Position numbers and translations under genes: made by a program. From positions 1 through 52,641 of the forward strand of contig NZ_LSUQ01000016.1 of the NCBI RefSeq assembly GCF_001642725.1: a stretch of 52,641 bases of DNA, given 5' to 3'. This stretch comes from Ferroacidibacillus organovorans (GTDB lineage: Bacteria; Bacillota; Bacilli; Alicyclobacillales; SLC66). The notes under the pieces are model-generated. The model did no database searches. It saw only the letters and a program-made list of their open reading frames with translations, and was not told where the DNA came from. This document shows, piece after piece, positions 1-52,641 of this stretch. The number at the start of each line of letters is the position of its first letter. The stretch's first letter is position 1.

Positions 1-540
1 GACTTGCGCCATGATGTGCAGATAAAGGATATGCACCGTTTGATTGATGCCGGCCGACTGCACAACCGGCTCCACTTCGCTTTGCGCCGAACCGAGCGGT
101 ACGATGCGAATCGGGATCGACGGCCCGAGCGTGGCGAGAATCGCACTACCGACGGCCTGGAGTGCCGGCACGTAAATCGTGCGTTCTTCAAGTCCTGCGA
201 GCACATGCTGCACGCGGAGCGTCGTGAGACTCTCGATGCGCGCAACCTCAGCAAAGTTGAAGTGGGCGCTCGTCACCCGTCCAGCCTTATCCTTTTCATA
301 GATGACCAGTTTTTCGTATTGCGCGTCTTCCGCAATCCGCTTCGTCAGCGCGTCATTGATCGCCTGCGTCGCCATCTGGCGGGCAAGCCCTGTCGCCATC
401 GCCATAAAGGGCGGCCGCAGACTGCGATCGAGAAGATAGATACTCTCATAAAACAAACCGAGTGAAAAAACGAGAAAGAGCAGGCTCGCGGCCGTGGCGC
501 GACGCACACGGTTCATTTTCCGTCGCGACTTGAATCGCAT
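1..540 (-). CDS. yunB: Sporulation protein YunB (3' end outside window)
   Basis: The reading frame is open from an ATG at 540 to the window edge, giving 180 residues without a stop. The N-terminus is basic, followed by one hydrophobic segment (about residues 15-33), so the protein is probably anchored with its body outside the cytoplasm. Family-like blocks are visible: LRPPFMAMATG, then ATQAINDAL, then a GS.ILATLGPSIPIRI.PLG stretch, and AGINQTVHILYLHI near the edge. In Bacillus, YunB is made in the mother cell during sporulation and is needed for normal spore formation, though its biochemical role is not known. A GGTGG Shine-Dalgarno lies upstream of the ATG. The family is about 250 residues, so the C-terminal part is missing here only because of the window boundary. 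Confidence 0.88.
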   Translation of the reverse strand, partial: MRFKSRRKMNRVRRATAASLLFLVFSLGLFYESIYLLDRSLRPPFMAMATGLARQMATQAINDALTKRIAEDAQYEKLVIYEKDKAGRVTSAHFNFAEVARIESLTTLRVQHVLAGLEERTIYVPALQAVGSAILATLGPSIPIRIVPLGSAQSEVEPVVQSAGINQTVHILYLHIMAQV

Positions 541-692
541 GAAAGATCACCCACCGTTTCCGCGCTCCTGCGAGCGAAACGCGACGTGGCAAGACGGCAA
601 AACCGCCTGACGCTATGATCCATTCTATGCTGACAAGCCCCTGCATGAGTCCCTCTCTTTATTTATTGCGCGAAGTCTATACGAGCGCTGGT

Positions 693-1913
693 CTATCCCT
701 GTACGTCCAACTTGATAAAACGCCGTTTCCCGACCTGCAGCACCATTCCCGTGCGCGGCTCAAACTCAAGCGCTGCGTCATTTACAGTCTCACCATCCAT
801 CTTTACGCCACCACCCGCAATCAGACGGCGCGCTTCCGAGTTTGACGGCGCCATTCCCGCCCGAACGAGCAGCGGGACAAGCGCAACGCGCTCTGCCTCA
901 AGCGCAAAGCTTTCGATCTCATCCGGCAAGCTGCGCTTCTGAAAGACGCGCACGAACGCTTCTTGCGCAAGTTCCGCCGCCGTCCTCCCGTGAAAACGTG
1001 TGACAAGCGCGTGCGCCAGCTTCATTTTCGCATCGCGCGGGTGAACCGTCCCGCCTACGAGTCCCGCTTCAAGCGCCTCCACTTCATCTTTTCGCAGTCC
1101 GCTCACGAGCGTCAAATACTTTACCATCAGCTCATCCGGGATCGACATCGCCTTCCCGTACATGTCCTTTGGCTCATCGTCGACGCCGATGTAATTGCCA
1201 AGACTCTTCGACATTTTTTGGACGCCGTCAAGCCCCTCGATCAGCGGCATGGTAATCACGACCTGCGGGGACATGCCATACTCTTTCTGAAGCGTCCGGC
1301 CCATCAGAAGGTTGAACGTCTGATCCGTTCCGCCAAGTTCCACGTCCGTCTCAAGCGCCACGGAGTCATACGCCTGCATCAGCGGATAGAACAGTTCGTG
1401 AATACTGATTGCCACGTTCTCGCTAAAGCGTTTCTTAAAGTCATCCCGCTCAAGCATGCGCGCCACCGTCACCGTTGCGCCGAGGCGCAACACCTCTGCG
1501 AACTGAAGCGATGACAGCCACGTCGCGTTGAAGTGAAGCATCGTGCGCTCCTCGTCGAGCACTTTAAAAACTTGCGCGCGATACGTCGCCGCATTCTCCT
1601 GCACTTGCTCTTCCGTGAGTTGTTTCCTCGTCTCCGACTTACCTGTCGGGTCGCCGATGCGTCCCGTAAAATCCCCGATGACCAATTGGACATGGTGGCC
1701 CAAATCCTGAAACTGGCGCAGTTTGTTAAGCACGACCGTGTGCCCGATATGAATATCTGGAGCGGTCGGATCAAGCCCCAGTTTCACGCGCAGCGGTGTC
1801 TTCGTCTCCAAGCTTCGCTTTAGTTTTTCGAGCAATTCTTCTTTGGGAATGACATCCACTGCGCCGTGACTAAGAATATCGAGTTGTCGCAGCGCTTCTT
1901 TCTCTAGATCCAA
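693..1913 (-). CDS. tyrS: Tyrosyl-tRNA synthetase (TyrZ type)
   Basis: A class I aminoacyl-tRNA synthetase that charges tRNA-Tyr with tyrosine in the cytoplasm. The nucleotide-binding HIGH motif appears as DIHIGH about 55 residues from the start, and the KMSKS loop is intact near residue 235. A tyrosine-recognition stretch ELGGTDQTFN lies between them and an S4-like RNA-binding domain occupies the last 60 residues. The sequence PTAPDIHIGHTVVLNKL is typical of the TyrZ rather than the classic Bacillus TyrS subgroup. The frame is open to a TTG at 1958 and an ATG at 1937, but I prefer the TTG at 1913, preceded by AAAGGGG and AGGAAGG, because family members begin close to the LEKEALRQLD segment. 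No T-box leader is present upstream, unlike pheST and thrS in this window. Confidence 0.93.
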   Translation of the reverse strand: MDLEKEALRQLDILSHGAVDVIPKEELLEKLKRSLETKTPLRVKLGLDPTAPDIHIGHTVVLNKLRQFQDLGHHVQLVIGDFTGRIGDPTGKSETRKQLTEEQVQENAATYRAQVFKVLDEERTMLHFNATWLSSLQFAEVLRLGATVTVARMLERDDFKKRFSENVAISIHELFYPLMQAYDSVALETDVELGGTDQTFNLLMGRTLQKEYGMSPQVVITMPLIEGLDGVQKMSKSLGNYIGVDDEPKDMYGKAMSIPDELMVKYLTLVSGLRKDEVEALEAGLVGGTVHPRDAKMKLAHALVTRFHGRTAAELAQEAFVRVFQKRSLPDEIESFALEAERVALVPLLVRAGMAPSNSEARRLIAGGGVKMDGETVNDAALEFEPRTGMVLQVGKRRFIKLDVQG

Positions 1914-1990
1914 GACCTTCCTGCCCCTTTCACCCATCCGCGTGGAATTACCGTCCAATTATCGCACATACTACCTCAAAGATTCACCAG

Positions 1991-2011
1991 AGATCGCACG
2001 CGATGCGATCT
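1991..2011. repeat. Perfect 8-bp inverted repeat before the PBP gene
   Basis: AGATCGCA and TGCGATCT flank a 5-base spacer in the short divergent gap between tyrS and the penicillin-binding protein gene, only a few bases upstream of the PBP Shine-Dalgarno. It could be an operator for a dimeric regulator or a leader hairpin. There is no T-run, so it is not a terminator. Confidence 0.4.
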
Positions 2012-2027
2012 ATCAGGAGGTGCACCT

Positions 2028-4457
2028 TTGCAGCGTCGCAGCGAGCGTATACCAAAGAAAACTTCCCGCAAGCGGCGCCGGGCGCGCCTGATGGTGCTTG
2101 TATCTACCCTCGCCGTCACCGTGGGTTCTGCCTTTGCTCTGACCGCGTCCTATGTGAAAACCTTACCGACGCTCGATCCAAACACGTTAAACGAGACAAG
2201 TCAGTCGACCCTCGTCTATTCTGCCGACCAACAGTGGCTCGGGTGTTTTGCGGCAGACGGTGATCGCCGTCCGCTCAAATCCTTGCGCGACGCGGGCGCG
2301 TGGCTTCCACGCGCGTTTATCGCGGCAGAGGACAAAGATTTTTTTCATCATCACGGCGTGGATTTTTCCGCCATTGCGCGCTCTGCGTTTCAAGACATGA
2401 AGTCACGCTCCATCGTCGGCGGCGGATCGACAATCACACAGCAATTGGTGAAACTGACGATTTTCCCACGCCAACAGCGCACGATTGAGCGAAAAATTCA
2501 AGAGATCCTCTTGGCACTAGAGCTCGAACGCCGTGAGGCCAAACCAACCATTCTCTTACAATACCTGAATGCGCTCTATTTCGGAAAGATGGGTGGCGTT
2601 CAAGTCTACGGCGTCGAGAGCGCCGCACTCCACGCGTTTGGAAAACACGCGCGCGACCTGACTCCAGCGCAAGCGGCGCTGCTCGCGGCCATTCCAAACC
2701 AGCCGACGCGTTTTGCGCTGCGCGCGGACAATGTGCATCTGGCTCGTCGTCAGGCGTACATTCTATCTCGCATGCGTAATTTGCAGATGCTTTCAAATGC
2801 AGCATATCGCCACGCTGTCATAGAGCAGTCCCTCGCACACCTCAACCCAGAACGCCTTCATCCCGCGCCATATGAGAGTATGTACCCCTACGTGATGACC
2901 CAGGTGAGTCGCGAAGCGCCTACCTTGATCGCAAACGCATTGCAGATGACACCCCTTGAAGCGGAGTTGCAATTGCAAACGAGAGGATTGCATATTGTAA
3001 CGACGATTGACAGTCGCTTGCAGCGTGCCGTCCACGCCGTCATGACACAAGACCGCCTGTTTTTGACGGCGAAAGACAGATTGCGCGAGGAGGCTGGAGT
3101 CGCACTGGTGAGTACTGCGGACAGCCGAGTCTTGGCCATCGGCGGCGGGCGCGATTTCACGCAAAATGAGGTGGACCACTCGCTCGCGCTGCGCCAGCCG
3201 GGTTCCTCGCTCAAACCGCTCATCGTGTACGCGCCAGCGCTTGACGCTCACCGCTTAACCCCCGGCTCGATCGTCGATGACGCACCGCGCAATTTCCCTG
3301 ACCCAAACGCACAAAATCACATCTGGTTCCCTAAGAATTGGGATAGCAAGTTTCACGGACTCATGACGGTGCGCGACGCGCTGATGCAATCCTACAATGG
3401 CCCTGCCATCTCTATTCTCGAAGGCATTCACCCGGCGACCGGGTATCAATACGCAGAAGCGCTCGGACTGCACGGACTTGCGCGCGAAGACGCGATGAGT
3501 CTGGGGCTTGCGATCGGCGGGATACGCGGCGGTGTCAGTCCACTCGAGTTGGCGAGCGCCTACGCGGCGTTTGGGCACGACGGGTCGTATACGCCACCCC
3601 ATCTGATCGAGCGAATCGAGGATCGTGATGGCCACGTCATCTATCAGGCGCACCCGCACGCCATCCCCGTATTTTCGCGCGCGACGACGCACATGATGAC
3701 AAACATGCTGCAAAGCGTACTCGCAAGTCCTTACGGCACAGCCTATCCGCTGCACACCTTGGCAGGGACGTGGGCGGGTAAAACGGGCACCACGGACGAA
3801 AACAGGGACGCCTGGTTCATCGGCTACAACCGCGCGCTCACCGTCAGCATTTGGATGGGGTACGATCTGCCTCACCCCATTCCAGACGCGCCGCGCGGAA
3901 CACTGACAGGACACCCGCTCGGCTTATTCTCCGCGCTGGCACACACGAAGGAGATGGCGCAGGCGCTTCGCACGTACGGACGAATAACCCAAGCCGAAAA
4001 AGCTGGGTCACCCGACGCTGCGTTCGTTCGCGCGCACGTCTGCACCAAATCAGGTGCGCTCGCATCCCCCTATTGTATTGCGGCGAAAGACGACGAGTGG
4101 GATGAATTTCCCAAAGGATCTGAGCCGACGTCCGTCTGCCTGATGCATCGCCAAATCGCAGTGACGTCCTATCAGCATCAGTGGGTTCTCGCCACCACAG
4201 AGACGCCACCCGCCGAGATTCGCTGGATGATCTTTCTCGATCGCCGCGTCATGCCGCAAGACAAAGCGCTAGACAAAAAGTATGAGCCGCTCGATTGGAA
4301 GATGATCATACCAACGCGCGCAGACCCGCGCGGTGGAACGCCACTGTGTGAGATTGGCGAGGCGCCTGAGCCGTCCGCTTCAACCGATCCGCTCAATCAA
4401 GCGAGTTCGATGACCGTCACGCCGCTGCCGCCTTCTCCCTCACCGCCTTGGCGATAG
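2028..4457 (+). CDS. Class A penicillin-binding protein (PBP1A-like)
   Basis: A bifunctional peptidoglycan synthase that polymerises lipid II and cross-links stem peptides on the outer face of the membrane. The 809-residue product has a very basic N-terminus, a transmembrane segment (about 21-40), a GT51 glycosyltransferase domain with catalytic Glu in AAEDKDFFHHHGVD (E101) and GGSTITQQLVK (132-142), and a transpeptidase domain. The active-site motifs are SSLK (S393), SYN (455-457) and KTG (585-587). The C-terminal region of about 150 residues shows no domain I recognise. Translation starts at TTG with an AGGAGGTG Shine-Dalgarno six bases away. Its last 61 bases overlap the convergent mutS2 gene. 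The gene is transcribed divergently from tyrS. Confidence 0.95.
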   Translation: MQRRSERIPKKTSRKRRRARLMVLVSTLAVTVGSAFALTASYVKTLPTLDPNTLNETSQSTLVYSADQQWLGCFAADGDRRPLKSLRDAGAWLPRAFIAAEDKDFFHHHGVDFSAIARSAFQDMKSRSIVGGGSTITQQLVKLTIFPRQQRTIERKIQEILLALELERREAKPTILLQYLNALYFGKMGGVQVYGVESAALHAFGKHARDLTPAQAALLAAIPNQPTRFALRADNVHLARRQAYILSRMRNLQMLSNAAYRHAVIEQSLAHLNPERLHPAPYESMYPYVMTQVSREAPTLIANALQMTPLEAELQLQTRGLHIVTTIDSRLQRAVHAVMTQDRLFLTAKDRLREEAGVALVSTADSRVLAIGGGRDFTQNEVDHSLALRQPGSSLKPLIVYAPALDAHRLTPGSIVDDAPRNFPDPNAQNHIWFPKNWDSKFHGLMTVRDALMQSYNGPAISILEGIHPATGYQYAEALGLHGLAREDAMSLGLAIGGIRGGVSPLELASAYAAFGHDGSYTPPHLIERIEDRDGHVIYQAHPHAIPVFSRATTHMMTNMLQSVLASPYGTAYPLHTLAGTWAGKTGTTDENRDAWFIGYNRALTVSIWMGYDLPHPIPDAPRGTLTGHPLGLFSALAHTKEMAQALRTYGRITQAEKAGSPDAAFVRAHVCTKSGALASPYCIAAKDDEWDEFPKGSEPTSVCLMHRQIAVTSYQHQWVLATTETPPAEIRWMIFLDRRVMPQDKALDKKYEPLDWKMIIPTRADPRGGTPLCEIGEAPEPSASTDPLNQASSMTVTPLPPSPSPPWR

Positions 4458-6739
4458 GTGCGAACGCGCCTATGTGTGCGCAAATAGAGAAGCAGGCCTT
4501 CGCGCAGCGCACCCGTCCCTTTTCCGTGAACAATGGTCACCTGGTGATAGCCAGAGAGCACCGCCTTGTCAAGGTAGCGATCGACTTCCACCATCGCTTC
4601 TTGCACCGTCTGACCGCGCACGTCAAGCGTTGGCGACACGCCTTCGCTCGCCCGTTTCACCATGACGACAGGCGCTTCAACCTTTTCGGCGCGACGCAAG
4701 AGTTCCATATTTTTGCGATTGACGCGCAGCTTCATTGAGCCGATAGCCACGAGCCACTCGTCGCGCCCCACCTCTGACATAAGCGAACCCTTTTGTCCGG
4801 CGAGAGAGAGAACGCGTACTTCGTCGCCTTCTGCGAGCGTTTCATTTGAACGTTTGCGTGGCGCCATGACAAGCGTAGGATCAGGTGCAAGCGCCCTCAT
4901 CCTCCCCCTCACCGCCGTCAACTCGTGATCCTTGACTGCGCCTGAAGTCGCCATTTCACGAAGCTGCGCAATCAAATCGTCTGCCTCACGCTGACTGCGT
5001 TTGACATACGCGCGAATCTCTTCATCCGCTTTTTTCTTGCGCGACATCCGCTCTTCTTCCTCGATGCGCGCGCGCTCCTCCAACTGTTCGCGCAGGCGTT
5101 CGACATCTTGGCGCGCGCGATGCGCCTGTTCGTGATCTTCGCGCGCATCGTGGACGCGCTGCGTGAGATGGGAGATCAAATCTTCGACACGCTCATCTGT
5201 CGTTGTAAGCCGTGCCCTGGCCTGTTCAATGAGTGTCTGCGGTAAACCAAGGCGTTCTGCGATCGCAAACGCGTAAGACTTTCCAGGGATGCCAAGCTCC
5301 AGGCGATACGTCGGCGTAAGTGTCTCCACGTCAAAGGAGACACTCGCATTGATGGTTCCTGGCGTAGTGTACGCGTATGCCTTTAATTCGCTGTAGTGCG
5401 TGGTCGCGACCGTCCGAATTCCGCGCGCGCGCAGTTCATCGAGGATCGCCATCGCAAGAGAAGCGCCTTCCGTCGGGTCCGTGCCCGCGCCGATTTCATC
5501 AAAGAGCACCAGGCTTGTCGGACTTGCCTCACGCAAAATGCGGATGATATTGGTCATGTGGCTAGAAAACGTCGACAAGCTTTGTTCGATACTCTGCTCG
5601 TCTCCGATATCTGCGTACACCTCATCAAACCACCCGATCCGCGTGCCTTGCGCCGCCGTCACATAGAGCCCAGAGAGCCCCATGATCGTGAGGAGTCCCA
5701 TGGTTTTTAGCGATACCGTTTTCCCGCCCGTGTTTGGCCCTGTGATGAGCAGTTGCGTAAACGAGTCTCCCAGGCGAATGTCAAGCGGTACGGCGCGCGC
5801 GAGATCAAGGTGCGGATGGCGCGCTTGAACGAGTTGAAGGATCGGTTGCTCGTCTAATTCCGGCTTCACCGCGCGTTCCGCGTGAGCGTAGGCTGCTTTG
5901 GCAATCGCAAAATCAAACGCACCAAGCACCTCGAACGCTTCGAGGAGCACATCCGCGTTCGGCGCTGCGTACGCCGACAGCTCGCTTAGAATGCGCTCAA
6001 TCTCGCGCTCTTCGAGCAATGCATAGCGGCGCAGTTCATTGCCGAGTGAGGCGACCCGTTCCGGTTCAATAAAATAGGTGGCGCCAGACGCCGATTGGTC
6101 GTGCACGATGCCGCGCACATGTTGCGCCGCATCAGCGCGCACCGAGAGACAAAGACGGTCGTTTCGCATCGTCACAATTTGATCTTGTAAATAATTCTGT
6201 ACACTCGTCGACTTTACCATTTCATCGATCGTTCTTCTCATGCGCTGCGTAACGGTGCGCATGCTCGAGCGCAAATCAGCGAGGGTCGCGCTCGCTTGAT
6301 CGAGCACGCGCGCGTCTTCGTCAATACAGCGGAAAATTTCGTCTTCTAGCGTTTTAGGAAGATCCAGCGCCTGAAACCGCTCTGCAAAGCGCGAAACTTC
6401 TGCGCGCTCACTCAGCTCCATAAATATGCGCGCAAAGCGGCGCACGCTGCGCGCCGTTTCTGCGAGTTGAAACAGTTCACTGGGGCTGAGAATTCCTCCC
6501 ACGCGCGCGCGCATCACGGCGCTTCGCAGATCCTTAGTGCGCGCAAAAACAGCTTCACCTTTCAGACGATAATAGGCGCTTCCTTCCTCCGTATCTGCGA
6601 GGGCGGTGCGCGCGTCCGTGAGCGTCGCAAATGGGCGCAGTGCACGCGCGCGCTCTTCACCATAAGGCGTTTGACAGCGCACCGTTACAGCCGAGACAAT
6701 CTGTGCAAAATCGAGCAGTCGCAAGACGCGCTCGTTCAT
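4397..6739 (-). CDS. mutS2: Endonuclease MutS2 / ribosome-collision factor
   Basis: A MutS-family ATPase of about 780 residues. It shows the MutS2 core, Walker A GPNTGGKT (about 334-341), Walker B LVLFDEIGAG (acidic pair about 414-415) and the ST..SHM signature. A charged helical stretch follows, then a C-terminal Smr domain with LDVRGQTVQEA and HGKGTGALREG. MutS2 proteins have been linked to suppression of homologous recombination and, in Bacillus, to splitting collided ribosomes. The ATG at 6739 is chosen because MNERVLRLLDF aligns with family starts; a GTG nine bases upstream sits on the GGGAAG Shine-Dalgarno. In Bacillus the gene follows zapA, a cvpA-like gene and polX; here a YvlD-like gene on the opposite strand lies between cvpA and mutS2. 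Confidence 0.94.
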   Translation of the reverse strand: MNERVLRLLDFAQIVSAVTVRCQTPYGEERARALRPFATLTDARTALADTEEGSAYYRLKGEAVFARTKDLRSAVMRARVGGILSPSELFQLAETARSVRRFARIFMELSERAEVSRFAERFQALDLPKTLEDEIFRCIDEDARVLDQASATLADLRSSMRTVTQRMRRTIDEMVKSTSVQNYLQDQIVTMRNDRLCLSVRADAAQHVRGIVHDQSASGATYFIEPERVASLGNELRRYALLEEREIERILSELSAYAAPNADVLLEAFEVLGAFDFAIAKAAYAHAERAVKPELDEQPILQLVQARHPHLDLARAVPLDIRLGDSFTQLLITGPNTGGKTVSLKTMGLLTIMGLSGLYVTAAQGTRIGWFDEVYADIGDEQSIEQSLSTFSSHMTNIIRILREASPTSLVLFDEIGAGTDPTEGASLAMAILDELRARGIRTVATTHYSELKAYAYTTPGTINASVSFDVETLTPTYRLELGIPGKSYAFAIAERLGLPQTLIEQARARLTTTDERVEDLISHLTQRVHDAREDHEQAHRARQDVERLREQLEERARIEEEERMSRKKKADEEIRAYVKRSQREADDLIAQLREMATSGAVKDHELTAVRGRMRALAPDPTLVMAPRKRSNETLAEGDEVRVLSLAGQKGSLMSEVGRDEWLVAIGSMKLRVNRKNMELLRRAEKVEAPVVMVKRASEGVSPTLDVRGQTVQEAMVEVDRYLDKAVLSGYHQVTIVHGKGTGALREGLLLYLRTHRRVRTYRQGGEGEGGSGVTVIELA

Positions 6740-6831
6740 CCGTTTCACTTCCCAGTTTGTTGAATGATGATGGATAGGACGGTACGTACTTAGGCAACAC
6801 TAGACGCACACATCCATGGAGGTGATGACTC

Positions 6832-7173
6832 ATGCTCGGAGTCATAGTACGTTTTGTCGTATCCGCGCTTGTGCTCCTATTTATCGGCGACATCGTGCGG
6901 GGGTTTTATATTTCAGGATTTTGGACGGCCATCTTCGCAGCCATCGTGATTGCAGCGATCGGTTGGGGATTTGAAAAATTGTTTGGTCGCAACATATCGC
7001 CTTATGGGCGTGGAATTGTCGGATTTCTCGTAGGTGCGGTCGTCATCTACATTGCACAGTTCATCGTGCCTGGCATGCATGTGACCCTTCTTGGCGCACT
7101 CCTCGCATCGCTGATCATTGGTATCGTCGATCTCTTGGTTCCAACGACGATGCGCCGTCACGTGAATTCGTAA
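6832..7173 (+). CDS. YvlD-like membrane protein (phage_holin_4_2 family)
   Basis: A 113-residue, very hydrophobic protein with about four predicted membrane helices (residues 4-22, 28-48, 60-80, 86-104) and short charged loops. It matches the YvlD/superfamily IV holin-like family of small bacterial membrane proteins, whose Bacillus member belongs to an envelope-stress operon; the molecular role is unknown. The name holin comes from family grouping only, and no lysin or phage gene is nearby. An excellent GGAGGTGATGACTC leader precedes the ATG and a strong terminator follows, so it is a monocistronic unit inserted between two minus-strand genes. Confidence 0.8.
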   Translation: MLGVIVRFVVSALVLLFIGDIVRGFYISGFWTAIFAAIVIAAIGWGFEKLFGRNISPYGRGIVGFLVGAVVIYIAQFIVPGMHVTLLGALLASLIIGIVDLLVPTTMRRHVNS

Positions 7174-7182
7174 TCACGCCTT

Positions 7183-7217
7183 GCGCCTGCCGCATCACGC
7201 AGGCGCCTTTTTCTTTT
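7183..7217 (+). terminator. Rho-independent terminator of the YvlD-like gene
   Basis: GCGCCTGC and GCAGGCGC form a perfect 8-bp stem around an 8-base loop, followed by CTTTTTCTTTT. It begins ten bases after the stop codon. Confidence 0.9.
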
Positions 7218-7245
7218 GCGACGGCTCAACCCGAGTTCTGGCGCG

Positions 7246-7812
7246 CTATGCTTTTGGCGGCTTGAATCCCTCTAAATGTTCGAGCGTCATGACAGGACCC
7301 TCAAACATCGGCGCGAGTGCAGAGTGGCGAATCTCTTGTTTCACGGGCACAGACGGGATGTAGGTTGCAACGCTCAAGAGCACTGCGATCAACACAAAGG
7401 CAACGCTTGCTCCCGCGATCAGTCCCGCCATGCGATTGACGAGAGACAACACCGGAAGTGAAAACAAGGCGTTGAGCAGATGCCCGAGGTAGCGAATCAA
7501 AAGTAGCGACACGTAAAACACGATCCCGAACGAAATGGCGCCAGCGATCGCCGTCACCGCCGACTGAACATTGTTAGTTCCCGTCAACGTTCCGACGAGC
7601 GGAATGTTTCTCAGAGAGACCGCTCCGTGAATGACATACCCTTTAATCCACGGTGTTACGATCGGCACAAGCCACGCGTGAAACTGCCACGCCGCGACAT
7701 ACGCAATGACGGTGCCTAAAAGGCGCACCATCTGCGCGATGATGCCCGTGCGATAGCCGTCCCACGCGCTAAAGAGCAGCACGAGCAAGATGACATAATC
7801 TGCAATATCCAC
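7246..7812 (-). CDS. CvpA-family membrane protein
   Basis: A 188-residue protein with about four membrane helices (residues 5-20, 27-50, 85-110, 125-150) and the N-terminal DYVILLVLLFSAWDGYRTG pattern of the CvpA family (Bacillus YshB). Family members are linked to colicin V secretion and envelope integrity in other bacteria, but no defined function is established in Bacillota. Its stop is near a terminator on the opposite strand, and its start lies five bases after the zapA stop, so zapA and cvpA are cotranscribed. In Bacillus polX follows at this point; it is absent here. Confidence 0.85.
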   Translation of the reverse strand: MDIADYVILLVLLFSAWDGYRTGIIAQMVRLLGTVIAYVAAWQFHAWLVPIVTPWIKGYVIHGAVSLRNIPLVGTLTGTNNVQSAVTAIAGAISFGIVFYVSLLLIRYLGHLLNALFSLPVLSLVNRMAGLIAGASVAFVLIAVLLSVATYIPSVPVKQEIRHSALAPMFEGPVMTLEHLEGFKPPKA

Positions 7813-7817
7813 GGATC

Positions 7818-8108
7818 TTATCCTTTCGATTCTTCTTCCTTTTTAACGATTCCCGCATCACGCTCAAGGGCTTCGAGAAGTGCATCATATTCGGTTTCTA
7901 ACGCATCGTATTCTTCCGCGAAGTTAAGTGCCGCAAGCACGGCGAGCGCGTGACTGTCCAAGCGCGGATGTTGCTCAAAAATGCGATTCATCGCCTGATC
8001 CACGCGCTCTGCCAGGCGAATGACACGTTCCGGGTCGTTAGAACCCCTCACTTGATAACTATGGCCAAAAATTTCAACCTGCACACGTTTTCGTGGATCT
8101 GAATCCAT
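7818..8108 (-). CDS. zapA: Cell division protein ZapA
   Basis: A 96-residue protein that bundles FtsZ filaments at the Z-ring. Visible family features are VQVEIFGHSYQVRG at the N-terminus, the RVIRLAERVDQAMN helix, SHALAVLAALNFAEEY and a C-terminal coiled coil rich in Glu and Leu. The length is typical. It lies downstream of pheT, as in Bacillus, although the rnhC gene usually found between them is missing. It is tightly coupled to cvpA. Confidence 0.92.
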   Translation of the reverse strand: MDSDPRKRVQVEIFGHSYQVRGSNDPERVIRLAERVDQAMNRIFEQHPRLDSHALAVLAALNFAEEYDALETEYDALLEALERDAGIVKKEEESKG

Positions 8109-8162
8109 GCGTACGGCACCTCCACCTGCATCCCAATTCGCGATTCTTCGAAAAAATCCTGC

Positions 8163-10589
8163 CTAGGAGCGCAAAACAGCGCCACAGACAGCGTGCGCTT
8201 CCGCGATGATCGCATCAATGCGCCCCGCGATATCTTCTTCACTCATCGTTTTTGCTGTGTCGCGAAACACCATTCGTAGCGCGACACTCTTCTCGCTCGC
8301 GCGGACGCGCTCACCTACATAAACGTCAAAAATGCGTACCGAGACGAGTTGCTCTCCTGCCCTTGAACGAATCGCATCAAGCAGTTTCTGGGCTGGCATA
8401 CTGCGTGAAACAACGAACGCCAAGTCGCGCTCTACCGCCGGGAAGCGCGGCAGCGGTGTAACGGCGAGCGTGCGCTTTGCGTGCTTGATCAACGCGTCAA
8501 ACGATACCTCAAACGCGACGCACGCCGGCGCGTCAAACGCCTTGACCACGAGGTCGTGCACGCGGCCGATATATCCGACCGTCTCACCGCCAACTGTGAC
8601 GTCAGCCGCGATTCCGCCGTGCAAATAGGGGTGCGCCGCAGCGTGAAACGAGACGTCCTTGATACCGAGTCGCGCAAATACGCCCTGAAGATGCGCTTTT
8701 GCATCGTAAAAATCATAGCTGCGCGCCACTTGCTGAGGGTCTTGTTCCGTTGCAAGCCCTGTGAAGAGACCGATCAGCCGGCGTTCCTCGCGCGGCAATT
8801 CGGTCACCGGGAGCGCGCGCGGAGTAAACACGGCGCCGATTTCAAAGAGCGCGAATCCACCGTGCTGCCGTTTTGCGTTGTAGCCGGCCACATCGAGCAG
8901 CGCTGGCAGGAGGAGCGTCCGCAATTCTTGTCGTTCGTCAGAGAGTGGATTGAGCAGCGGTGCAGTTTTCGCGAGCGGGTGATCGTTCGGCAAGCGCAGC
9001 TTGTGTCCCACGTGCGGACTCTGCAGCGCATACGTCCAGACCTCCTGCATTCCGAAGCCCATCAACGTTTGGCGAACTGTCCGACGGATCTGTTGCGCAT
9101 CCGTCAGGTGACCTGCCGCAAGCGCCATCGTTGGCAAGGTAGATGGGATCTGGTCATAGCCAACCAACCGCGCAAATTCTTCGATCATATCCTCTTCGAG
9201 TGTCACGTCAGGTCTGCGCGTCGACGGTGTAATCCGCAACACCGCGCCATCCAAGACAACTTCAAACCCGAGCCGCGAACAAATGGCGCGCATCTGTTCT
9301 GTGGGGACGGTAAAGCCGAGCACGTCACACACGCGAGACGGATGTACCTGAATTTGCGCGGGTCGGCGGCGGTCGCCATCGCCCTGCGCGATCACCTCTG
9401 ACGCGACAACGCCTCCTGTCCACGCGACAATCAGTGAGACTGCGCGCGCGAGCGCCGGGAGCAGCACCTCTGTATCCACGCCCTTTTCAAAGCGCGCGCT
9501 CGCTTCTGAGCGCAGATTAAGATCACGCGCCGTCCGTCGAATGTGTTGCGCGTCAAAGCGCGCCGACTCAAGCGCCACGCGACGCGTCTCTGGCCCTATC
9601 TCTGAGTTAGCGCCACCCATCACGCCAGCGAGTCCAATGCTGTGCTGAGCGTCGGCGATCACGATCATGTCCGCTTCGAGTTGACGCTCGCGTCCGTCGA
9701 GTGTCACGAGTTTTTCACCAGTGCGCGCCTGACGCACCACGATGGTCTCTCCATGAATCGCTTCACAGTCAAACGCATGTAGCGGCTGTCCCCACTCCAG
9801 CATCACATAGTTTGTCGCATCGACGAGCGCGTCAATCGGGCGCACGCCCACCGCGAGCAACCGCATTTGCACCGCAATCGGCGACGGTCGATTCGCGACA
9901 TGGTCGATCACTTGAGTCGCATAAAACGAACACGCCGACGTTTCGATCGCCACGTGCAAGGGGATCGCTTCCGCTGTCCGTGGTTGATGTACGGGCAAAG
10001 GCGGCATGTGAACCGACTTCCCGTAAATCGCTGCGACTTCATAAGCCACACCGCGCAGGGAGAGACAGTCTGCCCGATTCGGCGTAAGTTCAAGTTCCAT
10101 CACCGTGTCATCAAGCCCGAGATAGGACACGATCGAAACCCCGATCGGCGCGTCATCCGGCAGCACGAGAATGCCTTCGCTCATCGACTTTGGCAGCAGT
10201 TTCGCGTCGAGTCCGAGCTCTTGCGCAGAGCAGATCATTCCCTCCGAGCGCACGCCCCGCTTATCCGCCGCCAAAATGGACCCACTGGGAAGCTGTGCGC
10301 CAACTGTTGCGACCGGCACCTTCTGCCCCGCCGCCACATTCGCCGCGCCGCAGACGATCTGGCTCCTATTCGCTTCTCCGATATTCACGCGACAAATGCG
10401 CATGCGATCTGCGTTTGGATGGGGCAACACTTCTTCCACATGCCCCACGACGACCCCGGACACATCAGGCGCAAACGTCCACATGGATTCGACCGGAATT
10501 CCGGCGCGCGTCAGATCAGCGGCTACCTGCTGCGGCGTTTGCTCCAAAAGTTCGACATACTCGTTGAGCCAATTCCACGTGATTTTCAT
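8163..10589 (-). CDS. pheT: Phenylalanyl-tRNA synthetase beta subunit
   Basis: The beta subunit of the (alpha-beta)2 class II synthetase for tRNA-Phe, 808 residues. In order it has an N-terminal MKITWNWLNEYV stretch, an EMAP-type tRNA-binding domain (VVGHVEEVLPHPNADRM, about 40-150), the B3/B4 editing region (PNRADCLSLRGVAYEVA and following), the B5 domain and a C-terminal anticodon-binding ferredoxin-like domain ending in MSEEDI..RIDAII. The frame is open 22 codons further upstream, but the ATG at 10589 has a GGAGAGGAGA Shine-Dalgarno and the expected N-terminus. It starts 16 bases after pheS and is controlled by the pheS T-box leader. Confidence 0.96.
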   Translation of the reverse strand: MKITWNWLNEYVELLEQTPQQVAADLTRAGIPVESMWTFAPDVSGVVVGHVEEVLPHPNADRMRICRVNIGEANRSQIVCGAANVAAGQKVPVATVGAQLPSGSILAADKRGVRSEGMICSAQELGLDAKLLPKSMSEGILVLPDDAPIGVSIVSYLGLDDTVMELELTPNRADCLSLRGVAYEVAAIYGKSVHMPPLPVHQPRTAEAIPLHVAIETSACSFYATQVIDHVANRPSPIAVQMRLLAVGVRPIDALVDATNYVMLEWGQPLHAFDCEAIHGETIVVRQARTGEKLVTLDGRERQLEADMIVIADAQHSIGLAGVMGGANSEIGPETRRVALESARFDAQHIRRTARDLNLRSEASARFEKGVDTEVLLPALARAVSLIVAWTGGVVASEVIAQGDGDRRRPAQIQVHPSRVCDVLGFTVPTEQMRAICSRLGFEVVLDGAVLRITPSTRRPDVTLEEDMIEEFARLVGYDQIPSTLPTMALAAGHLTDAQQIRRTVRQTLMGFGMQEVWTYALQSPHVGHKLRLPNDHPLAKTAPLLNPLSDERQELRTLLLPALLDVAGYNAKRQHGGFALFEIGAVFTPRALPVTELPREERRLIGLFTGLATEQDPQQVARSYDFYDAKAHLQGVFARLGIKDVSFHAAAHPYLHGGIAADVTVGGETVGYIGRVHDLVVKAFDAPACVAFEVSFDALIKHAKRTLAVTPLPRFPAVERDLAFVVSRSMPAQKLLDAIRSRAGEQLVSVRIFDVYVGERVRASEKSVALRMVFRDTAKTMSEEDIAGRIDAIIAEAHAVCGAVLRS

Positions 10590-10605
10590 GGTGCATCTCC
10601 TCTCC

Positions 10606-11652
10606 CTACCGTGCGAGTCCTGAAAATTGCCGCAGCAAGCGCAAGTCATTGACATAGAAGTGACGAACGTCTTCCACTTGATACATCAGCATCGCGACGC
10701 GCTCGACGCCCATGCCAAAGGCAAAACCAGTGCATACCTGCGGGTCGTAGCCGCCCATCTCAAGGACGCGTGGATGCACCATCCCGCAGCCGAGGATTTC
10801 AATCCAACCCGTGTGCTTGCACGTGCCACAACCGCTCCCGCCGCAGTAAATGCAGCGAACGTCAAGCTCGGCACTTGGCTCCGTGAACGGAAAATAGCTC
10901 GGTCGCAAGCGCACGTCCTGATCCGCCCCAAACATCTCCCGCGCAAACGAAAGCAGCATGCCTTTGAGATCGCTCATGCGGATGCCCGCACCTACGACCA
11001 GACCTTCGACCTGCGTGAACGCGTGAGAGTGCGTCGCGTCGTCGTCGTCGCGCCGATACACACGCCCTGGCACGATGATGCGAAACGGTTGGTTGTTCTC
11101 CATCCGCAAAAGGGTGCGCGCCTGAACCGGTGACGTATGCGTCCGCAAGAGCACATCCGGACTCAAATAGAACGTATCCTGCATATCGCGCGCCGGGTGA
11201 TCCTTGGGGAGATTGAGCGCTTCAAAGTTGTAGTAGTCGAGCTCCACCTCAGGGCCTTCCTCAACGGTGAACCCGAATCCGACAAAGATATCCTCGATTT
11301 TCTGAATGACAAACTGCAGAGGGTGAGGCGCTCCGATCGCTCGGGTACGCGCGTCAAGCGTCACATCAATCGCTTCAGCCGCCTCCCGCTTTTCTCTCTC
11401 TGCGTCCTCCATTAGCGAGCGTCGCTCGCCAAACGCGTGTTCGAGTCGATCCCGCACATCGTTTGCCAATTGGCCCATCCGCGGGCGCTGCGTCGCATCC
11501 ACCTGCGAGAGTCCGCGCAAAACGTTCGCAAGCTCCCCTTTTTTGCCGAGATACATGACGCGCCACGCATCGAGTGCCTCCAAGGTTTCCACCGTTTGCA
11601 GGGACTCAAGTGCGCGCGCTTCAAACGCCTCCATCTTCTCTTCCACACGCAT
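10606..11652 (-). CDS. pheS: Phenylalanyl-tRNA synthetase alpha subunit
   Basis: The catalytic alpha subunit, 348 residues. It has an N-terminal coiled-coil arm (about 1-90) that contacts tRNA, then the class II core: [21 protein letters not shown], motif 2-like [10 protein letters not shown] and [31 protein letters not shown], and motif 3 [37 protein letters not shown] segment typical of Gram-positive PheS is intact. The ATG at 11652 follows an AAGGAGAGG site. The upstream 340 bases contain a T-box leader with a TTC specifier, so expression should rise when uncharged tRNA-Phe accumulates. Confidence 0.97.
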
Positions 11653-11736
11653 TCCTCTCCTTCATATCGCGTCACAACACATGTCACACACATCGCCTTG
11701 CGGATCACACCAGCGTTTATCATCCTCAATTCAAAC

Positions 11737-11996
11737 AAAAAAACCTTCGTCAAGGGACGAAAGTCGCGTCGTATCGTGGTACCACCCTAGTTTCACTTCA
11801 AAGCTGTGCGCACGAAAAAATACGTCAGTGAAGTGCTCTCATGCATAACGCGCATACGCGGAGCCGCCTACATGCCTCACCGTTCAGCGGTCACTTCACG
11901 AGTGAACTTCACTTCGCATTGATGAGGAACGCTCTCAATCTCGGCGTCCCATCCCTGAACATCTCGCGCAAAGCTACTCTCTCGATCATCAGTTTG
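11737..11996 (-). promoter_or_regulatory. T-box leader of pheST (Phe, specifier TTC)
   Basis: The conserved T-box element GGGTGGTACCACG lies at 11787-11775 on the minus strand. It is followed by an intrinsic terminator whose stem is CTTTCGTC/GACGAAGG at 11763-11744 with a run of seven T. Upstream, a stem I region contains the AGAGAGTA motif and a specifier loop reading GAGAGCG-TTC at 11929-11927, a phenylalanine codon. Flanking CTGATGA and TCATCAA can close stem I. Uncharged tRNA-Phe would pair with the specifier and the T-box bulge and favour the antiterminator, allowing pheS-pheT transcription. Confidence 0.93.
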
Positions 11997-12002
11997 ATGA
12001 AG

Positions 12003-12031
12003 ATTATACCGTTCCCCCTCCCTTGACGCAA
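12003..12031 (-). promoter_or_regulatory. SigA-type promoter of the pheST leader
   Basis: On the minus strand TTGCGT (12031-12026) and a perfect TATAAT (12008-12003) are separated by 17 bases. Transcription would begin near 11996, at the start of the T-box leader. Confidence 0.85.
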
Positions 12032-12079
12032 GGCGTACCGGTTTGAATCCGCTGCTCACATTTTCGCGTGAACAGTGCC

Positions 12080-12910
12080 TTACTTTCGCACCAAGCGCTG
12101 GCGCAGCGATTCGTACAGAATGACGGATGCCGCGATGGCGACGTTGAGCGACTCTGTTTTCCCAGGCATCGGAATGGTGATCATCCGCTCGCACAGGTCA
12201 CTCGCGTCAAACGAGAGCCCGTCCGCCTCAGAACCGATGAACAGCGCAAGTTTTCCCGTCAGATCTTCCTCGTAGAGCGAAGTGCCGTCAAGATCCGTGC
12301 CGATGACGCGGTAGCCTTCTTCGTTTAAACGTGCGCCGAGTTCTTCAAACGTGTCCGTCATGCGCGCAATCTGCAGGCTTGGAAGCGATCCCATCGCAGC
12401 GCGCACGACCTTTGGACTGTACACATCAACGGTTCCCGGAAGCGTCACAATGCGCGTGCATCCAACGGCGTGTGCGCTGCGCAAAAGGGCGCCCAGATTG
12501 CCCGGATCCTTTACGCCGTCAAGGAGAAGCAGCGGGGCGGCGGCAACCGTCGCATCTCCCTCGCCCTCGTCGACGATTGCGCGCCAGTCCGCGTCTCCCA
12601 TGCGCGCCACCCCGATGACCCCTTGTGGATGCTCTGTGTCAGCGATTTTTGCGATTGCATTCGTTCCGACTGGGAGCACTTCGATCCCCTTCTTGCGCGC
12701 CGCAAAGACGAGATCGAGCGCCACGTCTGGCAGGGGTATCTCGTCATCATAAATGAGTGTCTGCAGGATGTCGCCACACGAAAGATAGGTGTCGACAGCG
12801 CGCACGCCCTCGACAAGGTAGAGCTGTTCACGCTCGCGTTGTTTCTTATCTTTTAGCGCCGCGAATCCCTTGACGCGCGGATTTTGCAGCGATGTGAGTG
12901 ATTTTTCCAT
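12080..12910 (-). CDS. SpoU/TrmH-family RNA 2'-O-ribose methyltransferase
   Basis: A 276-residue SPOUT methyltransferase like Bacillus YsgA, expected to methylate a ribose of rRNA or tRNA with S-adenosylmethionine. The N-terminal substrate-binding domain (about 1-100; SLQNPRVKGFAALKDKKQRER, VEGVRAVD) precedes the trefoil-knot domain. Knot motifs include DGVKDPGNLGALLRSAHAVG, LFIGSEADGLS and IPMPGKTESLNVAIAASVILYE. It sits upstream of pheS as in Bacillus, but the pheST promoter and T-box lie in between, so the two units are probably independent. An AAGGAGAG site precedes the ATG. The exact target nucleotide cannot be read from the sequence. Confidence 0.9.
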   Translation of the reverse strand: MEKSLTSLQNPRVKGFAALKDKKQREREQLYLVEGVRAVDTYLSCGDILQTLIYDDEIPLPDVALDLVFAARKKGIEVLPVGTNAIAKIADTEHPQGVIGVARMGDADWRAIVDEGEGDATVAAAPLLLLDGVKDPGNLGALLRSAHAVGCTRIVTLPGTVDVYSPKVVRAAMGSLPSLQIARMTDTFEELGARLNEEGYRVIGTDLDGTSLYEEDLTGKLALFIGSEADGLSFDASDLCERMITIPMPGKTESLNVAIAASVILYESLRQRLVRK

Positions 12911-12921
12911 AACTTCTCTCC

Positions 12922-15165
12922 TTATGCAATCACGTTTCGTCCCGCATCGTGCGCCTCATACAAGCGTTCGCGCAGAATCCGATCGAGTACCTCAAGGGTT
13001 GTGACAAGATCTGCAAACTGCGTGTACAGCGCGACCGGCGCGAGACGAACGATGTTCGGCGGCCGAAAATCAGGCGTCACACCGTGTTCTTTGAGCGCCT
13101 TCGCAATGCGATCGGCGTGTGGGTGAAGCAGTGCCACATGTCCACCGCGGGCCTCGGCTGCGCGTGGCGTGCCAATCTGCAGTTCGGGGTATAGCGCGCC
13201 AAGTTGCTCAAGACCCTCCATGAGAAGGTCCGTTAGCGCGAGCGATTTCTCGCGAATCCGGTCGATGCCGATGTCAAGAAAAAGCGGAAGCACGCCAGCA
13301 AGACCGGCAAGGCTCAACATGTGCGGCGTGCCCTGCTGAAATGCGCCTGCGCCTTTTGCGCGCGCAAACGACGGCGCCATGTCAAACTGGCGTGTCTTAT
13401 CCGATCCCCACCAGCCTGGAAACGCGGGGGGCACAGCGTGATGGCGCTCGTGGATAAAAAGTCCAGCCACAGCGCCCGGGCCCGCCGAGAGGTACTTGTA
13501 GTGGCACCACACCGCAAAATCCACCTGGTCATCATGCAACGCATGTGGCATCGCGCCAATCGAGTGCGAGAGGTCGACTCCCAGGAGAATCCCCTGCGAT
13601 CGCGCTCTGGCTGCAATCGGAGCGATAGGGAGTCGCTGACCGGACTGATAGAGTACACTTGAGAAAAAGGCAAGTCCCACATCGTCGCGCATCTGAGTGA
13701 GCAAGTCGTCGATCGATAGGTGTCCATCACGCGAGTCCACCCACACGAGATCCCGCTCCGGATCGCCGCCTTGGTTTGCCACGTGCGCCTTGATCGCGTA
13801 CACGTCCGTCGGAAAATTGAGCGCATCGATCAAAACCCGCCGTTTTCCGGCGCGCGGCTTATGAAGCGTCGCCAAGAGATGGTGAAGGTTGGATGTGGTC
13901 GAGCCGGTTACTGCGACCTCGCTCGGTTTGGCTCCGATGAGCGTGGCCACTCCCTTGGCGCATGACTCGGCCATGGAAAACCACGGATCCGGCTCGCTTG
14001 ACCAGCCGTCAATCCCCGAGTGTTTCCACGTCTCAAGAACGCCTAACACCGCTTGTTCTGCGTCGACAGACAGAAGCCCGAGCGAGTTTCCGTCCAAGTA
14101 GATTCCTTGCGGAAGATAAAAGCGATCGCGCATGCTGCGCAGCGGATCCGACGCGTCAAGTGTGAGCGCTCGCTCGCGCAGCGCCTGCCAGTCTTTGCCG
14201 TTAACGTCTGTCCTAAAGCCCGCCACGCCTTTTACACCCCATTCTAATACTCCCACGCGCGGATGACTCGAAGAAACCATGTCAAGATCAGCCGCCTTCG
14301 CGTTAAACTCCACCTGCTCGACACTCTTGCAGCCGGGGATGACGCTTGTCACCGCAGGATGCATGAGGCACCACGCCAAGGCCCACTGCGCCATGTCGAC
14401 ACCTTCTGGAACCTCTGCGCGCGCGATCTCTTCAACCTGCTTCAATTGTGCCTGAACCGTCTCCTGCGCACGATTGGCTCGCACATCCTGCCCTGAAAAG
14501 ACGGTGCCCGGCTTATACTTGCCGCTCAAAAAGCCACTCGCCAGAGGCACGCGCGCAAGCACGCCGAGATTTTGCTGCTCGCACGAGGGAAAGACGCGCT
14601 CCTCCGGTTTGCGGTCGATGCGATTGTACACGACTTGAATCACCTCCGCATTGACGCGGCTCGCGTTCTCCGTTTGGAGGAGATTGTCGTTGCTGCCAAT
14701 TGAGATGCCCAAATGCCTGATCTTTCCCGCCTGTACCTGTTTGTCGAGCATCGTCCACACGTCATCCTGTTGAAACGAATCGTCACTCCCTGAGTGAAAC
14801 TGGTACACGTCGATGTAATCCGTGCGCAGCGCCTTGAGAGAATCCTCCAATTGCTTTTTTATTTCATCGGCTGTCCACAGTTGGACTCGACTGGCATGTC
14901 CGCTAAACTTGTGCCCAAACTTTGTGGCAATCACCCACTGGTCCCGCTCGCGCGATGTCGCACCGCCGACGAGTTCCTCCGACAAGTGATCCCCATAGCA
15001 CTCTGCCGTATCGATGAGATTGATCCCGAGTTCCTTGCCTCGTCCAATCATCGCATCCACTTCGCGCTGCGAGAAATCCTTGCCCCACTCTCCGCCAAAC
15101 TGCCACGTGCCAATGCCTATCACCGATACCTTTTGTCCTGTCTTGCCGAGCTTTCGATATTTCAC
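12922..15165 (-). CDS. Aldo/keto reductase-kynureninase fusion protein
   Basis: One uninterrupted frame of 747 codons encodes two complete enzymes. Residues 1 to about 300 are an aldo/keto reductase, MKYRKLGKTG at the start, with the catalytic tetrad D52, Y57, K82 and H124 (LIDTAECYG, IATKFG, DVYQFHS) and the family end SVIPGCKSVEQVEFNAKAADL. After a linker of about 25 residues (LEWGVKGVAGFRTDVNG) comes a full kynureninase: IYLDGNSLGLL, VTGSTTSNLHHLL, GVDLSHSIGAMPHAL, the PLP lysine in FAVWCHYKYLSAGPG (about K557), and GWWG. Kynureninase cleaves kynurenine to anthranilate and alanine. The GTG at 15165 is chosen because the ATG at 15174 touches the AGGAG site. No other tryptophan-catabolism gene is nearby. 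A lost stop codon between two former genes, or an assembly error, is possible. Confidence 0.85.
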   Translation of the reverse strand: MKYRKLGKTGQKVSVIGIGTWQFGGEWGKDFSQREVDAMIGRGKELGINLIDTAECYGDHLSEELVGGATSRERDQWVIATKFGHKFSGHASRVQLWTADEIKKQLEDSLKALRTDYIDVYQFHSGSDDSFQQDDVWTMLDKQVQAGKIRHLGISIGSNDNLLQTENASRVNAEVIQVVYNRIDRKPEERVFPSCEQQNLGVLARVPLASGFLSGKYKPGTVFSGQDVRANRAQETVQAQLKQVEEIARAEVPEGVDMAQWALAWCLMHPAVTSVIPGCKSVEQVEFNAKAADLDMVSSSHPRVGVLEWGVKGVAGFRTDVNGKDWQALRERALTLDASDPLRSMRDRFYLPQGIYLDGNSLGLLSVDAEQAVLGVLETWKHSGIDGWSSEPDPWFSMAESCAKGVATLIGAKPSEVAVTGSTTSNLHHLLATLHKPRAGKRRVLIDALNFPTDVYAIKAHVANQGGDPERDLVWVDSRDGHLSIDDLLTQMRDDVGLAFFSSVLYQSGQRLPIAPIAARARSQGILLGVDLSHSIGAMPHALHDDQVDFAVWCHYKYLSAGPGAVAGLFIHERHHAVPPAFPGWWGSDKTRQFDMAPSFARAKGAGAFQQGTPHMLSLAGLAGVLPLFLDIGIDRIREKSLALTDLLMEGLEQLGALYPELQIGTPRAAEARGGHVALLHPHADRIAKALKEHGVTPDFRPPNIVRLAPVALYTQFADLVTTLEVLDRILRERLYEAHDAGRNVIA

Positions 15166-15258
15166 ATGGCTCATCTCCTATGTACATTGATTTCAACTTT
15201 AGCGCCTAGACCCGAGCGAACATCTACGAGGTAAGCATAACATGTTCGACAAGTTCAC

Positions 15259-16029
15259 CTATGCAAATAAGAATGAGAATACATCCGGAATCCTCTTCCG
15301 AAACTCTGAATAATTGTGTGCCGCGCCATTTACCAACTGAAAATGGGTATGCGAAACTTTACTCTTCACGATATCGTAGATCGCTTTATTCGAGTTCACA
15401 AATTCTTGACTGATCCGCGGATCCCCCATCGCTTCTTCCGTACCACAGTCCATATAAAACCGTTCGAGCAAAGAAAGATCCGACTCACGCAATAGCGCTT
15501 CGATTTTTTCCTGGTTCCGGTAAAATCCAGAAGAGATACCCGCCACTCTACGGAAAACTTCGGGATACTGACATGCTGCAAATGATGAAATCAATCCTCC
15601 AAGCGAAACCCCTGCAAGATACGTTTGATGAACACGCGTGCGAAAGGTACCGTCGATCCTCGGTTTCAGTTCATTGACCAAAAAATCAACATAGGCGTTA
15701 CCCTTGCCACCCATAGTTTGTCGATATCCTATGATTCTTTCACTGTACGCGCCATTCATCCACGGACAATACTCATCGATGCGTTCTTCACGAGAAGCGG
15801 CAGCATCGATCCCTACCACAATAAGCTCCAGACTCGTTTTCTCTAGATACAACTCTAATCCTAATGAAACACCACCTATGGCATCCCCATCTCGAAAAAC
15901 ATTCCTTCCATCGTGCATATAGAGCACTGGATAATGCGCTTCACTGTCGAAATAATCCCGCGGAAGATAAACCCTGATGGTTCTCTCCGTATGAAACGGC
16001 GTCATTTTCATTGAGAATGTCTGAAGCAA
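15259..16029 (-). CDS. Esterase of the alpha/beta-hydrolase fold (PF00756 type)
   Basis: A 256-residue putative esterase similar to the enterochelin-esterase/esterase D group. The nucleophile elbow AGVSLGGLIS contains GxSxG, a C-terminal GAAHNYSEFRKR supplies the probable catalytic histidine, and an Asp or Glu in DCGTEEAMGDPR could complete the triad. PVLYMHDGRNVF near residue 35 is the typical strand-turn. There is no signal peptide, so it is cytoplasmic. It starts at TTG with AAGAGG nine bases upstream; an in-frame ATG follows at 16011. It lies 85 bases downstream of the peptide gene of the RRNPP pair in the same orientation without an evident terminator, so it may belong to that operon. 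A paralogue lies at 32904-33626. The substrate is unknown. Confidence 0.75.
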   Translation of the reverse strand: MLQTFSMKMTPFHTERTIRVYLPRDYFDSEAHYPVLYMHDGRNVFRDGDAIGGVSLGLELYLEKTSLELIVVGIDAAASREERIDEYCPWMNGAYSERIIGYRQTMGGKGNAYVDFLVNELKPRIDGTFRTRVHQTYLAGVSLGGLISSFAACQYPEVFRRVAGISSGFYRNQEKIEALLRESDLSLLERFYMDCGTEEAMGDPRISQEFVNSNKAIYDIVKSKVSHTHFQLVNGAAHNYSEFRKRIPDVFSFLFA

Positions 16030-16114
16030 GGCGCATTACCTCTTTTTTATTTTGATATTGCATTAATGAGGATCGAAAATAATCATAAATTGATCGAATT
16101 TTTAACCGGTGTCT

Positions 16115-16252
16115 TTATAACGTGTTCGCGGTTTTTTGAATTGGTGGTACTGGTCCTTCAAAATTTGGCTTTATTGCTAAACCATATGTCAATAGAACAA
16201 TTGAAACCGCAAACAAACCGATAAACAAGCATCCTTTACATAAACGTTTCAT
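16115..16252 (-). CDS. Putative secreted signalling propeptide of an RRNPP pair
   Basis: A 45-codon gene whose ATG (16252-16250) shares its A with the TGA stop of the upstream regulator (TGATG), a classic translational-coupling arrangement. An AAGGTG Shine-Dalgarno lies inside the regulator's last codons. The product starts MKRLCKG, has a hydrophobic core (about 8-26) and a possible signal-peptidase site after TYGLA (residue 26). This leaves the 19-residue tail IKPNFEGPVPPIQKTANTL. This is the layout of Phr, NprX and PapR propeptides: receptor gene first, then a short exported precursor whose C-terminal part is processed and re-imported. The sequence matches no pheromone I can name. Alternatively it is a small membrane-anchored peptide of other function. 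It is encoded in the same AT-rich style as the regulator. Confidence 0.72.
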   Translation of the reverse strand: MKRLCKGCLFIGLFAVSIVLLTYGLAIKPNFEGPVPPIQKTANTL

Positions 16253-17457
16253 CACGATGCACCTTCCGTAGGACTGAATTTTGAAACTAACGCCAAGACG
16301 GAGCTTGCTTCATCGTACGCAAGGGAACTTTGCCCCGCTCGTGCTCGGCGAAGTGCTCCACTCGCAGCATGATAATTGTCGAAAGCTAAATAGTATTCGG
16401 CGATGGCCAACCAAATTCGCGCGTGAGAAGAAACTGTGTTTGGGAGTGCTTCGATCTGCGTCAGGGCTTCATCACCTACCACGCGGTTTTTAGTACCTGC
16501 CGCGATAAGAATTTTTTCATAAAGCAATTGACCGAGCGCCTCAACATTGTTCTTTTTAATTGCTAGACATTCGTCAAGTAATGTGAGCGCTTGATTCCAC
16601 TCCTTAGCCAATCGATGCAAAACCACACGGGCATGTTTCAATTCTGTCTTAATTTCACTCATCCCAAGATTATCCGATAGTTTCTGGATTCGCTGCAACC
16701 GACCTTCCACGTGATCTATCATCCCTCTATTGAGGTGAGTAGTCACCCATCCCAATAATGCCCATACCTCTAAATGACCGTCACCGCACTGTTTGGCTGC
16801 TTCAATAGATTCTTCAAAATAACATTCGGCATGTTGCAAATCTCCCATTAATAAATATCCACTACCGATATTGATATGCATGCGGAGCCATCGCTCATCA
16901 GAGGGACTCACCAAACTGCTTGCAAGTGAAAAAAACGTAATAGAATGATCATTCTGCCCTAATTCTCGATAACAACGTGCTAATGTTTGTAGAAACGGGT
17001 ACATTGTATCATCTGAATTCGGAAACTCCCGCTGAACCAGCAAGGGCAACAATGTGTTAAGCGCATCGTGCCATTGCCCAAGTTCACACTGTGCCAAACC
17101 TTTATGCCATTGAGCATGCGATGCTTTATGCGTGTTGTTATAGGAACGGCAAAGTTCTAACAAGTTATCCCAGCATTTGAGAGCTTCAGACCAACGTCCT
17201 TCTTTTTCGGCAAAATTACCTTGTTTAAAAAGAATTAATAACAACTTATTTACCTTTTCATCTATATTGTTATCGAAAAAAACGGAAACAGAAACATCCA
17301 ATTTTCTTGCGAAATACTCGAGGTTCTCGTAGCTGGGGAGTCGTTCTCCAGATTCAAAAAGACTAATCAATTGCCTTGAAACTCCATTCGTGGCGAGATC
17401 ACTTTGTTTTAATCTTCGTTCCAATCGAATACTCCGCAACGTTTCTCCGAAAGGCAT
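16252..17457 (-). CDS. RRNPP-type HTH-TPR transcriptional regulator
   Basis: A 401-residue protein with an N-terminal XRE helix-turn-helix (residues 5-60: IRLERRLKQSDLATNGVSRQLISLFESGERLPSYENLEYFARKL). A long all-helical tetratricopeptide region follows (about 70-395; for example NFAEKEGRWSEALKCWDNLL, LARCYRELGQNDHSITFFSLA, NIGSGYLLMGDLQHAECYFEESIEAAK). Size and architecture resemble NprR/PlcR-like peptide receptors, in which TPR repeats bind a re-imported oligopeptide and change DNA binding. GGGGGTT precedes the ATG. The stop overlaps the propeptide start. The gene faces away from the lipoprotein at 17728, and the 270-base gap between them holds palindromes suitable as operators. Base composition is visibly poorer in GC than flanking housekeeping genes, suggesting acquisition. 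Confidence 0.85.
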   Translation of the reverse strand: MPFGETLRSIRLERRLKQSDLATNGVSRQLISLFESGERLPSYENLEYFARKLDVSVSVFFDNNIDEKVNKLLLILFKQGNFAEKEGRWSEALKCWDNLLELCRSYNNTHKASHAQWHKGLAQCELGQWHDALNTLLPLLVQREFPNSDDTMYPFLQTLARCYRELGQNDHSITFFSLASSLVSPSDERWLRMHINIGSGYLLMGDLQHAECYFEESIEAAKQCGDGHLEVWALLGWVTTHLNRGMIDHVEGRLQRIQKLSDNLGMSEIKTELKHARVVLHRLAKEWNQALTLLDECLAIKKNNVEALGQLLYEKILIAAGTKNRVVGDEALTQIEALPNTVSSHARIWLAIAEYYLAFDNYHAASGALRRARAGQSSLAYDEASSVLALVSKFSPTEGAS

Positions 17458-17547
17458 TTTTCAACCCCCAATCTCAAGCTGGCAATTTTAAAGAATGATT
17501 TATAACAGTAATTTAACACGATAAATCAGATTTCCTAAAAACTCACG

Positions 17548-17571
17548 TGACACAAATTGTAACTTATGTCA
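17548..17571. promoter_or_regulatory. Candidate operator, 24-bp imperfect palindrome
   Basis: TGACA at 17548-17552 and TGTCA at 17567-17571 bound a 24-bp element in which 9 of 12 base pairs are symmetric. It lies in the divergent region between the HTH-TPR regulator and the lipoprotein gene, where an autoregulatory RRNPP protein would be expected to bind. Binding is inferred. Confidence 0.45.
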
Positions 17572-17574
17572 TGC

Positions 17575-17589
17575 GTGTATCCGATACAC
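17575..17589. promoter_or_regulatory. Candidate operator, perfect palindrome
   Basis: GTGTATCCGATACAC is a perfect 6-3-6 inverted repeat three bases from the 24-bp palindrome. The two sites together could bind two dimers of the adjacent regulator or of another factor. No protein can be assigned from sequence alone. Confidence 0.4.
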
Positions 17590-17699
17590 AAAAATGATAA
17601 GGTTTCCTTAGAGTACTCAGCAATACAAAATGACCAAGGTGATTATATTTTGTAATTCTATACATTCAATGTTCAAAACGAGGAGATCGAGTATCGCGG

Positions 17700-17719
17700 C
17701 CTCCTAACCTACCAGGAGG
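17700..17719 (+). promoter_or_regulatory. Hairpin occluding the lipoprotein Shine-Dalgarno
   Basis: CCTCCT (17700-17705) is exactly complementary to the AGGAGG Shine-Dalgarno (17714-17719) with an 8-base loop AACCTACC. The stem would hide the ribosome-binding site of the lipoprotein at 17728, suggesting translational control or simply lowered expression. Confidence 0.45.
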
Positions 17720-17727
17720 TATATCCA

Positions 17728-18867
17728 ATGCGCAAAACACAAATAGCTACCCTTCTTTTACTACCCGCGATCCTTACAGGTTGTGCATCGACCACCTCTG
17801 CGCATTCTAATCATCCAACAAAAGGGTCACACTCTGCAACAAACGTCTCAAATGCCACGACTAAAGAAATCAATGCAACCCATTTTGGCTACGAGAGTTA
17901 CGGAATAAAAATCCACTTTTCCTCAAATAAATATCAAGTTCAAGCGTATACTCCCTCTCTTGGTTTTATAGGCATAAACTCGGCTCTTAAACCCTATTCT
18001 CGCTATAAATTCAAAGCTGGGTACGGATCCATGATTCAGCTAAGCACCAACAAGGTGTTGCCTCAACCTTCGCCAATTATTGGATATGAACCCGCCTTTA
18101 TCCTCTCGAACGGACAGTTTTTGTGCTATATCTATCAGTCTCAAGGAATAGGCCCTGATTACGGCGAGATCGTCTACGCCTACAACATTAAAACTAAAAT
18201 TACAACTAAACTCTGGAACCCAGCGAATGGCACAAATCAGCAACTCTCTAATTTTCATCTAACCGGAAATCAGCTCTACTTTGCGGTTCAAAGCACAAAA
18301 GGAAACACCGCATTTGTTCAAATTCATCGAGTTAATTTGCCGACCATGCGTCAGAACATTGTATTTTCATCTAAAGGCGGTATCAATCAATACGTCGTGG
18401 AGGATTTTGCTATATCCAAAGGAAAAATTGGAATCATTTGGACGCCAGGGAGTCATTTCATACCTGTCGTAGACCACAACCCGTACGAACCGTATGATGT
18501 AACCATTGGAGCCATCAACGGAACTACAAAAAAAGTCATATTTAGAGGCGTTAATGCAGGTGCCTTCAATATGCAAGCGAAAAACGGAATATGGGCTTGG
18601 TCTGATCTAACATCCGGTGTAGAATGTTATTCATCACGCATTAACACAGTATGGAATGTCTCCAGTCAACCATCCTATGTGAAAACAGATGGTGTCACAG
18701 TATGGTGGAGATCTGTAAATACGAATCAATGTGGTGGATTTGATACAAAAACACAAAAATTTGTTAAATTCAACCAAATAAAAGCTCCATTCACCCCAAT
18801 TATTTCAGACGGTCGCGTAATACTGCTTACTGGCATCCACACAGATTATTGGACTCTAACCAAGTGA
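17728..18867 (+). CDS. Lipoprotein of unknown function
   Basis: A 379-residue exported protein. The first 19 residues form a lipoprotein signal ending in the lipobox LTGC (Cys19), followed by a Ser/Thr/His-rich linker to about residue 50. The remainder is rich in beta-strand patterns and aromatic residues, with repeated G-x-W/Y-type turns (GYEPAFILSNGQFLCYIYQ, NGIWAWSDL, DGVTVWWRS, DGRVILLTG). This could be a beta-propeller, but no named family is recognised. It is divergent from the RRNPP regulator and shares its low GC content, so it is a plausible target gene. No obvious partner follows; the next gene is convergent. Signal peptide and lipobox are seen; target status is inferred. Confidence 0.7.
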   Translation: MRKTQIATLLLLPAILTGCASTTSAHSNHPTKGSHSATNVSNATTKEINATHFGYESYGIKIHFSSNKYQVQAYTPSLGFIGINSALKPYSRYKFKAGYGSMIQLSTNKVLPQPSPIIGYEPAFILSNGQFLCYIYQSQGIGPDYGEIVYAYNIKTKITTKLWNPANGTNQQLSNFHLTGNQLYFAVQSTKGNTAFVQIHRVNLPTMRQNIVFSSKGGINQYVVEDFAISKGKIGIIWTPGSHFIPVVDHNPYEPYDVTIGAINGTTKKVIFRGVNAGAFNMQAKNGIWAWSDLTSGVECYSSRINTVWNVSSQPSYVKTDGVTVWWRSVNTNQCGGFDTKTQKFVKFNQIKAPFTPIISDGRVILLTGIHTDYWTLTK

Positions 18868-18959
18868 AAACTCCGCGTTCCGGCGTAAAGATCATACCCA
18901 TGTCAAGGCAGTTCGCTCCTATGCCATTGACTACCCTACATTTGCAGTCGATAAAGAAC

Positions 18960-19607
18960 TCACAAACGCCTAAAGCTCTTGTCGCTCACAGCCTGCGAAG
19001 AGGCACCCTTGGCGTGTGTAACGTTCGGATGGCTAGTGCTTCCCACCGCATTCATAGGCACCCGCCATTTATGCAAGAAGCTCATGATTTCACGCTTTGC
19101 CCGGCTTCGATTTCCGACAATGGTGGCATCGATCGCATAAGTATACCGGTTTCCATAGGCAATCACCCAGTACTCATACGTTGCAATGGTAGAATCAGCC
19201 GCGGCTGGTGGGGTTCTCTCGTTAAGCACGAGCATTACCTTCCCAGCGGATGACGATACCCTTTCGTGACTCAAAACCTGAGAGTGATTTCCCACAACTA
19301 AAAAATACCTTTCATGCTTAACGTATGAAGGTGGCAGACTCGTAATCAGGAGCTGAATCGATACATCCTTCCAGCGAACAGAATGTTCTGGCGTAACAAC
19401 CTTCCCATTCGGCAATGTCAAGGATGTCTGAAACCATTCATTTGTTGGTCTCTTTTGATGAAGGGTCGTTCCCTGGTGAGCCGTATCCTTGCTCCTTGAT
19501 GTGGCATGGGCAGAGCCAGACAAACTACCACAGCCACTGAGGATCAGCAACGATGCACCTAATGTACCGATGAGTAAACGACGATAACTCGATGTGTGTT
19601 TCATCAT
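18960..19607 (-). CDS. Lipoprotein of unknown function
   Basis: A 215-residue predicted lipoprotein with a basic N-terminus, hydrophobic core and lipobox LSGC (Cys26), then a Ser/His/Thr-rich linker to about residue 52. The mature domain (ERYFLVVGNHSQVLSH, STIATYEYWVIAYGNRYTYAIDATIVGNRS) looks like an alpha/beta fold resembling PsbP/DUF-type lipoproteins, but no family can be named. GGGGGA precedes the first of two ATG codons. It is convergent with the 17728 lipoprotein and upstream of the rplT terminator; no operon partner. Composition is intermediate between the AT-rich segment and the housekeeping genes. Confidence 0.7.
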   Translation of the reverse strand: MMKHTSSYRRLLIGTLGASLLILSGCGSLSGSAHATSRSKDTAHQGTTLHQKRPTNEWFQTSLTLPNGKVVTPEHSVRWKDVSIQLLITSLPPSYVKHERYFLVVGNHSQVLSHERVSSSAGKVMLVLNERTPPAAADSTIATYEYWVIAYGNRYTYAIDATIVGNRSRAKREIMSFLHKWRVPMNAVGSTSHPNVTHAKGASSQAVSDKSFRRL

Positions 19608-19662
19608 TTAGTAAATCCCCCCACATTAGCAGATCGATCGCAGTTAACTTGCAAATTACACC

Positions 19663-19694
19663 AAAAGAGCTGCGCCGACTCGCGGACGCAGCTC
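19663..19694 (-). terminator. Terminator of the infC-rpmI-rplT operon
   Basis: On the minus strand GAGCTGCG and CGCAGCTC form an 8-bp stem, extended by TCCG/CGG-like pairs, followed by TTTT. It lies about 100 bases after the rplT stop. Confidence 0.8.
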
Positions 19695-19794
19695 TCTCGA
19701 AATCCTGTGGTATTGTCGCGATCAGCGCAGCGACGCGCCAAACGCGTATAAAACAACCGAACGTGCCGTACGCAGTACAGCAGCGCGCAAGTCT

Positions 19795-20154
19795 TTACGC
19801 TTGCAGTTTCGTTTTCGCGACACCCGCGAGTTCGGAAAACGCATGCGCGTCCGAAACCGCAAGGTCTGCCAGCATTTTGCGGTTCACTTCAACGCCCGCT
19901 TGCTTGAGTCCAAACATCAGCTTGCTGTACGACAGACCGTTCTGGCGAGCTGCCGCGTTGATCCGCTGAATCCAAAGGCGGCGGAAATCACGCTTGCGGA
20001 CGCGACGGTCGCGGTACGCGTACATGAGCGACTTCATAACTTGTTGGTTCGCGGTGCGGAACAAGCGGTGTTTCGAGCCAAAGTAACCTTTAGCGAGCTT
20101 TAAAATCTTTTTGTGGCGACGACGCGTGATCGTTCCACCTTTAACCCTTGGCAT
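19795..20154 (-). CDS. rplT: 50S ribosomal protein L20
   Basis: The 119-residue early-assembly protein of the large subunit, binding 23S rRNA. It is immediately recognisable from [29 protein letters not shown] and [21 protein letters not shown], and is full length. In Bacillota L20 also represses its own operon by binding a leader mimic upstream of infC, which fits the attenuator found here. It is the last gene of infC-rpmI-rplT. Confidence 0.98.
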
Positions 20155-20216
20155 ACGTAAAATCCTCCCGGTGCGTGGTTCTCATTTCATCAAACGCTCG
20201 CGAGCAGTTCGATGTC

Positions 20217-20414
20217 TTATAGGTACGTGATCATCTGTTTGATGCGTTTGACATCAGACGGCGACATCGTCGTCGAATGGCGCAGTTGACGCTTACGCTT
20301 TGCAGACTTGCTTGTAAAAAGATGGCTTGTAAACGCGTGATTGCGCTTGATCTTCCCGGAGCCTGTCTTTTTAAAACGCTTCGCAGCTCCGCGATGAGTT
20401 TTCATTTTCGGCAT
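20217..20414 (-). CDS. rpmI: 50S ribosomal protein L35
   Basis: A 65-residue basic protein with the complete family sequence pattern [30 protein letters not shown] and a C-terminal DVKRIKQMI. It lies between infC and rplT in the conserved translation operon, 26 bases after infC and about 60 bases before rplT, with an AGGTACACC-type leader. Confidence 0.97.
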
Positions 20415-20440
20415 GGTGTACCTCCACAGCGCACGTGCGC

Positions 20441-20971
20441 TTACGATGTTTTTTCTGCGTTGTGACGGGGATTCAAAATGATAATCATGTTGCGACCCTC
20501 AAGGCGCGGCGCGCGCTCAAGCGTTCCGAACGGTTCCAACTCTTTGACCATCTTTTCAAGGACAGCCTGCCCGATCCCCGGGTGCGTAATCTCACGACCG
20601 CGAAAACGAACCGCCGCCTTCACTTTGTCTCCCTCTTGGAGAAACTTTGTGGCTGCTTTGACCTTTGTTTCGAAATCGTGATCCTCAATATTTGGCGTCA
20701 TGCGAATTTCCTTGATCATGACAACCTTTTGATTCTTACGCGCCTCTTTCTCTTTCTTGCTCTGCTCGTACTTGAATTTGCCATAGTCCATAATCCTACA
20801 GACCGGCGGTTTCGCCGTAGGAGCGACATTGACGAGATCGAGGTTTTTCTCCATCGCGATCCGAAGCGCCTCGCGAATGTTTACAATCCCGAGTTGGGCG
20901 TTTGCTTCGTCGATCAAGCGAACTTCGCGCGCGCGAATGCCTTCGTTGATCTGTACGTCCTCTTTGCTAAT
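20441..20971 (-). CDS. infC: Translation initiation factor IF-3 (ATT start)
   Basis: The 176-residue factor that prevents premature subunit joining and proofreads start codons. Family blocks are present: [66 protein letters not shown] and [12 protein letters not shown]. The first methionine or TTG in frame is 18 codons too far in. The true start is the ATT at 20971-20969, seven bases after GGAGGTG, giving [12 protein letters not shown] non-AUG start is a known autoregulatory device, since IF-3 discriminates against such codons. The operon promoter lies inside the 3' end of thrS, and an attenuator lies in the leader. Confidence 0.95.
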
Positions 20972-21014
20972 CGTTCAACACCTCCGCAGTCTTTTCTTCC
21001 TTTTGCCTTGCCAT

Positions 21015-21049
21015 CACAAAAGAGTGCGCGGATTCGCATCCGCGCACTC
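21015..21049 (-). terminator. Attenuator in the infC (L20-type) leader
   Basis: A 12-bp perfect stem, GAGTGCGCGGAT/ATCCGCGCACTC with a GCGA loop, is followed by TTTTGTG on the minus strand. It lies about 45 bases before the infC start and about 115 bases after the predicted transcription start. In Bacillota the infC leader is terminated prematurely when free L20 binds, and this hairpin is in the right place for that. The upstream L20-binding fold itself I cannot prove by eye. Confidence 0.75.
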
Positions 21050-21166
21050 ACGTCTCGCTATCGTCCATCCATCATCATACACTAGGACAGGCAGCGACCC
21101 ATAGACACTCATGCGAGATCACGGGGTGAGAAGACAGGCTTCTGCTTAAACTGCATTTGCACAAAG

Positions 21167-21195
21167 ATCATACCAGATTTGCGCGACGATCACAA
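21167..21195 (-). promoter_or_regulatory. Promoter of the infC-rpmI-rplT operon
   Basis: TTGTGA (21195-21190) and TATGAT (21172-21167) are 17 bases apart on the minus strand, just past the thrS stop codon. Read-through from thrS is also possible. Confidence 0.7.
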
Positions 21196-21199
21196 CTGC

Positions 21200-23134
21200 T
21201 CAACTGCGACGCGCAATTTCCGTCACGACACGCTCCGCGAACTCGTCCGCCGCGACCGCGCCTTGGTCGCCGTCTACTCGATGCCGCACAGACACCGCGT
21301 TCGCATCCTGCTCTTTTTGTCCCACAACGAGCATGTACGGGATCTTGTCGAGCTGCGCCGCCCGGATCTTGTAACCGATCTTCTCCTGGCGACGATCCAC
21401 CTCCACCCGCACACCGCGCGCGCGAAGCATCTCTTCCACCTCTGCCGCATACGCCTCCTGCCCCGTCGTCACAGGCAGGATACGCACTTGCAGCGGCGCC
21501 AGCCAGAGTGGGAACGCCCCTTTGTAATTCTCAATCAGATAGGCGACCATGCGCTCCATCGTGCTCACGATCCCTCGATGAATGACGACAGGGCGGTGCG
21601 CGCGACCGTCTTCACCGATGTACTCAAGCTCAAAACGCTCCGGCAGATGGAAATCAAGCTGCGCCGTAGAGAGCGTCTCTTCTTTTCCAAGCGCCGTCTT
21701 CACCTGCACGTCGAGCTTTGGCCCATAAAACGCCGCTTCACCGATCGCCTCTTCAAATGGCAAGCCCATCTCCGTGAGCACCTCGCGCAGCATGCCTTCT
21801 GCGCGCTCCCACATCGCGTCTGACGCGACGTACTTCTCCGTGTTCGCAGGATCGCGCAGCGAGAGGCGATACGAAAAATCGGTGATCGCAAAATCTTTGT
21901 ACACCTGTTGAATGAGGCGCACCACACGCTGAAACTCACCTTTGACCTGATCGAGCGTGCAGAAGATGTGCGCGTCATTCAGCGTCATCGCGCGCACCCG
22001 CTGAAGCCCTGCGAGTGTCCCCGACATCTCATAGCGATGCATCGTGCCAAGCTCCCCGATGCGTAGCGGAAGATCGCGATACGAATGCATATCTGACTTG
22101 TAAACCATCATGTGGTGCGGACAGTTCATCGGCCGCAGCACCAATTCCTCATTGTCCATCGCCATCGGCGGGAACATGTCCTCGTGATAGTGATCCCAGT
22201 GCCCGCTGATTTTGTAGAGTTCGACACTGCCGAGCACCGGCGTGTAGACGTGACTGTAGCCGAGCCGCTCCTCCAGATCTACGATATACCGCTCAATGGT
22301 GCGCCTGACCGTCGCGCCGTTTGGCAGCCAGAGTGGGAGCCCTTGCCCAACTTCCTTGGCGAGCGTGAACAGCTTGAGCTCTTTGCCGATCTTGCGGTGA
22401 TCACGCTCTTTCATTTCCTCAAGCAGGGCGAGATGCGCCTCAAGCTCCGACGCCTTGCGAAAGCTTGTCGCATAAATCCGCGTCAATTGCTCACGCTTTG
22501 CATCCCCCCGCCAGTATGCGCCCGCGATGCTCAAGAGTTTGAACGACTTGATCTTCCCGGTTGACGGGAGGTGCGGTCCGCGGCACAGATCCGTAAATTC
22601 CCCTTGCGTAAACATAGTGATCGTCTCAGACTCTGGCAGATCCTCGATCAGCTCAACCTTGAAGCGGTCGTTTCGCTCGGCAAAATAGGCAAGCGCCTCC
22701 CCCCGCGACATGACCGTGCGTACAATCGGATAATCCGCTTTGATGATCTCTTGCATCACGCGCTCAATCTCAGGAAACTGTTCCGTCGTAAACGCGTGAT
22801 CCGCAAAATCATAGTAGAATCCGTCTTCAATTACTGGTCCGATGGCAAACTTCGTCTCCGGATAAAGCCGCGCCACCGCCTGCGCCATGACGTGCGCCGT
22901 GGTGTGCCGGTACACCTCAAGCCCTTCTTTGTCATCAAACATGACCAATTGCAAACTGGCATCCCGATCGATCGGCGCGCGCAGATCGACAAACTTCCCG
23001 TCAATCTTTCCTGCCACCGTCTGTCGCGCGACGCCTGCACTGATGTCTCTGGCGATATCCTGCACGGTGACTCCGGCTTCATAGGTGCGTACAGACCCGT
23101 CTTTTAGCGTAATCGCTACATTTGACTGCGCCAT
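21200..23134 (-). CDS. thrS: Threonyl-tRNA synthetase
   Basis: A class II synthetase of 644 residues that charges tRNA-Thr. Domains in order: TGS (about 1-62), the editing/SAD domain with zinc-type residues ([10 protein letters not shown] near residue 73 and the distal [16 protein letters not shown]), the catalytic core with [25 protein letters not shown], motif 2 [26 protein letters not shown] and motif 3 [17 protein letters not shown], then the HGTP anticodon-binding domain. The core cysteine and two histidines for zinc are visible. ORF length permits an earlier start, but the ATG at 23134 follows GAAGGAGGAATAGTG. A T-box leader lies immediately upstream. Order ytxC-thrS-infC matches Bacillus. 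Confidence 0.97.
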
Positions 23135-23167
23135 CACTATTCCTCCTTCTCTATGCCTATCTGAATG

Positions 23168-23427
23168 CAAAAAAGCGCCCCGCCCTTGGATCATCCAAGG
23201 GACGAGAGCGCTGCCGCTTCCGTGGTTCCACCCAACTTCACACGCATATCTGCGTGCCTTCAGCCGCGTAACGTGCGGTTCCGTCCACTCTTATCGCGTA
23301 TGCGTTCAGAAGGAAGCGTACAGTGTGGTAAATCGATTCGCCAGACCCTAGACAGGCTTTCAGCGTTCGCCCGTCCTCTCTGCAAGGTGCCGAATCGTTC
23401 TTGTCACCGATCATCGCCGTATGCATT
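23168..23427 (-). promoter_or_regulatory. T-box leader of thrS
   Basis: The T-box element GGGTGGAACCACGG is read at 23233-23220 on the minus strand. The following terminator has a long stem (23212-23174, core TCCCTTGGAT/ATCCAAGGG-like around GATC) and six T. Stem I lies about 23427-23300. ACC at 23329-23327 is the likely specifier codon for threonine, but I placed it by eye and other ACN triplets are nearby. The leader links thrS expression to uncharged tRNA-Thr. Confidence 0.88.
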
Positions 23428-23433
23428 TGCATC

Positions 23434-23462
23434 ACTTTACACCATCGATACTGCCGTGTCAA
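23434..23462 (-). promoter_or_regulatory. SigA-type promoter of thrS
   Basis: A perfect TTGACA (23462-23457) is followed after 17 bases by TAAAGT (23439-23434). The -35 box overlaps the last codons of ytxC. Confidence 0.75.
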
Positions 23463-24352
23463 CTCTTTTCCAGCGGATAAAATTCACTTAGAAACGGATC
23501 CACCTCTGCACTGGTGCGTTTCTTGACGCGATCGCCAAACACTTTTTCTACCGTCATGAAAAAGGGAATTTCAGGTGCATCCGCGTGCAGTACGATCCGC
23601 TCTGGTCCGCGCGTGATCAGTGCGCTCATCAGCACATCATGCGGATGGAGATCCCGGCTGCTGTGCTTCAACGCAATTTCATTCATCAGCGTCAAATCAA
23701 GCTCTTGACGGTTTTCCTCATAGGCGCGAATCACGTTTTGCGCGCACACGAGATGAATTTCACCCGGCGTCTGTTTTGCAGAATCTGCAAAAAAACGCAG
23801 TACACTGACAAATTCCTCATATTCTTTATTCGCGAGAAACGAATCGACGGTATCCTTTACCACATCGTGAATCAAACTCATCCGCTCAGCAAAACGAAAC
23901 GTCATGACGCCGCCCAGGTGAACTTCTCCCTGCCGGAGCAACAGTTCGCGTATTTGCAAATAGAGAAGCGGCTTTCTGCTCTCCATGCCTTCTTGCGAAT
24001 CTTTGGCAAGTTCAGCGGGATAGTTCATTGCCATCTCGCGAAACGCTCGCACCTGAAGGAGATTTTGTTCGTCGTCATCGAGATAGCTGTGATGTTCCCA
24101 CAGTGTCCTCCCGATAAAACGGTAGAGCCAAACCCCTCTCAGATAGCGAAACAAAAGCAGTGCAATCCTACTGCATACCGCCTCATTCGATTCAATCCCT
24201 TCCACGTGCAGATCGACATAATTCGGGCACTCAAGATCGTCGACAGAGAGCGAGAACACGATTCCTTTTCTTGCGAGATCCGACGACCTCTTTTGAAGCC
24301 ACAGGAGAAAATCGCGCTTGTCATCCGATGTCGTAATGCGCATGTAGTGCAC
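23459..24352 (-). CDS. ytxC: Sporulation protein YtxC family
   Basis: A 297-residue soluble protein of the YtxC family, encoded upstream of thrS as in Bacillus. Family-like segments include LLLFRYLRGVWLYRFIGRTLWEHHSYLDDDE, DSFLANKEYEEFVSVLRFFAD and TPGEIHLVCAQN. The molecular role is unknown; Bacillus ytxC is expressed during sporulation. The frame is open to 24472, but the GTG at 24352 lies seven bases after GGAGG and gives a length close to the family's. The gene ends inside the thrS promoter. Confidence 0.82.
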   Translation of the reverse strand: MHYMRITTSDDKRDFLLWLQKRSSDLARKGIVFSLSVDDLECPNYVDLHVEGIESNEAVCSRIALLLFRYLRGVWLYRFIGRTLWEHHSYLDDDEQNLLQVRAFREMAMNYPAELAKDSQEGMESRKPLLYLQIRELLLRQGEVHLGGVMTFRFAERMSLIHDVVKDTVDSFLANKEYEEFVSVLRFFADSAKQTPGEIHLVCAQNVIRAYEENRQELDLTLMNEIALKHSSRDLHPHDVLMSALITRGPERIVLHADAPEIPFFMTVEKVFGDRVKKRTSAEVDPFLSEFYPLEKS

Positions 24353-24505
24353 GATCAAACCTCCAAACTCCCCGATCGCCCTTTGTTCCTCGCGACGGCA
24401 TCGCCGATTCCCGACTGCAAGGTTCACATGGAAGGTTTGAGAGAGGTCCAATTGGCGGGGGTCGTCATCCATATCACCTACAGTATGGCTAGATGATATG
24501 GTCCG

Positions 24506-25381
24506 CTATACCTTTTTTACACGTCGAATGGCCTGCACCATGCTTATGCTCGCGATGAAAAAAACAGGAATGACGGCCAGGAAAAATCCGATGCCAATTT
24601 GGTGGAGATTATGAACGTGAATTCCTGTTGTAAAACCCCACGATTCCGTCGGGATGATCAGCGAAAAACCGCCGACAAGAAGAAAAACAAGCCCGCCGTA
24701 AAACAGAACCTGGCCGGATACGTGGCGCGCGATGAAGCGCAGGGCGTCACTCGAAACGTTCATTCGACTGATGATAAAGCCAATGAGACCACCGAACGCG
24801 ATTTGCATAATCATCGTGCCAATGCCAAAAAAGAATCCGGGAAGAAATCCGACGTAAGCAGACGGCATTTGCGGCGCAAGCACTGTGTAAACGATGACCG
24901 CAAACGCGCCCGTCCCAAAGCCTGCGATAAATCCATGCATAAGCGCGAGACGAACGGATGAACGCGCGCTAAGACCTGTGTCTGTCGCGGGCGAGAGCCG
25001 AAGCGCGCGCGTGAGCACAGACTCGAACCACCCCAGCCAGTGAATGTGGCGGCCAAGGCGCAGGATATACACGCCAGACAGCGCCATCACGAATCCGACG
25101 ATGACATAGATCAACGCGTTTGCGTGAAAGAGCAGTGTCACTTGTTTGAGCGCAACGAACGCCACTTCAGACATGAGCGCACGCTGTACGGTAAATGCGA
25201 GGGAAAAAGCGAAACCTGCCCGCATCCCACCCCGCGTGCTGTAGCTTCCAACCGAATAGCTAAAGGTAATCGGCCACGTGTGTTCATCAGGCGTGATCCC
25301 GTGAACCATGCCAAGAAGCAGCGCCGTCAATAGAATCGTGAAGAGTGACATTGAACCTGAGGGATTCCACAGATTGATCAT
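24506..25381 (-). CDS. NicO/UreH-like metal permease under a Zur-box promoter
   Basis: A 291-residue polytopic membrane protein with about seven helices. The first helix carries GMVHGITPDEHTWPITFSY, where His, Asp, Glu and His resemble the H-x-x-x-D-H metal signature of NicO/NiCoT/HupE/UreH transporters. A second conserved LALMHGFIAGFGTGAF lies near residue 150, and GIHVHNLHQIG adds histidines near residue 258. AGGAGG precedes the ATG. The promoter is overlapped by a Zur-type box (25476-25496), with a weaker copy at 25417-25437. Zur represses zinc-uptake and zinc-sparing genes when zinc is plentiful, so a role in zinc (or nickel/cobalt) acquisition is inferred. It is a single-gene unit; the next gene downstream is ytxC. 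Sulfite-exporter-like function is an alternative. Confidence 0.72.
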   Translation of the reverse strand: MINLWNPSGSMSLFTILLTALLLGMVHGITPDEHTWPITFSYSVGSYSTRGGMRAGFAFSLAFTVQRALMSEVAFVALKQVTLLFHANALIYVIVGFVMALSGVYILRLGRHIHWLGWFESVLTRALRLSPATDTGLSARSSVRLALMHGFIAGFGTGAFAVIVYTVLAPQMPSAYVGFLPGFFFGIGTMIMQIAFGGLIGFIISRMNVSSDALRFIARHVSGQVLFYGGLVFLLVGGFSLIIPTESWGFTTGIHVHNLHQIGIGFFLAVIPVFFIASISMVQAIRRVKKV

Positions 25382-25416
25382 GGGGCCTCCTGAAATCTTT
25401 CATTCAAATGCTAGAT

Positions 25417-25437
25417 AAAACGAAATGATTACGATTA
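25417..25437. promoter_or_regulatory. Second, degenerate Zur-like box
   Basis: A 21-bp element centred on 25427 with one perfect half-site ATTACGA and a weaker partner ACGAAAT (7 of 10 symmetric positions). It lies downstream of the predicted transcription start of the permease gene, where a bound repressor could block elongation. Confidence 0.5.
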
Positions 25438-25449
25438 AGAACTGGTTCC

Positions 25450-25478
25450 ACTTTACCACAGCCACGCCCAGTTGTAAA
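25450..25478 (-). promoter_or_regulatory. Promoter of the metal permease gene
   Basis: TTTACA (25478-25473) and TAAAGT (25455-25450), 17 bases apart on the minus strand. The -35 box overlaps the end of the strong Zur-like palindrome. Confidence 0.65.
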
Positions 25479-25496
25479 TCGTAATCATTACGGTTT
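25476..25496. promoter_or_regulatory. Zur-type operator
   Basis: A 21-bp palindrome centred on 25486 with half-sites TCGTAAT and ATTACGG, symmetric at 9 of 10 positions. It matches the published Bacillus Zur box, whose core is TCGTAAT-N-ATTACGA, at all but one core position. The spacing and core differ from Fur and PerR boxes. Confidence 0.75.
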
Positions 25497-25507
25497 GATT
25501 CGAGATA

Positions 25508-25537
25508 TAAAAGAGCCCCTGCTGTAGCAGGAGCCCC
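25508..25537 (-). terminator. Terminator of the dienelactone hydrolase gene
   Basis: On the minus strand GGGGCTCCTGC, loop TACA, GCAGGGGCTC pair with G-U tolerance, followed by TTTTAT. Confidence 0.8.
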
Positions 25538-25573
25538 ATTCGGAAGCAATCACGCGCGCGTGCCAGACGAAGG

Positions 25574-26392
25574 TCACTGCGCGATGTTACGCAAAAAGAA
25601 ATCGAGTGTTGTCGCAAAGGCGTGGCGCGCTGCGTCACTGTGATAGCTCGCGCGCGTATCATTAAAAAAGGCGTGCTGCGCACCTTCGTATACATGGGAT
25701 TCAAACGGTCTTGAAACGTCTCTCATCGCGGCAGTAAACGCTTTAACACCGTCTGTAATGCGCGGGTCGAGGCTTCCATAAAAGCCGATGATCGGGCAGC
25801 TTCCTTGCGCGACATTGTCGGCCGTCGGAGACGTACCGTAAAAGACGGCGGCACCCTGTAACGCGCTGTCGCGGCAAGCCAAGAGCGCTGAAAGCGCACC
25901 CCCCATGCAGAAGCCAACAGAACCGACCGAACCGTTGCTCACCGCGCAAGCGTCACTGCGCAGGTACGATGTTGTCTCAAGCATCTGATCCATATAGAGC
26001 TCCAAATTGAGTCCAGAGAAGAGTTTGGAAAACGTCTCCTGCACGGTTTCCCGACCTGGAGAAGGCAAGCGATCAAGCGCCTTCTGACGCTCTTCTGCGC
26101 TGTGCCACGCAGTCGACGGGAGCGTGTCTAAAAAGGATTTAACCGCGTCAATTCGCTCGCGCGTCAAGACCTCCGGCCGCTCTCCTTCCACTGCGTACAG
26201 ATCCGGCGCAAACGTCGCGTAGCCCGCCTCAGCAAAACGCGCCGCGACATCCTCAATGTGCGCGTCAACGCCCCAAATCTCCTGAATGATCACAAGCGTC
26301 GGCAGCGGGGTCTGCGCGCGTCGCGGGTATTGAAGCAATCCTGTGTACTTCCCATTCTCCCCGTATACGATCCATTCACTCGTCAATTGCAC
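25574..26392 (-). CDS. Dienelactone hydrolase family protein
   Basis: A 272-residue alpha/beta hydrolase. The triad of the family is visible: Cys in GSVGFCMGGALSALL (about residue 163), Asp in YGSLDPRITDG and His in YEGAQHAFFNDTR. LVIIQEIWGVDAHIEDVAARFAEAGYATFAPDLY is the characteristic N-terminal block. The family hydrolyses dienelactones or related esters; the physiological substrate here is unknown. GTG start with CAGGAGGG eight bases upstream. It begins 17 bases after the malic enzyme stop in the same direction, so it is probably cotranscribed, and it ends at a terminator. Confidence 0.87.
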   Translation of the reverse strand: MQLTSEWIVYGENGKYTGLLQYPRRAQTPLPTLVIIQEIWGVDAHIEDVAARFAEAGYATFAPDLYAVEGERPEVLTRERIDAVKSFLDTLPSTAWHSAEERQKALDRLPSPGRETVQETFSKLFSGLNLELYMDQMLETTSYLRSDACAVSNGSVGSVGFCMGGALSALLACRDSALQGAAVFYGTSPTADNVAQGSCPIIGFYGSLDPRITDGVKAFTAAMRDVSRPFESHVYEGAQHAFFNDTRASYHSDAARHAFATTLDFFLRNIAQ

Positions 26393-26409
26393 CTTGGCGC
26401 CCTCCTGGG

Positions 26410-27846
26410 TTAGGACTGTGAAGCGTAGCTCCCATCGAGTCGCTCCCTGCGCGCGACCCCACTCGCGATGGCTGCCTCAACCACCGCACGACTGACAGCT
26501 TTTGCCACACGCTTGTTAAAGACGCTCGGAATGATGTAATTCTCATTCAGTTCATCCTCTGTCACAATCGCCGCAATCGCGCGCGCTGCCGCCAGTTTCA
26601 TCGGTTCGTTGATCTCCGCTGCCCGGCAGTCGAGCGCACCTCGAAAAATCCCTGGGAAGCACAACACGTTGTTGATCTGATTCGGATAATCCGAGCGACC
26701 TGTCGCCATGACGCGCACAAACGGCTCAGCGACTTCCGGCTCAATTTCCGGCATCGGGTTCGCCATCGCAAACACGATGGGGTCGCGGTTCATCATCTTC
26801 AAGTGATCGACCGTCAAGACACCTGGCCCCGAAAGGCCAATAAATACGTCTGCGTCGCGAATCGCGTCAGCTAGACTGCCCGTCACACCTGCCGCGTTGG
26901 TATTTTTTGCATACCAATCCCAAGCGACATTGTCATACTCATTCTTGTTCGAGATGATCCCATTTCGATCGACGCCAACAATGTTCGTCACACCGGCGGC
27001 AATCAGCATTTTCGTGCAGGCGACACCCGCTGCGCCAATGCCTGTCACGACGACGCGCACTGCTTCGATCGGTTTCTGAACGATTTTGATCGCGTTTAAG
27101 AACCCGGCCAAAAGGACGACGGCCGTGCCGTGCTGGTCATCGTGGAATACAGGAATATCAAGTTCATCGCGCAAGCGATCCTCAATCTCAAAACAGCGCG
27201 GCGAACCGATATCTTCAAGGTTGATTCCGCCAAAAACGGGGGCGATGGCGCGCACGATGCGAATGATCTCTTCCGTATCTTTGGTGTCAAGACAAATGGG
27301 AAACGCATCCACGTCAGCAAACTGTTTAAAGAGCATCGCCTTACCTTCCATGACAGGAACAGACGCCGCGGCGCCGATGTCGCCGAGTCCGAGAACGGCC
27401 GTGCCGTCGGTCACGATGGCCACGGTGTTGCGTTTGATCGTTAGCGTGTACGCCTTTTGCGGGTCAGCGTGAATCGCCTGACACACGCGCGCGACATCCG
27501 GTGTGTAGACCCGCGAGAGGTCGTCACGGTTTTTGACGGGCGACTTCGCCTGAATCTCAATCTTACCACCGAGGTGCAGGAGAAAGGTACGATCCGATAC
27601 GTTGACCACTTTTACTCCGGGAAGTGCGTGAAGTTCTTTTACAATTTGTTCACCGTGCGCGCGATCAAACGCCTGCACCGTCATGTCGCGAACCGCAGTC
27701 GTTTTCGTCGCTGAAATCAGGTCAACCGCGACAATATCTCCGCCATTTTCACCAATCGTTTTGGCCAATTGACCAAATGTAGCGATTGAATTCTCAAGTT
27801 CCAGGCGCAAAATCAGGCTCGTTCCCGCAGTGTGCTGAACACTCAT
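26410..27846 (-). CDS. Malic enzyme with N-terminal ACT domain
   Basis: Oxidative decarboxylation of malate to pyruvate and CO2 with NAD(P). Residues 1-85 form an ACT-like domain (LILRLELENSIATFGQLAKTIGENGGDIVAVDLI). The catalytic part has RVYTPDVARVCQAI, the lysine region TIKRNTVAIVTDGTAVLGLGDIG, the metal-binding INLEDIGSPRCFEIE and FHDDQHGTA, and the Rossmann motif VTGIGAAGVA. This is the Bacillus YtsJ/MalS type, 478 residues. An ATG at 27846 with AAGGGAGA is used. Located before the PDH block, whose substrate it produces; a 120-base gap separates it from lpdA, so joint transcription is possible but not shown. Confidence 0.93.
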   Translation of the reverse strand: MSVQHTAGTSLILRLELENSIATFGQLAKTIGENGGDIVAVDLISATKTTAVRDMTVQAFDRAHGEQIVKELHALPGVKVVNVSDRTFLLHLGGKIEIQAKSPVKNRDDLSRVYTPDVARVCQAIHADPQKAYTLTIKRNTVAIVTDGTAVLGLGDIGAAASVPVMEGKAMLFKQFADVDAFPICLDTKDTEEIIRIVRAIAPVFGGINLEDIGSPRCFEIEDRLRDELDIPVFHDDQHGTAVVLLAGFLNAIKIVQKPIEAVRVVVTGIGAAGVACTKMLIAAGVTNIVGVDRNGIISNKNEYDNVAWDWYAKNTNAAGVTGSLADAIRDADVFIGLSGPGVLTVDHLKMMNRDPIVFAMANPMPEIEPEVAEPFVRVMATGRSDYPNQINNVLCFPGIFRGALDCRAAEINEPMKLAAARAIAAIVTEDELNENYIIPSVFNKRVAKAVSRAVVEAAIASGVARRERLDGSYASQS

Positions 27847-27968
27847 GCATATCTCCCTTTCCCGCCGAACAACCTGCATGTGAATCTCCTACTAAGAGTG
27901 CATGCGTAGCGCCATTCCCACCGCGAGGTTACAGTCTATCAACCGTGTTATAAGACATTAGCAAAAAA

Positions 27969-29378
27969 TTAGCGCACAACCACGTGAATCGGCGATCCGA
28001 CCGCAACTTCTGCCGACTCCATCACCATCTCGCCAAGCGTCGGGTGCGCGTGAATCGTGAGCGCAACATCTTCGAGCGTCGCGCCGAGTTCAATGGCGAG
28101 CGCCAGCTCCGCAATCAGGTTAGAAGCCTCCGTTCCAATCACTTGCGCACCAAGTAACAATCCACTCTGTTTATCGGCAATCAGTTTGACGAACCCTTCG
28201 TCAGCATTCAGCGCGACGGCGCGGCCGTTTGCCGCATACGGAAAACGGCCGACGGAGACATCCCTGTTTTCTGCTTTCGCATCCGTCTCACTGAGTCCGA
28301 CCGTCGCAATCTCCGGATCAGAGAATACGACAGCAGGGATGCAGCGATAGTCGACGGCACTCTCGTGACCTGCAATCACTTCTGCCGCAACCTTTCCTTC
28401 ATACGAAGCTTTGTGCGCGAGCGCGGCACCCGGAACGATGTCCCCGATCGCATAAATGTTCGGTATGTTTGTACGGCATTTTTCGTCTACATCGATTAAC
28501 CCTTTATCCGTCAACTTGACTCCGATCGTGTCGAGACCGAGCTCTTCCGTATTCGGGCGACGCCCAACGGTAACAAGTACAAACGAGGCGCGAACGGTGT
28601 GCGTCTCTTCACCAAGCGCATACGTGAGCGTCACGCCCGTTTCATCTTCCTCAACACTTTTCGCCATCGCCTTTGTCACGACGTTTACGTTATACTTCTT
28701 CAAGTTTCGCTGAACAAGGCGTGACAATTGTGGTTCAAACAGTGGCAAAATCGAATCCGTGCCTTCCAGGATCGTCACGTTCGCACCAAATTTCGCGAAT
28801 GTTTGTCCGAGTTCAATGCCGATGTACCCACCGCCAATCACGATCAAGCTCTCCGGAACTTGGTCGAGCGAGAGTGCCTCATCCGATGAGATGACCCGTT
28901 TTGAAAAGGGAATTGAGCGCAGTTCGATCGGCCGCGACCCCGTCGCGATAATGCAGTGATTAAAGCGATAACTGTGTCCTTCTGTCTCCGTCATGACACG
29001 CGCTTCATCAGGTTTTGAAAAAAAGACTTCACCCTGAATCACATTGACCTTATTACCTTTGAGCAGCGTTTTTACGCCGCCCGTCATTTTATCAACCACA
29101 CTCTGCTTCCACGCCTGAACCTTTGTATAATCAAGCTTCGCCGTGGTTTCAATTCCCGGATAGGGTGATGCGCTTGCCGCCTCGTAGTGGTGCGCCGCAG
29201 AAATGAGTGCCTTTGAGGGGATACATCCGCGATTGAGGCATACACCGCCAAGATCCGCCTTGTCGACTACAGTGACCGTCTTTCCCAACTGAGCGGCGCG
29301 AATGGCGGCCACATAGCCGCCAGGTCCCGCACCGATAACCAATACGTCGACTTCCTCTGTCAATTCTCCGACAACCAT
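27969..29378 (-). CDS. lpdA: Dihydrolipoyl dehydrogenase (E3)
   Basis: The flavoprotein that reoxidises dihydrolipoamide in the pyruvate dehydrogenase complex, 469 residues. FAD-binding GAGPGGYVAAIRAAQLG, redox-active disulfide GGVCLNRGCIPSK, NAD-binding GGGYIGIELGQTFAKFG, ATGSRP, the second FAD site NIYAIGDI and the catalytic His-Glu pair in HAHPTLGEMVMESAE are all intact. It starts three bases after the pdhC stop with a GGAGGTG leader. Confidence 0.97.
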   Translation of the reverse strand: MVVGELTEEVDVLVIGAGPGGYVAAIRAAQLGKTVTVVDKADLGGVCLNRGCIPSKALISAAHHYEAASASPYPGIETTAKLDYTKVQAWKQSVVDKMTGGVKTLLKGNKVNVIQGEVFFSKPDEARVMTETEGHSYRFNHCIIATGSRPIELRSIPFSKRVISSDEALSLDQVPESLIVIGGGYIGIELGQTFAKFGANVTILEGTDSILPLFEPQLSRLVQRNLKKYNVNVVTKAMAKSVEEDETGVTLTYALGEETHTVRASFVLVTVGRRPNTEELGLDTIGVKLTDKGLIDVDEKCRTNIPNIYAIGDIVPGAALAHKASYEGKVAAEVIAGHESAVDYRCIPAVVFSDPEIATVGLSETDAKAENRDVSVGRFPYAANGRAVALNADEGFVKLIADKQSGLLLGAQVIGTEASNLIAELALAIELGATLEDVALTIHAHPTLGEMVMESAEVAVGSPIHVVVR

Positions 29379-29381
29379 TCC

Positions 29382-30722
29382 TTACACCTCCATCAAAAGC
29401 AAACGGGGATTTTCCAGCAATCGTTTTATCTCATTCATGGTCTGTTGCCCCAAAACGCCGTCAATAATGCGGTGGTCAAAACTGAGTGAGAGCGCCATGA
29501 CATGCGCCGGAACAATCTGTCCCTGTTTGATGACTGGCTTCTCCGTGATTCTGCCAACGCCAAGAATCGCCACTTCCGGGTAGTTAATGATCGGTGTGAA
29601 GAATAGCCCACCCGCCGATCCGATGTTTGTAATCGAGATGGTGCTTCCTTTCATCTCGTTTGGACCGAGCTTTCCTGCGCGACCGCGCGCGGCTAGTTCG
29701 GAGATCTCTTGCGCAATGATCCACATGTTCTTTTGATCTGCGTGGCGGACGACTGGAACCAGTAACCCGCGCTCCGTATCGGTTGCGATGCCGATGTGGT
29801 ATTCCTTTTTCAGGACGAGTTCCTGCCGGTCTTCATCGAGCGTTGCATTGAGCGCGGGATAGCGTCTTATCGCCGCAACCAGCGCTTTCACGATGAACGG
29901 CAAATACGTGATCTTTGTGCCGCGTTCCTGCGCCAAAGGTTTTAATTCCTCGCGCAGTTGAACGAGTTCAGTCACATCCACTTCGTCGAGCACCGTCACG
30001 TGAGGTGCCGTATGCTTTGAGCGCACCATCGCCTGGGCGATCAACTTTCGAATCGTCGTCAGCGGTACGCGTTCTTCCAGCGCCGCACCTTGTCGCGAAG
30101 TCACAGAATCAGACGCAACAGACGCGATTTGCGCCGCTTCTGTCGCGTGCGAAGGATCGATCAGCGCTGCTTCAGCGGATTCGCCTTTTTCGTGGTCACC
30201 CCCCGCAAGAAACCGCTCCACGTCCGCGCGAAGGATCTTTCCGTTTGCTCCCGTTGGAATGACGTTTCCTAAAAAGACGCCAGACTCACGCGCAAACTTG
30301 CGCACAGACGGCGCGGCAAGAATCTCTTGCGATGAAGAACTTTGCTGCGCGGTCACGCCAGTCGCTTGAATAGCCGCAGCGTGTACTGTGGCGTCGGCTG
30401 CAGGCGCCACTTGCGTCGAGGCTTGCACAGGTTCAGCTACGGCTTGTTCCGTCTCGCGAACAGACGATTCTGCAGCGGCTCCCTCGACTTCAAACGTCAG
30501 GATCAAATCACCAACCACAACCGTTGTGCCCGCTTCTACGTTTATCGCAACAACTTTCCCATCAATCGGACTGGGCAATTCAACCATCGACTTGTCATTC
30601 TCAACTTCCGCGATCGGATCATCTTCTTTGACTACGTCTCCTGGTTTTACAATCCATTTTTCAATACGACCTTCGTGCAGTCCCTCACCCAATTCGGGAA
30701 ACCGCAATTCATAGATTGCCAC
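29382..30722 (-). CDS. pdhC: Pyruvate dehydrogenase E2, dihydrolipoamide acetyltransferase
   Basis: The 446-residue core of the complex. A single lipoyl domain (1-80) carries the lipoylated Lys in VENDKSMVELPS (K44). A long Ala/Gln/Ser/Thr-rich linker (about 85-130) leads to the peripheral subunit-binding domain (about 133-170, APSVRKFARESGV). A second linker leads to the catalytic domain with ITYLPFIVKALVAAIRRYP and the active site SFDHRIIDG. GTG start after GAAGGGGGAAGC. Operon order is pdhA-pdhB-pdhC-lpdA with 3- to 15-base spacers. Confidence 0.96.
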   Translation of the reverse strand: MAIYELRFPELGEGLHEGRIEKWIVKPGDVVKEDDPIAEVENDKSMVELPSPIDGKVVAINVEAGTTVVVGDLILTFEVEGAAAESSVRETEQAVAEPVQASTQVAPAADATVHAAAIQATGVTAQQSSSSQEILAAPSVRKFARESGVFLGNVIPTGANGKILRADVERFLAGGDHEKGESAEAALIDPSHATEAAQIASVASDSVTSRQGAALEERVPLTTIRKLIAQAMVRSKHTAPHVTVLDEVDVTELVQLREELKPLAQERGTKITYLPFIVKALVAAIRRYPALNATLDEDRQELVLKKEYHIGIATDTERGLLVPVVRHADQKNMWIIAQEISELAARGRAGKLGPNEMKGSTISITNIGSAGGLFFTPIINYPEVAILGVGRITEKPVIKQGQIVPAHVMALSLSFDHRIIDGVLGQQTMNEIKRLLENPRLLLMEV

Positions 30723-30737
30723 TTCGCTTCCCCCTTC

Positions 30738-31718
30738 TTAAAGTGCGAGTGCCGCTTCAAAACCTGTCAGCACACGCTCCGTGCTGGGAAGCCACTCTTC
30801 TTCAATTTGCGCAAACGGATAGATCGTGTCAGGCGCTGTAATGCGTTTGACCGGTCCTTCAAGATGGTAAATTGCATGCTCATTGATTTGCGCGACAATC
30901 TCCGCCCCTGCGCCAGCCGTGCGCTGTGCCTCTTGCAAAACGACGGCACGGTGCGTTTTTTTAATTGACTCGACAATCGTTTCAATATCAATCGGACTGA
31001 TCGTGCGCAAATCGATGATCTCCGCCTCGACGCCCTTTTGTTTCGACCATTGATCCGCCGCTTTAAGCGCTGTGTGAACCATCGCGCCATAGGCAATAAC
31101 CGTCAGATCTTTGCCGGGACGAACGACGGCCGCTTTTCCGAGTGGCAATGTGTACGCCTCTTCGGGTACTTCCACGCGCATGGAGCGATAGAGCTTCATG
31201 TGCTCCAAAAAAAACACTGGATCATTGTCGCGAATCGCGGAAATGAGCAGACCCTTTGCGTCATACGGATTGGAGGGAATAACCACCTTTAAGCCAGGCG
31301 TTTGCATGAGAAGTCCCTCAAGACTGTCAGCGTGCATCTCCGGCGTCTTTACGCCGCCGCCAAACGGCGCGCGATAGACGATCGGCGATGTGTAGCGTCC
31401 ACCTGAACGAAAGCGCATGCGCGCAGCCTGCCCTGCGATTTCATCCATGGCTTCAAAGACAAACCCGAAAAACTGAATTTCTGCAATCGGGCGAAACCCT
31501 TGCAATGCGAGTCCTGTCGCCAATCCTGCAATACCCGACTCGGCGAGTGGTGTGTCAAACACCCGTTGATCTCCGTACTTTTTTTGCAATCCGTCCGTCG
31601 CTCGAAAAACGCCCCCGCTCTGACCGACGTCCTCTCCGAACAAAAGCACGTTTGAATCGCGCGCAAGCTCATTGTCAAGCGCGCTGGTGACCGCTTGAAT
31701 CATCGTCATCTGTGCCAC
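30738..31718 (-). CDS. pdhB: Pyruvate dehydrogenase E1 beta subunit
   Basis: A 326-residue transketolase-like subunit that completes the thiamine-diphosphate active site with pdhA. Diagnostic runs are [53 protein letters not shown], the R-M-R-F-RSGG pattern and [29 protein letters not shown] start with a GAGGAGGAAAC leader; 13 bases from pdhA. Confidence 0.97.
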
Positions 31719-31731
31719 GAAAGTTTCCTCC

Positions 31732-32799
<1,068 letters not shown>

Positions 32800-32828
32800 T
32801 CACCCCAACGTCTTCGGATTTTCCATCG

Positions 32829-32857
32829 TGTGAAACAGATGATGATCATAGTATAAT
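32829..32857 (+). promoter_or_regulatory. Possible promoter of the plus-strand esterase
   Basis: A perfect TATAAT (32852-32857) lies 17 bases after a poor -35 TGTGAA (32829-32834), about 40 bases before the esterase start. The -10 alone is convincing. Confidence 0.5.
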
Positions 32858-32903
32858 ACAGTTCAGGTAATCTTGCGAATATCTTTTTAAAGGCGTGAGG
32901 AAA

Positions 32904-33626
32904 ATGGCTCAAAATGACGGATTGGCAAGGAAAGTGGTCTCGCACACCATCACCAGTCAAGCGTTAAACGAAGCGCGTGATTTGAAGGTTTACATTCCAC
33001 CAGATGGAGAGGATACAAAACACCCCATCCTTTACTGCCACGATGGACGGGAATTTTTTACACACGGGAGAATTGCAACCATTGCGCATCGCCTGATCAC
33101 AAGCGGACAACTCCAGCCGATGTACATCGTGGGGATGGCGGTCAACCCCGCTCATCGAACAGACGACTATGCGTATCACGGGGTGCGTAGCGCTGCGTAT
33201 GGTGAGTTTGTCCTAAACGAATGCGTTCCTTTCATCGAAAATCTCTACGCAATCGATCAGACATCCCGCTATATGGCAGGTGTCTCACTCGGTGCCGCAG
33301 CCACTTTGCGCATTGTCGCGCACGACGATGAAGCATTTACCAAAATGTTGCTTTTTTCAGGGGCGTTTTACGAAGACGTCCTTCGCGCAATCGATCGCAA
33401 TGCGCTCCTTTTATCATCCGGAGCGTACTGGATGTGTGTCGGGGAGCAAGAGACTGAGGTAAAGACGCCGACAGGAACATACGACTTCCTTGAGGCCAGC
33501 CGCGTCGCCGCGTCGCGTCTGCGGGCGCAAGGCGCAAACGTGACGTATCGCGAGGCGCCCGGTCAGCATTTGTGGGGATTCTGGCAATCCCAGTTGCCAG
33601 ACGCACTCACCTGGCTAAACAAATAA
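32904..33626 (+). CDS. Esterase of the alpha/beta-hydrolase fold (PF00756 type)
   Basis: A 240-residue cytoplasmic putative esterase. HPILYCHDGREFF opens the fold, the nucleophile is Ser in MAGVSLGAAATLR, and a C-terminal His in EAPGQHLWGFW is the likely general base. It is related in layout to the esterase at 15259 (PVLYMHDGR, AGVSLGG), so the window holds two paralogues. The ATG at 32904 is preferred to a GTG nine bases earlier, which abuts the AAAGG site. It is a single-gene unit between divergent pdhA and convergent oxidoreductase genes. Substrate unknown. Confidence 0.75.
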   Translation: MAQNDGLARKVVSHTITSQALNEARDLKVYIPPDGEDTKHPILYCHDGREFFTHGRIATIAHRLITSGQLQPMYIVGMAVNPAHRTDDYAYHGVRSAAYGEFVLNECVPFIENLYAIDQTSRYMAGVSLGAAATLRIVAHDDEAFTKMLLFSGAFYEDVLRAIDRNALLLSSGAYWMCVGEQETEVKTPTGTYDFLEASRVAASRLRAQGANVTYREAPGQHLWGFWQSQLPDALTWLNK

Positions 33627-33689
33627 GCAGGAGGCGCGGACAGCAAGTTTTTTTGCGCCGCGCCAGAGCGATCCCCTCTCGCGATCTTC

Positions 33690-34694
33690 CTAGATCTCTG
33701 AGACTTGCACCAATTGTTTACCGATGTTATCCCCGCGAAACAATCCAAGAAACGCGTCCACCGCGTGTTCGAGGCCTTGCACGATCGTCTCTCTGTTTTT
33801 GAGCTGCCCTTCCCGGTACCACGTCGCCAGTTCACGCAGCGCCTCGTCGTGACAATGCGCGTAGTCATTCACGATGAACCCTTTCATGAGCGCGCTGCGA
33901 ATCAACAGGAGTGTCTGCGGACGCGGGCCAAGATCAGGTTTCTCCAGATTGTACTCTGCGATCCGTCCGCACAGAATGATGCGCGCCCCTTTGTTTATCA
34001 GCAGCAAGACATCATCGCTAATGGAACCGCCCACGTTGTCAAAATAGACGTCAACGCCATCCTTGCACACCCGCCTAAGTGCGTCGCGCATCGAGGATTC
34101 CGTTTTATAATTGATCGTTTCATCAAACCCACACACGTTTTTGAGATACTCGTTTTTCTCATCACTACCGGCGATCCCAACGACGCGGCACCCTTTTAAC
34201 TTGGCGATCTGTCCAACCAGCATGCCAACCGCACCCGCCGCGCCAGAGACGACAACCGTTTCTCCCGCTTTTGGCTCGCCAATCTTTAAAAGGCCGCAAT
34301 ACGCGGTGAGTCCCGGCATGCCAAGGACGCCAAGCGCCGTGCTCGGCGGCGCAAGTGACGGATCAAGTTTGCGCAGGTGTTTGCCATTCACGCGTGAATA
34401 GTCTTGCCAACCGAGCATGCCAAGAACCATGTCACCTTCTTCAAACGCATTGTGACGTGATGCCACGACGCGACCGACAACACCTCCCTGCAAAACCTCG
34501 TCGAGCGCAAACGGCGGAACGTAGGATTTGGTGTCATTCATCCGCCCGCGCATATAGGGGTCGACGGATAGATAGACTGTTCGCACAACCACCTCGCCCT
34601 CGCTCGGTGTCGGTATTGCCTCTTCACGCCATGCAAATGAATCCTCTTGCGGCAAGCCTTTGGGGCGTTTTGCGAGCACCACTTGTCGATTCAT
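33690..34694 (-). CDS. NADP-dependent oxidoreductase, zinc-independent MDR family
   Basis: A 334-residue medium-chain reductase like Bacillus YfmJ and the prostaglandin/leukotriene reductases, which reduce activated enone double bonds with NADPH. The N-terminus LAKRPKGLPQEDSF, SVDPYMRGRM, LGMPGLTAYCGLLKIGEPKAGETVVVSGAAGAVGMLVGQIAKLKG (dinucleotide-binding) and YFDNVGG are the family blocks. No zinc-binding cysteine cluster is present. ATG start. It is a single gene between two plus-strand units. Confidence 0.92.
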   Translation of the reverse strand: MNRQVVLAKRPKGLPQEDSFAWREEAIPTPSEGEVVVRTVYLSVDPYMRGRMNDTKSYVPPFALDEVLQGGVVGRVVASRHNAFEEGDMVLGMLGWQDYSRVNGKHLRKLDPSLAPPSTALGVLGMPGLTAYCGLLKIGEPKAGETVVVSGAAGAVGMLVGQIAKLKGCRVVGIAGSDEKNEYLKNVCGFDETINYKTESSMRDALRRVCKDGVDVYFDNVGGSISDDVLLLINKGARIILCGRIAEYNLEKPDLGPRPQTLLLIRSALMKGFIVNDYAHCHDEALRELATWYREGQLKNRETIVQGLEHAVDAFLGLFRGDNIGKQLVQVSEI

Positions 34695-34792
34695 GACTGT
34701 ATCGAATGCCTCCTTCGTTCACGATCTAGCCATCGCTTACGTGACCCACTATACTACATGTCATAACGAAGTGAATCTTAGGAGTGAGTACA

Positions 34793-35704
34793 TTGAAACG
34801 TATCATGCGACACAACGAAATCCCCTTGGTCTCCACGTTCTCCATCGTCGCTTACGATGAAGCGACCGCCGAGATCGGCGTTGCCGTCCAATCGAAATTT
34901 TTGGCCGTTGGCGCAGTGGTTCCATCTGCCAATGCAGATGCGGGCGCCATCGCCACACAGTCATTTGCCAACACATCGTTTGGCCCCCGCGGCCTCGCCG
35001 CGTTAAAGCTTGGAAACTCGCCTGCTGACGTACTCGCGGATCTCCTGCGCGATGACCCCGCGCGCGAATTGCGGCAGGTTGGGATCGTGAATGCCCGCGG
35101 GCAAAGCGCGACATTCACAGGAAAAGACTGTTTTCCGTATGCGGGTGGCATTGCTGAACACGGATTCGCAGCACAAGGCAACACCCTTCACGGCCCTGGC
35201 GTCGTCGAGGCTATCGCCGAATCGTTTCGCGCCTCAAAAGGACCACTCTCCGAACGATTGATCGCAGCACTTGCGGCGGGCCAAGAGGCGGGCGGAGATC
35301 GACGCGGCATGCAATCTGCGTCGCTATTGATTGTAAAAGAAAACGGTGGATACGGCGGATTTAATGATCGCGCGATCGATCTGCGCGTTGACGATCACGA
35401 TCAGCCCATCGCCGAACTCGCGCGCCTGCTCACACTGCACAGACTCTATTTCGAACGGACACGCGAAGAAGACCGTCTCCCACTCACAGGAGAACACCTG
35501 GAGGAAGTGATCGTCACACTGTGCGCCCTAGGATACCTCCCTGCCGGAGACCACGACATGGACGCAGTAAAAAAAGCGCTGTTCTCCTACATCGGCACCG
35601 AAAACTTTGACGAGCGCTGGTGTGAAGATGCAATCATTGATCGCAAGGTGCTTGAATTCATGAAAAATCAGATGGCCACTCAAAATAACAGATCTCATGC
35701 ATAG
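34793..35704 (+). CDS. DUF1028 family protein (Ntn-hydrolase-like)
   Basis: A 303-residue protein. TFSIVAYDEATAEIGVAVQSKFLAVGAVVPSANADAGAIATQSFAN is the signature of DUF1028, a family with an Ntn-hydrolase-type fold; NTLHGPGVVEAIAESF, AAGQEAGGDRRGMQSASLLIV and DLRVDDHDQPIAELARLL follow. A C-terminal 75 residues (EEVIVTLCALGYLPAGD onward) form a peptidoglycan-binding-like helical tail seen in some members. Function is unproven. The TTG at 34793 lies eight bases after TTAGGAG and is preferred to a GTG at 34784 that touches it. Confidence 0.83.
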   Translation: MKRIMRHNEIPLVSTFSIVAYDEATAEIGVAVQSKFLAVGAVVPSANADAGAIATQSFANTSFGPRGLAALKLGNSPADVLADLLRDDPARELRQVGIVNARGQSATFTGKDCFPYAGGIAEHGFAAQGNTLHGPGVVEAIAESFRASKGPLSERLIAALAAGQEAGGDRRGMQSASLLIVKENGGYGGFNDRAIDLRVDDHDQPIAELARLLTLHRLYFERTREEDRLPLTGEHLEEVIVTLCALGYLPAGDHDMDAVKKALFSYIGTENFDERWCEDAIIDRKVLEFMKNQMATQNNRSHA

Positions 35705-35883
35705 GACAGATTCTCGCAAAAAAGATGTAAAATTGTAGGATGAAATGGTAAGATGATCTAAGATTCGTTTGATTTTCAGAGCTTAGACCGTTTACCGACA
35801 GCCAAGAATTTATCATCCCCTACACGTATATACATGAGGCTCGAATTACAAGAAAACTTCTGATTCGGAAAGCGTGATCCCCT

Positions 35884-36897
35884 ATGAAAACGGACCCTAA
35901 TTTTTTGCGGCTTCTAATCGGTAAAGTATTAAAAGATGACATGATCAGCCAGTACGGGTCAATCGTCCTTCCACGAGACAAAGTGCTCGATGAGGACGAT
36001 ATTCGCAAAGCGATGAAGCACCCTGTGCTCTATCAGAGCAGAAGAGACGACCCCGATCCATTCAATTATCAAAAAACTGTTAATGAGGCAACGATTCAAC
36101 TTCAAGAAATCTTTCGCTACGCGCGCCATCACAACCGCATTCCACTCGACGAAGTGCAGCGTAGATTCTGTCCCATGGTACGTGAGATAAGCGCAAACCC
36201 CACCCTGAACAAACTTCTTCAGGCGCTTCAGGCAAAAGATGACTATACCATTCGGCACAGTGTGGCTGTCAGTATCTTGTCTACGCTGATTGCGACGTGG
36301 ATGGGTGTGGGCGACTCCGATCTCGCGTCCATCACGCTCGCCGCGACCCTTCACGATATCGGTAAAATGCGCGTGTCAGATGATATCCTCAACAAGCCCG
36401 GAAGACTTACGCAAGAAGAGTATGCGGAAATGCAAAAGCACACCATCTACGGCTACCAGATGCTCAAAGAAACGGTGGGCGCATCCCACAGACAAGCACT
36501 GGTTGCACTCCAGCACCATGAGCGCATGGACGGTACAGGCTATCCGCTACACCTCGCATCAAATCAAATTTCGCTTTTTGCGCGGATTGTGTCCATTGCC
36601 GATGTTTTTCACGCCATGAGTTCAAAACGGATTTACCACGACGAACTGCCACTCTATCAAGTGCTTGACGAGCTACAGTCTGGAATGTTCGGGAAGTTTG
36701 ACGCAGAAATCGGAAATACGTTTCTCGTGCGCATGATGGAGACACTGGTTGGGGACGACGTCATCTTGACGGACGGACGGATCGGTACAATTCTTCTGAT
36801 TCATCGACACGATCCGGTGCGCCCCTTGTTGCAAATGGAAAGTGACTACGTTGACCTGAGCACGCAATACCATCTAAGAATCGCTTCCGTGATTTAA
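35884..36897 (+). CDS. HD-GYP domain phosphodiesterase
   Basis: A 337-residue protein with an N-terminal region of about 110 residues that I do not recognise (starts MKTDPNFLRLLIGKVLK), then an HD-GYP domain (about 125-290). The metal motifs are intact: IRHSVAVSILS, ATLHDIGKMRV, KHTIYGYQ and HHERMDGTGYP. HD-GYP enzymes hydrolyse cyclic di-GMP, so a signalling role is likely. No membrane segment or receiver domain is visible. The Shine-Dalgarno is weak (GGAAAG). The 180 bases upstream hold no feature I can identify. Confidence 0.88.
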   Translation: MKTDPNFLRLLIGKVLKDDMISQYGSIVLPRDKVLDEDDIRKAMKHPVLYQSRRDDPDPFNYQKTVNEATIQLQEIFRYARHHNRIPLDEVQRRFCPMVREISANPTLNKLLQALQAKDDYTIRHSVAVSILSTLIATWMGVGDSDLASITLAATLHDIGKMRVSDDILNKPGRLTQEEYAEMQKHTIYGYQMLKETVGASHRQALVALQHHERMDGTGYPLHLASNQISLFARIVSIADVFHAMSSKRIYHDELPLYQVLDELQSGMFGKFDAEIGNTFLVRMMETLVGDDVILTDGRIGTILLIHRHDPVRPLLQMESDYVDLSTQYHLRIASVI

Positions 36898-36971
36898 ACG
36901 CCCCGATCCCTTACGATGTATTCGGCAGCGATTTCGGCAGCACGCAAGGTAACCCTTCATCAAGACAAACC

Positions 36972-37002
36972 AAAACGGCTCTCTCCAAAACGGAGGAAGC
37001 CG
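36972..37002 (-). terminator. Terminator of tRNA-Leu
   Basis: On the minus strand CGGCTTCCTCC, loop GTTTT, GGAGAGAGCCG, then TTTTGG. It lies 25 bases after the tRNA. Confidence 0.75.
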
Positions 37003-37026
37003 CATTCTTGCACGGATGTTCTGCAA

Positions 37027-37109
37027 TGCCGAGGACGGGACTTGAACCCGTACGGGGTTTCCCCCAGCGGATTTTAAGTCCGCAGCGTCTGCCATTCCGC
37101 CACCCCGGC
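37027..37109 (-). tRNA. tRNA-Leu (TAA)
   Basis: Acceptor GCCGGGG pairs with CCTCGGC, the D-arm is GCGGAATGGCAGACGC, the anticodon loop ACTTAAAAT reads TAA, a long variable arm TGGGGGAAACCCCG marks a class II tRNA, and the T-loop is TTCAAGT. No CCA is encoded. Confidence 0.96.
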
Positions 37110-37186
37110 TTGTATAAATTTAAAGTATCACAGAATGTTTTCTAAGGTCAAATCACAGAATCGTCCCTGTTACCAAAATTTATCGC

Positions 37187-37348
37187 TCAGTCCGTTTCTG
37201 CCGCCTCTTCATTCATCATACGAGAGTTGATGGTGAGCCCAATCGCAACGATAATCGCCCCAATGATCAGCATCCATTGTCCACCAGCAACCATGCGAGC
37301 CGTGTATGCCGAAATTTGAGCCCTTTCTTTCGCAGTTCGTTTTGCCAT
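37187..37348 (-). CDS. Small membrane protein of unknown function
   Basis: A 53-residue protein, MAKRTAKERAQISAYTAR followed by one hydrophobic helix (about residues 22-43, QWMLIIGAIIVAIGLTI) and an acidic tail. The ATG at 37348 follows a modest GGGAATCG leader. It is located between tRNA-Leu and tRNA-Gly. The codon pattern and clean one-helix layout support a real gene, but no family is recognised. Confidence 0.6.
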   Translation of the reverse strand: MAKRTAKERAQISAYTARMVAGGQWMLIIGAIIVAIGLTINSRMMNEEAAETD

Positions 37349-37434
37349 CGATTCCCACGTCCTGTCTTTGTCACACTCACTTCTACAAACTATGCGGCAG
37401 AACAAGGAGAAGCTTGCACGTTTCCACTGCTACA

Positions 37435-37462
37435 CAAAAAGAATTCACCAAATGGTGAATTC
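37435..37462 (-). terminator. Terminator after the Phe-Gly tRNA pair
   Basis: GAATTCACCA and TGGTGAATTC form a perfect 10-bp stem with a two-base loop on the minus strand, followed by TTTTT. Confidence 0.85.
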
Positions 37463-37478
37463 TCCTCAAGTCCGAATA

Positions 37479-37553
37479 TGGAGCGGAAGACGGGATTCGA
37501 ACCCGCGACCCTCGCCTTGGCAAGGCGATGCTCTACCCCTGAGCCACTTCCGC
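37479..37553 (-). tRNA. tRNA-Gly (GCC), CCA encoded
   Basis: Acceptor GCGGAAG/CTTCCGC, D-arm GGCTCAGGGGTAGAGC, anticodon loop CTTGCCA reading GCC, T-loop TTCGAAT, discriminator T and encoded CCA at 37481-37479. Confidence 0.97.
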
Positions 37554-37562
37554 ACAACATCA

Positions 37563-37638
<76 letters not shown>

Positions 37639-37666
37639 GCTAAGACCTATATAAGATAGCGCATTC

Positions 37667-38485
37667 TCATGAATTTGTCAATTCATCGAGGCTTCGATCG
37701 TCATCGCCTAACCGCGGGATTGGTTGTTTAAACACGTGCTGATCTCCTGGCTCCAACCATAAGATTCGCTCTTCCAACCCCGCCTGTTTTGCGAGCTCGC
37801 GCAGGACAAGCGGGGGTTCATGAATCTCTTCTCGCGTCAGCTTAAAAGCCCCCCAGTGTATCGGCAACATGAAGGTCGCTTTTACATCCACGAAGGTTTT
37901 TAACGCATCGTCCGGATCCATATGCATCATGTGAAACCACTCGCGCGGTTCATACGCACCAATCGGGATCAGCGCGACATCTGGCGACGTCCCCTGCATG
38001 CCTTTTAAAAAGTCACTGCGGTACCCGGTATCTCCCGCAAACCAAAATCGATGGCTCGCGCTGTTTACAAAGATGCCCGCAGACGAGCGATACCGTTCGA
38101 GCCAGCGTTTCCCCCTGTGATTGACAGGGGTAAGGCTATATGTGAAACCGTCAAGCGTAATCGTTTCATCACGGCCCAACTCGTGAATGTGAACAAACCC
38201 GAGATCGTGAAGCAGAGATAAATGCCCGCGAGGACAAATCACAATCGCCTTACTCTTGCGGGCGATTTTTTTGAGCGTTGGTCGATCCAAATGATCCCAG
38301 TGAGCGTGGGACAACAGTACGACATCGATAGAGGACAGATCTTCATCCGTATACCCCGCGGCGCGCTTTCTTCGCACGACCAACGCGCGGTTGGAAACAA
38401 TCGGGTCCGTAATAAAACGTTTGCCATCCACTTCAACGAGCACTGTGGAATGTCCTATGAATTTATAGCGAATCAGGGTAATCAC
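37667..38485 (-). CDS. Metallo-beta-lactamase fold hydrolase (NAPE-PLD/UPF0173-like)
   Basis: A roughly 272-residue MBL-fold protein. FIGHSTVLVEVDGKRFITDPI, the metal motif LLSHAHWDHLD (HxHxDH), GRDETITLDGFTYSLTPVNHRG, WFAGDTGY and LPIHWGAFKLT give all metal ligands. Such enzymes hydrolyse phosphodiester or lactone bonds; the substrate is unknown. The start is uncertain. GTG at 38485 is used because homologues begin near LIRYKFIGHS, but its AAAGG site is too close; an ATG at 38521 has GGGAG nine bases upstream, partly buried in a hairpin. The gene is inserted between tRNA-Asp and tRNA-Phe on the same strand. Confidence 0.82.
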   Translation of the reverse strand: MITLIRYKFIGHSTVLVEVDGKRFITDPIVSNRALVVRRKRAAGYTDEDLSSIDVVLLSHAHWDHLDRPTLKKIARKSKAIVICPRGHLSLLHDLGFVHIHELGRDETITLDGFTYSLTPVNHRGKRWLERYRSSAGIFVNSASHRFWFAGDTGYRSDFLKGMQGTSPDVALIPIGAYEPREWFHMMHMDPDDALKTFVDVKATFMLPIHWGAFKLTREEIHEPPLVLRELAKQAGLEERILWLEPGDQHVFKQPIPRLGDDDRSLDELTNS

Positions 38486-38508
38486 CCTTTCTGAAAAGGG
38501 TAGACAGA

Positions 38509-38535
38509 GGGAGCCGCGCATATGCGACGGCTCCC
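38509..38535. repeat. Hairpin between tRNA-Asp and the MBL hydrolase
   Basis: GGGAGCCG and CGGCTCCC form a perfect 8-bp stem with an 11-base loop containing CGCATATGCG. No T-run follows on either strand immediately, so termination is doubtful; it may be a tRNA processing boundary or affect translation of the hydrolase. Confidence 0.5.
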
Positions 38536-38558
38536 GAACAACCCTTTTTAAACGAACA

Positions 38559-38635
38559 TGGCGGAGCTGACGGGATTCGAACCCGCGATCTCCTGCGTGA
38601 CAGGCAGGCATGTTAGGCCACTACACCACAGCTCC
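38559..38635 (-). tRNA. tRNA-Asp (GTC), CCA encoded
   Basis: Acceptor GGAGCTG/CAGCTCC, D-arm with GTGTAGTGGCCTAAC, anticodon loop CTGTCAC reading GTC, T-loop TTCGAAT, discriminator G and CCA at 38561-38559. Confidence 0.96.
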
Positions 38636-38643
38636 AAGTTTGT

Positions 38644-38718
38644 TGGTGGAGAATAGGGGACTTGAACCCCTGACCCCTGCGCTGCCAGCGCAGTGCTCTA
38701 CCACTGAGCTAATTCCCC
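38644..38718 (-). tRNA. tRNA-Ala (GGC), CCA encoded
   Basis: Acceptor GGGGAAT/ATTCTCC, D-arm AGCTCAGTGGTAGAGC, anticodon loop CTGGCAG reading GGC, T-loop TTCAAGT, discriminator A and CCA at 38646-38644. It lies upstream of tRNA-Asp in the same transcript. Confidence 0.95.
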
Positions 38719-38754
38719 ACGTAAAGGTAACCCAACCAAGACAAATCTATTCAC

Positions 38755-38786
38755 CCAGTGTGCTCTCCCATTGAGCTACGATCCTC
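38755..38786 (-). pseudogene. Truncated tRNA, 5' third only
   Basis: On the minus strand GAGGATCG is followed by an intact D-arm TAGCTCAATGGGAGAGCA and the first bases of an anticodon stem; then homology to a tRNA stops. No anticodon arm, T-arm or 3' acceptor strand is found downstream before tRNA-Ala. It appears to be a deletion or recombination remnant of a fourth tRNA of this cluster. Confidence 0.65.
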
Positions 38787-38983
38787 AAAACGAACACAAA
38801 CGATAGTATACAACGCCATTGCGCAAAACACAACTGAGTTCAGTGGTATACATCCTCAGCCTCTCAGGAGATCACAGCATTTTCGCCTTCCTTGCAGAAC
38901 GATGGAGTATTTTATCCAAACTCGGGGAAACTGTGGGAATGCCCCTGCCTACCGCTATCCAAACGAAAGTGAAAGGAAGACGA

Positions 38984-39442
38984 ATGAAAATGACGAACAC
39001 ATTCCGCACAAAACGAACGATGCTACACATGGCGGCAAGCCTTTCCGTTATCGCCGCGTTGACTGTCTCAACAGCGCTTCCTTCCTTTGCAGAGACAGAG
39101 CGGCATACACACTTTGGACGCGAACACAATGTGATGGATAGCTCTGTGAAAGTTCCTCAGGAAACGGTCTCCCAGGCCATGCAGGCTGCTCGCGATGCGT
39201 TTAACCGCGTCCTTACACCTTTTGCGCGCATTACGCCTGAAGCTGCCAAAGCGGCCGCATTAAAAGAGGTAAAAGGCAGTCAATGCCAAGAAATCACACT
39301 CCATGTGATGAGACAAAATCTTGTCTATATCGCACTGCTGACAAAACCTGATGCGCGTTATATGGTGATCATTGATGCGGGAAACGGTAAGATTCTCGGC
39401 ATGCGACAAATGCACATGAAACACCACGCGCAGAGCTTTTGA
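38984..39442 (+). CDS. Exported PepSY-domain protein
   Basis: A 152-residue secreted protein. The N-terminus MKMTNTFRTKRTMLHMAASLSVIAALTVSTALPSFA is a signal peptide with an AxA-like cleavage site (SFA). A PepSY-type domain fills the C-terminal half (ITPEAAKAAALKEVKG, ITLHVMRQNLVYIALLTKP, YMVIIDAGNGKILGMRQM). PepSY domains often inhibit peptidases or bind cell-wall material; the role here is unknown. The frame is open 55 codons further upstream, but AAAGGAAG precedes the ATG at 38984. Confidence 0.82.
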   Translation: MKMTNTFRTKRTMLHMAASLSVIAALTVSTALPSFAETERHTHFGREHNVMDSSVKVPQETVSQAMQAARDAFNRVLTPFARITPEAAKAAALKEVKGSQCQEITLHVMRQNLVYIALLTKPDARYMVIIDAGNGKILGMRQMHMKHHAQSF

Positions 39443-39447
39443 TTGTT

Positions 39448-39481
39448 AAAAACGCACCTCAGGGGAATCCCCTGAGGTGCG
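39448..39481 (-). terminator. Terminator of speD
   Basis: On the minus strand CGCACCTCAGGGG and CCCCTGAGGTGCG form a 13-bp stem followed by TTTTTAAC. The same hairpin lies just after the PepSY stop but has no T-run in that direction. Confidence 0.85.
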
Positions 39482-39541
39482 CAAACACAAAATTGGTGGC
39501 ACACCGCGTCAAGCGTTTGGGCCACCTTCTTGTCTTTTATA

Positions 39542-39931
39542 CTACGATTGAAGAACCTCGATCTTCTGATTCGGCATCGCGATCGGACCAAGTCCTCGCG
39601 GCAATTCGACCGACTCGCGACGTGTCGCACCTAATGCTTTTGTGATCAAGTCACACGCTACGTTTGGATCGATGCGATCACCGCAAGTATACACATCAAT
39701 GCTTGCGTATCCATGCTCCGGAAAACTATGAATGGTCAGATGCGATTCCGAGATGATCACCACACCGCTCACACCTTGCGGAGCGAACTTGTGAAAAGCC
39801 ACCTCGCGAACTTCAGCCCCAGATTCGAGCGCCGCACTGACCATGACTCGCTCAATTCCATGAAAGTCGTTTAAAATATCGGCATTACATCCCCATAATT
39901 CTGCAATGACATGACGTCCTGCTGTATCCAT
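39542..39931 (-). CDS. speD: S-adenosylmethionine decarboxylase proenzyme
   Basis: A 129-residue class 1B AdoMetDC that supplies decarboxylated AdoMet for spermidine synthesis. The proenzyme cleaves itself between Glu62 and Ser63 in [17 protein letters not shown] to give a pyruvoyl group; Cys83 in VYTCG and His68 are the expected catalytic residues. The frame is open 21 codons further upstream; the ATG at 39931 lies nine bases after AAAGGGGGG. A promoter about 160 bases upstream implies a long, structured 5' leader. No speE is in the window. Confidence 0.95.
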
Positions 39932-40089
39932 AACAAAACGCCCCCCTTTGTAAGAGTTGCCCGTGCCCTCCCAAGCACGGCGGGACCGGGGCAATCCACC
40001 ACGGGGGAAAGTTAGTCCTGTGAGGTCCTAACCCTTTAAGAGGATGCTGGTTCCTATGAGACAGACTGAAGATATCGACGTGAGGTACG
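39932..40089 (-). ncRNA. Structured 5' leader of speD (candidate cis-regulatory RNA)
   Basis: Between the predicted transcription start and the speD start lie about 158 untranslated bases with clear pairing potential. One hairpin has arms GTTAG/CTAAC with inner CCT/AGG (40032-40011). Another has CCGTGC/GCACGG inside TTGC/GCAA (39994-39957). A CCCCC run at 40007-40003 is complementary to the GGGGGG Shine-Dalgarno at 39946-39941. It does not match the SAM-I, SAM-II, preQ1, M-box or THF consensus features I know. Polyamine or SAM responsiveness is speculation. Bases 40125-40267 further upstream hold nothing I can identify. Confidence 0.5.
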
Positions 40090-40095
40090 AGTGTT

Positions 40096-40124
40096 AGTAT
40101 AAGGTGGTGCTAAACAATTTGCAA
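40096..40124 (-). promoter_or_regulatory. Promoter of speD
   Basis: TTGCAA (40124-40119) and TATACT (40101-40096) separated by 17 bases on the minus strand. Confidence 0.7.
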
Positions 40125-40267
40125 CCTCTAACGAAAATAGACAGAAATCGTTCAACGACGTCAGCTACAACAACTAGCATATCCGAAATCCGCAAAAACG
40201 TTCCTCAGATGATCTTGGCGCAGTCACCAATTTTCAAAAGCTAAAGCAATCTGACGATCAGCACGCT

Positions 40268-40987
40268 TTAATCCCACATGGAGCGCATCGCGCCATACTC
40301 ACGCATCAAATTCTCATAAAGTTCAGGCTGCTCTCGCTTCAATTTCATCCTCATCCGTTTCCACGCGTGCGCCTCTGGCCCATAATAGTCATAGATTGTA
40401 TCCCACAGCTCTTCGTCCTGTTCACGAACGAGCTTGAACATCGCTTCGACGACCTGCCGAGTATCCATTTGTGCGCCCGGAGACCAAATCCGTTGAGGAA
40501 AGACCGCTTCAATCAAGCTCGTCAGATTAAAATCCAGCAGATAGTGAAGCTGGACTGACATCGGAGCGATCGTGCGCGCCGCCTGCAATCGCTTCTTTTG
40601 CATCGGGTCTTCGGTTTGCGGGTCGATGCCGTGAACGAGGTTTCTGTACGCTTTCAGATGCGCCTCTCCAAGTTCCCGATAAACAGGATCGTCATCCTCA
40701 GCCGGAGGGATAAACACGGTCGCCTCGTTCGCTCTGAGGCCGCCACACGCGCGCATGTTGAGTGTTGTATACGTCACCAGATGGTCATAGACCACTTTCG
40801 ATGTGCGAAACTCAAACCGGGCCGACTCCCCCCGAAAAATCGCAAGGGTATCCCCCTTTTTAATGATATTGATCGGTCGCTTGCGATTATCTGTATCAGG
40901 TTTTCCCAAATAGACTGCCGCCGCGTGCGCGAGAGAGCGGCGGTCTGGGTCTGTATAGCGAACCAGCGAAACTGAAAAATGATCCAC
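40268..40987 (-). CDS. Divergent ThyX-like protein
   Basis: A 239-residue protein whose pattern resembles flavin-dependent thymidylate synthase (dUMP to dTMP with methylene-THF, FADH2). FEFRTSKVVYDHLVTYTTLNMRACGGLRANEATVFIPP corresponds to the ThyX signature region, and AARTIAPMSVQLHYLLDFNLTSLIEAVFPQRIWSPGAQMDTRQVVEAMFKLV to the second block with the N-R-S and AQ-x-E-I-R elements. The canonical RHRxxSxNExSxRY motif is not intact: R, NE and an aromatic remain, but the RHR triplet is absent. Catalytic activity is therefore uncertain. The GTG at 40987 follows GAGGTGAGG. Its neighbours offer no nucleotide-metabolism context. Confidence 0.62.
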   Translation of the reverse strand: MDHFSVSLVRYTDPDRRSLAHAAAVYLGKPDTDNRKRPINIIKKGDTLAIFRGESARFEFRTSKVVYDHLVTYTTLNMRACGGLRANEATVFIPPAEDDDPVYRELGEAHLKAYRNLVHGIDPQTEDPMQKKRLQAARTIAPMSVQLHYLLDFNLTSLIEAVFPQRIWSPGAQMDTRQVVEAMFKLVREQDEELWDTIYDYYGPEAHAWKRMRMKLKREQPELYENLMREYGAMRSMWD

Positions 40988-41124
40988 AATCCTCACCTCA
41001 ATCGAAAAGATACGTCGTGAAAACCTCCATCAAACTATATCACATCCTGCTCAAGAACCACGGCGATTTTCACGCGCGGATGATGGTATACTGAACAAAG
41101 AGATAAGACAAGGAAGGGATTCGC

Positions 41125-41988
41125 ATGAACACACTCAAAACGTGGATGCTCATGACCATCCTCACTGTATTTATTGTTTTGATCGGCACGCTCTTTGGGC
41201 GCAACGGCGCAACGCTCGCGCTCATCGTCGCAGTTGCCATGAATGGTTTCAGCTATTTTTTCAGTGATCAAGTGGCCTTAGCGATGAGTGGAGCAAAACC
41301 GGTCACGGAGCGCGAGGCGCCTACGCTCTATGCGGCGATTCGTCATTTGTCGACGCGCGCAGGCCTGCCTATGCCACGCGTATTCATCGCGCCGTCGCAG
41401 CAACCAAACGCCTTTGCGACAGGCAGAAATCCGAAAAATGCCGCCATCGTCGTGAACCAGGGGTTGCTCGACATATTGACAGAGCGCGAACTGACCGGCG
41501 TCCTCGCGCACGAGATGTCTCACGTTCGCCATCGCGACATTCTTGTGGCGACCGTTGCCGCAACCCTTGCCGGCGCGGTTACGTGGCTCGCGCACATGCT
41601 GCAGTGGGGTCTTTACTTTGGCATGGGGAATGATCGACGCAATCAGAATGTCATTGCCGATCTCGTCGTTATCATTCTCGCGCCGATTGCCGCCGCCATG
41701 ATTCAAATGGCGATTTCACGTTCGCGCGAATACAAGGCTGATGCCGGCGCAGCGCACTTGACACGCGACCCAGACGCGTTGGCTGATGCGCTGGCAAAGC
41801 TTGGGCACACCTCACGCTTTGGCACGTCAAACACTTCACGCTATGATGCGCCGTCCACAGCGGCAGCCGCGTTTGCCCATCTTTACATTGTCAATCCGCT
41901 GCGGGGTCAGACGCTGGCCGGACTCTTTAGCACTCACCCCCCCACAGAAGAACGCATTCGCCGTCTACGTCTGATGAGAATTGCATAA
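41125..41988 (+). CDS. htpX: Membrane protease HtpX
   Basis: A 287-residue M48 metalloprotease that degrades misfolded membrane proteins. Two N-terminal helices (about 5-45) precede the catalytic domain; the zinc motif HEMSH lies at VLAHEMSHVRHRD and the third ligand Glu in SRSREYKADAGAA. LYAAIRHLSTRAGLPMPRVFIAPSQQPNAFATGR is the typical preceding block, and two further helices follow (about 140-200). AAGGAAGGG precedes the ATG. A single-gene unit with a terminator directly after the stop. Confidence 0.94.
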   Translation: MNTLKTWMLMTILTVFIVLIGTLFGRNGATLALIVAVAMNGFSYFFSDQVALAMSGAKPVTEREAPTLYAAIRHLSTRAGLPMPRVFIAPSQQPNAFATGRNPKNAAIVVNQGLLDILTERELTGVLAHEMSHVRHRDILVATVAATLAGAVTWLAHMLQWGLYFGMGNDRRNQNVIADLVVIILAPIAAAMIQMAISRSREYKADAGAAHLTRDPDALADALAKLGHTSRFGTSNTSRYDAPSTAAAAFAHLYIVNPLRGQTLAGLFSTHPPTEERIRRLRLMRIA

Positions 41989-41990
41989 AA

Positions 41991-42025
41991 AGAACTGCCG
42001 AAATGACTCTCGGCAGTTCTTTTTT
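41991..42025. terminator. Bidirectional terminator of htpX and the repeat-protein gene
   Basis: AGAACTGCCGA and TCGGCAGTTCT form a perfect 11-bp stem around an 8-base loop, with TTTTT after it on plus and a matching A-run before it serving the minus strand. Confidence 0.9.
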
Positions 42026-42036
42026 ATTACGTTTCT

Positions 42037-42705
42037 TTAGAATGCAACGTTTTGACCGCGATCCGCCTGCATCACAGAGGATACTCCCCCTGCATTTTGC
42101 CCCTGTCCAAAGTAAGAAGACTGACCATATCCAGAGGATGATGCCCCCATGGCGTTCGTCGCTCCCTGCTCCGAAATGTTTTGATCCGCCGACAAAACAG
42201 ATTGCACAGCAGAAGCGTTGGATTGTGATCCGCCACCCATCGATGACGAGTAGCCGCTTTGGGAAGAAGCATTGTAGGGACTGCGGGACATCGTGTTGTA
42301 ATTGCTATAGCTCGGAGTCCCTTCGCGTGTCTCATAATTGCGATCCGCCTGCATCACCGACTGAACGTTTCCTGTCGACCCGTAAGAAGCGTTTTGCCCA
42401 TACGATGACCCATAGCCTTGGCTGCGAGACATCGTATTGTAATTGTTGTAGCTCGGCGTCCCTTCTTGCATCTCATAACTCCGATCCGCCTGCATCACTT
42501 GACCCATTGAACCTTGTCCCATAGAGCCAGAGGACTGGAAGTTTTGATACGCAGGTTGCCCAAACGTCGACTGTGTCGTCTGTGACGTCTGATACGAAAC
42601 CGATTGCGCGATTTGTTGAAGCTGCTGTGACGCCTGTTGACAAAGATTCATGGCATTACTGCAGAGTTGTTGGCTGTGTTGCAACTGCTGTTGAATGGAA
42701 TTCAA
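42037..42705 (-). CDS. Low-complexity repeat protein (Q/S/Y/G-rich), possible spore-coat type
   Basis: A 222-residue unrecognised protein. The N-terminal part (1-50) is a Gln-rich amphipathic helix with two Cys (QQQLQHSQQLCSNAMNLCQQASQQLQQI). The rest is disordered and built from Ser, Tyr, Gly, Gln and Asn. It contains a repeated unit, VMQADRxYE plus EGTPSYxNYNTMSRS, twice, a degenerate VLSADQN...EQGATNAM copy, and a final VMQADRGQNVAF. TTG start at 42705 with AGGAGG eight bases upstream. There is no signal peptide. Composition resembles spore coat or surface proteins of spore formers, but this is inference. It is a single gene facing htpX. Confidence 0.7.
   Translation of the reverse strand: MNSIQQQLQHSQQLCSNAMNLCQQASQQLQQIAQSVSYQTSQTTQSTFGQPAYQNFQSSGSMGQGSMGQVMQADRSYEMQEGTPSYNNYNTMSRSQGYGSSYGQNASYGSTGNVQSVMQADRNYETREGTPSYSNYNTMSRSPYNASSQSGYSSSMGGGSQSNASAVQSVLSADQNISEQGATNAMGASSSGYGQSSYFGQGQNAGGVSSVMQADRGQNVAF
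42281..42498. repeat. Pair of 77-bp direct repeats in the repeat-protein gene
   Basis: Bases 42281-42357 and 42422-42498 are highly similar 77-bp copies encoding the YExxEGTPSY unit and the following VMQADR core. The 17-base core CGATCCGCCTGCATCAC occurs a third time at 42059-42075, at the gene's 3' end. Such repeats can gain or lose units by slippage. Confidence 0.8.
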
Positions 42706-42971
42706 GGGCGACGCCTCCTGTGGGTGTGTTGTTGTACGTCCACGACGCTCATGAAGATTTGCGTGGGTTCTTAAAAAGTACGATCGTAGTGTTCCCACAG
42801 CCTTTTTAGGTATGCGATATCGCGCATTCGGCGGGCACGTAATATTTGGCAGTGTTCATTCCACACCTTGCGAGCACACTAGAGGACATCGCGGAAGAAT
42901 CCGTCTCGATTCTCTGCACAACCTTTACGGGAACATCCTCACGGATGAGTTCGAAGAGCGGGGTGGTCATC

Positions 42972-44099
42972 ATGCTACGCATCATAAAACGAAGAAAAGT
43001 GCAGCCGTCACCTCTTATTCGCGCTGCCTTTCCAGGACTCGTTAGTTGCCTCGTTGCGTTTCCACTTGTATGCAGCACCCTGTCAGCACACGCCACCGCA
43101 GAGCTGTCACATGTGCCAAAACACCCATCGATCCCAGTCAATGGGATGTCCGATCAGGCGACACAAGCCATTCCCGACTGGTATCGCAGAGCATCCGCTC
43201 GCAACGGCATCCCTTGGTATCTTCTCGCAGGGCTTGATGTGTATGGCGCAACGACGACAAAAGTTCCTCCGGATGTGGTGCGACCAAAGGGCAAACCGAT
43301 CACTGTCACTGGCTATCGCTTCCCGACAACATTTTGGCAAGGACTGTTTAATCCTGTACAGAATGATGACAATCCAAAACGAATTGCCCTCTTTGAAGGA
43401 CGCGGACGCGATGGCGACAATGATCACAAGGCGCTACAAGACGATCCGTACGATCGTGTCGAAGCGATTGCCGCTTGGCTTCGCAGCGGAGGGCAAACTG
43501 AACAGGATCAAATGAACGTTTTGTGGAATACACTCAACAATCCTGCGGGTGTCGAACGCATTCTCGCTCTGTCCAATGTCTACAGAAAATTCCAGACGAC
43601 ACAACTAACCGCCAGATGTTTTCCTCTCCACAAGCGCTACAATTATTCATTTCGCGATACGTGGGGCGAAGGCAGAAGTTTTGGAGGAAGGCGAATTCAT
43701 GAGGGTACCGACCTGTTTGCAGATTACGGGACACCCGTCCTTAGCACATGCTATGGCTATGTCGAACTGATCGGTTGGAATCGATTGGGAGGATGGCGAA
43801 TCGGTTTGCGATCGGCCGACAATCAATACTTTTATTTCGCTCATCTTTCTTCTTACGCAAAACAAATCAAGCAAGGCGCGATCGTTCGGCCCGGCCAAGT
43901 GATCGGATACGTCGGCAGCAGCGGATATGGGAGACCTGGCACGTCAGGGAAGTTCCCACCCCATCTCCATTTTGGGGCGTATCGAGACACAGGAACGCGC
44001 GAGTGGGCGTTTGATCCATACCCGCTACTCAAACAGTGGGAGCGAAAACCGCAAGTGGTGATCTATCCCGAATCCAAGAAAAATAAAATCAAACACTGA
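42972..44099 (+). CDS. lytH: LytH-like L-Ala-D-Glu endopeptidase (M23 family)
   Basis: A 375-residue exported protein. An N-terminal signal or anchor (about 14-42) is followed by a 190-residue region with no named domain, then an M23 domain. RRIHEGTDLFADYGTPVLSTCYGYVELIGWNRLGGWRIGLR, YFYFAHLSSYAKQIKQGAIVRPGQVIGYVGSSGYGRPGTSGKFPPHLHFGAYRD holds the zinc ligands (His of HEGTD, the Asp following, and HLHFG). This closely matches Bacillus LytH (YunA), a sporulation endopeptidase that trims cortex peptide side chains. The ATG at 42972 follows GGGGTGG; the frame is open further upstream. In Bacillus lytH and yunB are neighbours, but here they are about 42 kb apart. Confidence 0.85.
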   Translation: MLRIIKRRKVQPSPLIRAAFPGLVSCLVAFPLVCSTLSAHATAELSHVPKHPSIPVNGMSDQATQAIPDWYRRASARNGIPWYLLAGLDVYGATTTKVPPDVVRPKGKPITVTGYRFPTTFWQGLFNPVQNDDNPKRIALFEGRGRDGDNDHKALQDDPYDRVEAIAAWLRSGGQTEQDQMNVLWNTLNNPAGVERILALSNVYRKFQTTQLTARCFPLHKRYNYSFRDTWGEGRSFGGRRIHEGTDLFADYGTPVLSTCYGYVELIGWNRLGGWRIGLRSADNQYFYFAHLSSYAKQIKQGAIVRPGQVIGYVGSSGYGRPGTSGKFPPHLHFGAYRDTGTREWAFDPYPLLKQWERKPQVVIYPESKKNKIKH

Positions 44100-44101
44100 C
44101 G

Positions 44102-44138
44102 CATGTCCGAGTAGGGTTTAAATCCCTATTCGGACATG
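44102..44138. repeat. Long hairpin between convergent lytH and pstB
   Basis: CATGTCCGAGTAGGG and CCCTATTCGGACATG form a 15-bp stem with one G-U pair and a 7-base loop. It starts three bases after the lytH stop and 16 bases before the pstB end. No clear T-run follows on either strand, but its position suggests transcript termination or protection for both genes. Confidence 0.6.
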
Positions 44139-44153
44139 TCGCATTCACCTCTT

Positions 44154-44906
44154 TTACCCGAATCGACCCGTCACATAATCTTCTGTCCGCTGATCGCGCG
44201 GTGTTGTAAAAATCTGCGTTGTAGGCCCATGCTCAACCATCTCACCCGAGAGGAAAAAAGCGGTCGTATCCGCCACTCGCGCAGCCTGCTGCATATTGTG
44301 AGTCACGATCACGATCGTATATGTTTGTTTAATCTCTTCAATCAATTCTTCAATTCTAAGCGTAGATATCGGGTCAAGCGCAGAAGCAGGTTCATCCATC
44401 AGTAGTACATCCGGCTCAATCGCGAGCGCTCGCGCAATACACAGTCGCTGCTGCTGCCCGCCTGATAGTCCTGTGCTCGACTTTTGCAAGCGATCCTTTA
44501 CTTCATCCCAGAGCGCCGCCATGCGCAACGATTTTTCAACCTGATCAGTGATCACAGAGCGTTTTGCATATCCATTTAGCCGCAATCCCACTGCCACGTT
44601 ATCGAAAATAGACAGTGTCGGGAAAGGATTCGGCCTTTGAAAGACCATCCCAATATTTCGGCGAACTGTCACCGGATCCATTTTGTAAACATCTTGCCCA
44701 TCAAGTCGAAGTTGTCCCGTCATTTTTGCACCGGGAACCGTCTCATGCATGCGATTAATGCAGCGAACAAAGGTTGACTTGCCACACCCCGAAGGCCCAA
44801 TAATCGCAGTCGCCTGATTGGCCTGCATCGTAAGCGAAACTTCATTTAAAACGCGATGAGATCCAAAGTACGCCGATACATTTTCTGCAGTTACTGTTTT
44901 CCCCAT
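44154..44906 (-). CDS. pstB: Phosphate ABC transporter ATP-binding protein
   Basis: A 250-residue ABC ATPase that energises high-affinity phosphate import with PstA/PstC. Walker [11 protein letters not shown]-loop [26 protein letters not shown] (the FQ-PNPFP run is diagnostic of PstB), signature [16 protein letters not shown], Walker [18 protein letters not shown] and the H-loop [18 protein letters not shown] are intact. AATGGAG precedes the ATG. No pstS, pstC or pstA gene is adjacent, so the partners must be elsewhere. A terminator lies just upstream. Confidence 0.92.
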
Positions 44907-44924
44907 GTATGTTTCTCCATTCAG

Positions 44925-44956
44925 AAAACCCCCCATGAGCAAAAGACGAAGGGGGG
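44925..44956 (-). terminator. Terminator upstream of pstB
   Basis: On the minus strand CCCCCC and GGGGGG enclose a 16-base loop and are followed by TTTTCTG. It probably ends the transcript of the 45065-45283 gene, or acts as an attenuator in the pstB leader. Confidence 0.55.
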
Positions 44957-45064
44957 CTCCATCGTAAACGTAGCGATGGATACGCGACAAGGCTGTCCCA
45001 CTCATTTTACGAGAGGGATAGCCCTATGCGCAATGGAGCAGCGCGCCGTTTTGCTTCACTCGCA

Positions 45065-45283
45065 TCAATCTCTCATAGACGTGTCGTGTTCCGGGTGCAT
45101 AAATCGCCCCAGCATAGATTGCGTCTGTAAATCTTTGACGTCTTTTTCGTAAATCGCGCGCGTCGCGCCAGGATCGTGTTCACTCGCGTACTGATCGCCC
45201 GAGAGAATACTCGGATCAGTGTGTTCATCAAATGTTTCGAGTGGAGTCTTCCGAAACGGCGCTTCAGGCCCCTTTGACATCAT
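45065..45283 (-). CDS. Small hydrophilic protein of unknown function
   Basis: A 71- to 72-residue acidic protein, MMSKGPEAPFRKTPLETFDEHTDPSILSG, DQYASEHDPGATRAIYEKDVKDLQTQSMLGRF. No membrane segment or signal. GGGGGTGG lies just before tandem ATG codons at 45283 and 45280. No family is recognised; small charged proteins of this kind are common in the stress or spore regulons of spore formers, but nothing here shows that. Confidence 0.6.
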   Translation of the reverse strand: MMSKGPEAPFRKTPLETFDEHTDPSILSGDQYASEHDPGATRAIYEKDVKDLQTQSMLGRFMHPEHDTSMRD

Positions 45284-45385
45284 AACCACCCCCATGATTT
45301 ATTGTTAGTTTTCCCACCATCCAGAATGCATATGTAGAGGGCTTGACCGATATAGATCAACATCTGGACAAAAAGGTGTGATCGC

Positions 45386-45817
45386 GTGAACCATCCTTCT
45401 GCTCAAACGGACGAGCCGTTACAGCGCGGCCCGGAACAAATCTACAGTCGCACGACAGGCTGGATTTTTCTTCTCCTTTTTCTTGCGAGTTTTCTGCCAC
45501 TCGGATTAAAAACCTATCTCACATTGACAGGCGAGATGGCGATCATTCATCTCATTCTTGGACTCGGCGGACTCATCGCGGCGCATTCTGTAAAACGCAC
45601 ACAAACAATCTATGGAGTCGGCGCCGGCGCTTGGCTCATCGTAATCGGCGTCACAGGTAAAGGGAATCCATTTGGGCTGCCCATCGCTTCACTCCCACTT
45701 GATCACGCGCTTCACACGGTGTTAGGAATCTGGGCATTCTACGGACCGCTGCTTCATTTTCCGTGGAAACGAGTACTCAAGCGGTCACATGACGCAAAGA
45801 CAAACTCCCAAGAGTAG
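45386..45817 (+). CDS. Small integral membrane protein (about four helices)
   Basis: A 143-residue protein with a hydrophilic N-terminus and four hydrophobic segments (about 26-46, 51-67, 74-92, 107-125). The pattern of short loops, AIIHLILGLGGLIAAHS and VLGIWAFYGPLLHFPW, resembles DUF4383-type membrane proteins, but this is a weak match. GTG start after AAAAAGGTGTG. It lies 60 bases upstream of the CBS protein gene, in the same direction, and may be cotranscribed. Confidence 0.6.
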   Translation: MNHPSAQTDEPLQRGPEQIYSRTTGWIFLLLFLASFLPLGLKTYLTLTGEMAIIHLILGLGGLIAAHSVKRTQTIYGVGAGAWLIVIGVTGKGNPFGLPIASLPLDHALHTVLGIWAFYGPLLHFPWKRVLKRSHDAKTNSQE

Positions 45818-45879
45818 AGCGTGACCAGAACGCGTACACTACTTCTGTTTCAATACAAAACGAGGCAGGAGGAATGAGA

Positions 45880-46305
45880 ATGAAGGTACGGGATTTAATG
45901 ACGTCCCATGTTGTGACATGCGCGACAAACGCGACATGTGAAGATGCGGCGAAAAAAATGCGCACAGAAAAAGTCGGTTCCATCCCTGTGGTCGAGGGAA
46001 GCAAACTTGTCGGAATCATTACAGATCGCGACATTGTTGTAGAGTGTGTCGCACAAGGAAAGTCCTGCAGTGAGACGCAGGTTGCGACCATCATGACGAA
46101 AAATCCGGTCACCTGCACGCCTGAAACCGATGCGCATGAAGCCGCTCGCATGATGGCGCGAGAGCAAATCCGGCGATTGCCAGTCATCGAAAACGGCACA
46201 CTCTGTGGCGTCTGTGCATTAGGCGATTTGGCTGTGGTTGACATTCATGTCAACGAAGCGGGCGAGGCGCTTAGTGGCATCTCTGAACAGACACAGATCC
46301 ACTAA
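45880..46305 (+). CDS. CBS-domain protein
   Basis: A 141-residue protein consisting of two CBS motifs (about 8-60 and 72-125): VRDLMTSHVVTCATNATCEDAAKKM, VGSIPVVEGSKLVGIITDRDIV, then VATIMTKNPVTCTPETDAHEAARMM and IRRLPVIENGTLCGVCALGDLAV. Stand-alone CBS pairs bind adenine nucleotides and act as cytoplasmic energy or stress sensors. The ATG at 45880 lies seven bases after AGGAGG; an ATG at 45874 is too close. A terminator follows the stop. Confidence 0.9.
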   Translation: MKVRDLMTSHVVTCATNATCEDAAKKMRTEKVGSIPVVEGSKLVGIITDRDIVVECVAQGKSCSETQVATIMTKNPVTCTPETDAHEAARMMAREQIRRLPVIENGTLCGVCALGDLAVVDIHVNEAGEALSGISEQTQIH

Positions 46306-46331
46306 GTAGTTGAAGCGACATTCTATTGTGG

Positions 46332-46368
46332 CGGTACGTCCCCCCGCTTGGGTGGGCGTACCGTTTTT
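46332..46368 (+). terminator. Terminator after the CBS protein gene
   Basis: CGGTACG and CGTACCG close an imperfect GC-rich hairpin with CCC/GGG inside, followed by TTTTT. Confidence 0.9.
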
Positions 46369-46419
46369 ATTGATTCATCCGCATCGATGAAGGGTGCATC
46401 GTTCCCGCCGTGCCATCTT

Positions 46420-46447
46420 TAAAAGGCCCTCACCGCAGTGAGGGCCT
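46420..46447 (-). terminator. Terminator of the SASP gene
   Basis: On the minus strand AGGCCCTCAC, loop TGCG, GTGAGGGCCT, then TTTTAA. Perfect 10-bp stem. Confidence 0.85.
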
Positions 46448-46486
46448 CGACAAACGTATTCAATTGTCACCGGAAAGAGACCAAAA

Positions 46487-46699
46487 TTACCGACCAGCGA
46501 GTTGTTGTTCTGCAAGCGCCACGAGTTTACGGGTGATATGACCACCAATCGCGCCTGTGTCGCGGGTCGTCATTGTCCCCCAGTACCCGTCTTGCGGGGT
46601 TTGAATCCCCAACTCACCTGCAACCTCATACTTCAACTGATCGAGGGCGCGAGAAGCGCCTTTCACTAAGAGCGTGTTGGACTTTTGTCCTTGTGCCAC
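46487..46699 (-). CDS. Small acid-soluble spore protein, alpha/beta type
   Basis: A 70-residue SASP that saturates spore DNA and protects it, then serves as an amino-acid source in germination. ALDQLKYEVAGELGI contains the germination-protease site (between Glu and Leu), and GYWGTMTTRDTGAIGGHITRKLVALAEQQL is the conserved DNA-binding half. The GTG at 46699 lies eight bases after GGAGG; an in-frame GTG three codons earlier overlaps the Shine-Dalgarno. Forespore sigma-G control is expected from the family; I did not find a convincing sigma-G promoter by eye. Confidence 0.93.
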   Translation of the reverse strand: MAQGQKSNTLLVKGASRALDQLKYEVAGELGIQTPQDGYWGTMTTRDTGAIGGHITRKLVALAEQQLAGR

Positions 46700-46816
46700 G
46701 CTGACCACCTCCTTCGTGATGATAGTGTACCCGCGATCGAGTTCACTACACTGTCACTTTTTGGTGGATTGTCCTTCGCGCAACAGCCACGCATCTTTTC
46801 AATTCAATCCATTCTT

Positions 46817-47947
46817 TTAACGATCCTCTAGCTTCACAAAAGCGCGGCGCTTGATCCCGATAAAATCAGCACGCGGACGAATGAGGCGATTGTGGCGGTA
46901 TTGTTCCAAGACGTGCGCCGTCCAACCAGAAATGCGACTGACTGCAAACACAGGTGTGAAGAGATGAATCGGAATGCCCATCATGTAATACATGGAGGCA
47001 GAGTAAAAATCGACATTTGGGTTGAGTTTTTTCTTCTCACGAACAACCGATTCTACGACTTTTGAGATCTCGTAATACGTCGTATTGCCTTTGCGTTCAC
47101 CCATCTCCTGGCTCATGCGGCGAAGATGCGTCGCGCGCGGATCCTCCGTGTGATATACGCGATGGCCAAATCCCATGATCCGCCGCTTCTCTTCGAGCGC
47201 CTTTGTGATCCACGCTTCAGCGTCCTCCAAATGGCCGATCTCTTTTAACATCAGCATGACCTGCTCATTGGCGCCACCGTGTAAAGGGCCTTTTAATGTA
47301 CCGACGGCTGACGTGACTGCAGAGTACAGGTCAGACAGTGTTGCCGCAGTTACGCGCGCAGAAAACGTACTGGCATTTAATTCGTGATCAGCGTGAAGGA
47401 TGAGCGCAATGTCAAGCGCACGCGCGTCCCGTTCATCTGGCTCTACACCATTTAGCATATACAGAAAATTGCCCGCCAGACTCAAATCCTTGCGCGGTTC
47501 AATCTGCGCTTGCCCAGTCTTGTAACGCTCAATCGCAGTCACCATGGTGGGCAATTGCGAGACGAGACGAACCGCCATGCGGACACTCGCGTCATAGGAG
47601 GTATCTCCGTCATCCGGGTCAAAAAGGCCTGAGGCAGAAACGAGCGTCCTTAACATTTCCATCGCATTCCCCGTTTTGGGGAGCGTTTTCAACACCTCCA
47701 CCGCACCTTGACTGAGCGCTCGTTCGGTAGAAAGAGATAAACGAAAAGATTGCAGTTGTTCCGTTGAAGGAAGTTCGCCGTGCCACAACAAATAAATAAC
47801 TTCTTCAAACGTACTGCCGCCACCGACCAAATCGTGAATATCGTAGCCACGATAGACGAGACGGCCTTCATCCCCATCGATAAAGCAAATTTCACTGGAT
47901 GCAGCTACGACATCTTCGAGTCCTTCTGAAAACTGAGATTCAGACAT
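46817..47947 (-). CDS. citZ: Citrate synthase
   Basis: Condenses acetyl-CoA and oxaloacetate; 376 residues, the short Gram-positive type. RLVYRGYDIHDL, the histidine in GPLHGGANEQV, MGFGHRVYHTEDPRA and the Asp in NPNVDFYSASMYYMMGIP are the active-site elements. It may also accept propionyl-CoA as 2-methylcitrate synthase in some relatives. Start ATG with CGGAGGG. It is a single gene divergent from lgt, linked functionally to the PDH cluster in this window. No citC or mdh is adjacent. Confidence 0.95.
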   Translation of the reverse strand: MSESQFSEGLEDVVAASSEICFIDGDEGRLVYRGYDIHDLVGGGSTFEEVIYLLWHGELPSTEQLQSFRLSLSTERALSQGAVEVLKTLPKTGNAMEMLRTLVSASGLFDPDDGDTSYDASVRMAVRLVSQLPTMVTAIERYKTGQAQIEPRKDLSLAGNFLYMLNGVEPDERDARALDIALILHADHELNASTFSARVTAATLSDLYSAVTSAVGTLKGPLHGGANEQVMLMLKEIGHLEDAEAWITKALEEKRRIMGFGHRVYHTEDPRATHLRRMSQEMGERKGNTTYYEISKVVESVVREKKKLNPNVDFYSASMYYMMGIPIHLFTPVFAVSRISGWTAHVLEQYRHNRLIRPRADFIGIKRRAFVKLEDR

Positions 47948-48103
47948 ACGATTCCCTCCGCCGCTTCAGGTTAGGCAACCCATCGCCTACATTATACTCC
48001 TGCATCAGCAATCCACAACATGGTAATCAAGCGATTCTTCCACGAAGAAGCCTTGTCCGAAAAGATTTGGTACAATGTGGACAGTCAATCAAGGAGGTTC
48101 TCC

Positions 48104-48907
48104 ATGCACCAATATTGGTTTTTTATCGGTTCCTACCCCGTTCGCGCATACAGCACCCTCTTTTTGCTCGCGTTTCTACTCGGCCTCGGCGTGACAGTAT
48201 ACATCGCACGCGTCGAAGGAAAAAAGCATCTCGTCGATCACATCATGAACCTGGCTCCCCTGCTTTTTATCGGTGGACTGATCGGCTCGCGAATCTGGCA
48301 GGTTTTTTTCTTCGACTGGGCGTATTACAGCGTTCATCCTGGACAAATCATCGCGATCTGGCACGGTGGGCTCTCGATTCAGGGTGGGATCGTCGGAAGT
48401 TTATTAGTGGCGCTTTGGTATTTACGGCGACACAAGCTTTCATTTTGGGAACTCGCCGATTTGTTTGCGCCAGGAATCATCTTGGGACAAAGCATTGGCC
48501 GTGACGCCAACCTGATGAATGGCGATGCATTCGGCTCTCCAACAGGTGGAAACTTTGGTTTGCTCTATCCTGTAGGTACGCTCGCGCGAGCCACCTATGG
48601 AAATCGACCGCTGTGGCCCGCCGAAGTGTGGGAGGGACAGGGTGACGTCATCATCTTTGCACTCCTGTTGATCATGAAGCAGCGCAGATGGCCGCGCGGT
48701 GTCATTTTCCTCACTGAAAACTTGCTCTACAGTCTCGAACGCTTTTTGCTGGAGATTCTACGCGGAGACAGTCCACGGTTTCTATTTCACTGGGACGCAG
48801 CACAATGGACCAGTGCGCCTGTCATCTTGATCTGCATCATCCTTATGCCGTATCTCTATAAGCAGCAAAAAAAGCGAGACGCGCTAGAACTGGAACCTCT
48901 TGCCTAA
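48104..48907 (+). CDS. lgt: Prolipoprotein diacylglyceryl transferase
   Basis: A 267-residue membrane enzyme that transfers diacylglycerol to the lipobox cysteine, the first step of lipoprotein maturation needed by the two lipoproteins in this window. About seven helices are visible. HGGLSIQGGIVGSL and the catalytic GQSIGRDANLMNGDAFG block are present; the usual GRxGNFxNxE signature is altered (GRDANLMNGD), while the arginine remains. LLYSLERFLLEILRGDSPRF is the third conserved block. ATG start with CAAGGAGG; the frame is open 28 codons further upstream. Confidence 0.9.
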   Translation: MHQYWFFIGSYPVRAYSTLFLLAFLLGLGVTVYIARVEGKKHLVDHIMNLAPLLFIGGLIGSRIWQVFFFDWAYYSVHPGQIIAIWHGGLSIQGGIVGSLLVALWYLRRHKLSFWELADLFAPGIILGQSIGRDANLMNGDAFGSPTGGNFGLLYPVGTLARATYGNRPLWPAEVWEGQGDVIIFALLLIMKQRRWPRGVIFLTENLLYSLERFLLEILRGDSPRFLFHWDAAQWTSAPVILICIILMPYLYKQQKKRDALELEPLA

Positions 48908-48911
48908 GCCT

Positions 48912-48944
48912 CACGGCAGCAAGGGTTTTCCCCTTGCTGCCGTG
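48912..48944. repeat. Perfect 14-bp hairpin after lgt
   Basis: CACGGCAGCAAGGG and CCCTTGCTGCCGTG enclose the 5-base loop TTTTC. It starts five bases after the lgt stop. There is no T-run after the stem, so it is either an atypical terminator or an mRNA-stabilising structure. Confidence 0.65.
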
Positions 48945-49079
48945 CATCGTCGCGCTTCGTTCGAATGCGAGTAACAAAAATATCCTGCAAATAATCACCC
49001 CTTTTTCTCATATTCCCGCGATCGCCTGTCGACACTAGAGATACGCGATCATCGTGAATGCGCGAAAAGGGGTGGGCTT

Positions 49080-50195
49080 ATGTACATTCGATTTCTTCGG
49101 GAGGACTATGACCCTGCCACAGGTGTTCTAACCATCTCGGCGCTTCCCATTCGTCGCTCCATCACCGAAGAGTTTGCAGAGGAACTCGGCGAAACGTCGG
49201 AAGACATCGGCGACAGCGATGAACCAGATGGCATTCTAAACTATGTGACAGCGAAGCACGCGCACCATGTCAACCTGCGCAAGATTCAACTCGTCGTAGG
49301 ATCCGCACTCCTTCTCTCTATACCACTCTTTGCCCAAGGCGCCGCCTTCGCTCCGAATGCGGCGGCTGCCGTCTTTAGCGCAGGAACCCTGACGGTTTCC
49401 CACGCCGTCTATTTACGGGCAGAGCCGCGCCTTTACGGCCAGGATCGCATGCATCTGCTCAGTCCAGGCACAACCCTTACGGTGATCAATCGACCGAACG
49501 CGTCATGGTTCCATGTTCGCACACCGGATGGTCAGACAGGCTATGTCGTTTCACACCCCTACTACGTCGAGGCGCACTACGGTCCCACGCACGTGACGAC
49601 GACAGCGGCTAGTCGCGGTGCAGTACCAGGCACTGCGGTGACGGGAACGGCCGCAACAGGTTCCGCGATAACCGGTGCCACAGGGAGCCCAACTGCAAAT
49701 CCTTCGAGTTATTCAGCGCCCACGCAAATCACGACGCCAAGCACCCTGCCGACACTCCCACTCGGTGTTCATCTCGACCCAAACATCACGCCACTCGCAC
49801 CGCTTCACGCGACGTATGAGCAGAAGTTTCAGGCCGTCCTGACCATCGCACAGGACAAGCTTGGCACACCGTACATTTGGGGGCACAACGAAGATCGCGG
49901 GCAGTACGGATTTGACTGTTCGAATTTCACGGAATATGTCTATCACCACGCGCTCGGGTATCTCATGTCGACAGCGAGCCGTGTTCAAGCCACATCCGTA
50001 GGCGATCCTGTTCCGATCGGCGATATGCAGCCAGGTGATTTATTAATTTTTAACAACGGCGGACATGTCGGAATTTATATCGGGAATGGACAGATGATTC
50101 AAGAAGGCGGCGGCCTCGGCAAAGTCGGCTACTTGCGCGTTAGCCCGGGATCTTATTGGTATAATCACCTTACCGCCGTAAAACGAATGTTTTAA
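49080..50195 (+). CDS. Cell-wall hydrolase with SH3 and NlpC/P60 domains
   Basis: A 371-residue protein. The first 68 residues are cytoplasmic-looking and acidic, followed by one membrane segment (about 70-90), an SH3-like domain (about 105-163), a Thr/Ala/Gly/Pro-rich linker with AVTGTAATGSAITGATG repeats (about 175-245), and an NlpC/P60 endopeptidase domain (about 250-371). The catalytic residues Cys280 (FDCSNFTEYV), His329 (GGHVGIYIG) and Gln340 are present. It should cleave D-Glu-diaminopimelate bonds outside the cell. A long cytoplasmic N-terminus is unusual for this family and suggests interaction with a cytosolic partner. AAAAGGGGTGGG precedes the ATG. Confidence 0.87.
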   Translation: MYIRFLREDYDPATGVLTISALPIRRSITEEFAEELGETSEDIGDSDEPDGILNYVTAKHAHHVNLRKIQLVVGSALLLSIPLFAQGAAFAPNAAAAVFSAGTLTVSHAVYLRAEPRLYGQDRMHLLSPGTTLTVINRPNASWFHVRTPDGQTGYVVSHPYYVEAHYGPTHVTTTAASRGAVPGTAVTGTAATGSAITGATGSPTANPSSYSAPTQITTPSTLPTLPLGVHLDPNITPLAPLHATYEQKFQAVLTIAQDKLGTPYIWGHNEDRGQYGFDCSNFTEYVYHHALGYLMSTASRVQATSVGDPVPIGDMQPGDLLIFNNGGHVGIYIGNGQMIQEGGGLGKVGYLRVSPGSYWYNHLTAVKRMF

Positions 50196-50240
50196 CGGTG
50201 ACGAGTACCTTAAGGGATGAGCGAAGGGATTGCACAAGTG

Positions 50241-51215
50241 ATGGAATTGTATTTTTTGGGGACCGGTGCGGGCGTTCCATCCACCGAGCGAAATGTCAGT
50301 GCGCTGGCGCTGCGTTTGGACAAACCTCACGAGACGTGGTTGTTTGACTGTGGCGAAGCAACGCAGCACCAGCTGTTAAAGAGTCCGCTGAGTCCAATGA
50401 AAATTCGTCGGGTCTTCATCACCCACCTGCACGGTGATCACGTTTTTGGACTCCCAGGGTTTTTATCCAGTCGCTCTTTACAAGGTGACGCAAATCACCG
50501 CGTCACCGTCTACGGGCCAACCGGAATTGAGGAATTTCTGCGACATGCGCTTCGCCATACCTCGACGCATGTTCGCTACGGCTTTGACATCGTCGAGTTT
50601 GACCCGACTACGCTTCACACGACGCACTTGTATGAAGATGATCACATCGCGATCACATTCGCACCGCTTCGGCACGGCATACCGACGGTCGGCTTTCTCA
50701 TTCGTGAAAAAGAGCATCCCGGTGCGCTTGACGCAGAAAAACTGCGCGCACTCGGCGTCGCACCGGGACCCCAGTACGGAGAACTGAAACGCGGGATTGA
50801 CGTCACACTGGAGGACGGTCGAACGCTAAAACCAGACGATTTCCGCAAGCCAAACACACCTGGGCGACGGGTGGCCATTCTCGGCGACACCGCACCGTGT
50901 AAAGAGGCGGTGGCTCTCGCACGCGATGCAGACGTTCTCGTGCACGAGAGCACTTTTTCTGCAAGAGACGCCGCTCACGCTCATCAACACCATCACTCTA
51001 CCGCGCGCGACGCCGCGCAAACGGCGCTTGCTGCAAACGCGAAGCGATTAATCCTAACGCACATCAGCCCACGCTATCACGAGCGGGCAAACGATCCAGC
51101 CGATCTGCCGATCCAATTGTTACAGGAGGCAAGGTCAATCTTTGCGAACACGGATCTCGCCTATGACCACTTTCACGCAGTCATTCCAAGAATTGTTCCC
51201 TCAGTCTCTCATTGA
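50241..51215 (+). CDS. rnz: Ribonuclease Z
   Basis: A 324-residue MBL-fold endonuclease that matures tRNA 3' ends. MELYFLGTGAGVPSTERNVSALAL, the metal motif THLHGDHVFGLPGFL, FAPLRHGIPTVGF, ILGDTAPCKEAV, VLVHESTFSARDAAHAHQHHHSTARDAAQTA and LILTHISPRY give all signature regions. ATG at 50241 preferred over 50217, since MELYFLGTG is the usual N-terminus and AAGGGA lies ten bases upstream. The tRNA-Leu gene in this window lacks an encoded CCA, so it needs this 3' processing. The last 15 bases overlap the convergent thrC gene. Confidence 0.95.
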   Translation: MELYFLGTGAGVPSTERNVSALALRLDKPHETWLFDCGEATQHQLLKSPLSPMKIRRVFITHLHGDHVFGLPGFLSSRSLQGDANHRVTVYGPTGIEEFLRHALRHTSTHVRYGFDIVEFDPTTLHTTHLYEDDHIAITFAPLRHGIPTVGFLIREKEHPGALDAEKLRALGVAPGPQYGELKRGIDVTLEDGRTLKPDDFRKPNTPGRRVAILGDTAPCKEAVALARDADVLVHESTFSARDAAHAHQHHHSTARDAAQTALAANAKRLILTHISPRYHERANDPADLPIQLLQEARSIFANTDLAYDHFHAVIPRIVPSVSH

Positions 51216-52442
51216 AACGCGCTCAATAAAGCGCGAAAAGTCACCAACGTCTGATGCCTGGGGAACATCAAACGGCGCGTCATCTGTGTACTTTAGTCCA
51301 GATCCCGTGTTCACGACCAGTACGCGGTCCTTTTCTTTAAGCCAGCCTGACGCGCGCAATACATCCACGCCCGCGAACGCAGCCGCCCCTTCCGGGCAGA
51401 CAAAAAAACCGTCATCCTGCGCGAGTTGACGGCGCGTATCTGCGATTTGTCGCTCACTCACGCGAATCGCCGTCCCACCTGTCTCACGCAATGTTTTTAG
51501 GATCATAAAATCGCCAAGCGCTTTTGGAACGCGCATGCCAAACGCACTCGTAAACGGATGATTGACCGGTACAGACACATCTTCTCCCTGCTCAAACGCG
51601 CGCACGAGCGGCGCGCAGCCTTCCGCTTGAACGATCACCATTTTAGGAAGCGGCCCCTGAATTCTCCCCATCGCCTGAAGTTGCGCAAGTGCGCGATGAA
51701 TCCCGATGACCCCTGCTCCACCACCTGTCGGATACACGATCACATCAGGCAATCCACCTGCAAACTGCTCCGCAATCTCCAGTCCCATCGTCTTTTTTCC
51801 CTCCAATCGATACGGCTCACGCAACGTTGAGACATCGTACACTCCGGTCGCTTTGCATAGCGCCTGTGTCAATCTTCCGGCGTCGCCGATCGTGCCATCA
51901 ACCACATACACATCTGCGCCATACGCGATCATCTCTTTGCGCGGCGTTCGCGGGGCGTCACTCGGTAGGACAATAAGAGCCGGGATCTGCGCGCGTGCAG
52001 CGTATGCCGCCCAAGCGGATCCGGCGTTGCCGTTCGTCGGCATGGCAAATGCGCGTACGCCGAGTTCCCTTGCGCGCGACAAACCGACAGATGCTCCGCG
52101 CGCCTTGAATGAACCTGTAGGAAGAATTCCCTCATCCTTAACATAAAGATGTCTCAAGCCTATTTTTTTTGCGTAACCAAGAAGTGGCCACACCCCGGTC
52201 ATCGGCTCATAGAGCGATACGCGGTTTTCCTCGCTTTGAAGCGGGAGCAATTCGTGATAGCGCCAGAGTGTTTTTTCGCGTTCGACGAGCGGATGTTTCT
52301 CCCAGGACGCGCGCACGCGCTCAAGATCGTATTCACAGAGATACGGCGCGTCACAGTCGGGGCACGTTTGCTGAATCACGCCCGACGCCGCCTTTTTTTG
52401 GCAACGCGAGCACACCAGATTTAAAAGAGCGCTGTAGGACAT
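51201..52442 (-). CDS. thrC: Threonine synthase with zinc-ribbon N-terminus
   Basis: A PLP-dependent enzyme making threonine from O-phosphohomoserine, 413 residues. The first 35 residues form a zinc ribbon (two CxxC pairs: CSRC and CPDC). The PLP lysine is in [10 protein letters not shown], the phosphate loop in YPTGGGAGV, with [16 protein letters not shown] in the middle. The C-terminal [14 protein letters not shown] is typical. The ATG at 52442 follows GGAGG by seven bases. Related sequences include cysteate synthase-like enzymes, so the substrate is inferred from family similarity. It is divergent from panD. Confidence 0.9.
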
Positions 52443-52503
52443 GCGCACACCTCCACATACAGTCCTTCACACTGTATGTCGAGGAAGCGAGGAGGGTATG
52501 GGC

Positions 52504-52641
52504 ATGCTGCGAACGATTTGTAAAGGAAAGATTCACCGCGCCGTCGTCACGGAGGCGCAGCTCGACTACGTGGGAAGCATTACTCTCGACCGACTCCTCA
52601 TGAAAGAGGCGGACATCCTGCCCTATGAGATGGTTCAGATC
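52504..52641 (+). CDS. panD: Aspartate 1-decarboxylase (3' end outside window)
   Basis: The first 46 codons of PanD, which makes beta-alanine for pantothenate and coenzyme [19 protein letters not shown] and the self-cleavage site YVG|SIT (Gly24-Ser25) are exact. ATG at 52504 lies eight bases after AGGAGG; an in-frame ATG at 52498 is two codons earlier and too close. The rest lies beyond the window. Confidence 0.93.

Follow-up and report, generated by a model that had tools for sequence, protein, structure and literature searches.

In the NprR-NprX system, an HTH-TPR receptor gene is followed by a small propeptide gene. The propeptide gene of the PlcR-PapR system is located just downstream of the receptor gene, and in the Rap-Phr systems it overlaps or abuts the receptor gene. 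To our knowledge, NprX contains no diproline. The spore-formers of the group studied here are known for fruit-juice spoilage and for acid-stable proteases.

NprR is described as a regulator of an extracellular protease in Bacillus, and the Rap cluster as lacking a DNA-binding domain (PMC10075063). In the AloR-AloP systems of Paenibacillus, all Alo receptors are reported to carry an N-terminal HTH domain, and a C-terminal fragment is processed from a small secreted precursor (PMC7425212). AloR13 controls a spo0E-like gene, and mature AloP13 is SHGRGG, the C-terminal six residues (PMC7425212). Receptor-propeptide pairs have been computed with RRNPP_Detector, which placed a candidate RRNPP system inside 10 biosynthetic gene clusters of the Alicyclobacillaceae (PMC10075063). 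The main text of that paper makes no mention of acidocaldarius, Kyrpidia, Effusibacillus or proline, and no diproline signal was found in it. In the RRNPP literature searched, no description of a diproline signature was found. No work joining RRNPP systems with Alicyclobacillus was found either; the match for an Alicyclobacillus quorum-sensing pheromone concerns, by its title, nisin and gallium.

Here we describe two genes of Ferroacidibacillus organovorans which, as far as their sequences allow a judgement, very probably constitute an RRNPP-type receptor-propeptide quorum-sensing pair. They are located in the window, the whole stretch of 52,641 nucleotides that was analysed. In architecture they agree with RRNPP systems as set out in PMC10075063 and PMC9765709. 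The order of receptor and propeptide genes and the link to proteases are shared with NprR-NprX as described; the neighbours here are acid proteases, lipoproteins or radical-SAM genes. With PlcR only the HTH domain matches, and the receptors of the present families have about 390-480 aa versus 293 aa in the solved PlcR chain. Unlike Rap as described, the receptors carry an HTH domain, and the likeness to Rap-Phr consists of the overlapping propeptide gene and a match of the subfamily-2 TPR region to a Rap chain. AloR-AloP (PMC7425212), set alongside by its description, is the closest described analogue among those compared in detail. The peptides reported here have a diproline core followed by 0 to about 12 further residues, whereas AloP13 as described has no diproline. 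We regard the receptors as new subfamilies of the RRNPP kind with a shared diproline signature, and some of them may be contained in the supplementary tables of RRNPP_Detector.

Results

The original prediction described an HTH-TPR regulator whose TGA overlaps the ATG of a small gene, with the Shine-Dalgarno sequence of the small gene in the last codons of the regulator and the pair embedded in AT-rich DNA. All of this is borne out by the open reading frames, the Pfam matches and a candidate ribosome-binding site (Table 1), and by a G+C content of 0.43 at 15200-19700 versus 0.54 across the remaining window. The single shared base (TGATG) suggests translational coupling, so that receptor and signal would be made together. 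The product of the small gene, MKRLCKGCLFIGLFAVSIVLLTYGLAIKPNFEGPVPPIQKTANTL, has 45 aa when read from the ATG and 46 aa when read from an in-frame GTG at 16255. Its N-terminus resembles an export signal by eye and by a simple hydropathy filter.

Table 1. Features of the receptor-propeptide locus and its neighbours, in window coordinates
Feature	Position	Strand	Basis
HTH-TPR receptor gene, 401 aa, subfamily 1	16252..17457	-	ORF list, Pfam HTH_3 and TPR, homologues, tree
XRE-type helix-turn-helix domain, residues 7-59	17281..17439	-	Pfam HTH_3, 30.9 bits vs cut-off 23
TPR region, about residues 75-374	16336..17235	-	Pfam TPR_12, TPR_14, TPR_2, TPR_7
GGAAGGTG, candidate Shine-Dalgarno sequence of the small gene, within the last codons of the receptor gene	16260..16267	-	read from sequence
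Propeptide gene, 45 codons and stop, one-base overlap with the receptor stop (TGATG)	16115..16252	-	sequence, ORF list, like ORFs at homologous loci
Signal-sequence-like part, residues 1-26 (MKR..., hydrophobic core, ...YGLA)	16175..16252	-	read from sequence
Diproline core GPVPPIQ, residues 33-39, proposed mature signal	16136..16156	-	alignment A2, 12 subfamily-1 peptides
Divergent lipoprotein gene, likely target	17728..18867	+	homologues by the A. sacchari subfamily-1 locus and two subfamily-3 loci
Co-directional esterase gene 85 bp downstream, possible target	15259..16029	-	Pfam Esterase, E 1.5e-25
Palindrome GTGTATCCGATACAC between the two divergent genes, weak operator candidate	17575..17589	.	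about one expected by chance

The AT-rich region is flanked by core genes, with rplT, infC and thrS on one side and an aldo-keto reductase/kynureninase ORF and a SpoU methylase gene on the other. The former ORF (12922-15174, minus strand) is a single frame of 750 aa in which Pfam matches join an aldo/keto reductase to a kynureninase-like aminotransferase, and it represents either a fusion or a lost stop codon. Between the divergent lipoprotein gene and rplT lies a further lipoprotein-like gene of 215 aa without a Pfam match (18960-19607, minus strand).

The length of the receptor is within the range of about 250-500 aa of RRNPP receptors, and its TPR_12 match reaches 65.5 bits with a cut-off of 30.1. 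Residue N196 in the TPR region is invariant in all nine aligned homologues. Among the solved chains listed, the N-terminal part of the window receptor, and this part only, matches PlcR (E 0.0013), and no full-length match to a named RRNPP receptor was found. The profile of subfamily 2 matches PlcR with its HTH domain (E 4.1e-7) and the Rap chain 6t3h with its TPR region (E 4.6e-6). The likeness to solved RRNPP receptors is partial and weak. It extends to PlcR, Rgg-type and ComR chains for the HTH domain, and higher scores are reached by TPR proteins of other kinds, among them designed and kinesin ones. The genome itself contains two short HTH-only matches to the receptor and no second full-length match, and the other genome of the genus holds no such receptor at E 1e-10, which leaves the pair of the window with no close relative for comparison. 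A peptide-pattern scan of genome contigs and viral contigs with the window protein returned no direct relatives and no phage record.

Receptor matches at E 1e-8 or better were obtained in 12 of 59 genomes of the order (18 matches), and two Alicyclobacillus plasmids carry one, of which pAACI02 is the G019 locus. Conservation of the small ORF beside homologous regulators had been set beforehand as the test of the pair. Including the window locus, a small ORF of 33-45 codons is present at 12 of the 13 loci with an intact receptor 3′ end (11 of the 18 genome matches and the plasmid of Alicyclobacillus sp. TC). The ORFs were chosen by eye from the listed ORFs, and their starts range from 10 bases upstream to 44 bases downstream of the receptor stop. 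Each has a basic start, a hydrophobic core and a diproline tail of the G-x-x-P-P type, such as GVIPPVLN, GPLPPTL, GPSPPWL, GSPPFL and GPVPPIQ. M1 and both prolines are invariant in the 12 peptides (alignment A2). The pAACI02 locus (G019:C3) is counted among the 12 although the HTH part of its receptor is out of frame, and three counted copies (G029:C36, G029:C32 and G027:C44) begin at a contig edge. Outside the 12 are G026:C84, which has lost the 3′ end, and the fragment G029:C37; the distant HTH-TPR matches G051, G007 and G045:C19 have no PP ORF.

The 13th locus is that of A. tengchongensis (G022:C23, two matches). Its receptor gene is split in two frames with the 3′ end intact, and it has no PP ORF. 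Receptor and signal seem to have been lost together in this strain. In place of the propeptide gene, another gene begins right after a ribosome-site-like sequence (L013/L018/L055). On pAACI02 of A. acidocaldarius DSM 446 (L022/L012), the receptor lacks an in-frame HTH domain, the propeptide is intact and spore-germination genes are adjoining. In A. sacchari, A. hesperidum and A. fructus, contigs are interrupted inside the receptor gene (L010, L011, L017, L087, L088, L089), as a module present in several near-identical copies would be expected to cause.

Among 398 genomes sampled from the class, 12 gave a match to the receptor profile at E 1e-20, of which 10 belong to the order. The matches in the two genomes outside the order are weak and have no adjoining PP ORF. 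A short-peptide tblastn search against plasmids returned nothing and is uninformative, since pAACI02 holds such a peptide. Two plasmid records, whose gene tables are incomplete, list no CDS for the propeptide genes, and ordinary annotation is thus likely to miss them.

The 59 genomes were also searched with a profile built solely from the 12 propeptides. Of the best 18 matches (E up to 0.0444), 11 are training loci and seven lie outside the training set. All seven adjoin an HTH-TPR receptor or its 3′ remnant: three lie at contig edges by the receptor 3′ end, and four by a receptor of a different clade with a divergent peptide gene. Three weaker matches that were opened (G002, G049 and G007; E > 0.0444) have no adjoining receptor by profile search. 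When single peptides, or the clade of close copies, were left out of the profile, eight of the nine propeptides tested were the top segment of their own locus. The window peptide, left out in the same way, ranked second among the 1528 segments of a six-frame translation of the window (E 1.1). By its sequence it is a divergent family member, and this rank is the weakest point for the window itself.

The background rate of the motif was estimated from 188 signal-like small ORFs in 234 kb, of which 24 have PP after residue 20. As 13 of these belong to the family, PP occurs in 11 of 175 unrelated signal-like small ORFs (about 6%). At this rate the window ORF alone is unconvincing, and it is the family that carries the case. 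No signal-like PP ORF adjoins five distant HTH-TPR proteins (L004, L014, L019, L033 and L034); at L004 there is a divergent signal-like ORF without PP. Six distant receptors, a count that leaves out L138 and L133, a truncated further copy in G012, likewise have no PP ORF (L129-L132, L134 and L136; L129 and L004 denote one locus). Four of them (L129, L131, L134 and L136) have a PP-less signal-like small ORF in divergent orientation; two of these ORFs end in DGSIPGPGVQL... and one has GLPEPD, which suggests that they could encode further propeptide types.

Eight close copies of the propeptide gene, five reached via the receptor and three via the peptide profile, were similar enough for selection to be measured. 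Over codons 2-32, pN/pS is 0.13 and pS 0.41, summed over all pairs, which are not independent. By this measure the small ORF is under purifying selection in these copies. Conservation covers the hydrophobic stretch as well as the core. Past PP[VI]L, both the sequence and the length of the peptide differ freely. Three homologous precursors (L005, L006 and L021) stop at the core itself. The original prediction named the tail IKPNFEGPVPPIQKTANTL, or a short piece of it, as the signal. Since conservation stops just past the diproline and three homologous precursors end there, the whole tail is unlikely to be the signal, which corrects that proposal. On the simplest reading, the mature signal would be the diproline core, about GPVPPIQ, and the following residues would be trimmed off or irrelevant.

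The four receptors of a different clade reached via the propeptide profile have about 435-450 aa and belong to a second subfamily, in which the peptide gene is divergent from the receptor gene. At E 1e-25 the subfamily-2 profile had matches in nine of the 398 class-wide genomes, every one of them a member of the order; with G050 added, the set comprises 10 loci. At all 10, a signal-like ORF lies divergent from and close to the receptor start. PP is present in nine of these peptides and is mostly followed by [TDL]-P, as in DGLIPPTPF, SHPPDPM and SIPPTPA; the remaining peptide carries IPTVPEPM. In a tree of 23 sequences, subfamilies 1 and 2 each form one clade (support 100/100 and 100/99), with long branches that make their mutual placing unsure. 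A third subfamily was reached via the lipoprotein of the window and occurs in the window's own family (G010, G011 and G012). At its four loci the receptor gene is followed by a downstream propeptide gene, with ...SLPQP[IV]SPPVK[IV]MSGT in three peptides and SPLVKVM in one; the receptor at G012:C59 has an internal deletion. The diproline is thus not absolute, being absent from one subfamily-2 and one subfamily-3 peptide. The invariant prolines of alignment A5 are partly so by choice, as the PP-less subfamily-2 peptide and subfamily 3 were left out of it.

Homologues of the divergent lipoprotein are found in 15 of 59 genomes, own genome included. In G011 and G012 they are divergent from subfamily-3 receptors and are repeatedly accompanied by a protein of secreted type with about 270 aa. 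Six lipoprotein loci were opened widely; two have a receptor and four have none (L122-L125). Acid proteases of the Peptidase_A4 family occur within 3 kb of three of the seven subfamily-1 loci searched (G044:C13, G045:C42 and G032:C16), and pro-kumamolisin domains within 3 kb of six of the 10 subfamily-2 loci (G048, G038, G039, G040, G034 and G058; the G034 frame has 216 aa). By our own arithmetic, fewer than 0.1 protease neighbours would be expected by chance for either set, though related genomes are not independent. The search covered 15 genomes with one to four proteases of each family apiece, and the subfamily-1 genomes G019, G027 and G029 were outside it. Radical-SAM genes adjoin three subfamily-1 loci (the plasmid of strain TC, L043 and L044). 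No acid protease was found near the pair of the window; the copies of this genome are on other contigs. No terminator-like site was called between the small gene and the esterase gene.

The original prediction also invoked divergent operators, and this claim was not supported. The intergenic region contains one short palindrome, about the number expected by chance. No 8-mer is common to four or more of nine upstream regions, and palindromes occur at about chance level by our own arithmetic.

Discussion

We propose that the precursor would be exported via Sec and cleaved after YGLA or nearby, and that further trimming would release a short peptide centred on GPVPPIQ. The peptide would build up with cell density and re-enter the cell via an oligopeptide permease. 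The genome contains eight genes of the SBP_bac_5 (OppA/DppA) binding-protein family, which need not be peptide importers. The re-imported peptide would bind in the TPR groove and alter DNA binding by the receptor. The most likely targets would be neighbouring genes: in the window, the lipoprotein gene in divergent orientation and perhaps the esterase gene on the downstream side, and in relatives the genes for secreted acid proteases or radical-SAM genes.

The assignment to the RRNPP type, as originally proposed, is supported by conservation of the ORF, by purifying selection and by the finding of further receptors with the propeptide profile. The same results bear on the idea that AT-rich DNA has produced the small ORF by chance. 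The background rate of PP in unrelated signal-like ORFs (11 of 175) and the weak profile match of the window peptide speak for it. Retention at 12 of 13 loci, the low pN/pS in relatives and the reciprocal discovery of receptors rule out a chance ORF for the family and make one in the window hardly credible.

Two other explanations accept the small gene as real. It might encode a small membrane protein that is neither cleaved nor taken up again and that works inside the cell, for instance by tethering the HTH-TPR protein to the membrane or as its anti-regulator; the hydrophobic stretch, conserved as well as the core in the close copies, would fit such a role. We consider this improbable, because a mostly polar or proline-rich tail motif is conserved in three subfamilies regardless of gene order, the residues beyond the core differ freely, and the partner has a domain of the peptide-binding type. 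A toxin-antitoxin-like unit, in which a small hydrophobic toxin is under the control of an HTH repressor, would agree with the small hydrophobic product, with the patchy and multicopy distribution of the module, and with profile matches of the HTH domain to RstR and PezA-type repressors that score far below the cut-offs. The TPR domain, the Sec-like start, the conserved diproline tail and the recurrent secreted-protease, lipoprotein and radical-SAM neighbours make such a unit very improbable.

A receptor-propeptide pair in the window would also allow a wider and more tentative reading, which we regard as possible but doubtful. The acidophilic Alicyclobacillales and their plasmids could share a diproline pheromone code, in which short peptides built on x-P-P-x are recognised by receptors of three or more subfamilies that differ in gene order, and thereby activate secreted acid proteases, lipoprotein modules and radical-SAM peptide clusters. 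Under such a code, the prolines may protect the signal from the very acid proteases that it induces, and the likeness of the cores would let plasmid-borne and chromosomal copies respond to each other's signals. Apart from this wider reading, the pairs themselves, if rightly interpreted, would provide a testable signal for spore-formers that spoil fruit juice and make acid-stable proteases, and the addition of a synthetic heptapeptide would be a way to turn on silent radical-SAM peptide clusters.

The acid proteases encoded divergently from two receptors (L041:8980-10044 and L040:9735-10991) themselves contain MGAAAPPIL or MGAAAPPQ just past their hydrophobic start. These segments resemble the apparent pheromone core G-x-x-P-P-x-L, possibly by chance.
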